From the NCBI GenBank assembly GCA_019747685.1, contig JAIEQN010000995.1, positions 1 to 39,973 on the forward strand: a DNA stretch of 39,973 nucleotides. The letters run 5' to 3'. Numbering within the stretch: the first letter of the stretch is position 1; each line of letters starts with the position of its first letter. The notes under the pieces were generated by a model, which ran no database searches, was not told where the DNA came from, and saw only the letters and a list, made by a program, of their open reading frames with translations. This document shows positions 1 through 39,973 of the stretch, piece by piece. The stretch is from Gemmataceae bacterium. Lineage in GTDB: Bacteria > Planctomycetota > Planctomycetia > Gemmatales > Gemmataceae. The position numbers were made by a program, and so were the translations under genes.

Positions 1-22
1 CCGGCCGCTCCCGGTCCGGTGG

Positions 23-667
23 GTGGCCGCCCCCCGCCGGCCGGCCCGGGCCGCCCCCCCGGGCCGGCCGCCGCTCGACTTCTGCGGCCGGATGCGGCGG
101 GTGTGCGAGGACATCGCCGCCCGGTGCGACGCCCTGGCCCACGTCCGAATGGGGGCGGTCCTGTTGACCTTCACCGGCAGCCGGAACCGGAGCCGGTACG
201 GCCTCCAGGCCCGGGTCACGCCGCTGCGGTTCCGGGACGGCGTGCTGACCCGCCGGCACGGGGCGGTCGAGTACCAGGTGCAGCGGCTCTTCGTGGACGG
301 GGCCGAGATGCTCTACGTCCTGACGTTCTGCCTGCCGCGCTTCCTCGACCAGCCGTTCGAGGAGAAGTTGGTGACGGTGTTCCACGAGCTGTACCACATG
401 AGCCCGGCGTTCGACGGCGACCTCCGCCGCCACCCCGGCCGATACGCGGTGCATTCGCACTCGAAGGACCGGTACGACGCCCGGATGGCCGAGCTGGTCC
501 GGGAGTACCTGGCCGGGCACCCGGAGCCGGGGGTGTTCGACTTCCTCCGGCTCGGGGCGGCCGGGCTGGCCGAGCGGCACGGCGGGATCACCGGTGTGGT
601 GGTGCCGCGGCCGAAGCTCCTGCCGGTCGGGTGGGCGAACCCCCGGGCCGCCGCCCAGGGTCGTTAG
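23..667 (+). CDS. Putative phage-type metallopeptidase (HExxH)
   Basis: Probable zinc metallopeptidase resembling the 'putative phage metallopeptidase' group. The sequence shows HELYH at about residues 121-125, a classic HExxH zinc site, followed 20 residues on by a histidine-containing stretch (AVHSHSKDRYD) that could supply the third ligand. The N-terminal 20 residues are Pro/Arg/Ala-rich and low complexity. The frame stays open to the window edge upstream of the GTG at 23, so the true start may lie outside the window or further in (for example near LDFCGRM). No signal peptide is visible, so it is probably cytoplasmic. A toxin-antitoxin pair follows 27 bases downstream. Substrate unknown. 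The metallopeptidase call is fairly safe, the phage link is not. Confidence 0.6.
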   Translation: MAAPRRPARAAPPGRPPLDFCGRMRRVCEDIAARCDALAHVRMGAVLLTFTGSRNRSRYGLQARVTPLRFRDGVLTRRHGAVEYQVQRLFVDGAEMLYVLTFCLPRFLDQPFEEKLVTVFHELYHMSPAFDGDLRRHPGRYAVHSHSKDRYDARMAELVREYLAGHPEPGVFDFLRLGAAGLAERHGGITGVVVPRPKLLPVGWANPRAAAQGR

Positions 668-694
668 GGTCTACTGGGTGGGAGGAGGGGCGTC

Positions 695-973
695 ATGACG
701 GTCCGGGCGATCTACGAGAACGGGGTGTTCCGCCCGACCGAGCCGGTCGCGCTGCCGGACCGGTGCGAGGTCGAGTTCGAGCCGAAACGGGTCCCGCCGC
801 CGGTCGAGGAGCCGCCGACCCCCGACGAGATGCCGGTAACTGACCCGCGGCACCCGCGGTATGCCCATATCGACCCGGACATGAGGCCGATCTACGCGAT
901 CCTCGCCCACCGGTTCGACGACGGCGGGCCGGTGCGCAGCGCCCGCGACACCCACAACGACCACCAGCCGTGA
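695..973 (+). CDS. DUF104 / AF2212-like antitoxin
   Basis: Likely antitoxin of a type II toxin-antitoxin pair. The first 30 residues (VRAIYENGVFRPTEPVALP...) match the compact AF2212-like/DUF104 fold, a small beta-rich module that usually sits just upstream of a PIN-domain toxin. The rest of the 92-residue protein is Pro/Asp-rich and probably the flexible toxin-neutralising tail. The start is supported by GGGAGGAGGGG about 7 bases before the ATG. The stop overlaps the GTG start of the PIN gene by 4 bases (GTGA), the expected translational coupling. In this class the antitoxin, alone or with the toxin, usually represses its own promoter. No operator could be picked out by eye. Confidence 0.8.
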   Translation: MTVRAIYENGVFRPTEPVALPDRCEVEFEPKRVPPPVEEPPTPDEMPVTDPRHPRYAHIDPDMRPIYAILAHRFDDGGPVRSARDTHNDHQP

Positions 974-1371
974 TCAAATCGTTCCTCGATTCGGTCGGGC
1001 TGATCGCCGTCTGGGACGACCGCGACCAGTGGCACGCCGAGGCGACGGACGCCTTCGACCGCCTATTGGTCGGGGGCGGGCGCCTGTTCTCCACCGAGCC
1101 CGTGTTCTTCGAGTGCGGGAATATGGCCGCCCGCCGGCCGTTCCGGAAGGCCGTGTCCGACCTGCGGAGGGACCTTCAGCGGGCCGGTACGTTGATCGTC
1201 CCGACCCCGGACGAGGTCGACGCCGCCTGGGCGGCTTACGACCGGGGCGAGGCCGGCGGGACCGGGATCGTGGACCAGATATCCTTCGCCGTCATGCGGC
1301 GGCTCGGGATCGCCCGGGCGTTCACCAACGACCGGCACTTCGCCGCGGCCGGGTTCGAGCCGCTGTTCTGA
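970..1371 (+). CDS. PIN-domain toxin (VapC-like ribonuclease)
   Basis: Predicted Mg2+-dependent endoribonuclease of the PIN family, toxin partner of the DUF104 protein upstream. Acidic residues that fit the PIN active site are visible: Asp7 (SFLDS), Glu43/Glu48 (TEPVFFE), Asp102 (GIVDQISF) and Asn120-Asp121 (AFTNDRHF). At 133 residues it has the normal length for a VapC-like toxin and appears intact. The GTG start overlaps the antitoxin stop. Its TGA stop is immediately followed by the stop of the convergent WD40 gene with no base between them, so the two transcripts must overlap or end inside each other. The RNA target cannot be predicted. Confidence 0.85.
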   Translation: MIKSFLDSVGLIAVWDDRDQWHAEATDAFDRLLVGGGRLFSTEPVFFECGNMAARRPFRKAVSDLRRDLQRAGTLIVPTPDEVDAAWAAYDRGEAGGTGIVDQISFAVMRRLGIARAFTNDRHFAAAGFEPLF

Positions 1372-2514
1372 TCAACGGTCGGGGATGCCGGATCGGGCGG
1401 CCGCGGTCGATGGGACCGCCGCAACCCGGGGCGGCGGTGCGGTCGCGGTCAGGGCCAGCGCGTAGAGGTAGACCGTCCCGTCGTAACACGCGACCGCCAC
1501 CCGGTCGCCGGCGGGGCTTAAGGCCAGGTCGCGGCAATCCGACGGGACGTTCGTCGTGAACGTGCCGGCCGGGTCGTCGCCGGCCCAGACCCAGACGCGG
1601 CCGCCGCTCCGCGCCCCGGCCGCGACCACCGCCCCCGACGGGTGGAAGGCCACGCCCCAGGCCGTCCCCTCGAACGCCTCCTTCGGCTTGTGCTGGGTCG
1701 GCTTGCCGGTCGCCCAGTCGAGGGTCATCACCAGCGGCTTGCCGATCCCGGCGAAGGCGTTCGACACGTTCGTGATCCCGGCCACCGCCAGCCGCCACCC
1801 GGCCCCGTCGAAGGCCATCCCCCGGGCACCGCCGATGTCGGCCCGGAACCCGCCGTCGTACTTGTGCAGCGGTTTGGCGTCGAGGTCGCGGACGCACCGG
1901 CCGGCCCGCCAGTCCCAGTCCTTGACCACCCCCTTCAGGTCGCACGACGCCAGCCGGTCGCCGGTCGGGTGGAACGCCAGGTTGTAGACGTGGCAGTCGT
2001 GCCCGGCGAGCGTCCGGACGGGCGAGCCGTCGGCCGCCCGCCACAGCTTGACCAGGTGGTCGTTGCCGCACGAGGCGACGACCGACCCGTCCGGGCTGAC
2101 GGCTACCGCCCGGACCCAGCCGGCGTGGGCCTCGGCCGTCCAGACGAACTGCGGGGCCGGCAGGTCGCCCCGCCACCACAGCAGCCGGCCGTGGTAGTCG
2201 CCCGAGACGACCGTGAACGGCTCCGGCCGCGGGGCCGCGGGCCGGGCCGGCCCACCGCCGACCGCCAGTAGCCCGGGCGGCGGGTCCGTGACCGCCCGCA
2301 CCACCGGCCGGGTATGGGAGATGAACGCCATCCCCCGGACCCAACTGGCGTGCCCGGTGAACCCGACCACCCCGCCGGTCCGGAGGTCGAGCCGGCGGAC
2401 GACGTGGTCCTCGGCCGAGGTGAACAGGAACCGGCCGGACGGGTCGAACCGGCAGCCGATCAAGGGCTTGCCGACCTTCCAGACGCCGTCGGGCCGGATC
2501 GGCGGGGCGCTCAC
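1372..2514 (-). CDS. WD40 repeat protein
   Basis: WD40 beta-propeller, about 380 residues. Repeats are readable as GH...WV...F/V.P.G..v.s.s.D..v+lW units: FTGHASWVRGMAF, AEAHAGWVRAVAVSPDGS, LAGHDCHVYNLAFHPTGD, GTAWGVAFHPSGA and RDLALSPAGDRVAVACYDG. No catalytic domain is visible, so it probably acts as a protein-binding scaffold. The ORF track runs to 2736, but the first 74 residues of that ORF are an out-of-frame shadow of the DUF1501 gene. The GTG at 2514 overlaps the DUF1501 stop by 4 bases (GTGA) and opens straight into propeller sequence, so I start there. WD40 genes commonly follow DUF1549/DUF1501 pairs in planctomycetes. No signal peptide is clear. Confidence 0.85.
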   Translation of the reverse strand: MSAPPIRPDGVWKVGKPLIGCRFDPSGRFLFTSAEDHVVRRLDLRTGGVVGFTGHASWVRGMAFISHTRPVVRAVTDPPPGLLAVGGGPARPAAPRPEPFTVVSGDYHGRLLWWRGDLPAPQFVWTAEAHAGWVRAVAVSPDGSVVASCGNDHLVKLWRAADGSPVRTLAGHDCHVYNLAFHPTGDRLASCDLKGVVKDWDWRAGRCVRDLDAKPLHKYDGGFRADIGGARGMAFDGAGWRLAVAGITNVSNAFAGIGKPLVMTLDWATGKPTQHKPKEAFEGTAWGVAFHPSGAVVAAGARSGGRVWVWAGDDPAGTFTTNVPSDCRDLALSPAGDRVAVACYDGTVYLYALALTATAPPPRVAAVPSTAAARSGIPDR

Positions 2515-3803
2515 GCCAGCACCTCGTCGATGGCGGCGGCCTTCGGGTCGGCGACCGGGACCGGCCGGTCGTTCGGGTAGAAGTTCTTGGCCGGGTTCAG
2601 CCCGACCGCCCGCAGGTAGGTGTGGAACAGGTGCCCGCCGTTCACCTCCCGGTCGGTCACGGCGGTGCCGTTGGCGTTCGTCTTGCCGACCACCGCCCCG
2701 CCCTTGATCCCGCACCCGCCCAGGGCCACCGACCACGCCTTCGACCAGTGGTCCCGGCCGTACAGGTGGTTGATCCGCGGGGTCCGGCCGAACTCGGACA
2801 TGACCACCACGAGGGTGCTGTCCAGCATCCCGCGGTCGGCCAGGTCGTCGAACAGGGTGGCGAACGGGCGGTCGAACTCGCCGACCTGTTCGAGGTGAAA
2901 GTCGAAGTTCTCGTGGTGGGTGTCGAAGTTCGAGTGGGTCACCCGGACGAACGGCACCCCGGCTTCCAACAGCCGCCGGGCCAGCAGCAGGTGCCGGCCG
3001 AAGTCGTGCCGGCCGTACCGGTCGGCCAGGGCCGACGGCTCCTGGTCGGCGGCGAACACCTCGGCCCGGCGGAAGACCCGCTCGGCCTGGTCGAACGACT
3101 CGGCGTAGGCCTCCGTCGCGGCGCTCTTGCGGCTGGCCGCGAACCGGTCGTCCAGCCGCTTCCGCAGTGCCTCCCGGCGGGCGTCGGCGTCGTCGGTCAG
3201 CCCGCCGGGGCGGAGGACGTTTTGGGGCGGCTGCCCGTTCCCGAGCGACACCGCGGCGAACCGCGGTCCGAGGAAGGCGGCGTCCTGCTTCGAGAACCCG
3301 CCCCCGCCGCCGGGCAGGACGTGGATGTGTCCGGGTAGCTCCTGCGACTCGCCGCCGAGCAGCTTGGCGGCCACGGCCCCGATGTGCGGGTACTCGATCC
3401 CGGCCTCGGGCCGCCGGCCGGTGAGCATGATCGTCGCCCCCCGGCCGTGCTCGTCCTCGGCGGTGTTGACGCCGCGGACCAAGGCCAGCCGGTGCATCCG
3501 CTTCGCGGTGTGCGGCAGCAACTCGCTGACGTGCACGCCGGGGACGGAGGTGGGGATGGCCCGGAACGGCCCGCCGGTATCGGTCCCGGGCTTCGGGTCC
3601 CAGGTCTCCAACTGGCTCGACCCGCCGGCCAGGAAGATGACCAGAACCCGCTTCTGGGCCTTGGTCAGTCGGCCGGCGGCCGACGCGGCGGACAGCCCGC
3701 CGGCCCCGAACACCCCGGCCGCCCCGAGGGCGGCCCCGCCGAGGAAGGCCCGCCGGCTGGGGCGGTGGGCCGCCGACATACAGGCGTAGTGTGCGTCGGC
3801 CAT
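2511..3803 (-). CDS. DUF1501 family protein (Tat-exported, sulfatase-like fold)
   Basis: Planctomycete DUF1501 protein, 430 residues, related to the alkaline phosphatase/sulfatase superfamily. Its biochemical role is undetermined. The N-terminus has a twin-arginine signal (PSRRAFLGGAALGAAG) for export of a folded protein. Family landmarks include FLAGGSSQLETWDPKPG, RVTHSNFDTHHENF, LVVVMSEFGRTPRIN and GRDHWSKAWSVALGGCGIKGG. The start is the ATG at 3803, supported by GGGGAGGATCCG just upstream; the ORF track's longer start lies in shadow sequence. It follows the DUF1549/DUF1553 gene by 20 bases and overlaps the WD40 gene, so the three are almost surely one operon. The usual suggestion for these sets is exported assemblies linked to polymer breakdown, which remains inference. 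Confidence 0.9.
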   Translation of the reverse strand: MADAHYACMSAAHRPSRRAFLGGAALGAAGVFGAGGLSAASAAGRLTKAQKRVLVIFLAGGSSQLETWDPKPGTDTGGPFRAIPTSVPGVHVSELLPHTAKRMHRLALVRGVNTAEDEHGRGATIMLTGRRPEAGIEYPHIGAVAAKLLGGESQELPGHIHVLPGGGGGFSKQDAAFLGPRFAAVSLGNGQPPQNVLRPGGLTDDADARREALRKRLDDRFAASRKSAATEAYAESFDQAERVFRRAEVFAADQEPSALADRYGRHDFGRHLLLARRLLEAGVPFVRVTHSNFDTHHENFDFHLEQVGEFDRPFATLFDDLADRGMLDSTLVVVMSEFGRTPRINHLYGRDHWSKAWSVALGGCGIKGGAVVGKTNANGTAVTDREVNGGHLFHTYLRAVGLNPAKNFYPNDRPVPVADPKAAAIDEVLA

Positions 3804-3823
3804 CGGATCCTCCCCGGATGGGG

Positions 3824-5410
3824 TTAGTGGTTGAACCGGAACTCGGCCGACACGACGACCGCCCAGACGACTTCGGCGAGGGCCGCCGCGCGGTCCGGGG
3901 TGCCGTCGAGGGCCGCGGCCACGTCCCGCCGCTCGTCGGCCGTCGGCGGCCGGGTGAGGACGCTCAGGAACAGCTCGTCGGCGACCGCGTTCGGGTCGGC
4001 GAGGCCCGCGAGCCGGTCGGTCAGGTCGCCGGGCCGGCGGGCGGCCAGCCCGCGGACGGCCGCCCCGTGCTTCAGGAACAGCGCTTGATCCAGGGTCGCC
4101 GACGTACCGGCGTCGGGTTCCCCGGGCGACCCGCCGAACGTCCGCCGGAACGCCGCCACTTGGCCGGCGACTGTCGCCTCGGGTTCCGGCACGGCCGGCC
4201 CGGTGGCCCGGACGGCGGCCCGGGCGAACTGCTCGGCCGAGAGCGGCTTCAGGAGCGCGACGAGGTAGCGGTCGGCGGGCACATCCTCGGAGCCGGGCGG
4301 GGCGGCGCTCGAGCGCTGGTACGTCCGGCTCAGCGCGATTTCCCGCAGCAACCACTTCATGTCGTACCCGTGGGTGACGAATTCGGTGGCCAGGAGGTCC
4401 AGCAACTCCGGGTGCGACGGCGGGTTGCCGGGGTGGTCGAGGTCGAGCGGGTGGACCAGCCCGCGGCCGAGCATCAACGCCCACAGGCGGTTGACGGCCG
4501 TGCGGGCGAACGCCGGATTCTCGGGCGATGTCAGTCGGCCGGCGAGCTGGCCCCGCCGGCTGTACGCCGGCACCGGCCGGATGCCGTTGGCCGGGGCGGT
4601 CTTGTACTCCTTCCCTCTTTCGAAGGTCGGCTCGGTGGCCGGCTCCCCGCCGGGCAGCCGCGGGCCGGTCTTCTTCTGCGTCTTCTTGGCGTCGAAGACG
4701 CTGACGAAGTTCACCTCCCCGTCGGCCTTCTCGGCGAGAACAGCCGCCGGGGCCTCGGCGTTCGGGAACAGGTACGACCGGCTCACGAACGCCAGTAGGC
4801 CGTGGTAGTCCGCCTGCTTGTAGTCGTCGACGAGCGGGTGGTCGTGGCACTGGGCGCAGCGGAGGTCGCGGCCCAGGAACACCCGCCCGAGGTCCCGCGT
4901 CACCTGGGTCGGGTCCATGTCCCGGTCGAGGAAGAACTTGGCGGCCGGGCGGGTCTTCGGGTCGGTCCCGTCGGCGGACAGCAGGTCGCGGACGAGCCGG
5001 TCGTAGGGCGTATTCGCGGCGAACGCGGCCCGCAGGTAGTCTTCCCAGGCCGCCCGCGGGACCTTGACATCCCGGCGGCGTTCCATGAACACCACGTCGA
5101 AGTGCTCGGCCACCCGCCGGGCATAAGCTCCGTCGGCCAGCAGCCGGTCGACCAGCGCCCGCCGCTTGTCGGGGCTCGGGTCAGCGAAATATGCCCGCGC
5201 CTCGGTTGCGGCCGGGACCGTCCCGTTGAGGTCCAGGTAGACCCGCCGCAGGAACTCGGCATCGTCGGCCGGCGGTGCCGCGTGCCGGTCGTAGTCCGGG
5301 TGGCCGGCGGCGATGAGCTGGTCGATGCTCTCGTGGAGGGTCAGGCGGGGCGGCGGGACCGGGCCGGTCGGCGCGGCGGCCCACGCGAGGATGGCGGCGG
5401 CCAGGGGCAT
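3824..5410 (-). CDS. DUF1549 and DUF1553 domain protein (short form)
   Basis: Exported planctomycete protein of about 528 residues combining DUF1549 (PSCyt2; LTLHESIDQLI...DDAEFLRRVYLDLNGTVP) and DUF1553 (PSD1; PAFARTAVNRLWALMLGRGL...NPPSHPELLDLLA). A CAQCHDHP motif sits inside DUF1549 and could bind haem or metal. Unlike the larger paralogue at 11072-14371 it has no separate N-terminal PSCyt1 domain. The ATG at 5410 gives a signal peptide (MPLAAAILAWAAAPTGP). The ORF track's 25 extra residues are Pro/Arg-rich and were dropped. First gene of the DUF1549-DUF1501-WD40 operon, with a candidate promoter about 90 bases upstream. Molecular activity of these domains is not established. Confidence 0.88.
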   Translation of the reverse strand: MPLAAAILAWAAAPTGPVPPPRLTLHESIDQLIAAGHPDYDRHAAPPADDAEFLRRVYLDLNGTVPAATEARAYFADPSPDKRRALVDRLLADGAYARRVAEHFDVVFMERRRDVKVPRAAWEDYLRAAFAANTPYDRLVRDLLSADGTDPKTRPAAKFFLDRDMDPTQVTRDLGRVFLGRDLRCAQCHDHPLVDDYKQADYHGLLAFVSRSYLFPNAEAPAAVLAEKADGEVNFVSVFDAKKTQKKTGPRLPGGEPATEPTFERGKEYKTAPANGIRPVPAYSRRGQLAGRLTSPENPAFARTAVNRLWALMLGRGLVHPLDLDHPGNPPSHPELLDLLATEFVTHGYDMKWLLREIALSRTYQRSSAAPPGSEDVPADRYLVALLKPLSAEQFARAAVRATGPAVPEPEATVAGQVAAFRRTFGGSPGEPDAGTSATLDQALFLKHGAAVRGLAARRPGDLTDRLAGLADPNAVADELFLSVLTRPPTADERRDVAAALDGTPDRAAALAEVVWAVVVSAEFRFNH

Positions 5411-5500
5411 GACGCGCGGTCCCGGGGAGGGAGCGGGAGCAGGCGGGACGGACGGCCGGCGGGGCGGGCGAGGCAGGCGGGGCAAGGAGGCAGGACCCGA

Positions 5501-5530
5501 AGTCTACGCCATCTCGTACCATGCCGTCAA
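5501..5530 (-). promoter_or_regulatory. Candidate sigma70-type promoter for the DUF1549-DUF1501-WD40 operon
   Basis: On the minus strand TTGACG (5 of 6 to the -35 consensus) is followed after 18 bases by TAGACT (4 of 6 to the -10 consensus), about 90 bases before the ATG at 5410. It lies in a locally less GC-rich patch between divergent genes. Planctomycete promoter consensus is poorly defined, so this is weak evidence. Confidence 0.3.
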
Positions 5531-5589
5531 GCACCAACCCGGGAAAATGTGGCCCGGCCGGATCGCGTTCAGGCCAACCAGGACCACCC

Positions 5590-6531
5590 ATGCGTGTCGC
5601 CATCGGCCGGGCGGCCTCCGTCGCCGTACTGATCGTCACCGCTTGTCGGCCCATGCCGGCGGACCGGCCGCCCCCGGCGCGGGCCGACTTTCCCCGCGAG
5701 CTGGTGGCGTTCGTCCAGCGCGGGGACGGTCCGGTGTTCGAGGCCGCCGGGCCGGGCCATTGGGACATCAAGGTTCGGGAGCGGGGCTGGGTGCTCCGCG
5801 AGGACGGCGCCTACAAGCTCTGGTACACCGGGTACGACGGCACCCCGACCGGCCGGCGGATGCTCGGGCTGGCCACCTCGCCCGACGGGATCACCTGGAC
5901 CCGCCACCCGGCCAACCCGCTCGTCCGCGATCGCTGGGTGGAAGACGTGATGGTCGTCAAGGACGGCGGCCGCTACCTGATGTTCGCCGAGGGGGAGAAT
6001 GACCGGGCACAACTCCTGACCTCCGCCGACGGGGTGTCGTGGGAGCCGCTCGGCCGGCTCGACGTGCGGCTGACCACCGGCGGGCCGATCCCCGACGGGC
6101 CGTTCGGCACCCCGACCGCCCTCCGGGCCGGCGGCCGGTGGCACCTCTTCTACGAGCGGTCGGACAAAGGCGTCTGGCTGGCCACCTCGGACGACTTGAC
6201 GGTCTGGACCAACGTCCGGGACGAGCCGGTCCTCGTTCCCGGGCCGGGGGCCTACGACCGCGACATGATCGCCGTCAACCAGGTGATCGAGGTCGGCGGC
6301 CGGTACTACGCCTACTACCACGGCTGCGCCACGGCCGGCCCGGACGCCCGTAAGTGGTCGACGGCCGTGGCGGTGTCGGACGACCTCCGGCGGTGGGAAA
6401 AGTACCCTGGCAACCCGCTCCTCCCGGTGGCCGAGAACAAGTCGAGCGGGGTAATCGTCCGGGCCGACGACGGGCTGCGGCTCTACACCATGCACCCGGC
6501 CGTCTACCTCCACACCCCCGCCCCGGAGTAG
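5590..6531 (+). CDS. Probable lipoprotein beta-propeller glycosidase (GH43/GH130/GH32-like)
   Basis: Predicted exported carbohydrate-active protein, 313 residues, with the repeated blade pattern of five-bladed glycosidase propellers: YKLWYTGYDG, GLATSPDGITWTRHPANPL, GRYLMFAEGEN, WHLFYERSDKGVWLATSDDLTVWT and RYYAYYHGCA...WSTAVAVSDDLRRWEKYPGNPL. Exact glycoside hydrolase family and substrate cannot be fixed by eye. The ATG at 5590 opens a short hydrophobic segment ending in VTAC, a plausible lipobox, so it may be membrane-anchored outside the cytoplasm. The ORF track's 23 extra residues lack signal-peptide character. Divergent from the DUF1549 operon and convergent with the serine hydrolase. 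Its neighbours fit a polysaccharide-degradation role. Confidence 0.7.
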   Translation: MRVAIGRAASVAVLIVTACRPMPADRPPPARADFPRELVAFVQRGDGPVFEAAGPGHWDIKVRERGWVLREDGAYKLWYTGYDGTPTGRRMLGLATSPDGITWTRHPANPLVRDRWVEDVMVVKDGGRYLMFAEGENDRAQLLTSADGVSWEPLGRLDVRLTTGGPIPDGPFGTPTALRAGGRWHLFYERSDKGVWLATSDDLTVWTNVRDEPVLVPGPGAYDRDMIAVNQVIEVGGRYYAYYHGCATAGPDARKWSTAVAVSDDLRRWEKYPGNPLLPVAENKSSGVIVRADDGLRLYTMHPAVYLHTPAPE

Positions 6532-6550
6532 GAAGGGCGGCCGCTACTCC
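6525..6550. terminator. Candidate bidirectional terminator hairpin containing both stop codons
   Basis: GGAGTAG at 6525-6531 and CTACTCC at 6544-6550 are perfect inverted repeats around a 12-base loop. The stem contains the TAG stop of the propeller gene on the plus strand and the TAG stop of the serine hydrolase on the minus strand. It sits exactly between two convergent genes, as a shared terminator would. No T-run follows on either strand. Confidence 0.4.
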
Positions 6551-8007
6551 TTCTTCCCGATCAGCGGGGCGTCCTTCGTCGGCCCGAACCCGACGTTCAT
6601 CTCCGGCTCGACCCGGACCTCGTCGCCGGCGAAGGCCAGCCGGAGGGTGACGACGAACGGCGTCTCGACGAAGCAGACCTTGGCCGTGAACGTGTCGTCC
6701 GCGGTCCAGGCCCCGCACGCCGCGGCCGGCTGCTCGGCCAGCCGGCCCCACGCCGCCTTCCCCTTCGCCCACGACCCGCGGCCGCAGGCGATCCGCCGCT
6801 CGGTCCCGTCGGCCTTGATGACGAGAGTCGTGTCGCCGTCCTTCCCCTCTTCGAGGGCAACTGATTCGAGCTTCCGGTCGTTGGCCGGGAAGGTGAACTT
6901 CTTACCCTGCACCGCCGCCGGCCGGCCCGTCCCGGGGGGCGTCTTCAGCGACAGCCCCTTGAGGGTGCTAACCAGCTTCGCACGGGCCTCGTCGTTCGGC
7001 GGGAGCTGCGACCCGTTCATCCCCGGCAGGAGCTTGTCCCAGACGAGGTTCAGCACCGCCTGTAGGTCCCGCACGCCGGCCGTGATGGCGATCACCGCGT
7101 CTTGCTCGGGCAGCACGACGCAGTACTGGCCGAACGCCCCGTCGCCCCGGTAGGCCCCGTTCTGGCACCGCCAGAACTGGTAGCCGTACCCCTGGTCCCA
7201 GTCGCTCTTCGGGTTGCTGCCGTTGGAGGTCTGCCGGGCGGTGGCCGCCGCCACCCACGCTTCCGGCACGAGCTGCTTGCCGTTCCACTTCCCCTTCTGC
7301 AAGTAGAGCTGCCCGAACTTGGCGATGTCCTCGGTCCGGACGCTCAGCCCGTACCCGCCGGTGGTGATCCCCTGCGGGCTGGCCTCCCAGGTCGGGTTCT
7401 CGATCCCCAGCGGCTCGAACAGCCGGGGCCGGAGGTAGTCGAGGACGGTCTGGCCGGTGGCCTTCTGGACGGCCGCCGACTGCATGTACGTGGCCGACGT
7501 GTTGTACAGGAAGTGGCTGCCCGGCTTGAACGGGACCGGGTGGGCCAGGAACGTCTTGGTCCACGGCTCGTCCGGCTTGCGGGGCGGCTCGGTCTGGTGG
7601 CCGGTGTTCATCCGCAACAGGTCGCTCACCCGCATCGCCTTCAGGTTGTTGCCGGGGTCTTTCGGCGCGTCTTCGGGGAAGAGCTTTACCAGCTCGTCGT
7701 CGACGCTCAGCTTCCCCTCGGCCACGGCCAGCCCGACCGCCGTGGAGGTGAAGCTCTTGCTGAGCGAGTAGAGCTGGTGGCGGGTCTGGGCCGCGTAGGG
7801 CGACCACCAGCCTTCGGCGACCACCCGGCCGTGGCGGACGAGCATGAAGCTGTGGAGGGAGTCGATGTTCTTATCCGCGGCCTGGACGAACTCCAGGACG
7901 GCCGGGGACGAGACGCCCTGTTCTTCGGGCGAACTCCGGGGCAGGTCGGCCCCGGCCGCCGGGGCGGCGGCCAGGACCACGGCGGCGATGACGGAGAGGA
8001 TTCGCAT
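6544..8007 (-). CDS. Serine hydrolase, class C beta-lactamase fold
   Basis: Secreted serine hydrolase of the beta-lactamase/penicillin-binding-protein-like family, 487 residues. The N-terminus is a signal peptide (MRILSVIAAVVLAAAPAAGA). The catalytic SxxK tetrad is Ser81-Leu-Ser-Lys84 within LYSLSKSFTSTAVG. The second motif, normally YxN, appears as FLYNTSATYM, and the expected 'DELV' and 'VSDLLRMNTGH' landmarks are present. Such proteins act as esterases, DD-peptidases or amidases; substrate is unpredictable. The C-terminal 130 residues form an extra beta-rich domain (KKFTFPANDRKLESVALEEG...) as in other long serine hydrolases. It follows the CE15-like gene by 30 bases on the same strand, so they may be co-transcribed and both act outside the cell. 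Confidence 0.88.
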   Translation of the reverse strand: MRILSVIAAVVLAAAPAAGADLPRSSPEEQGVSSPAVLEFVQAADKNIDSLHSFMLVRHGRVVAEGWWSPYAAQTRHQLYSLSKSFTSTAVGLAVAEGKLSVDDELVKLFPEDAPKDPGNNLKAMRVSDLLRMNTGHQTEPPRKPDEPWTKTFLAHPVPFKPGSHFLYNTSATYMQSAAVQKATGQTVLDYLRPRLFEPLGIENPTWEASPQGITTGGYGLSVRTEDIAKFGQLYLQKGKWNGKQLVPEAWVAAATARQTSNGSNPKSDWDQGYGYQFWRCQNGAYRGDGAFGQYCVVLPEQDAVIAITAGVRDLQAVLNLVWDKLLPGMNGSQLPPNDEARAKLVSTLKGLSLKTPPGTGRPAAVQGKKFTFPANDRKLESVALEEGKDGDTTLVIKADGTERRIACGRGSWAKGKAAWGRLAEQPAAACGAWTADDTFTAKVCFVETPFVVTLRLAFAGDEVRVEPEMNVGFGPTKDAPLIGKKE

Positions 8008-8037
8008 GAGGGAGCCTCGGAAGGTTCGGGGGAGGAG

Positions 8038-9393
8038 TTACTTGGCCGGGGTGTCGAGGTAGCGGGCGGCGAATTTTAGGAAGGTGGGCCAGTTCGGGCC
8101 GGTGGTGTGCCCGCCGGCGTGCTGGCGGAAGGCCACCTCGCCGTCGGTCAGGGCGGTCTCCTGGGGCGGGAACTCGGTCGTTCCGAGGCCCTTCTTGCCG
8201 AGCAGTTCGTACACCGGGCCGGCCCCGACCGCGGCCAGGAACATCCCCCGCGCGTCCACCCACCCGCCCTCGACCTGCTGCGACCCGACGCTGACGAACA
8301 CCGGCCGCGGGGCGCATAGGGCGATCAGCTCGTGGGCATCGACCGGCAGGTCGTTAGCGGTCAGCGGTCCGGCGTACTTCAGGTAGTTCCCGGCCATCCA
8401 GTGGTACTCGCCGGACGACGCCACGTTCTCGACCAGCTCGCCGAAGTTGCGGCGGTGGAGCTTGGCCCCGCCGGCACCCGACGAGCCTATGAAGCCGACG
8501 GCGAAGCGTTGGTCGTAGGCCATCGTCACCAGGGCCGCCTTGCCGTACCGCGACAGCCCCTCGATGCCGACCCGCTTGGCGTCGACGGCCTTGTCCGTCT
8601 CGAAGTAGTCCAGCGCCCGGCCGGCCCCCCAGGCCCAGGCCCGCAGGGCGCCCCAGTCGTCCACCTTCCGCGGCTGGCCCTTGTTGCACAGCCCGATGAT
8701 CCCCTGCGTCAGCCCGCCGCCGTTGTCGGCCTGGATGCTGTTCGGGACGATGATCGCATAGCCCCAGCCCTTCGACAGCACCTGTTGCTGCCAGCCCGGG
8801 CCGCCCTTCGGGGCTGGCGGCGGCTGGCCGGGCGGCCCCTTCTTCGCCGGGAACGCCCCGAACCCGAACTCCAGCATCACCGGCACCGGCCCCTTGGCGT
8901 CCTTCGGGATGGTCAGGGTCAACTGGATGTCCACCTTGACGGCCGGATAGGCCGAGTTGTCGACGTGGCCGACGATCCGCTTGGTCACGGCCGGGATGTC
9001 GCCGACGGTCTGCTCCTCGGTGGCCACGACCTCCCACGTCACCTTCGGCGCCTCCTTCGGCACCCGGCCGTAGACCTCGCGGTCGAAGTCCTCGACGACC
9101 TCCGGCCGCCGCTCCTTCCACCACTGCTCGGCGGTCGTCACCCTCCGCCCGTTCTTGAGGACGAGCGGGTCGGGCAGCTTCGGGTACGGGTTGGCCTTGC
9201 TCTCGTCGTAGTTGGCGGCGTTGTCGGCCTTCGGGTTGTTCCCGTTCGCCCCCCGCCGGAGCTGCTGGATGCCGAGCAGGTCCATCGTCCGCTTGTGATC
9301 CTCCTGGGCGGTCATCTTGACCGGCGGGGGCGGGTCGTCGGCGCGGACGACCGGGACGAGGACCGCGACGAGGAGGAGGGGACGGAGGGTCAT
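8038..9393 (-). CDS. CE15-like glucuronoyl esterase / acetyl xylan esterase-type hydrolase
   Basis: Predicted secreted alpha/beta-hydrolase, 451 residues, resembling carbohydrate esterase family 15, enzymes that cleave glucuronoyl esters linking glucuronoxylan to lignin. The nucleophile region is EGLSRYGKAALV with Ser281; the usual family motif is GCSRxGK, so the Cys is Leu here. Other landmarks are GSSGAGGAKLHRRNFGE, SGEYHWMAGNYLKYAG, HELIALCAPRPVFVSVGS and the C-terminal HAGGHTTGPNW, likely supplying the catalytic His. The signal peptide is short (MTLRPLLLVAVLVPVVRA). A Pro/Gly-rich insertion (GPPGQPPPAPKGGPG) lies before the nucleophile. Context with a propeller glycosidase, enolases and a sugar porter supports a polysaccharide role. 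Substrate is inference. Confidence 0.8.
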   Translation of the reverse strand: MTLRPLLLVAVLVPVVRADDPPPPVKMTAQEDHKRTMDLLGIQQLRRGANGNNPKADNAANYDESKANPYPKLPDPLVLKNGRRVTTAEQWWKERRPEVVEDFDREVYGRVPKEAPKVTWEVVATEEQTVGDIPAVTKRIVGHVDNSAYPAVKVDIQLTLTIPKDAKGPVPVMLEFGFGAFPAKKGPPGQPPPAPKGGPGWQQQVLSKGWGYAIIVPNSIQADNGGGLTQGIIGLCNKGQPRKVDDWGALRAWAWGAGRALDYFETDKAVDAKRVGIEGLSRYGKAALVTMAYDQRFAVGFIGSSGAGGAKLHRRNFGELVENVASSGEYHWMAGNYLKYAGPLTANDLPVDAHELIALCAPRPVFVSVGSQQVEGGWVDARGMFLAAVGAGPVYELLGKKGLGTTEFPPQETALTDGEVAFRQHAGGHTTGPNWPTFLKFAARYLDTPAK

Positions 9394-9481
9394 GGCCGAA
9401 CTCGGGGGTGGATGATGTTAAACCACCCGCCCGCCGGCGGGGCCACGAGAAAACGATGAGAGATGGGCGAGTCAGGATTGG

Positions 9482-9609
9482 GGAGAAGACTGGCCCGCAG
9501 ACGACGCGGATTTCAAGACACAGCGAAGACGCGGATTTTGACACCGGATTGTTTCTTACCCGCGTCCATCTGCGCCAGAGTCTGCGTCATCTGCGGGCCA
9601 GTCTTCTCC
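9482..9609. repeat. Intergenic inverted-repeat element, copy 1
   Basis: Left arm GGAGAAGACTGGCCCGCAGA... (9482-9507) pairs with right arm 9584-9609 at 25 of 26 positions across a spacer of about 76 bases. The arms are closely related to those of the element at 32722-32834. It lies between the CE15-like gene and the second DUF1501 gene. No protein is encoded. It may be a REP/MITE-like mobile repeat or act as a transcript-end structure. Confidence 0.75.
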
Positions 9610-9616
9610 CACCCCC

Positions 9617-10981
<1,365 letters not shown>

Positions 10982-11003
10982 CACAAGTCCTCGGCGTCAG
11001 CCT

Positions 11004-11058
11004 CGTAGGGCACGCACCGCGTGCCGGGGAACCAACGGCACGCGGTGCGTGCCCTACG
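11004..11058. repeat. Perfect 22-bp inverted repeat between paired genes
   Basis: CGTAGGGCACGCACCGCGTGCC at 11004-11025 is repeated in exact reverse complement at 11037-11058 with an 11-base loop. Transcribed from either strand it would fold into a very stable hairpin. It sits between the DUF1549/DUF1553 gene and the DUF1501 gene, where it could attenuate transcription, set relative expression by mRNA processing, or be a REP-like repeat. No T-run follows, so a classic terminator is less likely. Confidence 0.75.
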
Positions 11059-11071
11059 GCGAACCGCTGGG

Positions 11072-14000
11072 TCAGTCCGCGAAGCAGAACTCATTACTCA
11101 TCAGCAGCACCTGGGCGAGACTCTCCCACGGCCCGAGCCGCGGCGGGGGCGGCCCGCCGAACTCGGCCCGGGCGTCCCACACCCGCCCGGTCCCGCCGCC
11201 GGACAGCACCTCGGTGAGGACCGGGGCCCACAGGTGCTGGTCGGTGTTCAGCCCGCCGCGGATGTCGGCGACGAAGTCCAGGGTGTCGCCGGCCCGGACG
11301 GCCACCGCCTCGATGTCGAGCGGGGCCATGCCGTGGTGGGCGACGGCCGAGTGCAGGACACCGTGTCGGCTGCTGACGACCGACCCGCGGACCCCGTCCC
11401 CGGCCTTCTCCTCGTGAACCAGGGTCGAGCGGATGCGGACGGTCAGGTCGGCCGGGGCGGTCCAGCGGCGGACGACGGCGTGGGCGAGGTCGTTGCCGGG
11501 GTGGCCGCCGGCCGCGGTCAACTGCGCCCAGCCCCAGGTCGGGTCCGGGAAGTTCGGGCCGCCCTGCCAGGCACTGCCGGTGAAGTGCGGTAGGGGCCGG
11601 AAGTTCGACAGCCCTCCGGACGGCGGGTCGAAGGCGGCCACGCCGTAGCTCCAGGCCGACGGCCGGGCCGGCTCGGGCGGGGCGGCGTCCGCCGCGGCGG
11701 CCTCGACCAGGGCGACCGCGGCCCGTGTTTGTTCCGCGGTCGGTTCGCGCTGGTAGGCCAGCCGGTAGAGCTGCCGGGCCTTGTCCTCAGGGGTGGTCTC
11801 GGCCTTCACCGCCGGGTGGCGGGCGAGGGCCCTGGCCCGGTCGAGGGCGAGCGGGTGGTTGAGGAAGAACAGGGCCTGCTGGGGGACGGTGGTTTCGCTC
11901 CGCTGCGGGACGTGCAGGTCCGGGTTGGCCACGTCGAACGCCCGCAACAGGTCGGCCGGGAACTGCCGGTCGACCAGCCCGTACACGGTTCGCCGCGGGA
12001 CGTACGGCCGGGCGAACAGGTCGAACGGCCGGCCGCCGGCCGTTCGGTCCAGGTCGCCGGTGACGGCGAACAGGGAGTCACGCACCTCCTCGAACGACAG
12101 CCGCCGGGCGTTCATCCGCCACAGCAGCCGATTCCCCGGATCGCGGGCGACCGGGTCGTTGCGGCCGGCCGAGGACTGCTGGTAGGCGGCCGAGAGCATG
12201 ACGAGCTTGTGCAGCTTCTTCAGGCTCCAGCCGTCGGCCACGAACCGGCCGGCCAGCCAGTCGAGCAGTTCGGGGTGTGACGGCGGCTCGGCCCGGGTGC
12301 CGAAGTCGCTGGGCGTCCGGACCAGGCCCTGGCCGAAGTGGTGCATCCAGACCCGGTTGACCATCACCCGGGCGGTCAGCGGGTTGGCCGGGTCGGCGAT
12401 CGCCCGGGCCAACTCCAGCCGGCCGCTGCCGCCGATGAACGGCTTCCGGCCCGGCCCGGACAGGACGCCGAGGAACCGCCGGGGGACGACGGCCCCGGGG
12501 GTGGCCGGGTTGCCCCGGCGGAAGACCCGGGCGTCGGCCGGGTGCGGCCGGTCGATCAGGACGGTGGCGTAGGCCGGGGCGTCGGGCGAGCGGATCAGCC
12601 ACCGGTCCACCGCGCCCTGGAGCTTCCACAGCTCCTCGGTCACGTTGGTCGGGAAGAACAGCTCGTTCTCGACGATCGGCTCGTCGGGAACCTCGCACGG
12701 CGAGTCGGCCCCGCGAAGGACCCGCCAGAGGGCGGCCGCGGCCGGGTCGGGGGGCGGGGCCGGTTTTGTGAGCGGGATGCCGAGGAAGGTCGGCCGCCGT
12801 GGCTCGACCGCGGCGAACAGGCCGGCGTACCGCCGGGCGACCTCCCGCATGTCCCCCGGGGGCATTACGAAGGCCCGGGCGACGAGCCGATTCACCTGGT
12901 CCGGCGGGGCCGCGGCCAGTTCGCGGGACACGTCGGCGGCCTTCGCGGCGAACTCGGCCGGCGGCAGCGTGGCGAAGGCGTGCCAGGCGGCCCAAACCGG
13001 GTCCTCGTGGGCCGCGGCGGCGGTCAGGTAGTCCCGCCAGCGGCGGACGGCCTCCGGGATCAGGTCGTCGGGGCCGAGGATTTGGTCGAACCCTTCTTCC
13101 GGGTACTTGTGCAATTCGAGTTGGGCTTCAAGGTAGTCGCCGACCCGGGCCCGGGTGCGGTCGGCCGCTTCGCGCCGCCGCTTGGCCATCGTGTCGGCCA
13201 GCTTCTTCTGCCGCTCCTTCAGCCCGGCGGCGAACGCCCCGGAGGTGGGTAGCGGTTCGATAGGCACTTGCCGTTCGGCCGAACTCCGGAAGACGCCGTA
13301 GAGGGCGTAGTAGTCGTCGGTCGGGATCGGGTCGTACTTGTGGTCGTGGCAGCGGGCGCAGGCCACCGTCAGCCCGAGCATCCCGCGGGTGACGGCGTCG
13401 ATCCGGTCGTCGATGATGTCGTGCGTCACCCCGATGAACCGCCGGCCGAGGGTCAGGAACCCCATCGCCGCCTGGGCCGCCGGGTCGTCCGGGGCCACCC
13501 GGTCGGCGGCCAGTTGGAGCGTCAGGAACCGGTCGTAGGGCAGGTCCTCGTTCAGCGACCGGACGACCCAGTCGCGGTACGCCCGGGCGTGGACCCAAAA
13601 CCGCTCCTCCCGGTCGTAGACGTACCCCTTCGTGTCCGAGTACCGGGCCACGTCGAGCCAGTGCCGGCCCCAGTGCTCGCCGTAGTGGGGCGACGCCAGG
13701 AGCCGGTCGACGAGCTGTTCGTAGGCGTCGGGCGACGGGTCGGCGACGAACGCCTCGACCTGCTCGGGCGTCGGCGGCAGCCCGGTCAGGTCGTAGCTGG
13801 CCCGGCGGATCAGGGTGCGGCGGTCGGCCGACGGCGACGGGGCCAGCCCGTTCTCGGCGAGCTTGGCCAGGACGAAGTGGTCGATCTCATTGCGTACCGG
13901 GCACTCGGTGCTCGGCACCTTCGGCACCGGCGGCACCTTCACCGCCTGGAAGGCCCAGTGCGGCGCGGCGGCCTTGGCGGTACTCGCCTCACCGCCGGCC

Positions 14001-14371
14001 GGCCAGACGGCCCCCTGCTCGACCCACTTCACCAGGGCGGCGACCTGGGCGTCCTTGAGCGGCTTGTCCGGCGGCATCTTCAGCTCGCCGGTCCGGCGGA
14101 CGGCCCGGATGAGGCGGCTCTGGTCGGGCTGGCCGGGGACGACCGCCGGGCCGCCGTCGCCGCCGGCCAGGGCCGCCGCCCGCGAGTCGAGCCGCAGCCC
14201 CGACTGCTGCTTCTTCGGCCCGTGGCACTTCCCGCACACGTCCACCAGCACCGGCCGGACGTTGGCCTCGAAGAACTCCCCGGGCGTCGGGTCGGCGGCG
14301 GGGGCCGCGGCCGGGCCGAGCGCCGCCACGGCGGCCGCCATCCAGACGGAACGGCGTGGGGTTCGGCTCAC
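11072..14371 (-). CDS. PSCyt1-DUF1549-DUF1553 protein (large planctomycete cytochrome-like)
   Basis: Exported 1099-residue protein. Order of domains: signal sequence (SRTPRRSVWMAAAVAALG); PSCyt1 cytochrome-like domain with a CGKCH haem-type motif; DUF1549/PSCyt2 (NEIDHFVLAKLAENGLAPSP...) with a second CARCHDHKYDP motif; DUF1553/PSD1 (ANPLTARVMVNRVWMHHFGQ...PPSHPELLDWLAGRFV). Near the C-terminus is an unusual beta-rich stretch (WSYGVAAFDPPSGG...HEEKAGDGVRGSVVSSRHG...) of about 150 residues before the final LLMSNEFCFAD. I chose GTG 14371 because it gives the complete signal peptide; ATG 14341 is possible. It heads a probable operon with the DUF1501 gene. Haem binding is inferred from CxxCH only. 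Confidence 0.88.
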   Translation of the reverse strand: MSRTPRRSVWMAAAVAALGPAAAPAADPTPGEFFEANVRPVLVDVCGKCHGPKKQQSGLRLDSRAAALAGGDGGPAVVPGQPDQSRLIRAVRRTGELKMPPDKPLKDAQVAALVKWVEQGAVWPAGGEASTAKAAAPHWAFQAVKVPPVPKVPSTECPVRNEIDHFVLAKLAENGLAPSPSADRRTLIRRASYDLTGLPPTPEQVEAFVADPSPDAYEQLVDRLLASPHYGEHWGRHWLDVARYSDTKGYVYDREERFWVHARAYRDWVVRSLNEDLPYDRFLTLQLAADRVAPDDPAAQAAMGFLTLGRRFIGVTHDIIDDRIDAVTRGMLGLTVACARCHDHKYDPIPTDDYYALYGVFRSSAERQVPIEPLPTSGAFAAGLKERQKKLADTMAKRRREAADRTRARVGDYLEAQLELHKYPEEGFDQILGPDDLIPEAVRRWRDYLTAAAAHEDPVWAAWHAFATLPPAEFAAKAADVSRELAAAPPDQVNRLVARAFVMPPGDMREVARRYAGLFAAVEPRRPTFLGIPLTKPAPPPDPAAAALWRVLRGADSPCEVPDEPIVENELFFPTNVTEELWKLQGAVDRWLIRSPDAPAYATVLIDRPHPADARVFRRGNPATPGAVVPRRFLGVLSGPGRKPFIGGSGRLELARAIADPANPLTARVMVNRVWMHHFGQGLVRTPSDFGTRAEPPSHPELLDWLAGRFVADGWSLKKLHKLVMLSAAYQQSSAGRNDPVARDPGNRLLWRMNARRLSFEEVRDSLFAVTGDLDRTAGGRPFDLFARPYVPRRTVYGLVDRQFPADLLRAFDVANPDLHVPQRSETTVPQQALFFLNHPLALDRARALARHPAVKAETTPEDKARQLYRLAYQREPTAEQTRAAVALVEAAAADAAPPEPARPSAWSYGVAAFDPPSGGLSNFRPLPHFTGSAWQGGPNFPDPTWGWAQLTAAGGHPGNDLAHAVVRRWTAPADLTVRIRSTLVHEEKAGDGVRGSVVSSRHGVLHSAVAHHGMAPLDIEAVAVRAGDTLDFVADIRGGLNTDQHLWAPVLTEVLSGGGTGRVWDARAEFGGPPPPRLGPWESLAQVLLMSNEFCFAD

Positions 14372-14477
14372 GGGCTGGCTCCGCGGGGAGGGCGGGGCTT
14401 CGGGGCGGAATCGCGTCTGGCAGGATGCTGTCAGTGTATCCCCCGCCCGGGCCGGCCACAACCGGGACCGCCCCGGC

Positions 14478-16421
14478 TCAGCGGTCAACGAACAGCCCGC
14501 CCTGGCCGTCCCGGCGGACGACCCCGTTCGCCGGGGCGGTCGGCCCGGCCAGCTTCGGGTACTCGTCGTCGCCGGCCCCGTCGAAGAAGACGCCGACGGC
14601 CTTGTCCGACGCCCCGCCCGGCGTGCCGCCCACCCGGTAGGTGTCCTTCCCGGCGAGGTCGGCGAACACCCCCCACCCGCCGCGGTCGGCCCGCCCGCAC
14701 CCGACCGACTTGGTCAGGTCGTACCGGTCGTCTCCCTGGCCGTCGGCCAGGAGGAAGACGCTCCGGTCCCAGGCGCAACCGATGTTGTACGTCGGCCCGG
14801 CAGCCACGTACTCGTCGGCCCCGGCGTAGTCGAGGAACAGCCCCAGCCCGTAGTGGGCCCCGGCCGCGTGCCCGTACCGGGCCGCCCCGTGCCGGTCGTC
14901 CCCGGCCAGGTCGAGCTTCAGCCCGGCCCCGAAGAAGTAGGCACACGCCTGCGAGAAGTTGGAACTTTCGGACCGGTCGTTCCCGGCCAGGTCGAGCCAG
15001 ACGCCCACCCCGCCGGCCAGGTTGTACCCGTCCCCCTCTGCGCTGAACGGGTAGGTCCGCCGGCCCAGGCCGATCCCCAGCCCGAAGGCGTCGTACTGGA
15101 AGTTCGGGTCGCCCGGCTTGGCGTTGGGGGCGTCGGTCGCGTTGTACCCGCTGGGGATGGCGAACCCGCACCGGTAGCTGTCGTCGCCGGCGACATCGAC
15201 CACCGCCCCGACCCCGCACGGCCCGCCGATCCCGAGCGAGTAGCCGGGGGCGGTGTAGGTGTCATCGCCGGCGAGGTCGAACACCAGGCCCAGCCCGGCG
15301 ACGGCCGCCCCGAGGGTGAACCGGTCGCCGGTGTAGGCGTCCTGGCCCGCCTCGTCCACCAGTAGCCCGACCCCGGCGAACCCACACCCGCCGGAGCCGG
15401 CGGCGGGGGTGTAAGTGTCGTTCCCGGTCCGGTCGATCAGGACCCCACACCCGAGCCGGCCGGTCGCCAGCCCGAATTCGGCCGGGGCGTAGGTGTCGTC
15501 CCCGGCGAAGTCGACTACCAGCCCGAACGGGTGGGCGGGGTCGAAGCTCGACGCGACGACGCCCTTATAGGTGTCGTCCCCGCCGAGGTCGGCCAGGAAC
15601 GCGACCGGCCGCTTAAGGTCGTAGGCGTTGGCCTTCCCGCCACCCAGGACGATCAGCCCGTGTCGGGTTTCCTTGACCGCCAGCAGCTCGCCGCCGAACC
15701 CGTCCGGATTCTTCCCGGCGAGAGGGGCGGCCTTCGCCATCGCCGCCTTCAGCTCGTCCAGGTAGGTCGGGTCAGTCAGGAGCAAGACCGTCCGGACGGC
15801 GGCGGCGAACTTCGGCCCGTCGACCTTCTCCTGCCAGGCGGTGCAGAAGGCGAGGTCGTCCCGGAGCTGTGGCCGGGTGGTGTCGTCCACCGGCAGTTGC
15901 GGGCCGAACCCGCGGACGAGCGGGGCTGCCCGGTCGAACAGGAACGCCCGCTCGGCCGGCGACAGCTTGGCCAGCGCCTCCTCGCGGAGCTTGTCCGCCG
16001 CGTCGAGGACGGCCGTGATGTACCGGATGTGATCGTCCAACGTCTCCCGCTTGCCCGGCGGCGCGGCGACTGACTCGGCGGCCGGCCGGTCGAGGCAATG
16101 GTTGAGCCGGTCCACGACCGCGGGCAGGCCCTTCAGCCCGCCGCCGGCCGCCGCGGCGACGCCCAGGCCCCGCGCCTCCAGCTCGGCCAGCGCCCCCCAC
16201 GGCTCCTTCACCGCCCGCTGCCGTAGCGGCGGCTTGGCATACGCCTTGACCCCGTCGGCCAGGGCCAGTTCCGCCAGGGCCGCCTTCTGGGCATCGGCCA
16301 GGTGCCGGTCGATCTCCGGCTGGACGGCCTCCCGCACCTTCGGGACCAGCGGCTCCGGGCCGGCGGCCCGGAGGGCGACGGCCGACAAGACTACCACGGC
16401 CGGGGCGAGGAGCGGGCGCAT
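14478..16421 (-). CDS. Exported protein with twelve AGDDTY-type repeats
   Basis: Unrecognised secreted protein, 647 residues. A signal peptide (MRPLLAPAVVVLSAVALRAA) is followed by a mostly helical, Ala/Leu-rich domain to about residue 270. From about residue 277 to 630 a short motif recurs twelve times: D-[LFRVEYG]-[AGTQ]-G-[DNQAK]-D-x-Y or a close variant (DLGGDDTY, DFAGDDTY, DRTGNDTY, DEAGQDAY, DLAGDDTY, DVAGDDSY, DLAGNDRS, DLAGDDRH, DYAGADEY, DGQGDDRY, DLAGKDTY, DGAGDDEY). Gly-rich linkers of 15-60 residues lie between them (GCGVLID, GVGLLVD, GLGLVFD). The pattern resembles a beta-solenoid with acidic turns, perhaps Ca2+-binding like RTX repeats, but it is not the RTX consensus. Stands alone; divergent from the truncated enolase. 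Confidence 0.8.
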   Translation of the reverse strand: MRPLLAPAVVVLSAVALRAAGPEPLVPKVREAVQPEIDRHLADAQKAALAELALADGVKAYAKPPLRQRAVKEPWGALAELEARGLGVAAAAGGGLKGLPAVVDRLNHCLDRPAAESVAAPPGKRETLDDHIRYITAVLDAADKLREEALAKLSPAERAFLFDRAAPLVRGFGPQLPVDDTTRPQLRDDLAFCTAWQEKVDGPKFAAAVRTVLLLTDPTYLDELKAAMAKAAPLAGKNPDGFGGELLAVKETRHGLIVLGGGKANAYDLKRPVAFLADLGGDDTYKGVVASSFDPAHPFGLVVDFAGDDTYAPAEFGLATGRLGCGVLIDRTGNDTYTPAAGSGGCGFAGVGLLVDEAGQDAYTGDRFTLGAAVAGLGLVFDLAGDDTYTAPGYSLGIGGPCGVGAVVDVAGDDSYRCGFAIPSGYNATDAPNAKPGDPNFQYDAFGLGIGLGRRTYPFSAEGDGYNLAGGVGVWLDLAGNDRSESSNFSQACAYFFGAGLKLDLAGDDRHGAARYGHAAGAHYGLGLFLDYAGADEYVAAGPTYNIGCAWDRSVFLLADGQGDDRYDLTKSVGCGRADRGGWGVFADLAGKDTYRVGGTPGGASDKAVGVFFDGAGDDEYPKLAGPTAPANGVVRRDGQGGLFVDR

Positions 16422-16544
16422 CGGCGACTCCAGCGAGAGATCGACTGCCGGTCATGATAACGGGCCGGCCGGCGATTCCGACCGGATGGGTACTGGCATC
16501 GGGCCGACTTCTCGGGCACAATGCCCGGACGCACCGGAGGGGCC

Positions 16545-17225
16545 ATGAAGATCGCCGGCGTCGAAACCCACGTCTGCCACGCCCGGATGCGGAACTGGGT
16601 GTTCGTCAAGGTCGTGACCGACCAGGACGGGCTGTTCGGCTGGGGCGAGGCCACCCTGGAATGGCACACCCGGGCGGTCGTCGGGGCCGTCCAGGACATC
16701 GCGGAGTTGGTCGTCGGCGAGGACCCCACCCGGGTCGAGCACCTGTGGCAGATGATGCACCGCCAGCACTTCTGGCACGGCCACGGCGTCGTCCGGGCGA
16801 CGGCCATCGCCGGCATCGACCTGGCCCTGTGGGACATCCTCGGCAAGGTGTGCGGGGTGCCGTGTTCGAAGCTCTGGGGCGGGCCGGTCCGGGACCACGT
16901 CCGCACCTACTGCCACCTCGGCGGCGGGCGGATGGAGGACTTCTACGAGACGGCCGCGGACGACGCGAAGCGGTTCGCGGATTTGGCCCGCGAGGCCGTC
17001 GCCGCCGGATTCACCGCATTCAAGTGCATGGCCGTGCCGCCGGCCATGCCGATCGAGGGGCTGAAGCCGGTGCGGACGGCCGAGAAGTGCGTGGCCGCTC
17101 ACTACGGTAGCTCGGCGACCTCCCCCCCGGCCCGGGTGGCGAGCGCGGGCAGTACCGCGTCGGCCTCGTACCGGAGGAAGCGGACGGAGCCGTCACAGCA
17201 GGCGAAGTTGGCACCGCCGGGGTGA
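16545..17225 (+). pseudogene. Truncated enolase-superfamily dehydratase (DgoD-like)
   Basis: N-terminal half of a mandelate racemase/muconate-lactonizing-type protein, nearest in appearance to galactonate-dehydratase-like members. The capping domain is clear ([57 protein letters not shown]) and homology continues to [14 protein letters not shown]. After about 185 residues it stops: the remaining codons to the stop at 17225 are antisense to the DUF1559 gene and give low-complexity Ser/Ala/Arg sequence. The barrel half with the metal-binding Asp/Glu/Glu residues and the general acid/base His is missing, so it cannot be a working enzyme of the family. The start is supported by GGAGGGG just before ATG 16545. 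The break falls within a few bases of the DUF1559 stop. Confidence 0.82.
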
Positions 17226-17983
17226 TGGGACCAGTACCGGAGGACATCGCACGGGGCGTCGGCCCGGCCGGGGCGGAACCGGTACGGCCCCGGCGGGCAG
17301 TCCTCCAGGGGCGGCCCCTCCCGCCGCTCCCGAACGCCCAGGATCGAGTCGCCCGACCCCGTCTTGTTCTGCCCCCACCCGGCATACCACCAGCCGAAGT
17401 TGTGTCGGTCGTTCACCGGCCGCTCGCCGATCATCAGGGTGTTGCTGGTCCCGTCGGTGATGGCACGGGCGGCGACCTCGGAGTCGGTGTGAAGTACCCC
17501 GTCCCACGAGTGCAGGTCCAGCCCGGAGACGCCGAGGTAGTTGGTGTGCCCGACCGCGAACGGCCCGAAGTCGTACGGCTCCTGGGCCAGCGGGTCGGCC
17601 GGGCAGACGAACAGCCCGACCTTCCGGCCCAGGATCGGCAGGTGCGGCGGGCCCTCGAAGAACTTGTCCGCGGCGAAGGCGGCCTCGGCTTGCCGCCAGA
17701 GTGGCTCCTGCTCCAGGTACGGGAGCAGCCGGGTCATCCAGGTCATGTGCGGCTGCGGGCTCGCCCCGCCCTTGTAGCTCACCCCGGGCGGGAACGCCCC
17801 GCGGGCGTCGTGGTAGTGCTGGGCCGCCAGGGCGAGCTGGCGGAGCTGGTTCTGACAGGCGGCCCGGGCCGACGCCGCCCGGACCCGCTGGACGGCGGCC
17901 AGCGTCAGGGCCGCCAGCAGGGCGACGATGCCGACGACCACCAGCAACTCGATCAGCGTGAACCCCGGTCGGCCTCGACGCAT
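17102..17983 (-). CDS. DUF1559 pseudopilin-like protein
   Basis: Type II/IV pseudopilin-like planctomycete protein, 293 residues. Begins with a short basic leader and a prepilin peptidase site, [20 protein letters not shown], so the N-terminus should be cleaved after the Gly and methylated at Phe. The DUF1559 body includes [34 protein letters not shown] and the C-terminal hallmark [20 protein letters not shown]; it ends normally with [13 protein letters not shown] start at ATG 17983, preceded by GAGGAGG. The ORF track's 97-residue extension is shadow sequence. The start overlaps the MauE/DoxX gene by 31 bases. Last gene of a four-gene overlapping run. Probably an inner-membrane protein projecting outward; whether it forms a filament is unknown. 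Confidence 0.9.
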
Positions 17984-18429
17984 CGCGCGGCCTCCTCGGC
18001 TGGGGACGGGCGGCGGGCGAGGACGAATCCGGCCAGCGACCCGACCGCACAGCCCCCGGCCACCGCCAGGGTCGCCGGGCCGACGGGCAGGCCCTCGCCG
18101 GACCCGAAGCACCCGCACGTAATGTCCAGGCCCCGGTGCGGGGCGCTCCACTGGGCCGCCAGGTAGGCCGCGAACAACACCAGCGCCGCCAGGTAGGCCC
18201 CCCGGGCCCACCACCCGGCCAGCAGGCAGACCCCGACCGCGGCGTGGACCCCGGGGGTCGCGGCCGCGGCCCACAGCCCGACCCGCTCGCCGACGATCCG
18301 GTAGTTGTAGACGCTCGACAGGTAGTAGTACGGGTGGCCGAGGTGGGCGACGGCGCTGCCGAGCAGGGCGGCCGCCAGCCCGGCCCCGACCAGCCGCTCG
18401 ACCAAGCCCCGCCGACGGCTACTCGTCAT
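17953..18429 (-). CDS. MauE/DoxX-type redox membrane protein
   Basis: Inner-membrane protein of about 158 residues with about four transmembrane helices (LVGAGLAAALLGSAVAHLG, VHAAVGVCLLAGWW, AYLAALVLFAAYLAAQW, LAVAGGCAVGSLAGFVLA). The loop DITCGCFGSGEG carries the CxC/CGCFG signature of the MauE branch of the DoxX superfamily. MauE is needed for disulfide formation in the methylamine dehydrogenase small subunit; related proteins are linked to thiol oxidation or sulfur transfer. I start at ATG 18429, which leaves an 11-base overlap with the rhodanese gene; the ORF track's extra 14 residues are shadow. Next to a rhodanese fusion and a six-Cys exported protein, a role in envelope thiol chemistry is attractive but inferred. 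Confidence 0.82.
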   Translation of the reverse strand: MTSSRRRGLVERLVGAGLAAALLGSAVAHLGHPYYYLSSVYNYRIVGERVGLWAAAATPGVHAAVGVCLLAGWWARGAYLAALVLFAAYLAAQWSAPHRGLDITCGCFGSGEGLPVGPATLAVAGGCAVGSLAGFVLARRPSPAEEAARCVEADRGSR

Positions 18430-19456
18430 CGCCCGCCCACCCCACCCAGCCCCCGCGGAACACGCGGACATCCCGGTAGCCGCGGTGGTACAGGTCCGCC
18501 GCGACGGTGTCCGCCCACTGGCACGACCGGCTCTGGCAGTACACCACGACCGGCCCGCCCGGGGGAAGGGCCGCCGTCACCGCCCGCCGCTCCGCCAGCC
18601 CGGCCGACACCGGCAGGTTCACCGCCCCCGGGACGTGCCCCAGGGCGTAGTCCGCCGGCAGCCGGGCGTCGATGAAGGTGACCGCCGGCGCCCCGGCCAG
18701 CGCCCGGGCTTCGACGGCGTCGATCTCGGGGACACCGGCCGGGAAGTGGTGCCCGACCACCAGCGCGACCGCCGACCGGTCCCGCAGCAGCCCGTCCGGG
18801 TCGAGCGCCTGGAGGGCCACCCCGGCGGCACCGCCGACCCCGACCACCACACACGCCCCGACGACCGGGCCCGCCCGCCGCGCCGGCCCCCAGGCCCGGA
18901 GCAGCCCGAGGGCGGCCGTGACCACGGCCACGCACGCCAGCCCGTACCCCCACGACCCGGCCCGCAGGGCGAGCGGGTCGGGCGGGGCCGTCGAGACTAC
19001 CACCCCGGCGCCGTCCCAGAGGGCCGCGAGTTCGGCGTAGGGGAGGAGCTGCGGCTCCGCGGGCGGCTCGACGACCCGGGCCAGGCCGCCCTCGTCGCCC
19101 GCGTACAGGACCCAGTGGAGGTACGGCATCCCCAACCCGGGGCGGCGGACGTGGAGGACGACCGGGTGCCGCGAGTCGCGGAGGGACTGCGGGGTCAGGC
19201 CGGTCATCGGGGTGGCGACCAGGCCGCACGCCCGGGCCGCCCGGCACAGCTCCTCGGCCGAACTGCCCCGGTACGACCCGACGTATTCGCGGCTGAGGAG
19301 GCGCGACAGGTCGGCGTCGGTCCCGAGCATCCGGGCGGCCGCGTACACGCAGTAGACGCCGCAGTACGGCCCCTCGGAGGCGGGCAGGGCGGGGCCGCCG
19401 CCCGTCGCCCGGGCCGCCTCGACCGCCGCCGCCAGGAACAGCAGGCCCGGGGTCAT
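18419..19456 (-). CDS. C39-like peptidase domain fused to a rhodanese domain
   Basis: Unusual 345-residue membrane fusion. An N-terminal hydrophobic segment precedes a C39-like cysteine peptidase fold (residues 25-155): Cys32/Cys36 in GPYCGVYCVYAAARMLG, His114 in YLHWVLYAGD, and VEPP at about 129 where the family usually has a DP motif. Two transmembrane segments follow (SWGYGLACVAVVTAALGLL, about 169-186; GPVVGACVVVGVGGAAGVAL, about 196-215). The C-terminus is a rhodanese domain (VTFIDARLPADYALGHVPGA...) with active-site loop CQSRSC starting at Cys307. It starts at ATG 19456, overlapping the upstream stop by ATGA; the ORF track's 58 extra residues are shadow. The topology may put one catalytic domain on each side of the membrane or both on one side. 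It may be a protease, or a non-peptidase C39 as in some exporters. Confidence 0.8.
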   Translation of the reverse strand: MTPGLLFLAAAVEAARATGGGPALPASEGPYCGVYCVYAAARMLGTDADLSRLLSREYVGSYRGSSAEELCRAARACGLVATPMTGLTPQSLRDSRHPVVLHVRRPGLGMPYLHWVLYAGDEGGLARVVEPPAEPQLLPYAELAALWDGAGVVVSTAPPDPLALRAGSWGYGLACVAVVTAALGLLRAWGPARRAGPVVGACVVVGVGGAAGVALQALDPDGLLRDRSAVALVVGHHFPAGVPEIDAVEARALAGAPAVTFIDARLPADYALGHVPGAVNLPVSAGLAERRAVTAALPPGGPVVVYCQSRSCQWADTVAADLYHRGYRDVRVFRGGWVGWAGDDE

Positions 19457-20574
19457 GCGGCCGCCCCCCGCCGGGCCGCCAGCCGCCACACCCCCCCCGC
19501 GACCGCCACCAGCCCGGCCGCGGCCCCCGCGTACACCCACCACGGGGTGTGGGAGGCGGGCGTGAACGGCGACACCTCCCCCTGGGCGACGGCCTGGTTG
19601 ACGGTCTTGACGATCTTCCCCCCCCGCCACTCATACTGGATGGGCTGGTCGTCCCACACGCTCACCTTGGTCCCATCGGGGACGATCGTACTCAGCACGA
19701 ATGGGTCCTTGTCCCACCTGTCGACCACCTTGATGTCACTTATGGACACTTCCTCGATTAGATCGTCCGTCGACCCATCGGCGTATGTGTTAGTCGCCGT
19801 GTGTCTAAACTCCGTCACCATCCGGCCGGCGCCGACCTTGTTGATCCTGCTTATGTTGTATTCCTGCTTCCAGCTAGTCAGTTTGACGGGCTTGCCGTCC
19901 TCGTCCTTCGTGACCGAACCGACCGGCACTCCCTCGTAGATCAAGTCGCCCGCTGACTTTTCCTGAGCAATCCGGACCGGCAGATACCCGTTGGCAGGGT
20001 CGAGCCAGACGTTGAGCCGCCCCCACCGCCCGGCGGATTCGACCAGCACCGCGGGTTTCCCATTCAAGGGTGTCGGTTCGGTCTTGACCCGCCCGTCGCG
20101 GATCAACTCGGGCAGGGGTATGAACCCGTTCGTGTTCGTCCGCCCGTCGAGCGCCAGGCTGTACGGCCCGTACGTCAACCGCTGCAGCAGCTCAGGGGGC
20201 AGCGGGCGGACGTACGCCGAGACCCCGCTCAACGCCCGTCCGGTCTTGGGGTCAGCCGAGACGCTGATCTCCCCGGCCGCCGAGATGACCTCCTCGCCCT
20301 GGCTTGTGTTGGTGACCTGCCGGCCGTCTTGCATGGACGTGGTCGACCCCCGATCCAGTACTTTCCACCGCGGCGGGTCGAAGTAGATGTGGCCGACCCG
20401 GACGGTGGGAAGTGGAGACTTCGGGTCGTAACCCATACGGGTCGTGGCGGTAAACGACCCGCGGGGGATGGCCGGGTAGTTGCGGGTTAGTTCGTCGACC
20501 GGGTCTTGCGCGCCCACACTAGGACTGACGCAGACCAGAAGTAGTAGTACCACGGCAATCCGGTGGATGGCCAC
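19453..20574 (-). CDS. Secreted protein with C-terminal membrane anchor, LolA-like appearance
   Basis: Not firmly recognised. 373 residues with a signal peptide (AIHRIAVVLLLLVCVSPSVGAQ), a long beta-rich body (SFTATTRMGYDP, VGHIYFDPPRWKV, WLDPANGYLPVRIAQE, KLTSWKQEYNISRINK) and a C-terminal membrane helix plus basic tail (WVYAGAAAGLVAVAGGVWRLAARRG), so most of it should face outward. The alternating beta strands and 'WLDPANGYLPVR' recall LolA/outer-membrane lipoprotein-sorting-like folds, but this is only an impression. I start at GTG 20574, preceded by GGAGGGT; the ORF track's 33 extra residues have no signal character. Its stop overlaps the C39-rhodanese start. Base composition is less GC-rich than flanking genes, with more Thr, Lys and Asn, suggesting a different history. 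Confidence 0.65.
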   Translation of the reverse strand: MAIHRIAVVLLLLVCVSPSVGAQDPVDELTRNYPAIPRGSFTATTRMGYDPKSPLPTVRVGHIYFDPPRWKVLDRGSTTSMQDGRQVTNTSQGEEVISAAGEISVSADPKTGRALSGVSAYVRPLPPELLQRLTYGPYSLALDGRTNTNGFIPLPELIRDGRVKTEPTPLNGKPAVLVESAGRWGRLNVWLDPANGYLPVRIAQEKSAGDLIYEGVPVGSVTKDEDGKPVKLTSWKQEYNISRINKVGAGRMVTEFRHTATNTYADGSTDDLIEEVSISDIKVVDRWDKDPFVLSTIVPDGTKVSVWDDQPIQYEWRGGKIVKTVNQAVAQGEVSPFTPASHTPWWVYAGAAAGLVAVAGGVWRLAARRGAAA

Positions 20575-20767
20575 CAGACCCTCCGCGACAGCGGGGTCGG
20601 CCGCACACCTTCGCGCGGCCGCTCCGAAGACATCGTCCGGCGATGAGATGACACGGAAGCCGGTAATCGCCACCTCAGCGTGAGCCGGCGACCTGCATGT
20701 AGGATGGCGAACCGAGCCACGAAACGTAACCGACCCAGTCTCCGTTCCGGACGACCACCGTGTTGAC

Positions 20768-21142
20768 TTACTGGGCCTGTTGGATGGTACAGTTCTTGTC
20801 GCTCTTCTTCAGCGTGTACCGCTTGCACTTGCCGAGCGGGTCCGTGGTACAGGTCATTTTGTCGTTGTTGTACCGCGAGGTGATGTTGGTACCCGGGAGT
20901 TCCTTCCGGTAGATGTTATACGTACCCGGATCGCACGCCACTCCACCGGTCTCGGAGTAGGGTATGTTCTTGCAGTTGGGGGTCTCGATGTCGTTGGCGT
21001 TGCAGGGCTCGACGGGTCGCGGTTCCGGGATGGCCCCGGTGATCTCGGCGGCGAGGCCGCCCATGTGCTGGGGGCCGGACCAGACGACGGCCCCGAGCAG
21101 GACGGCGAACGGGAGAAGGCGGACGGCGACGAGCTTGACCAC
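20768..21142 (-). CDS. Small exported six-cysteine protein
   Basis: Unrecognised 124-residue protein. A basic, hydrophobic leader (VKLVAVRLLPFAVLLGAVVW) runs into SGPQHMGGLAAEI, then a mature region of roughly 85-95 residues with exactly six cysteines (PCNAND, PNCKN, VACDP, MTCTTD, GKCKRY, NCTIQ), suggesting three disulfides or a metal/sulfur site. The mature part is Asn/Thr/Lys-rich. I start at GTG 21142 because AGGAGGT lies 5 bases upstream; the ORF track start at 21370 is in noncoding or shadow sequence. GC is strikingly low (30 of 60 bases in 20761-20820). It sits 193 bases upstream of the anchored secreted protein and may be the substrate or partner of the redox module. The GG could be a processing site, unproven. 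Confidence 0.65.
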   Translation of the reverse strand: MVKLVAVRLLPFAVLLGAVVWSGPQHMGGLAAEITGAIPEPRPVEPCNANDIETPNCKNIPYSETGGVACDPGTYNIYRKELPGTNITSRYNNDKMTCTTDPLGKCKRYTLKKSDKNCTIQQAQ

Positions 21143-21287
21143 GGGGACCTCCTGGGTGCAAGTGTTGCCAGAAGACGGGGGTAGGTAAGAAGTGCCCCCG
21201 TACTGAATCCTAATGACGCCCGCCCCCCCCCCCGTCAAGTGTACAAAATTAAAAAAACGCAACCTCCCCCAGCCTTCGCCGGCCCGC
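21143..21287. other. Intergenic region with homopolymer tracts upstream of the six-Cys gene
   Basis: This 145-base gap separates the enolase stop from the six-Cys gene on the minus strand. It contains a run of eleven C (21223-21233) and the AT-rich patch GTACAAAATTAAAAAAACGC (21241-21260), which on the minus strand reads as seven T followed by AATTTTGTAC. A weak stem (CCGGC/GCTGG) lies about 12 bases before the T-run. It could be the enolase transcript end, the promoter region of the downstream module (TTGACG at 21238-21233, minus), or both. No convincing -10 was found at normal spacing. Confidence 0.35.
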
Positions 21288-22406
21288 TCATCCCGACTCG
21301 GCCACGAGGTACTTCTTGACGAAGCCCTCGTCGAGCGTGACCCCGAGGCCGGGGCGGTCCGGGACCTCAATCCAGCCGCCGACCGACTGCACCTTCTCGA
21401 CCGTCAGCTCGTGCCGCAGGGGCGAGTCCTCGACGCAGTCCTCGAACAGGAAGGCGTCCCGGCAGGTGCTCAGCCAGTGCAGGCTGGCGGCCGCCGTCAG
21501 CGGGCTGGTGTAGCAGTGGTTGCACAGCCGGCCGCCGGCCTCCTCGACCCGGGCCCGGATGTACGCCGCGTCGGTGAACCCGCACCGCGACAGATCGACC
21601 TGGTATACGTCGAGCGCCCGCCGGTCGATGAACGGCCGGAACGACTCCCGGCCGCACTCGCCCTCGCCGGCCGCGATCGGGACCGGCGACCGGTCCCGCA
21701 GCCAGACGTACCCGTCGATGTCGTCCTCCCGCAACGGCTCCTCGAACCACTCGGGCCGGTACTCGGCGAAGGCGTGGGCCCGCCGCAGGGCCGTCCGGGC
21801 GTCGTACACGCAGCCGGCGTCGATGAGCAGCGTCGCGTCGCCCAGCCCGTCGCGGGCACCCCGGACGAGGTCGATGTCCACCGCCTCGGACGTGCCCATC
21901 GGCTCCCACCCGAACTTGACGGCCGTGTAGCCCTCGCCGACCCACCGCCGGGCGATGTCGGCCGTCGCCTTGCCGTCCCGGCCGAACAGGATCGACGCAT
22001 ACCCGCGGATGCGGTCGTGCTGCTTGCCGCCGAGCAGCCGGTGGATCGGCTGGCCGAATGCCTTCCCCTTCAGGTCCCACAGGGCCATGTCCACCGCGGC
22101 CATCGCCGTGATGCCGACGGCCGTGCGGCCGAAGTACATCGTCCGCCGGTACATCGTCTGCCACAGCCGCTCGTGGTCGAGCGGGTTCACGCCGACCAGG
22201 AGCTGCCGCAGCCCGCAGGCGATGTTGTGGCTGAACGGGGCGTCGACGATCGCCTTCACCACCTCCGGCGACGAGTCGGCCTCGCCGACCCCTTCGAGGC
22301 CGTCGTCGGTCCGGACGCGGACGAGGACCGAGTCCTGGCTACTCGCCGTCTTGGCGGTGATGTTCGGGATGCGGAGGATTTGGCAGACGACCTCGGTGAT
22401 CTTCAT
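21288..22406 (-). CDS. Enolase-superfamily acid-sugar dehydratase/racemase (full length)
   Basis: Mandelate racemase/muconate-lactonizing enzyme family, 372 residues, complete. Capping domain: MKITEVVCQILRIPNI, GLEGVGEADSSPEVV, AVDMALWDLKGK, HRLLGGKQHDRI. Barrel: AVKFGWEP (catalytic Lys region), metal ligands in LLIDAGC (Asp), WFEEPL (Glu) and IAAGEGECGRE (Glu), and CNHCYTSPL with the likely general acid/base His. Members abstract a proton next to a carboxylate, usually dehydrating aldonic or uronic acids or epimerising them; substrate is not readable. Cytoplasmic. It follows the large secreted-protein gene by 24 bases, so the two are probably one transcript. It is not the missing part of the truncated paralogue at 16545: both halves are present and the orientation is opposite. 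Confidence 0.88.
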   Translation of the reverse strand: MKITEVVCQILRIPNITAKTASSQDSVLVRVRTDDGLEGVGEADSSPEVVKAIVDAPFSHNIACGLRQLLVGVNPLDHERLWQTMYRRTMYFGRTAVGITAMAAVDMALWDLKGKAFGQPIHRLLGGKQHDRIRGYASILFGRDGKATADIARRWVGEGYTAVKFGWEPMGTSEAVDIDLVRGARDGLGDATLLIDAGCVYDARTALRRAHAFAEYRPEWFEEPLREDDIDGYVWLRDRSPVPIAAGEGECGRESFRPFIDRRALDVYQVDLSRCGFTDAAYIRARVEEAGGRLCNHCYTSPLTAAASLHWLSTCRDAFLFEDCVEDSPLRHELTVEKVQSVGGWIEVPDRPGLGVTLDEGFVKKYLVAESG

Positions 22407-22430
22407 GGCGGCCCCGGGGTCAGCGTGTTA

Positions 22431-25169
22431 TCACTTCAGCTCGATGATGCGGACGCCACCGGCCTGTACAACCAACTCCACCGAAGGTGACGGCCCCGGC
22501 GTCACGGTCAAATTGTCGCTGGGCAACAGGCGGTCCGACGCGGCCGACACCGGCACCCGACTGCGGATCGTCACCGGGCGGTTCTCGCGGTAGTCGGTCG
22601 GGGTGATCCCCTGTTGCGGCTTGATCGCCCCGGCCGGGTTGAGGAGCGTCACCAGCCAGCCCTTGTCGGTCTTGTTCACCATCCATTCCACGTCGCCCTC
22701 AACCTCGACCGGCATCAGCCCGCGGGTCAGGTGGGCGAACAGCCGCGGGACCAACGGCACCGCCTGCCGGCCGACGGCCAGCCCCCGCGGCACCGACAGG
22801 TAGATGAGCCGGCCCTTGCCGCGGTCGAAGGCGGCGCAGAACGCTTTGCCGTTGGGCGTGGTGGCCAGCGGCCGGCCGCCCGTGACCGGCTTGTACCGGA
22901 ATCGCGGTGAGGGGTGGACCGCCGGGTCGGCCAGCCAGCGGTAGCCGTCGGCCTCGGCCGGCTCGCCGGTCTTCGGCAACTCCAACGCGGCCAGCCCCGG
23001 GCCGGAGAGGTGGGCGTCGGCGACGAGCAGCGTCCCGCCGTCGGCGACGTACTCTGCCAGCCGGTTCCCCTCGGCCGCGGTCAGCTCGATGTCCCCGGCC
23101 GCGATCACCACCGGGTACGTCGCCAGGGTGGTCGACTTCGACACGTCCGGGTAGGCGAGGACCACGTCGAAGATGTCCCCGAAGACGCCGGGGACGAACA
23201 CCTCGTTCGTCCCGGTCATCGGCTTCTCGGCCTCCGGGCCGATCGGGTGGAACGCCGTCCAGAAATATTCTTCCAGCATCTTCTCGTGGTCGCCGGGGCG
23301 GAACCGGTCCGGGTGGCCGCCGTAGTTCTTGAAGGCGTTCGGCCAGAACGGGGCCGGCTCCCAGCCGTGGGCGTAATCCACCAGGAAGGCCACCGGGGTG
23401 AACGGCGTCCCGCGGTCCGGCTCCTTCGCGGTCAGCCGCAAGAACCGGTCCACGAGCTGCCCCTTCGGCGACAGTTGCACCTCGCGGACGCCGGCCACGG
23501 TGGTGCCTCCCGGCTTCCAATACTCGTCGAACCCCTGTTCGTGATAGAACATCGACGCCCCGGCCATGTACTGATACCAGATGTCGAACTTGTACCACGT
23601 CATGCCGGCGCCGGCGAAGACACTGTAATAGTTATCTAACAGGTTGCGGGGGCTGGTGTAGCTCTGCTGGTTGCTGAAGATGGTGGACGAGTCGCCGAAG
23701 TTGCACGACCGGTAGGTCGCCGTCATCGCCCCCCGCTGGCGGGCCGCCCCGCGCATGAACGCCCACCGCATCGGCAGGACGGTGGCGGTCGCCGCCGCCG
23801 ACTCGTACCCGACCGTCCGCGCCCCCCAATCGGCGGCCAGCGGCAGGAAGGCGATGTTCCCGACCGACAGGCACGAGATCACGTCGGCGTAGGGGTTGGC
23901 GTCCAGGTCCTTGCCGTAGACGGCCCGGTACTTGGCCGCGTTGGCCGCCAGACTCGGCGGGGTGAACGCTTCGGCCAGTTGCCGGCGGGTGGTCGCGGCC
24001 GCCGTCTTCTCGGCCATCAGCTTCGGGTCGACCTCGAAGTAGCCGAGGCTCTCGCCGGCGATGGCCCCGACGTAACGGTTGCGGTACTTCCCGAACGCCT
24101 CGACGCCCTTGTCCCCGATCCGCGTGTCCGGGGCGTAGTTCATCATCGTCGCCCAGCGGCGGCCGGGGTTGGCGTCCAGCCACCGGGCGAACCGCTTGCC
24201 GGCTTCGGCTAGCTCGCCCGTCTTCGGGTCGGTAGCGAAGATTTGCGGGCCTACCCCGTGCAACGTCGGAACGATCCGGGGGTCGGAGAAGATCGGCACG
24301 TCCGGCCGGCCGCCGTACTTCTGGGCGAACTCCTTCTTCACGTCGTCGTCGGCCACCGAGTACGGGAACAGCACCCGCTTCGGGTCGTCGCTCGTCCAGG
24401 CCGGGCAGTCGGCCGGGACGTTCCACAGGTATAGGAAGCCCTGGTCGTCGACCGTCTTGGGCTTCCAACACGCCGGGATGTCCCACGACTGCTTGGCCCG
24501 GGCCAGCGGCTCCAGGTCCTTCGGGATGCCCTTGCGATAGCCGGCCAGCACGTCCCGGGCGGCGGTGCGCGGCCGTTCCTTGATGTGCGGGCGGTAGGCG
24601 GCGTCCGTGGTCAGCACGATGACATCGACCTGCCGGGCCTCGGGGTCCTTCGTCGTGGTGGCGAGGGTGAGCTTGGCCGGCCCCTTCGCCAGCGTCAGCT
24701 CTCGGCGGTTCCAGGCGAACGCCCAGCCCCAGTAGAGCTTGGCCTCGTTGTCCTCGTCCACGACGGCCTGCTCGCCGAACCGGCCGGTCCACGGGGCCGC
24801 CCCGGGCTGCTCGACCGTGATCTGGAACCGCTCCGTCTTCTCCCGCCAGTCGCCGTACCGGACCCAGACGAACCACCGGCCGGCGGCCGGGAGTTCGATC
24901 GTCTTCGAGGCGACGGCCTTGTCGTCGTCCGGCCCGGCGGCGACGGACAGGAAGCCGCTCTCGCCGCCCTGGTTCCACTCGGCCGCCCACCCGGGGCCGG
25001 ACAGCCCCCAGTGGCCGGCCGTCTGCTTCATCTCCGGCTTGCCCATCGGCCAGCAGTAGCCGCGGAGGCCGTCGAGGTGCTCGGCCTCGACCCAGACGTG
25101 TTCCTCGCCGGCGGCCGCCGGGGCGGCCAAAAGGAGGGCGGCGAGGGCGGGGCGGAGGCGGGCGGGCAT
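22431..25169 (-). CDS. Large secreted protein, possible glycoside-hydrolase-like
   Basis: 912-residue exported protein, not firmly recognised. Signal peptide MPARLRPALAALLLAAPAAAG, then a carbohydrate-binding-like beta-sandwich (HVWVEAEHL, GRWFVWVRYGDW, LTLAKGPAKLTLATTTK; to about residue 180). A large central region has barrel-like segments (YVGAIAGESLGYFEVDPK, WGARTVGYESAAATA, GMTWYKFDIWYQY). Near the C-terminus, YPVVIAAGDIELTAAEGNRL followed by YVADGGTLLVADAH resembles the amidotransferase-like domain of GH42-type glycosidases, then a beta-sandwich tail. The start is the ATG at 25169; the ORF track's 172 extra residues are antisense to the MFS gene or noncoding. Together with the adjacent enolase it suggests a carbohydrate role. 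No catalytic Glu pair could be assigned. Confidence 0.7.
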   Translation of the reverse strand: MPARLRPALAALLLAAPAAAGEEHVWVEAEHLDGLRGYCWPMGKPEMKQTAGHWGLSGPGWAAEWNQGGESGFLSVAAGPDDDKAVASKTIELPAAGRWFVWVRYGDWREKTERFQITVEQPGAAPWTGRFGEQAVVDEDNEAKLYWGWAFAWNRRELTLAKGPAKLTLATTTKDPEARQVDVIVLTTDAAYRPHIKERPRTAARDVLAGYRKGIPKDLEPLARAKQSWDIPACWKPKTVDDQGFLYLWNVPADCPAWTSDDPKRVLFPYSVADDDVKKEFAQKYGGRPDVPIFSDPRIVPTLHGVGPQIFATDPKTGELAEAGKRFARWLDANPGRRWATMMNYAPDTRIGDKGVEAFGKYRNRYVGAIAGESLGYFEVDPKLMAEKTAAATTRRQLAEAFTPPSLAANAAKYRAVYGKDLDANPYADVISCLSVGNIAFLPLAADWGARTVGYESAAATATVLPMRWAFMRGAARQRGAMTATYRSCNFGDSSTIFSNQQSYTSPRNLLDNYYSVFAGAGMTWYKFDIWYQYMAGASMFYHEQGFDEYWKPGGTTVAGVREVQLSPKGQLVDRFLRLTAKEPDRGTPFTPVAFLVDYAHGWEPAPFWPNAFKNYGGHPDRFRPGDHEKMLEEYFWTAFHPIGPEAEKPMTGTNEVFVPGVFGDIFDVVLAYPDVSKSTTLATYPVVIAAGDIELTAAEGNRLAEYVADGGTLLVADAHLSGPGLAALELPKTGEPAEADGYRWLADPAVHPSPRFRYKPVTGGRPLATTPNGKAFCAAFDRGKGRLIYLSVPRGLAVGRQAVPLVPRLFAHLTRGLMPVEVEGDVEWMVNKTDKGWLVTLLNPAGAIKPQQGITPTDYRENRPVTIRSRVPVSAASDRLLPSDNLTVTPGPSPSVELVVQAGGVRIIELK

Positions 25170-25326
25170 GGCGGCGGCTCGCAGCGGGACGGGTCCGCGT
25201 AGTATCGCCGACCGCGGCGGGCCGGGCAACCCGTCGGGCGGCGCTTGCCGCCCGGCCGGCCGGCGGGTACTCTGCGCCGGGGCCGAGTGGCTCTCTTCCG
25301 CCGCTGGCAGCGAGGTCCGCCCCGCC

Positions 25327-26670
25327 ATGAAGGGCCGCATCGTCCTCTGGTCGGTCACCTCGGCCCTGGCCGGGTTCCTGTTCGGGTTCGACACCGTCGT
25401 CATCTCCGGGGCCGAGCAGACCATCCAGGCGCTCTGGGGCCTCAGCCCGGCGGTCCACGGGCTGGCCGTCGCCTCGGCCCTGTACGGGACCGTCCTCGGG
25501 TCGCTCGTGGGCGGCTGGCCGACCGACCGGTTCGGGCGGAAGCCGACTCTGCTCGGCATCGGCGTCCTGTACATCCTGTCGGCCGTCGGCTGCGGCCTCG
25601 CCTGGGACGTGTGGTCGTTCATCGCCGCCCGGTTTATCGGCGGGGTGGGGATCGGGGTCTCGACGGTGGCGGCCCCGCTGTACATCTCGGAGATCGCCCC
25701 GCCGGCCTACCGCGGCCGGCTGGCCGGGCTGTTCCAGTTCAACATCGTCTTCGGCATCATCGTGGCGTTCGGGTCGAACTACCTGTTGGGCGATGTCGGC
25801 GAGGACGCCTGGCGGTGGATGCTCGGGGTGGCGGCCTTCCCGTCGGTGGTGTACACGGCCCTGTGCCTGTTCATCCCGGAAAGCCCGCGGTGGCTGTTGG
25901 CCCGCAAGGGCGACCGGGCGGCCGGGGTGCGGGTGCTGCGGCTGATCCGGCCGGAGGCGTCCGAGGGCGAGATCGAAGCGGAGGCCGACGCCATCCTGGC
26001 GGCCGCCCACGAACGGGCCGAGGCCGGACCGTTCTGGAGCCGGCGGCTGCGGACGCCGATCCTGCTGGCCATCCTGGTCGCGTTCTTCAACCAGCTCTCC
26101 GGGATCAACGCCGTCCTCTACTTCGCCCCCCGCATCTTCCAGCAGGCCGGACTGGAGGCCCAGGCCGCCCTGCTTACCTCGGTCGGAATCGGGGTGACAA
26201 ATTTGGTCTTCACCTTCGTCGGGCTGGGGCTGATCGACCGGCTCGGCCGGCGGACGCTCCTGTACATCGGCTCGGTCGGGTACATCGTCTCGCTCGGGCT
26301 GACCGCCTGGGCGTTTTACACCGGGCACTACGCGATCGTGCCGGCCTGCATCTTCGCGTTCATCGCCGCCCACGCGGTCGGGCAGGGGACGGTCATCTGG
26401 GTGCTGATCTCGGAGGTGTTCCCGAACCGCCACCGGGCCGAGGGGCAGGCCCTCGGGAGCTGCACCCACTGGGTCTTCGCGGCCCTCCTGACCACCTTCT
26501 TTCCGAAGATGGTCGAAGCATTCGCCCCGGGCACGGTCTTCCTGTTCTTCTGCGGGATGATGGTCCTCCAGCTCGTCTGGGTGGCGGCGATGGTGCCGGA
26601 GACGAAGGGGGTGCCGCTGGAGGAGCTGGAGCGGCGGCTGACCGGCACCGCCGGAGGGGGGTCGGCGTGA
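25327..26670 (+). CDS. MFS sugar porter (XylE/GLUT type)
   Basis: Twelve-helix major facilitator of the sugar porter subfamily, 447 residues, which usually imports hexoses or pentoses with H+. Family signatures are plain: DRFGRKPTLLG after helix 2, PESPRWLLARKG after helix 6, FFNQLSGINAVLYFAPRIF in helix 7, DRLGRRTLLY after helix 8, and PETKGVPLEELE at the C-terminus. The ATG at 25327 starts MKGRIVLWSVTSALAGFLFGFDTVVISG, the normal helix 1; the ORF track's 53 extra residues are GC-rich and unrelated. It overlaps the PfkB gene by 4 bases (GTGA), implying coupled uptake and phosphorylation. Substrate is not determinable, fructose or a related sugar being plausible from the kinase. Confidence 0.93.
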   Translation: MKGRIVLWSVTSALAGFLFGFDTVVISGAEQTIQALWGLSPAVHGLAVASALYGTVLGSLVGGWPTDRFGRKPTLLGIGVLYILSAVGCGLAWDVWSFIAARFIGGVGIGVSTVAAPLYISEIAPPAYRGRLAGLFQFNIVFGIIVAFGSNYLLGDVGEDAWRWMLGVAAFPSVVYTALCLFIPESPRWLLARKGDRAAGVRVLRLIRPEASEGEIEAEADAILAAAHERAEAGPFWSRRLRTPILLAILVAFFNQLSGINAVLYFAPRIFQQAGLEAQAALLTSVGIGVTNLVFTFVGLGLIDRLGRRTLLYIGSVGYIVSLGLTAWAFYTGHYAIVPACIFAFIAAHAVGQGTVIWVLISEVFPNRHRAEGQALGSCTHWVFAALLTTFFPKMVEAFAPGTVFLFFCGMMVLQLVWVAAMVPETKGVPLEELERRLTGTAGGGSA

Positions 26671-27569
26671 GCGTCCGGGCGGTCGGCATCGGCGAGGTGC
26701 TGTGGGACCTCCTGCCGGACGGGCCGCAGCTCGGTGGCGCCCCGGCCAACTTCGCCTACCACGCGGCCGCCCTGGGGGCCGAGGCCCGGGTCGTTTCCCG
26801 AGTCGGCCGGGACGACCGGGGCCGGGAACTGGTCCGCCGGCTGGGCGAACTCGGCGTCCGGACCGACGCGGTCGAGGAGGACCCGGCCGCCCCGACCGGG
26901 ACGGTGACGGTCGAGGTCGCGGCCGACGGCCAGCCGCGGTACGTCATCCACAAGGGAGTCGCCTGGGACCGGCTGGCCGGGGAGGAGGCCGGCCGGCGGG
27001 CGGTGGCCGCCGCCGACGTGGTCTGCTTCGGCACCCTGGCCCAGCGGGCCGAGCCGTCCCGCACTGCCATCCGGGCGCTGCTCCAACACACCCGGCCCGA
27101 CGCCCTCCGCGTCTTCGACGTCAACCTGCGGCAGCACTATGACACGCCGGAACTGATTGCCGGGTCGCTCGCCGTGGCCAACGTGCTCAAGGTGAACGAG
27201 CCCGAGCTGGCCTTGCTGGCCGACCTGTTCGGTCTGCCCGCCGGCGACCGCGGGCGGGTGGCGGAGCTGGCCCGCCGGTTCGGGCTGCGGGCGGTGGCCT
27301 ACACCCGGGGAGGGCAGGGGAGCCTGCTCCACTCCGGCGGCGGGTGGTCCGACCACCCGGGCGTCCCGACGGCCGTGGTGGACACCGTCGGGGCCGGCGA
27401 CTCGTTCACCGCAGCCCTGGCCCTGGGGCTCCTGTTCGGCTGGCCGCTCGACCTGGCCCACGGTCGGGCCGCCGCGGTCGCCGCCTACGTCTGCTCCCGG
27501 CCCGGCGGCACCCCGGAGCTGCCCCACGAGTTGCGGGCCCCGTTCCTGGCCGCCAGTGCCGCCGGCTGA
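26667..27569 (+). CDS. PfkB-family sugar kinase (fructokinase-like)
   Basis: Cytoplasmic ribokinase/PfkB kinase, 300 residues, transferring ATP phosphate to a sugar. Seen: GIGEVLWDLLPDGPQLGGAP (substrate-side motif, fructokinase-like), NFAYHAAALGAEARVVSRVG, FDVNLRQHYDTPELI, LKVNEPEL and the ATP/anion-hole signature DTVGAGDSFTAAL with the catalytic Asp. The correct start is the GTG at 26667, overlapping the porter stop; the ORF track's 774-residue version is a frame-shifted read-through of the porter. Gene order porter-kinase indicates that the imported sugar is phosphorylated directly. Full length and intact. Confidence 0.92.
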   Translation: MSVRAVGIGEVLWDLLPDGPQLGGAPANFAYHAAALGAEARVVSRVGRDDRGRELVRRLGELGVRTDAVEEDPAAPTGTVTVEVAADGQPRYVIHKGVAWDRLAGEEAGRRAVAAADVVCFGTLAQRAEPSRTAIRALLQHTRPDALRVFDVNLRQHYDTPELIAGSLAVANVLKVNEPELALLADLFGLPAGDRGRVAELARRFGLRAVAYTRGGQGSLLHSGGGWSDHPGVPTAVVDTVGAGDSFTAALALGLLFGWPLDLAHGRAAAVAAYVCSRPGGTPELPHELRAPFLAASAAG

Positions 27570-27659
27570 CGCGACCCCGGGCGGACGGCGCTCCTTGTTC
27601 CGGGGCCGGTCTTGCGGTACTGTGCCGGGGCCACCCCTTCCACCCGCCGAGGTCCTGCC

Positions 27660-28922
27660 GTGTCACCCGTCCCCGACCGCCGGACCTTCCTCGGGGCCGC
27701 CGGTGGGCTCGCCGCCGTCCCCCGCCTGTCGGCCTCGGCCAACACGCGGCTGGTCGTCGGGGTGATGGGGATGGGCACCCGCGGGCCGGCCCTGGCCCGT
27801 GCCTTCGCCGCCCTCCCGAACACCGAGGTGGCCTACGTCTGCGACGTGGACGCGGCCCGGGTCGGGCAGGCCGCCGACGCCCTGGCGAAGGACGGCCGGC
27901 CCCGGCCGCGGGCCGTCGCCGACTTCCGCCGCGTCCTCGACGACAAGGCGGTGGACGCCTTCGTCTGTGCCGCCCCCAACCACTGGCACGCCCCGGCGTC
28001 CATCCTGGCGTGTGCGGCCGGCAAGCACGTTTACGTCGAGAAGCCGTGCAGCCACAACCCGCGGGAGGGCGAACTCCTCGTGGCGGCGGCCCGCAAGCAC
28101 GGACGGCGGGTGCAGATGGGGAACCAGCGGCGGAGCTGGCCGAAGGTCCGGGAGGCGGTCGCCGCCCTCCGGGAGGGCGTCATCGGCCGGGTCTACCTGG
28201 CCCAGGGGTGGTACGCCGCCGCCCGCCCGTCGATCGGCACCGGGGAGGCCAAGGACCCGCCGGCCGGGCTGGACTACGACCTGTGGCAGGGGCCGGCCCC
28301 GCGGCGGCCGTTCCGGTCGAACGTCCTGCACTACAACTGGCACTGGTTCTGGGACTGGGGGAACGGCGAGCTGGGGAACAACGGGGTCCACATGATCGAC
28401 CTGTGCCGGTGGGGGCTGGGGGCGGACTACCCCGCCCGGGTCACGTCGGCCGGCGGCCGGTATCGGTACAAGGACGACCAGGAGACGCCGGACACCCACG
28501 TCGTCGGGTTCGACTTCCCGAACGGGAGCACCGCCACCTGGGAGGGGCTGAGTTGCAACCAGCCGCCGCGGGAGAAGCCGGCCGACGTGCTGTTCCTGGG
28601 CGAGACCGGCAGCCTGGCCATCGCCGGCGGCGGGTACACGGTGTACGACCCGAAGGGGAAGCCGGTCCGGACCGAGGCCGGCCCGGGTGGGGACGCCGCG
28701 CATGTGGCCAACTTCGCGGCCGCCGTCCGCGGCGACGAGCCGCTGAATAGCGAGATCGAGGAGGGCCACAAGAGCACCCTCCTGTGCCACCTCGGGAACA
28801 TCGCCCACCGGGCCGGCCGGTCGGTCCGGTGCGACCCGAAGACGGGCCGGACGGCCGACGACCCGGCGGCGATGAAGCTGTGGGCCCGCGAGTACGCCCC
28901 CGGGTGGGAGCCGAAGGTCTGA
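27660..28922 (+). CDS. Gfo/Idh/MocA oxidoreductase, Tat-exported type
   Basis: NAD(P)-dependent oxidoreductase-like protein of about 420 residues. A twin-arginine leader (PVPDRRTFLGAAGGLAAVPR) precedes the Rossmann domain (VVGVMGMGTRGPALARAF, VAYVCDVDAARVGQA, AFVCAAPNHWHAPASI) with the catalytic-region EKP motif (HVYVEKPCSHNPREGE). The C-terminal GFO-fold includes WHWFWDWGNGELGNNGVHMI, typical of planctomycete/Bacteroidetes exported members, some of which act on glycosides by oxidation/elimination. Start is GTG 27660; ATG-like codons upstream add only low-complexity residues. It lies 90 bases after the kinase and convergent with the S1 gene (11 bases apart). Substrate unknown, context suggests sugars. 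Confidence 0.9.
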   Translation: MSPVPDRRTFLGAAGGLAAVPRLSASANTRLVVGVMGMGTRGPALARAFAALPNTEVAYVCDVDAARVGQAADALAKDGRPRPRAVADFRRVLDDKAVDAFVCAAPNHWHAPASILACAAGKHVYVEKPCSHNPREGELLVAAARKHGRRVQMGNQRRSWPKVREAVAALREGVIGRVYLAQGWYAAARPSIGTGEAKDPPAGLDYDLWQGPAPRRPFRSNVLHYNWHWFWDWGNGELGNNGVHMIDLCRWGLGADYPARVTSAGGRYRYKDDQETPDTHVVGFDFPNGSTATWEGLSCNQPPREKPADVLFLGETGSLAIAGGGYTVYDPKGKPVRTEAGPGGDAAHVANFAAAVRGDEPLNSEIEEGHKSTLLCHLGNIAHRAGRSVRCDPKTGRTADDPAAMKLWAREYAPGWEPKV

Positions 28923-28933
28923 CCCGGGCGGCC

Positions 28934-30517
28934 CTAAATCCCCCCGCGGAGGTTCGGGTTGAACGGCCGGTTGGCCAGGGCCTCGGCGGCCGACTGCCGG
29001 TCGGCCAGCAGTTCCTCCTCCTCGGCCTCCTCGGCGGCCACCTCCTCGGCCCGCTTGATCGCCTTGAGGCTCAGGGCCATCCGCCGGGCCTCGGTGTCCA
29101 CGCTCAGCACCTCGACCTCGACCGGCTGGCCCACGTCCACGACATCCCGGACCCGCCGGACCCGCTGGTTCGAAAGCTCCGAGATGTGGATCAGGCCCTC
29201 GATCCCCGGCTCGACCTCGACGAACGCCCCGAAGTCGGTCGTCCGCGTCACCTTGCCGTTGACCCGGGCCCCGGCCTTGATCCGCCCGGCGAAGTCCTCC
29301 CACGGGCTCTTGGTCATCGCCCGCAGGCTCAGCCCGATCTTCCGGGCCTCCCGGTCGACCCGCTGGATCATCACCTCGACCGAGTCGCCGATCTTGAACA
29401 GGCTGTTGGCGTCTTCGACCCGGCCCCAGGCCAGTTCGCCCATCGGGATCAGGCCGTCGGCCCCGCCCAGGTCCACGAACACCCCGAACGGCTTGATCGA
29501 CCGGACGATCCCCTTCTTGACCTGCCCCTCCTCGACCGTCCGCCAGAACTCCTCGGCCTTCACCTGCCGCTCGCGCTCCAACAAGGCCCGCCGGCTGACG
29601 ATCAGGTTCCGCTCGCTCGGGTCCACTTCCGCGACCATCACCTTGAGCCGCTGGTTGACGAACTGCTCGATGTCCTCGACCCGGTACATGTCGAGCTGGC
29701 TGGCCGGGAGGAACCCCTTGATCCCGGCCACCTCGACCGTCAGCCCGGTCTTGTTCTTGTTGGTGCCGGTGACCTTGGCCTCGACGATCATGCCGATCTG
29801 GACCTGGGACCAGTCGGTGACCACCTGGGCCGACCCCTCCCGGGTCAGGACGAGGAGGCCGTTGGCCGCGTCGTACCGCTCGATGTCGAACTCGACGGCC
29901 TCGCCGACGACGGGCGTGCGGCCCTCGAACTGCTGGAGCGGCAGGACGCCCTGGCTGCGGCCTCCGGGGACCTCCACGAACACGTCCTTGCCGTGGATGC
30001 CGACGATGACGCCGACCTTCCGGCCTCCGGGGCCTTTCGGGGCCTGCGGTTTCTGTTGGTTCTCGGCCTGGGCGACGGTGGCCGACACGTCGAACCCGGC
30101 CATCGCCGCCGCCATCTCGTCCTCGATCAGCTTGTCGAGTTCGCGGTTGTTCGGCTTCAGGGCGCCGAACTCCTTGCGGTCGAGCTGCTGGGACATCCCG
30201 CCGGGGTTGAGCGGCTTGTCGGACCGGACGAACGGCTTGTCGCCCTTGGGGAACGGCCGGTCGGACCCGCCGGGCCGCGGGCCCCCGGGCTGGGGGCGGC
30301 GGAAGAAGGCGTCCGGCGGCAGCTTCGGCTTGCCGTCGGCGGCCGGCGACCCCGACGGCAGGGCCGGCTTGGCGGTGGCATCTGGCGAGCCGGGGGTGTG
30401 AACCCCCGGGTTCTGGGCTCCCGAGCGGGGGGCGTCAGCCCCCTGAGCCGCAGGCGCGGCGGTGGCTTCCGGGCTCGGGGTCGGCGCCGGCGGGGTGGGG
30501 TTGGTCGGGTTGTCCAT
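28934..30517 (-). CDS. Multi-S1-domain RNA-binding protein (ribosomal protein S1-like)
   Basis: 527-residue protein with four S1-type OB-fold modules after a disordered Pro/Ala/Gly-rich N-terminus of about 150 residues. S1 units: GRKVGVIVGIHGKDVFVEVP; VQIGMIVEAKVTGTNKNKTG; GQVKKGIVRSIKPFGVFVDL; GARVNGKVTRTTDFGAFVEV (each ending in 'SRRALL' or 'LSLKAI'-like strands). This resembles the C-terminal part of ribosomal protein S1, suggesting mRNA binding at the 30S ribosome. The C-terminus is Glu-rich. Start ATG 30517 has AGGAG upstream. A weak promoter (TTGTCC, 15 bases, GATAAG; 30563-30589 minus) may drive it. The N-terminal linker is encoded by palindromic repeat DNA (30390-30449). Fewer S1 domains than the six of E. 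coli, so it may be a paralogue. Confidence 0.88.
   Translation of the reverse strand: MDNPTNPTPPAPTPSPEATAAPAAQGADAPRSGAQNPGVHTPGSPDATAKPALPSGSPAADGKPKLPPDAFFRRPQPGGPRPGGSDRPFPKGDKPFVRSDKPLNPGGMSQQLDRKEFGALKPNNRELDKLIEDEMAAAMAGFDVSATVAQAENQQKPQAPKGPGGRKVGVIVGIHGKDVFVEVPGGRSQGVLPLQQFEGRTPVVGEAVEFDIERYDAANGLLVLTREGSAQVVTDWSQVQIGMIVEAKVTGTNKNKTGLTVEVAGIKGFLPASQLDMYRVEDIEQFVNQRLKVMVAEVDPSERNLIVSRRALLERERQVKAEEFWRTVEEGQVKKGIVRSIKPFGVFVDLGGADGLIPMGELAWGRVEDANSLFKIGDSVEVMIQRVDREARKIGLSLRAMTKSPWEDFAGRIKAGARVNGKVTRTTDFGAFVEVEPGIEGLIHISELSNQRVRRVRDVVDVGQPVEVEVLSVDTEARRMALSLKAIKRAEEVAAEEAEEEELLADRQSAAEALANRPFNPNLRGGI
30390..30449. repeat. Two palindromes embedded in the S1-protein coding sequence
   Basis: CCGGGGGTGTGAACCCCCGG (30390-30409) forms an 8-bp stem with a 4-base loop. 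The second palindrome, GGGGGCGTCAGCCCCC (30428-30443), forms a 6-bp stem, with an outer GGCTC (30416-30420) / GAGCC (30445-30449) stem around it. Both lie in frame inside the disordered N-terminal linker of the S1 protein, encoding GADAPRSGAQNPGVHTPG. This looks like a REP-type intergenic repeat captured in a coding region. Confidence 0.65.
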
Positions 30518-30618
30518 CGTCGGGCTCCTGCTGGGGCAGCGACACCGGCCCCGTCTGGTAAACTTATCCGGGCGGTGAGGGCCGGACAACCGACTGGGGC
30601 CGAGCGTACAACGGGCGG

Positions 30619-31599
30619 ATGGCCCCCGCGACCCGCAAACGCCTGTGGCTGGCCCTGAAGACGGTGCTGGCGGCGGCCATCGTGGTCGGGGTGGGCCGGC
30701 AGTTCGCCGACATCCTGACCGCCCCGGAGCTGAACCCGTACCCGTTCCCCCTGCGGGTCGAGTACCTGCCGCCGGCCGCCCTGCTGTACTTCCTGGCCCA
30801 CGCCTGCTGGGCCGGGTTCTGGGTCCGGCTGTTGCACAGCCAGGGCGTCCCGGTCGGGTGGTGGGCCGGGTGGCGGGCCTACACCGTCAGCCAGCTCGGC
30901 AAGTACGTCCCGGGCAAGGCGTGGGTGATCCTGATCCGAGTCGGGATGCTCCGGGGGACGCCGGGTGCCCGGCCGCTGGTGGTCGGGGTGACGGCGACCT
31001 ACGAGACGCTGACCAGCATGGCGGCCGGGGCGTTGATCGGGGTGGCCCTCCTGCCGTCGCTGGGGGTGCTGCCGCCCGAACTCTCCGGGAAAGGGTTCCT
31101 CCTCCTGGCCGTCGGCGGGCTGCCGGTGGTGCTGGGGGTCGTGAACAAGCTGGCGGCCCGGCGGGCGAGCCGGCTCCGCGGCCCGGACGCCCCGCCGCTG
31201 CCCAGCCCGCCGCTCGGGCTGTTGGCCCAGGGGCTGATCCACGGGGCGGCCGGGTGGTGCCTGCTGGCCCTGAGCCTGGCCCTGACGATCCGGGCGGTCG
31301 CCCCGGACCCGCCGGCGTGGGGCTGGGACGCCTTCCGGGCCGACCTCGGGACGGTGTGCATCGCCTACGTGGCCGGGTTCGTCGTATTAGTAGCCCCGGG
31401 CGGCCTCGGGCCGCGGGAGTACTTCTTCCGGGTCCTCCTGACCCCGCGGTTCGTCGCGGCCGGGTTGACGCTCAAGCTGGCCAAGGCCCTGGCCGCGGTG
31501 GTGGCGATCGTCCTCCGGGTCGCCTGGTCCGGCCCCGAAGTCTTGATCGCCGCCTGGCTGTACCTCCGCCGACCCCCTCCCACCGGAGAGCCGCCGTGA
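30619..31599 (+). CDS. Lysylphosphatidylglycerol-synthase-type membrane protein (flippase-like)
   Basis: Integral membrane protein of the LPG_synthase_TM (UPF0104) superfamily, 326 residues, about eight helices. The conserved motifs SQLGKYVPGKAWVI (following helix 2) and VLVAPGGLGPREYF (helix 6/7 region) are both present. Members include the flippase half of MprF and uncharacterised proteins next to glycosyltransferases thought to move lipid-linked intermediates. The soluble synthetase domain of MprF is absent. Starts at ATG 30619, just past the divergent S1 gene. Its stop overlaps the GT2 start by 4 bases (GTGA), so it is translationally coupled to a polyprenol-phosphate-type glycosyltransferase, a common pairing. 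Substrate is inferred as a lipid or lipid-linked sugar. Confidence 0.85.
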   Translation: MAPATRKRLWLALKTVLAAAIVVGVGRQFADILTAPELNPYPFPLRVEYLPPAALLYFLAHACWAGFWVRLLHSQGVPVGWWAGWRAYTVSQLGKYVPGKAWVILIRVGMLRGTPGARPLVVGVTATYETLTSMAAGALIGVALLPSLGVLPPELSGKGFLLLAVGGLPVVLGVVNKLAARRASRLRGPDAPPLPSPPLGLLAQGLIHGAAGWCLLALSLALTIRAVAPDPPAWGWDAFRADLGTVCIAYVAGFVVLVAPGGLGPREYFFRVLLTPRFVAAGLTLKLAKALAAVVAIVLRVAWSGPEVLIAAWLYLRRPPPTGEPP

Positions 31600-32711
31600 C
31601 CACGACCATGTCGCTGCCCGGGCCGGCCGCCCCCCCGGTCGTCGGCGGCCCGACCCCGTTCACCGTCCCGACCGGGCCGGGCGGTGGGGCACCGACGGAC
31701 CGCGAGCCGCACCGGCAGCCGGACGTGCCGCCGGTCGCGGACCACCGACTGGTGTCGCTCGTCATCCCGGTGTTCAACGAGGCCGAGAGCCTCGACCCGC
31801 TGTACGCCGAGATCGCCGAGGTGGCGGCCGCCAGCCGGCTGAACTTCGAAATCGTCTTCGTGGACGACGGCAGTACCGATGCGTCGTGGGAGACCATCAC
31901 CCGGCTGGCGGCGGCCGACGGCCGGGTCCGGGGCGTCCGGTTCCGCCGGAACTTCGGCAAGGCGGCGGCCCTGGCGGCCGGGTTCAAGGCGGCCCGCGGC
32001 AAGTCGGTCGTCACGCTCGACGCCGACCTGCAAGACGACCCGCACGAAATCCCGCGGTTCCTGGCGGCGTTGGACGAGGGTCGCGAAGTCGTCAGCGGGT
32101 GGAAGAAGGTCCGCCACGACCCGTGGCACAAGGTCTGGCCGAGCCGGGTGTTCAACCGGCTGGTCGGGGCCATGACCGGGGTCCGCCTCCACGACCACAA
32201 CTGCGGGATGAAGGCCTACCGGTCGGAAGTCCTCCAAGAGGTCCGGCTGTACGGCGAGCTGCACCGCTTCGTCCCGGTGCTGGCCGCGGCCCGGGGGTTC
32301 ACCGTCGGCGAGTTGGTCATCAACCACCGGCCGCGGAAGTTCGGCCACTCGAAGTACGGCGTCCGGCGGTTCGTGAAGGGCTTGCTCGACCTGGTGACGG
32401 TGAAGTTCCTGACCGGGTTCGGCCACCGGCCCCAACACCTGCTCGGCAACCTCGGCTTGATCCCCACCGGCGTCGGCCTGTTCGGGCTGTTCCTCTTGGC
32501 CGTCAACGCCGTCGTCCGGCTGGCCAGCGACCACACCGTCGGGTTCGGCCCGAACACCCAGATCGTGGTGTCGATCCTGTCGGTCGGGCTGCTCCTGTTC
32601 GGGGCCCAACTGGTCATCGCCGGGCTGGTGTCGGAACTGATCGTGGACCGCGACCCGGACGACCTGGAGCCGTACTCCGTCTCCGAGCGGACCACGCCCC
32701 ACGTGCCGTAG
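31596..32711 (+). CDS. Family 2 glycosyltransferase, DPM1/GtrB/ArnC type
   Basis: Membrane-attached GT2, 371 residues, expected to make a polyprenyl-phosphate sugar from a nucleotide sugar. GT-A motifs: SLVIPVFNEAESLDPLY, FEIVFVDDGSTDASW, RRNFGKAAALAAGFKAARG, VTLDADLQDDP (DxD-like metal site), HNCGMKAYRSEV and INHRPRKFGHSKYG. Two C-terminal helices follow (LGLIPTGVGLFGLFLLAVN; VVSILSVGLLLFGAQLVIAG). The GTG at 31596 overlaps the flippase stop and adds a Pro/Gly-rich 50-residue N-terminal extension; ATG 31608 is an alternative start. Sugar-phosphate product could feed a GT-C enzyme such as the neighbour at 32851. Sugar identity unknown. Confidence 0.9.
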   Translation: MTTTMSLPGPAAPPVVGGPTPFTVPTGPGGGAPTDREPHRQPDVPPVADHRLVSLVIPVFNEAESLDPLYAEIAEVAAASRLNFEIVFVDDGSTDASWETITRLAAADGRVRGVRFRRNFGKAAALAAGFKAARGKSVVTLDADLQDDPHEIPRFLAALDEGREVVSGWKKVRHDPWHKVWPSRVFNRLVGAMTGVRLHDHNCGMKAYRSEVLQEVRLYGELHRFVPVLAAARGFTVGELVINHRPRKFGHSKYGVRRFVKGLLDLVTVKFLTGFGHRPQHLLGNLGLIPTGVGLFGLFLLAVNAVVRLASDHTVGFGPNTQIVVSILSVGLLLFGAQLVIAGLVSELIVDRDPDDLEPYSVSERTTPHVP

Positions 32712-32721
32712 GGTGAAAGAC

Positions 32722-32834
32722 AAGACTGGGCCGCTGATGACGCAGATCGGCGGACGCAGCTAAAACCGGATCGGACTCTGTCTTCAATCTGGCTTCATCT
32801 GCGGTGAAATCTGCGTCATCAGCGGCCCAGTCTT
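32722..32834. repeat. Intergenic inverted-repeat element, copy 2
   Basis: AAGACTGGGCCGCTGATGAC... at 32722-32747 and its exact reverse complement at 32809-32834 form perfect 26-bp arms around a 61-base spacer. Left arms of this and the 9482 element agree at 21 of 25 aligned positions. It occupies nearly the whole gap between the GT2 gene and the next membrane-protein gene. No ORF of note. Confidence 0.8.
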
Positions 32835-32850
32835 CTCCGAGCTTGACACG

Positions 32851-34386
32851 ATGCCATCCGACGGGTCCGACCTCCGCCGCTCGGCGTACCTCCTGCTGAC
32901 CGCGGCGGCCGTTGCCATCGCCGCGGCGAAGGTCGTCGGGGCTGAGGGGGTGCTAGAGCCGAGCCGGTACACCGCCCCGGCCGGCGGCTATTCGGCCGTC
33001 CCCCCGGACCCGCCCCGGGTTTGGCCGGTGACCCGGCCCGAGCCGACCCCGATGTTCGGGTCGAACGACAAGAGCCGGTGGGCCACCGTCCGGGCGCTGG
33101 TCGAAGAGGGCACCTACGCCGTCGGCACCCGCAGCTTCCCCGACGGCGGCAACCCGAAGGCCTACCGGGACGAGGGGATCATCGCCGACCCGGGGTACAA
33201 GAGTACCGACGTGGTCCTCCGGCCGCTCGACGAGGCCGACCGCGGGAAGGCGGTGCGGAAGGAGTTCTACAGCAGCAAGCCGCCGCTCTTTGCGACGCTG
33301 CTCGCCGGCGAATACTGGGTGCTGAACAAGGTCCTGGGCTGGAACATCGACCGCGACCGCTGGCTGGTCGTCCCCACGATCCTATTGACCGTCAACGTCG
33401 TGCCGTTCGCCGTTTACCTCGTCCTGCTCGGCCGGCTGCTCGACCTGACCGGGAAGGGCGACTTCGGCCGGCTCCTGGCGTTCACCGCCGCCTGCTTCGG
33501 CACCTTCCTGACCACCTTCGCCGGGACGCTCAACAACCACCTGCCGGCGGCGTTCTGCGTCCTGTTCGCGGCATACCCGCTCCTCCGGGCCGTGGCCGAG
33601 GGCCGGGACATGACGCCCCGGGGCTACCTCGGTTGCGGCTTCTTCGCCGCCTTCGCGGCCACCTTCGACCTGCCGGCGGCGGCGTTCCTGGCCGCCCTCG
33701 GGCTGCCGCTCTTGGTCGCCCGGCCGCGGGAAACGCTCCTGTTCTTTGTGCCGGGTGCGGTGCCGCCGCTCCTGGCTCTTGTGGCGTGCAACGTCCTCGC
33801 CCTGGGCCGGGTCTTGCCGGCCTACGGCGAGTTCGGCGGCCCGTGGTACAACTTCGACGGCAGCCACTGGTCGAAGCTGGGGACGCCGCTGGGGAAGGGG
33901 ATCGACTTCAACGACGAGCCGACGACGGTGTACGCCTTGCACCTTCTGCTCGGCCACCACGGCTGGTTCGGCCTGACCCCGGTGTTCCTGCTCGGGCTGG
34001 CCGGTCTGGTCATGCTCGGCATCCGCAGCGCCCCCGACGTGCGGAAGCTGCGTAAGGCGAAGGGGACCGGCTGGACGCCCGCCCTGTTCGCGGCGATGAC
34101 GCTGGTGGTGTCAGCCGTCGTGTTTTGCTTCTACCTAACCCGGACGAAGAGCTACAACTACGGCGGGTTCACCAGCGGCCCGCGGTGGCTGTTCTGGCTC
34201 ATCCCGCTCTGGCTGTTGGCCGTCCCGGCGGCCGCCGACCGGCTCGCCCGGTCGGCCGGCGGGCGGCTCCTGTGTGCGGTCCTGCTCGGGGTGTCGGTGC
34301 TGTCGGCGTTCTACCCGGCGGCCAACCCGTGGCGGCACCCGTGGCTCCTCCAACTGCTCGAATACACCGGCACCCTCCGGTACTGA
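32851..34386 (+). CDS. Polytopic membrane protein, GT-C glycosyltransferase-like
   Basis: 511 residues, about ten to twelve helices. After the first helix comes a large outward loop (to about residue 145) containing RDEGIIADPGYKSTDVVL and then EFYSSKPPLFATLLAGEYWV. The 'KPPL' segment before helix 2 recalls PMT/ArnT (GT39/GT83) enzymes, as does FAGTLNNHLPAAFCVLFAAYPLL. Such enzymes move sugars from polyprenyl phosphate to proteins or lipid A outside the inner membrane. The adjacent GT2 could make the donor. The C-terminal half has a second loop (YGEFGGPWYNFDGSHWSKLG) and further helices. Family assignment is tentative, the membrane topology is secure. The next gene starts 3 bases after the stop. 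Confidence 0.6.
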   Translation: MPSDGSDLRRSAYLLLTAAAVAIAAAKVVGAEGVLEPSRYTAPAGGYSAVPPDPPRVWPVTRPEPTPMFGSNDKSRWATVRALVEEGTYAVGTRSFPDGGNPKAYRDEGIIADPGYKSTDVVLRPLDEADRGKAVRKEFYSSKPPLFATLLAGEYWVLNKVLGWNIDRDRWLVVPTILLTVNVVPFAVYLVLLGRLLDLTGKGDFGRLLAFTAACFGTFLTTFAGTLNNHLPAAFCVLFAAYPLLRAVAEGRDMTPRGYLGCGFFAAFAATFDLPAAAFLAALGLPLLVARPRETLLFFVPGAVPPLLALVACNVLALGRVLPAYGEFGGPWYNFDGSHWSKLGTPLGKGIDFNDEPTTVYALHLLLGHHGWFGLTPVFLLGLAGLVMLGIRSAPDVRKLRKAKGTGWTPALFAAMTLVVSAVVFCFYLTRTKSYNYGGFTSGPRWLFWLIPLWLLAVPAAADRLARSAGGRLLCAVLLGVSVLSAFYPAANPWRHPWLLQLLEYTGTLRY

Positions 34387-34389
34387 CCC

Positions 34390-35406
34390 ATGCCCGACGC
34401 CCCGACCCCGCCGACCGACCCGCCGCCCGTCACCCGGGCCGAGGACGTCCCGCTGGTCGTCCGGCCGAAGCCGCGGCCGGGGCTGGTCGGGGCGGCCCTG
34501 TACACCCTGGCCTACGCCGTGGTGGTGTTCGGGACGATCGTCGCCGTGGTCGTGGGGGCGGCGGTCGTGCTGGCCGCGTCCGGCAACAAGGACGCCCTGA
34601 AGCCGCCGGAGGGGGCGTCCGGGCCGGCCGGGTCGCTCCCGCCGGTCCTGGCCGAGGTCTGCGGTTACGCGGTGATCGGGGCTTATGCCGTCGGGCTGGC
34701 GTTCACCCTCCTCGTCCTCCGGCTGGTGGTCGGCCGCGGGTGGGTCCGGGAGGTCGGGCTCGACCGGCTGCCGGCGGGGCACCTGGCCCTGGCGGTGGTG
34801 GCGTTCCCGGCGTTCTCGGTCGGCAGCGACCTGCTCGCCCGGCTCGTGACCCTGGTGTTCGGGCCGGACCCATTCCAGGAGGACGCCGCCCGGGCCCTGT
34901 CGGACATGTACCGGGGGTTCCACTGGTCGGTCGCGGTGCTGGCGATCGGGGTCTGCCCGGGGGTGGCGGAGGAGTTGTGGTGCCGGGGGTTCCTCGGCCG
35001 GGGTCTGGTCGGCCGCTACGGGCCGTGGGCCGGCGTCCTCTTCACGTCGGCCTTCTTCGGACTGCTCCACGCCTGGCCGCCGGCCTACGTCTTCCTGACC
35101 GCGGTGATGGGGGCGGCCCTCCACTTCTCGTACCTGATGTCGCGGTCGCTGTGGGTGCCGATCACGATCCACCTGTTGAACAACAGCCTGGCGGCCCTCG
35201 GGGCGATCGGGCTGCTCCCGGAGTCGGTCGGGGCGGGGGTGAAGGACCCGTCAGCCGGGCTGGTCGGCCTGACGGTCGGCGGGCTGATCGCGTCCGGATC
35301 GGCGATGTGGGCGGCCCGGTGCCCCGGCCGTCGGGGGCCGGCGGTCGCGGCCGGGTTGGTCGCCGCCGTGCTATCCGGCCTGTTGGTCCGGGAGCTGTGG
35401 CCGTGA
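34390..35406 (+). CDS. CPBP-family intramembrane metalloprotease
   Basis: Polytopic membrane protein of the CPBP (Abi/Rce1-like) family, 338 residues. The three conserved motifs are visible: [13 protein letters not shown] (EExxxR), [10 protein letters not shown] (FxxxH) and [13 protein letters not shown] (HxxxN), which supply the proposed catalytic Glu and metal-binding His residues. The N-terminal 30 residues are Pro-rich and cytoplasmic. Bacterial members take part in peptide processing, bacteriocin self-protection or protein maturation; target unknown. Only 3 bases separate it from the GT-C-like gene, so they are probably one operon. At the C-terminus are two additional helices ([32 protein letters not shown]). 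Intact, with all key residues. Confidence 0.9.
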
Positions 35407-35599
35407 GCGGCCGAACTTTTTTCCCCGTTCGAACCGATTTTTCCTTGACCGGATTCGTTCCGTCGGGATCGAATTCGTCAGCCGCGGGGTGTGTGTCCGG
35501 GCTGGAACCATCCGGGCCGGCGGCCCGCCGCCCGGGCTTCCCCGCCGGTCCGGGGGCGGGTATGGTAACGGCATCCCCGGTCCGGGTGACCCCCGAGCA
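35407..35599. other. Intergenic region upstream of the FHA-sigma54 activator gene
   Basis: 193 bases. The first half is unusually T-rich for this window (AACTTTTTTCCCC, GATTTTTCCTTGACC, GAATTCGTC) and probably holds the end of the CPBP transcript and/or the activator promoter. TTGACC occurs in it, but no acceptable -10 at 16-18 bases. TATGGT appears nearer the start without a matching -35. The second half is GC-rich with no structure I can name. Confidence 0.3.
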
Positions 35600-37543
35600 A
35601 TGGCCACCAACCCGAGTGCGTTCCTCGTCGCCCGCCGGGACGACGGGTTCGGCGACGTGTACCCGCTGCAAGACGGGACCCGGTACACCCTCGGCCGGGC
35701 CCCGACCAACCGGATCGTCCTGCGGGACGAGCTGTGCAGCCGGGAGCACGCCGAGGTGTTCCCGGCCGAGGGCGGGTGGTTCGTCCGGGACCTCGGCAGC
35801 CTCAACGGCACCCACCTGAACGGCGAGACGCTGCGGCGGGAGGCCCGGCTGGCCCCCCGGGACGACGTCCGGGTCGGCCGGGCCCAGCTCGTGTTCATCG
35901 AGGACCTGACCCAGCTCCCCGACCTGCCGCAGGTCCGCCCGGCCCGCCCGGCCGAGAAGGGCGACGGGCTGGAGATCAAGAAGCGGCTCGGGCAGACCCG
36001 CTACCACACCCCGGCCGCCCCGCAGTCGGGCAGCACCCCGCCCCCGGACGTGGCCCGGCACGAGACCCGGGTGCCGCCGTCCCAGGCGGTCGGCCTGTTG
36101 TACCGGCTGGCCCTGGACATGGCCGACGCCGCCGCCCCGGCCGACCTGGGCGAGCTGGTCATCGACGCCCTGTTCCGGGCCACCCCGGCCGAGGTCGGGG
36201 CGGTGCTGGCCCTGAAGGAGGGGCGGGAGTTCGAGCCGGTGGTGTACCGGCTCCGCGGCCCCGGCCCGCAGACGTACCACAAGGTGTCGAACTTCCTCAG
36301 CCACGAGGTGCTGTCCACCAAGCAGGCGGTGCTGGCCGAGAACGTCGCCCTGGAGCGGCACCTGAAGGACCGGGACAGCATCGCCGAGCTGAAGGTGGCC
36401 AGCCTGATCTGCGCCCCGGTGATGGCCGACGGGCAGGTCCTCGGGCTGGTCCACCTGTACCGGACCTCGATCACCGCCCCGCTCAACCCGGACGACCTGG
36501 AGTTCGTCCTGGCCGTCGCCCGCCAGCTCGGGGTGGTGTGGCAGAAGAGCCGCAAGCAGGCGACCCTGACGGTCGAGGTCCGGAGCCTGAAGGACCAGCT
36601 CCGGCAGGAGAGCGAGCTGGTCGGGGAGAGCCCGGCCCTGGCCAAGGTCGAGGCCCAGGTCGGGCGGGTGGCCGGGACCAAGGCGACGGTGCTAATCCGC
36701 GGGGAGAGCGGGTCGGGCAAGGAGCTGGTGGCCCGGGCGATCCACCAACACAGCCCGCGGAAGGACCAGCCGTACGTCACCCTGAACTGCGCCGCCCTGA
36801 CCGAGACGCTGCTGGAGAGCGAGCTGTTCGGGCACGAGAAGGGGGCGTTCACCGGGGCGACGGAGCGGATGGCCGGGAAGTTCGAGGCGGCCGACGGCGG
36901 GACCATCTTCCTGGACGAGATCGGGGAGATGGCCGCCGCCACCCAGGCGAAGTTTCTCCGCGTGTTGGAAGGGCACCCGTTCGAGCGGGTCGGCGGGAAC
37001 GTCCCGATCAAGGCCGACGTGCGGGTGGTGGCGGCGACCAACCGGCCGCTGGAAGAGGCCGTCCGGGCCGGGACGTTCCGCCGGGACCTGTTCTTCCGCC
37101 TCCAAGTGGTGCAGATCGACGTGCCGCCCCTGCGGGACCGGGCCGACGACGTGCCGCTGTTGGCCGAGCACTTCCTCCGCCGGTTCGTCCGGGAGACCGG
37201 GCGGAAGATCAAGGGGTTTACCCCGGAGGCGGTCGAGAAGCTGAAGGCGTACCGCTGGCCGGGGAACGTCCGGGAGCTGCGGAACGTAGTCGAGCGGGCG
37301 GTGGCCCTCGGGACCGGGCCGGTGATCGAGGCGGCCGACGTGTGGCTGTCCGAGCTGGACGTGGGCAGCCCGGTGGCCGGGGACGGGGGCTACCGGCCGG
37401 AGTCGCTGGACGAGGTCGAGAAGCGGCACATCCGGGAGACCCTGCGGCACACCGACTGGAACAAGTCGCAGGCGGCCGCCATCCTCGGGATCGAGCGGTC
37501 CACCCTGGACCGGAAGATCAAGGGGTACAACCTCCAGAAGTAG
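35600..37543 (+). CDS. FHA-GAF-AAA+ sigma54-dependent transcription activator
   Basis: 647-residue regulator. FHA domain at about 29-75 ([30 protein letters not shown]) binds phosphothreonine; GAF domain about 150-320 ([40 protein letters not shown]). AAA+ domain about 345-560: Walker A GESGSGKE, the GAFTGA loop contacting sigma54 ([13 protein letters not shown]), Walker [13 protein letters not shown], and [10 protein letters not shown]-terminal Fis-type [23 protein letters not shown]. It therefore activates sigma54 promoters in response to a Ser/Thr-kinase phospho-signal and perhaps a small ligand, not a response-regulator receiver. Start ATG 35600; the ORF track's extra 37 residues precede the FHA without homology. 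No paired kinase is encoded in the window. Confidence 0.92.
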
Positions 37544-37560
37544 CGGCCTGACGGTGGACG

Positions 37561-37929
37561 ATGAAGAAGCTCGTCGTTGCCGCCACATTGGTCGGGTTGT
37601 TGATGTCGTACTTGGTCTGGCTGTACTGCATTTCCTACGACCCCTACTGGCAGGCAATTCCGGTGGCCCGCGCCCACGTCAGGGACTTGGGATTCAAGAC
37701 GAGCGGCTATGCAGGGGACATCGTCGATCAGCCCACCCTGACCGGCAGTTGCACGGTACGAATCGGTTTCGTCGATTGGACCCGACGGCCCGCGGAGAAG
37801 ATCACCGTCACGCTCCACCGGCGGTGGGCGTTCGGCGGGTATCGCGTCGTCGGCCACACCATCGGCGAGTTGGTCGATCAGCCTGGCGACCTTACACCGG
37901 GTGGTGAGCCCGCGTCCCGGAGGAAGTGA
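37561..37929 (+). CDS. Small single-pass membrane or secreted protein, unknown
   Basis: 122 residues, not recognised. One N-terminal hydrophobic helix (KKLVVAATLVGLLMSYLVWLY) then about 100 soluble residues with beta-like stretches (GSCTVRIGFVDWTR, KITVTLHRRWAFGGYRVVGH), probably outside the membrane. It begins 17 bases after the activator stop, on the same strand, and could be co-transcribed. GC is lower and codon use less biased than neighbours, hinting at recent acquisition or weak selection. The two cysteines lie in the N-terminal half. The convergent RluA gene begins 22 bases after its stop. It may be a real hypothetical gene; no function proposed. Confidence 0.6.
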   Translation: MKKLVVAATLVGLLMSYLVWLYCISYDPYWQAIPVARAHVRDLGFKTSGYAGDIVDQPTLTGSCTVRIGFVDWTRRPAEKITVTLHRRWAFGGYRVVGHTIGELVDQPGDLTPGGEPASRRK

Positions 37930-37951
37930 GGCCCGGCGTCTCGCGGCAGGA

Positions 37952-38923
37952 TCACACCACCCTCCCGCGTAGCCCGTCCACGAACTTCTGCAAGTCCCCC
38001 GGCATCGGCATCGCCCAGTGCAGGGCGGCCCCGCTGGCCGGGTGCTGGAACCCCAACTCGGTCGCGTGCAGGGCCAGCCGGGGGGCACCGCTGCGTTCCT
38101 CGAACACCGTCCCGTCCGGCCGCCTGACGTACACCTTGTCGCCACAGACCGGGTGCCCGGCCTCGGACAGGTGGATGCGGATTTGGTGCGTCCGGCCGGT
38201 CTCCAGCCGGCACGACAGGAGTGTGTACCCCGGCAGCCGCTCCTCGACCGAGACGTGGGTGACGGCCTCCTTACCGGCGTTCGGCAGCGGGGTGCTGCCG
38301 CGGCGGCCGTCGCCCCGGTCGGGCACGAGCCGCGAGCGGATCGTCCGCGGGGTGAACACCCCGGGCACCACCGTCAGATACCGGCGGACGACGGTGTGAT
38401 GGCGGAACTGCGACCCGAGTTCGCGCTCGGCCAGGGCCGTCCGGGCGAAGCAGACGAGCCCGCTCGTCTCCTTGTCGAGCCGGTGGACGATCCGCAGGAA
38501 CGGCAGGCCCTTGGCCGGCCGGTTCAGCCGATGGGCGACGGCCCACTGGGTCAAGTCTTGCAGGGTCGGGTCGAGCTTCCGCCGCTCCTCCGCCCACTCC
38601 CACTCCTTCGGGTGGCGGACGGTGTTCACCCCGGGCGGCTTCTCGACCACGACGACGTGGTCGTCCAGGTGGCGGAGGACGAGCCGTTCGGGGTGGGCGG
38701 TGCGGGGCAGAGGTTTGGGCTGGTCGAGTAAGGCGACGACCTCGCCCTCCTTCAGCCGGCGGGCCTCGTCCGAGCCGACCGCGTCGCCGACCACCACCCG
38801 GCGGGCGGCGATCAGCTTCCGCACCTCGCCCCAGGATGGCCCGCCGAGCCGGGACCGGAGGACCTTGGCCAGGGTGTGCCCGGCCTCCTGGGGGGTGACG
38901 GCGAACGGCGGCAGGGCGGCCAT
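37952..38923 (-). CDS. RluA-family pseudouridine synthase
   Basis: RNA pseudouridine synthase, 323 residues. An S4-like N-terminal domain (TLAKVLRSRL...VRKLIAARRVVVGDAV) is followed by the RluA catalytic domain: LDDHVVVVEKPPGVNTVRHP, then the signature RIVHRLDKETSGLVCFA with the catalytic Asp, and GRTHQIRIHLSEAGHPVCGD. It isomerises uridines in rRNA or tRNA; the site is not predictable. The ATG at 38923 overlaps the upstream gene's stop by one base (TGATG), preferred over the GTG 12 bases earlier. It is the last of three packed minus-strand genes. An inserted region (HPKEWEWAEERRKLDPTLQD) between the two catalytic-domain halves is longer than in E. coli RluC/RluD. Confidence 0.9.
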   Translation of the reverse strand: MAALPPFAVTPQEAGHTLAKVLRSRLGGPSWGEVRKLIAARRVVVGDAVGSDEARRLKEGEVVALLDQPKPLPRTAHPERLVLRHLDDHVVVVEKPPGVNTVRHPKEWEWAEERRKLDPTLQDLTQWAVAHRLNRPAKGLPFLRIVHRLDKETSGLVCFARTALAERELGSQFRHHTVVRRYLTVVPGVFTPRTIRSRLVPDRGDGRRGSTPLPNAGKEAVTHVSVEERLPGYTLLSCRLETGRTHQIRIHLSEAGHPVCGDKVYVRRPDGTVFEERSGAPRLALHATELGFQHPASGAALHWAMPMPGDLQKFVDGLRGRVV

Positions 38924-39387
38924 CAGTCCCACCACACACGGAGGACGGCGGCATCGGTCCCGGAATCACCAAGCAACGCTTCCGCGGCGTCGCCGGCGTA
39001 GACGTGGATTTCGTCGGCGTGCCAGCCGGTCGCCAGCCGCTTCAGGGCGTCGGTTTCGTCCGCGGCGTGGAGGATGTAGACCGTGTCCACGTTCCGGTGG
39101 GTGCCGATGTCGCGGAGGTGGATGAGGTCGCCGTACAGGTGCCAGCCGGGCAGCACCGGGTCGGAGCCCTCGAACGGGAACCCGTTGCACATCACCACAC
39201 CGTCCCACAGACCCCGGTGGGCGAGCAGGTCGGCGACCACCCGGAACGGGTCGAAGGCGTTGAACGCGGCCTCCAGCATGTGCATCAGTTCGAGCTTCTG
39301 GGGCCGGGACAGCTCGTCGTCCGGGGCGTTCCAGACGGCCACCTGCCAGGCGTCGCGGTCGCGGTCGGCGGGGAGAAGGACGGGCAC
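38923..39387 (-). CDS. Conserved-looking small protein, unknown
   Basis: 154 residues, not recognised. No signal peptide or helices. It has alternating helix/strand segments (AWQVAVWNAPDDELSRPQK, MLEAAFNAFDPFRVVADLLA, VDTVYILHAADETDALKRLA, IHVYAGDAAEALLGDSG) as in a compact alpha/beta cytoplasmic protein. I chose GTG 39387 because GGAGGTGACGCC lies just upstream; the ORF track's 15 extra residues overlap the neighbour. The stop shares a base with the RluA start. It lies between a zinc-ribbon protein and RluA, so a housekeeping role is possible. Confidence 0.6.
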   Translation of the reverse strand: MPVLLPADRDRDAWQVAVWNAPDDELSRPQKLELMHMLEAAFNAFDPFRVVADLLAHRGLWDGVVMCNGFPFEGSDPVLPGWHLYGDLIHLRDIGTHRNVDTVYILHAADETDALKRLATGWHADEIHVYAGDAAEALLGDSGTDAAVLRVWWD

Positions 39388-39409
39388 GGCGTCACCTCCG
39401 GTCAGGGGG

Positions 39410-39889
39410 TCAGGGCTTCGCCCCGGGTTCATCTTCTCCTTCCTCGGCCCCGAAGTCCACGCCGGACCAGTCGTCCCCGGCGTCCGGGTCGGGCACGTCC
39501 ATGAACGCCCCGCAGTGCGGGCAGTCCTCCGTCGTCCCGGCCTGGGCCGCCGGCCAGTCGGACGCCTTGCCGCACTCCTCGCAGGTCGCCGCCACGGTGC
39601 CCGTCCGGGCCGCCCGCCGGGCCAGCCGGTCCTGCACCTCCCGGACCGCCTCCCGCTCGGCCTCGATCAGCTCCCGGGCCGGGGCAGCCTGGTCGATGTC
39701 CAGCACCCGCACCTCGACCACCGGCGGCGGCCCCTCGGTCAGCCCGAGGGCGTCCCCGGCCGGTGGGACCATCGGCGGCGGCACCACCTCGCACGGGAAC
39801 CCCTTCCGCCCCAGCAGATCGGCCACGGCATTCGCCGATGCCAAGTTCGCGGCCGGGAAGACGCACCGCGGGTCACGCTCGTCGGCCAT
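39410..39889 (-). CDS. DUF2007-like domain with C-terminal zinc ribbon
   Basis: 159 residues. The N-terminus (CVFPAANLASANAVADLLGRKGFPCEVV) resembles the DUF2007-type 'putative signal-transducing' fold, a small alpha/beta domain. The C-terminal half has a four-cysteine zinc-ribbon pattern, CEECGKASDWPAAQAG...CPHCGAF, then a strongly acidic tail (DPDAGDDWSGVDFGAEEGED). Such proteins are probably adaptors or nucleic-acid/protein-binding, with no enzyme known. Starts at ATG 39889, three bases after the stop of a further gene that runs off the window, so they are likely one operon. Both calls are by motif only. Confidence 0.65.
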   Translation of the reverse strand: MADERDPRCVFPAANLASANAVADLLGRKGFPCEVVPPPMVPPAGDALGLTEGPPPVVEVRVLDIDQAAPARELIEAEREAVREVQDRLARRAARTGTVAATCEECGKASDWPAAQAGTTEDCPHCGAFMDVPDPDAGDDWSGVDFGAEEGEDEPGAKP

Positions 39890-39892
39890 CGG

Positions 39893-39973
39893 TCAGCTCC
39901 CTCCGGGTGTGGCCGGCCTCGGCCCTCGGCCCGGCTTGTACCGCCGGGCCTGCGACTTGCGGCCCGGCCGGTG
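39893..39973 (-). CDS. C-terminal end of a gene running off the window
   Basis: Last 26 codons of a minus-strand frame that continues past the right edge, ending in TGA at 39895-39893. The readable tail is strongly basic and Gly/Pro-rich (RPGRKSQARRYKPGRG...PGGS). Too short for identification. A real gene is suggested by the tight 3-base spacing to the next start and the absence of other signals. Confidence 0.4.
   Translation of the reverse strand, partial: HRPGRKSQARRYKPGRGPRPATPGGS

Follow-up and report, generated by a model that had tools for sequence, protein, structure and literature searches.

A predicted twelve-coil acidic beta-solenoid from a planctomycete, with a conserved Arg-Tyr-aromatic-His-Asp patch and a probable export signal

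Introduction

The window analysed here, a stretch of 39,973 nucleotides (contig JAIEQN010000995.1) from a Gemmataceae bacterium, encodes on its minus strand a 647-aa protein in which a short acidic motif recurs twelve times. The locus raises the question of which fold these motifs build, whether they hold metal, and what the protein does. The gene occupies 14478..16421 (ATG at 16421, stop at 14478-14480) and is single-copy in its own genome; over this interval the plus strand is interrupted by stops and contains no open frame.

Database searches with the protein gave no match in Pfam (E up to 10) or in the NCBIfam, PADLOC (defence) and PHROGs libraries. Plasmid and phage collections contained no match to the gene, and PDB sequence searches, including a profile search, returned no relative of the protein. 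The PDB profile matches concerned the helical part alone, where apolipoproteins and further helical proteins came up at E 0.0036 or worse; we treated them as chance matches. Open-access literature was searched for the motif strings and for planctomycete solenoid/PDZ proteins, and no paper was found.

Repeat motifs and predicted fold

An earlier note on this DNA had described a twelve-fold D-x-x-G-D-D-x-Y repeat. By motif scan, D-x-x-G-x-D was found twelve times; D-x-x-G-x-D-x-Y fits ten of the twelve motifs and the strict form six. When the region was shuffled 20,000 times, matches to D-x-x-G-x-D-x-Y averaged 0.047 with a maximum of 2, compared with the real count of ten, and the repeat is thereby upheld. 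From the N-terminus, motifs 1 to 6 read DLGGDDTY (residues 278-285, 15567..15590, minus strand as for all following features of the gene), DFAGDDTY (304-311, 15489..15512), DRTGNDTY (330-337, 15411..15434), DEAGQDAY (356-363, 15333..15356), DLAGDDTY (382-389, 15255..15278) and DVAGDDSY (409-416, 15174..15197). Motifs 7 to 12 read DLAGNDRS (477-484, 14970..14993), DLAGDDRH (504-511, 14889..14912), DYAGADEY (531-538, 14808..14831), DGQGDDRY (560-567, 14721..14744), DLAGKDTY (588-595, 14637..14660) and DGAGDDEY (614-621, 14559..14582). The motif Tyr is replaced in motifs 7 and 8 alone. Successive motifs are spaced 26, 26, 26, 26, 27, 68, 27, 27, 29, 28 and 26 residues apart, the 68-residue step between motifs 6 and 7 spanning an insert.

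For structure prediction, AlphaFold2 was run without metal on the full-length protein (13 aligned sequences; pLDDT 88.8, pTM 0.91) and on the solenoid alone (39 sequences; pLDDT 94.7, pTM 0.92). The full-length model runs from a signal-like helix through helices at residues 25-230 to strands from residue 246 and repeated strand-turn-strand coils. In the models every motif follows the G-x-G-hydrophobic-D strand of its own coil and precedes the x-Y strand, and the motifs are therefore structurally equivalent in the prediction. On this modelling the protein is almost certainly a beta-solenoid in which each coil contributes one motif turn, as the earlier note had proposed, and not a propeller or an unrelated fold. 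A Ca2+ beta-propeller of the FG-GAP/integrin type was also considered and dropped: no FG-GAP match was found in Pfam, no propeller appeared among the best fold matches, and the strand pattern of the model resembles a solenoid.

The solenoid with its twelve motif coils was assigned to residues 243-615 (14577..15695). Between coils 6 and 7 lies the insert (residues 417-470, 15012..15173), which was delimited from the model and from conservation and includes a low-confidence loop at about 421-440. The helical domain was assigned by DSSP of the model to residues 25-230 (15732..16349; blocks mostly at pLDDT 81-97). An N-terminal helical domain of about 270 residues had been expected; its helical nature was borne out, and its length was revised to about 205 residues following a signal-like segment. 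This segment, MRPLLAPAVVVLSAVALRAAG (residues 1-21, 16359..16421), is a probable Sec signal peptide by a hydrophobicity heuristic, and the N-termini of relatives are similar. Nearly all complete family members inspected begin with signal-like hydrophobic N-termini, several of which end in a lipobox-like Cys by the same kind of heuristic. Judged from these N-termini, the window protein is very probably exported, to the periplasm or the cell surface.

The acidic edge and its possible metal binding

For fold comparison, the solenoid model was searched against the PDB with Foldseek. The top four matches were the four chains of 3p4g (E 0.28-3.3, none significant), the best of them weak (E 0.28, TM 0.44 by target, rmsd 9.1 A), and 3p4g was also the first PDB match for the full-length model. 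This entry is the Ca2+-bound beta-helix that forms the ice-binding region (RIV) of the Marinomonas primoryensis adhesin MpAFP/MpIBP. A fold search of BFVD gave nothing significant. In 3p4g an XGTGND turn occurs once per 19-residue coil and is followed by an XUXU strand, and only one edge carries Ca2+ (PMC6891781; PMC3492233).

The turn of the window protein, D-x-[AG]-G-[DN]-D with x-Y-x-x after it, matches XGTGND-XUXU at positions 4, 5, 6 and 8 and differs at positions 1-3; G4, N/D5, D6 and a hydrophobic position 8 are thus common to both. The turns correspond in place and length as well: in RIV, and in the predicted solenoid, each coil has one acidic turn of six residues that contains Gly and leads into a strand. 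Unlike RIV, the window protein has a unit of 26 instead of 19 residues, D at position 1 and no Thr3, and the flat Thr/Asx ice face is absent from it; it has in addition a helical N-terminal domain, an insert and the conserved R/Y/H/D patch (see below). Neither the sequence nor the fold comparison of the two reached a significant score. By analogy with 3p4g, it is reasonably likely that the Asp ladder holds a metal, namely Ca2+; the agreement at G4, N/D5, D6 and hydrophobic position 8, on which this view is based, is a lead and not proof.

Conservation at the turn bears on the metal in two ways. Among 39 relatives, D occupies motif position 6 in 92-100% across coils 1-11 and position 1 in 87-100%. 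In a stack of twelve coils, these near-invariant carboxylates, D1 on one side of the turn and D6 on the other, should repel one another unless a cation is present. Position 5 is variable, with D or N in just 62-66% in coils 4, 7 and 11, and the window protein has Q, K and A in three coils. A metal-free beta-solenoid carrying the same patch, in which buried Asp residues of Asp-Gly turns would cap backbone amides of neighbouring coils, would accommodate this variability, the weak fold match to a Ca2+ protein, and the confident AlphaFold2 fold obtained without metal, though AlphaFold2 always omits metals. Set against the expected repulsion and the four-position agreement with XGTGND-XU, we regard the metal-free form as rather unlikely.

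The same turn recalls the repeats-in-toxin (RTX) family, which the repeat had been said to resemble without matching. PF00353 gave no match to the window protein at E up to 10, nor to 13 relatives, whereas it matches 81 stretches in ORFs on other contigs of the same genome; hhalign of the 39-sequence alignment against three RTX proteins of this genome gave a probability of 0.3%. A G-x-D-x-hydrophobic turn core is common to both. Canonical RTX repeats, however, have a 9-residue unit (18 per turn) with two Ca2+ turns per coil, whereas the window protein has a 26-residue unit (26-29 period) and a single motif turn in each coil, and the nonapeptide profile GGxGxDxUx is unmatched in it. RTX proteins are exported by type I secretion through a C-terminal signal and have no N-terminal Sec signal, in contrast to the Sec-type hydrophobic N-terminus (heuristic) seen here. 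A canonical RTX protein exported by a type I system is accordingly highly improbable, even with the shared G-[DN]-D-x-hydrophobic core, the many true RTX proteins in the same genome and a non-canonical RTX roll as the closest solved fold. This last point, together with the negative profile results, agrees with resemblance short of a match. The family suggests that one-sided turns of RTX-like form are possible outside RTX proteins, in a protein exported by Sec. Examples of the true RTX ORFs on other contigs are L068, L070 and L072; in L067, a further one in this genome, RTX repeats appear by eye to be joined to a cysteine protease of the calpain type.

Conserved patch on coils 6-9

Among polar side chains beyond the motif, conservation over 39 sequences is highest for D552 (39/39; 14766..14768), H523 (38/39; 14853..14855), R455 (36/39; 15057..15059), Y495 (36/39) and Y516 (34/39; 14874..14876). 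Position 496, adjacent to Y495 (both at 14934..14939), is aromatic (W, Y or F) in 37/39. The window protein keeps all of these residues, with F496 at the aromatic position. In 20 held-out sequences, which were not used to define the patch, R455, Y495 and the aromatic residue were each present in 20/20, and H523 and D552 were each present in all 19 sequences covering the position. One clear exception among the 39, L012, has lost R455, Y495, the aromatic residue, Y516 and H523 and has kept D552.

Positions 496, 523 and 552 each lie eight residues ahead of the next motif, on three successive coils, with D552 one coil after H523. Because of this common register they should be stacked, and R455 is supplied by the insert just before these coils. 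From these positions we infer that the patch residues meet in space. Such a patch is probably a dedicated ligand-binding or catalytic site, a reading that rests on conservation in the sequences.

For a working analogy only, the pectate lyase superfamily was considered, right-handed parallel beta-helix enzymes in which the active site is built from side chains of successive coils. The window protein departs from this superfamily in giving no match in Pfam; Foldseek matched it to pectate lyases only at E above 4 and TM below 0.2.

The patch could alternatively do no more than pack the insert loop onto the solenoid of a passive structural or adhesive rod (a surface adhesin, an ice binder or an S-layer-like protein). 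R455 does lie within the insert loop, adhesins often contain long solenoids, and the closest fold belongs to the ice-binding region of an adhesin. The most conserved additional residues are, however, His, Asp, Arg and Tyr and not a flat Thr/Asx array; the coil number is fixed and positional identity is kept across phyla, unlike the usual expanding repeats of adhesins; and the PDZ fusions described below would be unusual for an adhesin. A passive rod is on these grounds unlikely, and a dedicated site on the solenoid is preferred.

Gln residues at 370, 396, 448 and 491 are found at 85-90% in the family, and the window protein retains 491 alone. With this Gln ladder mostly lost and two motif Tyr residues replaced, the function of the window copy may have diverged.

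Repeat history and inheritance

Degraded motif copies had been taken in the earlier note to hint at duplications of different age. This was not supported. The repeats within the window protein are all old, with 15-50% aa identity to one another, and the best match of a repeat in other species was its own positional counterpart in 138/441 cases (37 expected by chance). Recent unequal duplications were ruled out on this low identity and on the positional counterparts, and the twelve-coil plan is thus older than the divergence of the family. Motif ends of coils 7 and 8 read NDRY and NDHY in L015 and DDRY and KDSH in L020. As these closest relatives have Tyr in coil 7, where the window protein has Ser, NDRS and DDRH look like late local substitutions.

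In a maximum-likelihood tree the window protein joins L020, from a planctomycete outside the class of the source organism, before L015, from the organism's own family (support 99/93). Near the source organism the gene is rare: it was present in 0/5 other genomes of the genus, and just one other sampled genome of the family matches. The tree grouping and this patchy presence suggest horizontal transfer or repeated loss.

Distribution and fusion partners

With profile A1, relatives were found in 139/392 sampled Planctomycetota genomes; named Planctomycetota genomes of GTDB contain them too, as do a few MAGs labelled Proteobacteria or unclassified bacteria. The family is present in about a third of the sampled planctomycete genomes, and its solenoid has neither a Pfam or NCBIfam model nor a PDB sequence relative. 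One further relative, L014 (1-452), lies on a contig labelled Candidatus Thorarchaeota and comprises the C-terminal end of a member that closely resembles L003 and L007; this contig is probably bacterial and a contaminant of the MAG.

PDZ domains were found in 12/32 full ORFs of the family, N-terminal to the helical domain; the window protein has no PDZ domain. Many relatives share this domain with the periplasmic proteases HtrA/DegP and Prc, from which the family differs in having no protease domain by Pfam; NCBIfam HtrA/Prc matches of relatives are probably due to the PDZ domain that both have. The earlier note had described neither the export signals nor the PDZ fusions, nor the conserved patch. 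Some members outside Planctomycetota (L009, L011) have C-terminal extensions of 200-350 residues, that of L009 with HEAT repeats.

Proposed mechanism

The explanation that best accommodates these results, and to which we give about an even chance, is an exported ligand-binding or catalytic solenoid, probably with a Ca2+-filled Asp ladder. The helical N-terminal domain would cap the beta-solenoid of twelve motif coils, in which the six-residue turns D-x-x-G-[DN]-D stack coil on coil into an acidic ladder down one edge, with a strand starting x-Y after each turn. Ca2+ ions would line up along this ladder, much as they do in the one-sided Marinomonas beta-roll that binds ice, and the rod would fold after export, upon Ca2+ binding. 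It would then serve as a scaffold for the R455, Y495, 496 aromatic, Y516, H523 and D552 patch, which lies away from the motif turn on coils 6-9 and would bind or act on a ligand. An envelope glycan or peptide would be the foremost candidate for this ligand, as an assignment a doubtful one.

Taken to its full extent, the family may tentatively represent an undescribed class of exported solenoid enzymes or receptors that is common in Planctomycetota and frequently linked to PDZ domains; a rod held by a Ca2+ or Asp ladder would carry an Arg-Tyr-aromatic-His-Asp site for envelope glycan or peptide. The acidic beta-solenoids would thereby gain a new repeat type; the family has no name, while its fold class is a known one. 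For a repeat protein without an assigned function, the His/Asp/Arg/Tyr patch offers a few residues as targets for mutagenesis.

Neighbouring genes

For the loci examined, all-against-all BLAST of flanking ORFs gave no conserved neighbour naming a pathway. A radical-SAM-like gene (recognised by eye, not by profile) was seen beside or near the solenoid gene in planctomycete family f50 only (L052, L053, L054, L055, L056, L060 and L061); given this limitation to f50, no general function was inferred from it.

In the window, a pair encoding PSCyt1/PSCyt2/PSD1 (DUF1549/DUF1553; 11072-14488, minus strand) and DUF1501 (9617-10984, minus strand) proteins lies directly downstream of the solenoid gene; such pairs are typical of planctomycetes. 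A divergent ORF (16521-17225, plus strand), 100 bp from the solenoid gene, encodes the N-terminal half only of a mandelate racemase/muconate lactonizing enzyme (PF02746), of which related copies are present elsewhere in the same genome. As its frame runs into a convergent DUF1559 gene, this ORF appears to have been either cut short or fused at a breakpoint left by assembly or by an insertion. At 18419-19630 (minus strand) a C39-type peptidase domain and a C-terminal rhodanese domain are combined in one ORF.

What the first reader, a model, noticed from the sequence alone, without database searches (positions are those of the whole stretch)
20768..21142. Small exported six-cysteine protein with a GG site after its leader
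A leader with HMGGLAAE at its end precedes an Asn/Thr-rich mature region with six Cys. It is just upstream of a protein with a C39-like domain, the fold that processes GG leaders. A secreted disulfide-rich peptide, a redox protein or an effector are all possible.
Basis: inference. Interest (0 to 1): 0.6.

Follow-up and report, generated by a model that had tools for sequence, protein, structure and literature searches.

The report
Planctomycete cassette for disulfide-rich secreted protein
The small six-cysteine protein is real and heads a five-gene cassette, scattered through planctomycetes, that appears to export, cut, cross-link and secrete fast-evolving cysteine-rich miniproteins using an unusual outside-the-membrane relative of the bacteriocin-processing protease.

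Summary
The gene is real (minus strand, 20768-21142, GTG start, strong Shine-Dalgarno, dN/dS 0.31 against a relative) and encodes a six-Cys protein with a signal-like leader. The gene heads an operon: LolA-like protein, C39 protease-TM-TM-rhodanese, MauE, DUF1559 pseudopilin. About 36 such cassettes occur in Planctomycetia; nearly all complete ones carry a short exported Cys-rich protein of otherwise unrelated sequence. In 34 of these, -2 is always Gly and -1 Gly/Ala/Ser; mature Cys number is even in 23 of 26 families. A blind six-frame rule finds 31 such ORFs, all beside C39, none elsewhere. C39 Cys and His are 35/35 conserved. Best reading: Sec export, cleavage by an outward-facing C39 protease at a double-glycine-type site, thiol handling by MauE/rhodanese; cleavage and chemistry are inferred. 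In 6 of 28 loci (0 of 232 controls) a G/C homopolymer abuts a -35-like box upstream, suggesting phase variation. There is no fused ABC exporter. The product's activity is unknown (bacteriocin-like or surface protein). New variant of a known kind.

The parts
20768..21142 (-). Cys-rich exported precursor ('head' gene), 124 aa, GTG start
   Evidence: homologue with all six Cys, dN/dS 0.31
21147..21153 (-). Shine-Dalgarno AGGAGGT, also present before the G091 homologue (CAGGAGGTCCC-ATG)
21032..21142 (-). predicted leader, residues 1-37 (Sec-like h-region about residues 10-21)
   Evidence: cleavage itself is inferred
21032..21043 (-). conserved ITGA, predicted double-glycine-type C39 site (cut after A37)
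   Evidence: Gly36 invariant, Ala/Ser37 in 7 relatives; family motif in 34 heads
21056..21067 (-).
20771..21031 (-). predicted mature miniprotein, 87 aa, six Cys (predicted three disulfides)
   Evidence: pairing is inferred
19453..20574 (-). P2: exported LolA-fold protein with C-terminal TM anchor
   Evidence: AlphaFold pLDDT 82, Foldseek top hits LolA/LolA superfamily 4.7e-9; TM
18419..19456 (-). P3: C39-like Cys protease - 2 TM - rhodanese
   Evidence: Pfam PF03412 5.9e-6, PF00581 1.5e-16; Cys and His 35/35
18989..19363 (-). C39-like domain, catalytic Cys32 and His114; third-residue position is Glu here (Asp in most)
18434..18715 (-). rhodanese domain with YCQSxxC
17953..18429 (-). MauE-type membrane protein with CGC motif
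   Evidence: Pfam PF07291 1.9e-17; CGC in 30/31 loci
17102..17983 (-). DUF1559 pseudopilin-like protein (N-methylation motif, H-X9-DG C-terminus)
   Evidence: fused to MauE in one ORF in several relatives
21223..21238 (-). TTGAC followed by G11: possible -35 box abutting a homopolymer (phase-variable promoter?)
   Evidence: identical 22-bp block in G091; tract enriched before this cassette in 6/28 loci vs 0/232 controls

Best explanation
The gene encodes the precursor of a small secreted disulfide-rich protein, and the four genes behind it are its dedicated maturation line. Steps: (1) the leader takes the precursor through the Sec pathway [inferred from the h-region]; (2) on the outer face of the cytoplasmic membrane the membrane-anchored LolA-like protein holds or passes on the unfolded precursor [inferred from fold]; (3) the C39-like Cys protease, facing outward, cuts after the hydrophobic-x-Gly-[Gly/Ala/Ser] motif, here ITGA|IPEP [motif and catalytic Cys/His shown by conservation; cleavage inferred]; (4) MauE (CGC) and the rhodanese (CxSxxC) move electrons or sulfur so that the Cys pair into disulfides [even Cys numbers shown; chemistry inferred]; (5) the DUF1559 pseudopilin, or in other planctomycetes a PMT-type glycosyltransferase, handles a late step such as release or glycosylation [inferred]. 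The mature part evolves quickly and is probably used outside the cell, most likely in competition or as a variable surface component.
For: Operon of five co-directional genes, the last four overlapping. About 36 cassettes in Planctomycetia with C39-rhodanese followed by MauE and preceded by P2. Short exported Cys-rich head in nearly all complete ones; a blind six-frame rule gives 31 hits on the same strand within 3.5 kb of C39 and 0 elsewhere or on the other strand. Motif [VILMF]xG[GAS] in 19/23 head families vs 5.3 in shuffles (0/5000) and 7/185 other exported-looking ORFs; three heads found later also fit the relaxed motif: ILGA, IYGA, AVGG. Gly at -2 34/34, Gly/Ala/Ser at -1, V/I/L at -4 in 26/34, as in known double-Gly substrates (GG, GA, GS; Val-4 pocket; PMC6363468). 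Mature Cys even in 23/26 families, p 9e-5, only 16/26 for whole precursors. Catalytic Cys and His 35/35. A P2-C39 fusion in L093 with a TM, a basic stretch, then a second TM places C39 outside. Tandem heads in L087/L089 have leaders more alike than matures, and those genomes hold no other copies.
Against: No cleavage, disulfide or secretion has been measured. The C39 triad Asp is Glu in the window (Asp 29, Asn 3, Glu 2 of 35) and the oxyanion Gln is absent. The classical Leu-12/Glu-8/Leu-7 leader consensus is not seen. Two complete-looking loci (L094, L106) have no recognisable head. AlphaFold gave no fold for the head (pLDDT 39). A signal-peptidase I cut at GLA|A cannot be excluded. DUF1559 is adjacent in fewer than half of the loci.
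Confidence: 0.6

Rival explanations
1. Ordinary Sec preprotein: signal peptidase I cuts (for example GLA|AE) and the G-[GAS] motif is only part of a propeptide or a docking sequence; the C39-like domain acts as a binding or folding factor, not as a protease.
For: Sec-like h-region; GLA|A and in G091 GPA|T are acceptable -3/-1 residues; C39 Asp and Gln not strictly kept.
Against: The motif lies a median of 17 residues past the h-region and has V/I/L at -4 with free choice at -3, unlike signal peptidase I sites; catalytic Cys and His are invariant; controls lack the motif.
Confidence: 0.22
2. The head is a redox or sulfur-carrier protein of an extracytoplasmic sulfur relay (rhodanese-MauE), its Cys being used catalytically rather than as structural disulfides.
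For: Rhodanese with CxSxxC and MauE CGC next door, both conserved.
Against: Cys number, spacing and whole sequence of the head vary from locus to locus (6 to 13 Cys) while even numbers prevail; no conserved CxxC active site seen in the heads.
Confidence: 0.1
3. The head is a cargo or tip of a DUF1559 pseudopilus, a structural surface protein rather than a released peptide.
For: DUF1559 directly downstream in the window, and in one ORF with MauE in L029, L081, L083, L102, L106, L113, L118.
Against: Many cassettes lack an adjacent DUF1559 gene; several have a PMT-type glycosyltransferase there instead.
Confidence: 0.2

Closest known systems
Double-glycine leader peptides with C39 peptidase-containing ABC transporters (PCAT/AMS; ComA, LahT, PCAT1)
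   Same: C39 fold (nearest solved relatives ComA and LahT), Gly-Gly/Ala/Ser site, hydrophobic -4, short Cys-containing products, leader more conserved than product in tandem copies
   Different: No ABC transporter; protease predicted outside the membrane and fused to a rhodanese; precursor has a Sec-like h-region; no Leu-12/Glu-8/Leu-7 signature
MauE-dependent maturation of methylamine dehydrogenase small subunit (MauA)
   Same: MauE beside a small exported protein with many Cys to be oxidised (from general knowledge of the mau cluster)
   Different: No MauD or MauA seen here; the partner is a C39-rhodanese protein and the Cys protein is highly variable
LolA/LolB superfamily carriers
   Same: P2 has the fold
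   Different: About 10% sequence identity, extra length, fixed in the membrane by a C-terminal TM, no Pfam hit
Phase-variable promoters with poly-G tracts (Neisseria porA; PMC3639595)
   Same: G/C homopolymer abutting a -35-like box upstream of a predicted secreted-product operon
   Different: No length variation within a strain shown here; organism unrelated

Membership tests
Double-glycine peptide / C39 system | Gly-Gly, Gly-Ala or Gly-Ser before the mature part, hydrophobic residue at -4 | tested here: met
   (34 heads), for controls; window ITGA
Double-glycine peptide / C39 system | Leu-12, Glu-8, Leu-7 leader consensus | tested here: not met
   column counts
Double-glycine peptide / C39 system | C39 domain with catalytic Cys and His | tested here: met
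   Pfam hit; 35/35
Double-glycine peptide / C39 system | C39 Asp of the triad | tested here: inconclusive
   Asp 29, Asn 3, Glu 2 (window Glu)
PCAT/AMS exporter | C39 fused to an ABC transporter | tested here: not met
   only C39 and rhodanese domains
Bacteriocin | antibacterial activity and immunity gene | not testable with these tools
   no assay; no immunity gene recognised
MauE family | PF07291 membrane domain | tested here: met
   1.9e-17; CGC motif
LolA superfamily | LolA half-barrel fold | tested here: met
   best E 4.7e-9, target TM-score about 0.5 (predicted model only)
Known Pfam or NCBIfam family for the head | any significant profile hit | tested here: not met
Phase-variable promoter | homopolymer in the promoter region | tested here: met
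   (promoter itself inferred from -35-like box)
Phase-variable promoter | tract length differs between cells of one strain and changes expression | not testable with these tools
   needs reads and expression data

The most novel reading that the evidence does not exclude
Planctomycetes possess their own phase-variable system for making secreted disulfide-rich miniproteins: Sec export, then cleavage at a double-glycine-type site by an extracytoplasmic C39-rhodanese protease, dedicated MauE-driven thiol chemistry, and glycosylation or pseudopilin-aided release, with no ABC exporter.
Probability: 0.4. Interest if true: 0.8.

Novelty: new variant of a known kind. Interest (0 to 1): 0.66.

Why it matters
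Planctomycetes are hard to study and their competition and surface proteins are largely unknown. The cassette gives a sequence rule (signal-like leader, hydrophobic-x-G-[GAS], even number of Cys, next to C39-rhodanese and MauE) that finds a hidden class of fast-evolving secreted miniproteins with no family model. It suggests that C39 proteases can work outside the membrane on Sec-exported substrates, separate from ABC export, coupled to a rhodanese and MauE. The apparent poly-G/C promoter switch would be a candidate case of phase variation in a phylum where the papers searched describe none.

Tried and rejected
HMGG as the cleavage site: rejected, not conserved. Chance ORF: rejected (dN/dS 0.31, Shine-Dalgarno, homologue). 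Fold of the head by AlphaFold with 7 relatives: failed, pLDDT 39. Pfam, NCBIfam and PDB sequence hits for the head: only insignificant ones. Direct search of the head in genome contigs found nothing; weak hits at E 0.006-0.09 were not followed up. Terminator or hairpin between head and P2: none above chance. Plasmid origin: no hit. Literature on a planctomycete C39-rhodanese-MauE cassette: none found. The C39 hits of about 730 aa were set aside as probable ordinary ABC exporters. Lipoprotein (lipobox) reading of the leader: no Cys directly after the motif. A structure job for the C39 domain was not spent, since Pfam and the PDB profile match were clear.

Full report
OBSERVATION. A same-genus genome (G091, anonymous handle; contig of a Gemmataceae MAG) has a 59% identical homologue with an ATG start, the same Shine-Dalgarno and all six Cys; dN 0.33, dS 1.06. 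No Pfam, NCBIfam or PDB family matches.

NEIGHBOURS. The gene heads a run on the minus strand: P2 19453-20574 (exported, C-terminal TM), P3 18419-19456 (C39-like domain, two TM, rhodanese), MauE 17953-18429, DUF1559 pseudopilin 17102-17983; P2/P3, P3/MauE and MauE/DUF1559 overlap by about 4 to 31 bases. AlphaFold gives P2 a confident model (pLDDT 82) whose nearest solved structures are LolA proteins. The enolase-superfamily gene upstream (21288-22406) is not part of it.

RELATED LOCI. A profile of the C39 domain was run over 95 genomes of the family (11 hits), 398 of the class (32 hits) and 392 of the phylum. With a scan of named genome contigs this gives about 36 loci, with patchy occurrence in roughly 8% of class genomes. 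C39-rhodanese is followed by MauE in practically all of them, and an exported protein with a C-terminal TM (P2 position) precedes it. P2 and C39 share one ORF in L093, and MauE and DUF1559 share one in L029, L081, L083, L102, L106, L113 and L118; such fusions are good evidence of joint work. In several loci of other families the gene after MauE is a PMT-type glycosyltransferase instead.

HEADS. Looking only for short ORFs with a hydrophobic N-terminus and at least three or four Cys beside the cassette gave 34 head proteins in 26 families (40% identity cut), with 6 to 13 mature Cys and 57-103 mature residues. The heads were picked by me on the cassette strand, and a few were picked after the motif had been seen. 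Therefore I ran a blind six-frame rule (length, h-region, motif, six or more Cys): 31 hits, all on the cassette strand within 3.5 kb of C39, none on the opposite strand or further away. Loci without a hit are cut by contig ends (L083, L085, L104), are not cassettes (L108), narrowly miss the rule (L093, YVGA) or truly lack a recognisable head (L094, L106).

THE SITE. Between h-region and first mature Cys, [VILMF]xG[GAS] occurs in 19 of 23 families against 5.3 in shuffles and in 7 of 185 other exported-looking ORFs; P2 proteins 0 of 17. Three heads found afterwards fit, two strictly and one with Ala at -4: ILGA, IYGA, AVGG. Aligned on the site: -4 V 18, I 5, A 4, L 3; -3 free; -2 Gly 34 of 34 (by construction of the alignment on G-[GAS]); -1 Gly 19, Ala 14, Ser 1. 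This matches the described double-Gly motif (GG, GA, GS) and the Val-4 pocket of LahT (PMC6363468), but not the Leu-12/Glu-8/Leu-7 part. In the window's own subfamily, Gly36 is invariant and residue 37 is Ala or Ser in seven members, mostly nine residues before CNA. HMGG is not conserved.

DISULFIDES. Cut at the motif, the mature parts have an even number of Cys in 23 of 26 families (p 9e-5), against 16 of 26 for whole precursors. This supports both full pairing and the position of the cut. MauE keeps CGC in 30 of 31 loci and the rhodanese keeps CxSxxC.

PROTEASE. C39 Cys and His are invariant in 35 of 35; the nearest solved relatives are ComA and LahT. Asp is mostly kept (29 of 35), Glu in the window. 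The N-terminal signal or TM in most C39 proteins and the TM-basic-TM join in the L093 fusion put the domain outside the cytoplasm; this is a prediction.

EVOLUTION AND REGULATION. In L087 (three tandem heads) and L089 (two), leaders are 63-92% identical and matures 34-70%; these two genomes hold no further copies. In the window a TTGAC box is directly followed by G11, 80-91 bases before the start codon, and a 22-base block is identical in G091, although the rest of the intergenic region has diverged. A G/C run of nine or more within 200 bases upstream of the first cassette gene is found in 6 of 28 loci and 0 of 232 control starts (Fisher 9e-7; window and G091 are not independent), each beside a -35-like box. 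This resembles the poly-G promoter switch of porA (PMC3639595). Variation within a strain was not testable.

MECHANISM AND VERDICT. Shown: real gene, conserved operon, conserved G-[GAS] site, conserved Cys/His of the protease, even Cys numbers, LolA fold of P2 by prediction. Inferred: Sec export, cleavage after ITGA, thiol chemistry by MauE/rhodanese, role of the pseudopilin or glycosyltransferase, secretion, phase variation. Unknown: what the mature protein does. Against a plain signal-peptidase story stand the distance from the h-region and the -4/-2/-1 pattern, but it is not excluded. I file it as a new variant of double-glycine/C39 peptide maturation, not as a member of the PCAT or bacteriocin families.

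Noticed in passing
window 21223-21238; L024 709-719; L025 7425; L102 5139; L105 4816; L106 5789: G/C homopolymers of 9-27 bases directly next to -35-like boxes upstream of the cassette in 6 of 28 loci, 0 of 232 controls: possible phase-variable promoters in planctomycetes.
   Followed up: partly
L118 10404: TTGACATC-G12 in the same region but away from the cassette: perhaps another phase-variable promoter.
   Followed up: no
L084, L086, L099 (unassigned) and L091, L097, L100, L101, L105, L106, after MauE: A 530-640 aa protein follows the MauE gene; six of those scanned match PMT-type glycosyltransferases, so the head proteins may be O-glycosylated; in L091 MauE is read through into a family-2-like glycosyltransferase.
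   Followed up: partly
L026 (G072) 6097-9458: Second, decayed copy of the cassette: P2 frameshifted, C39 reduced to a remnant, DUF1559 split by a transposase-like ORF; the same genome has an intact cassette in L093.
   Followed up: partly
L109 6192-7952 (G385): Different C39 protein without rhodanese or MauE, preceded by a 98-aa Cys-rich protein with a classical-looking EASMLKGG leader end.
   Followed up: no
L113 (contig labelled Nitrospira sp. MAG): Whole cassette with head, P2, C39-rhodanese and MauE-DUF1559 in one ORF, closest to Gemmataceae ones; probably a mis-binned contig, otherwise a transfer between phyla.
   Followed up: no
window 14478-16421 (-): 647-aa protein with repeats of the type D-x-x-G-x-D-x-Y, no Pfam hit; an unassigned repeat protein.
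   Followed up: no
L107 6339-8566: P2 and C39 run together and the C39 domain is split over two frames: frameshift or sequencing error.
   Followed up: no
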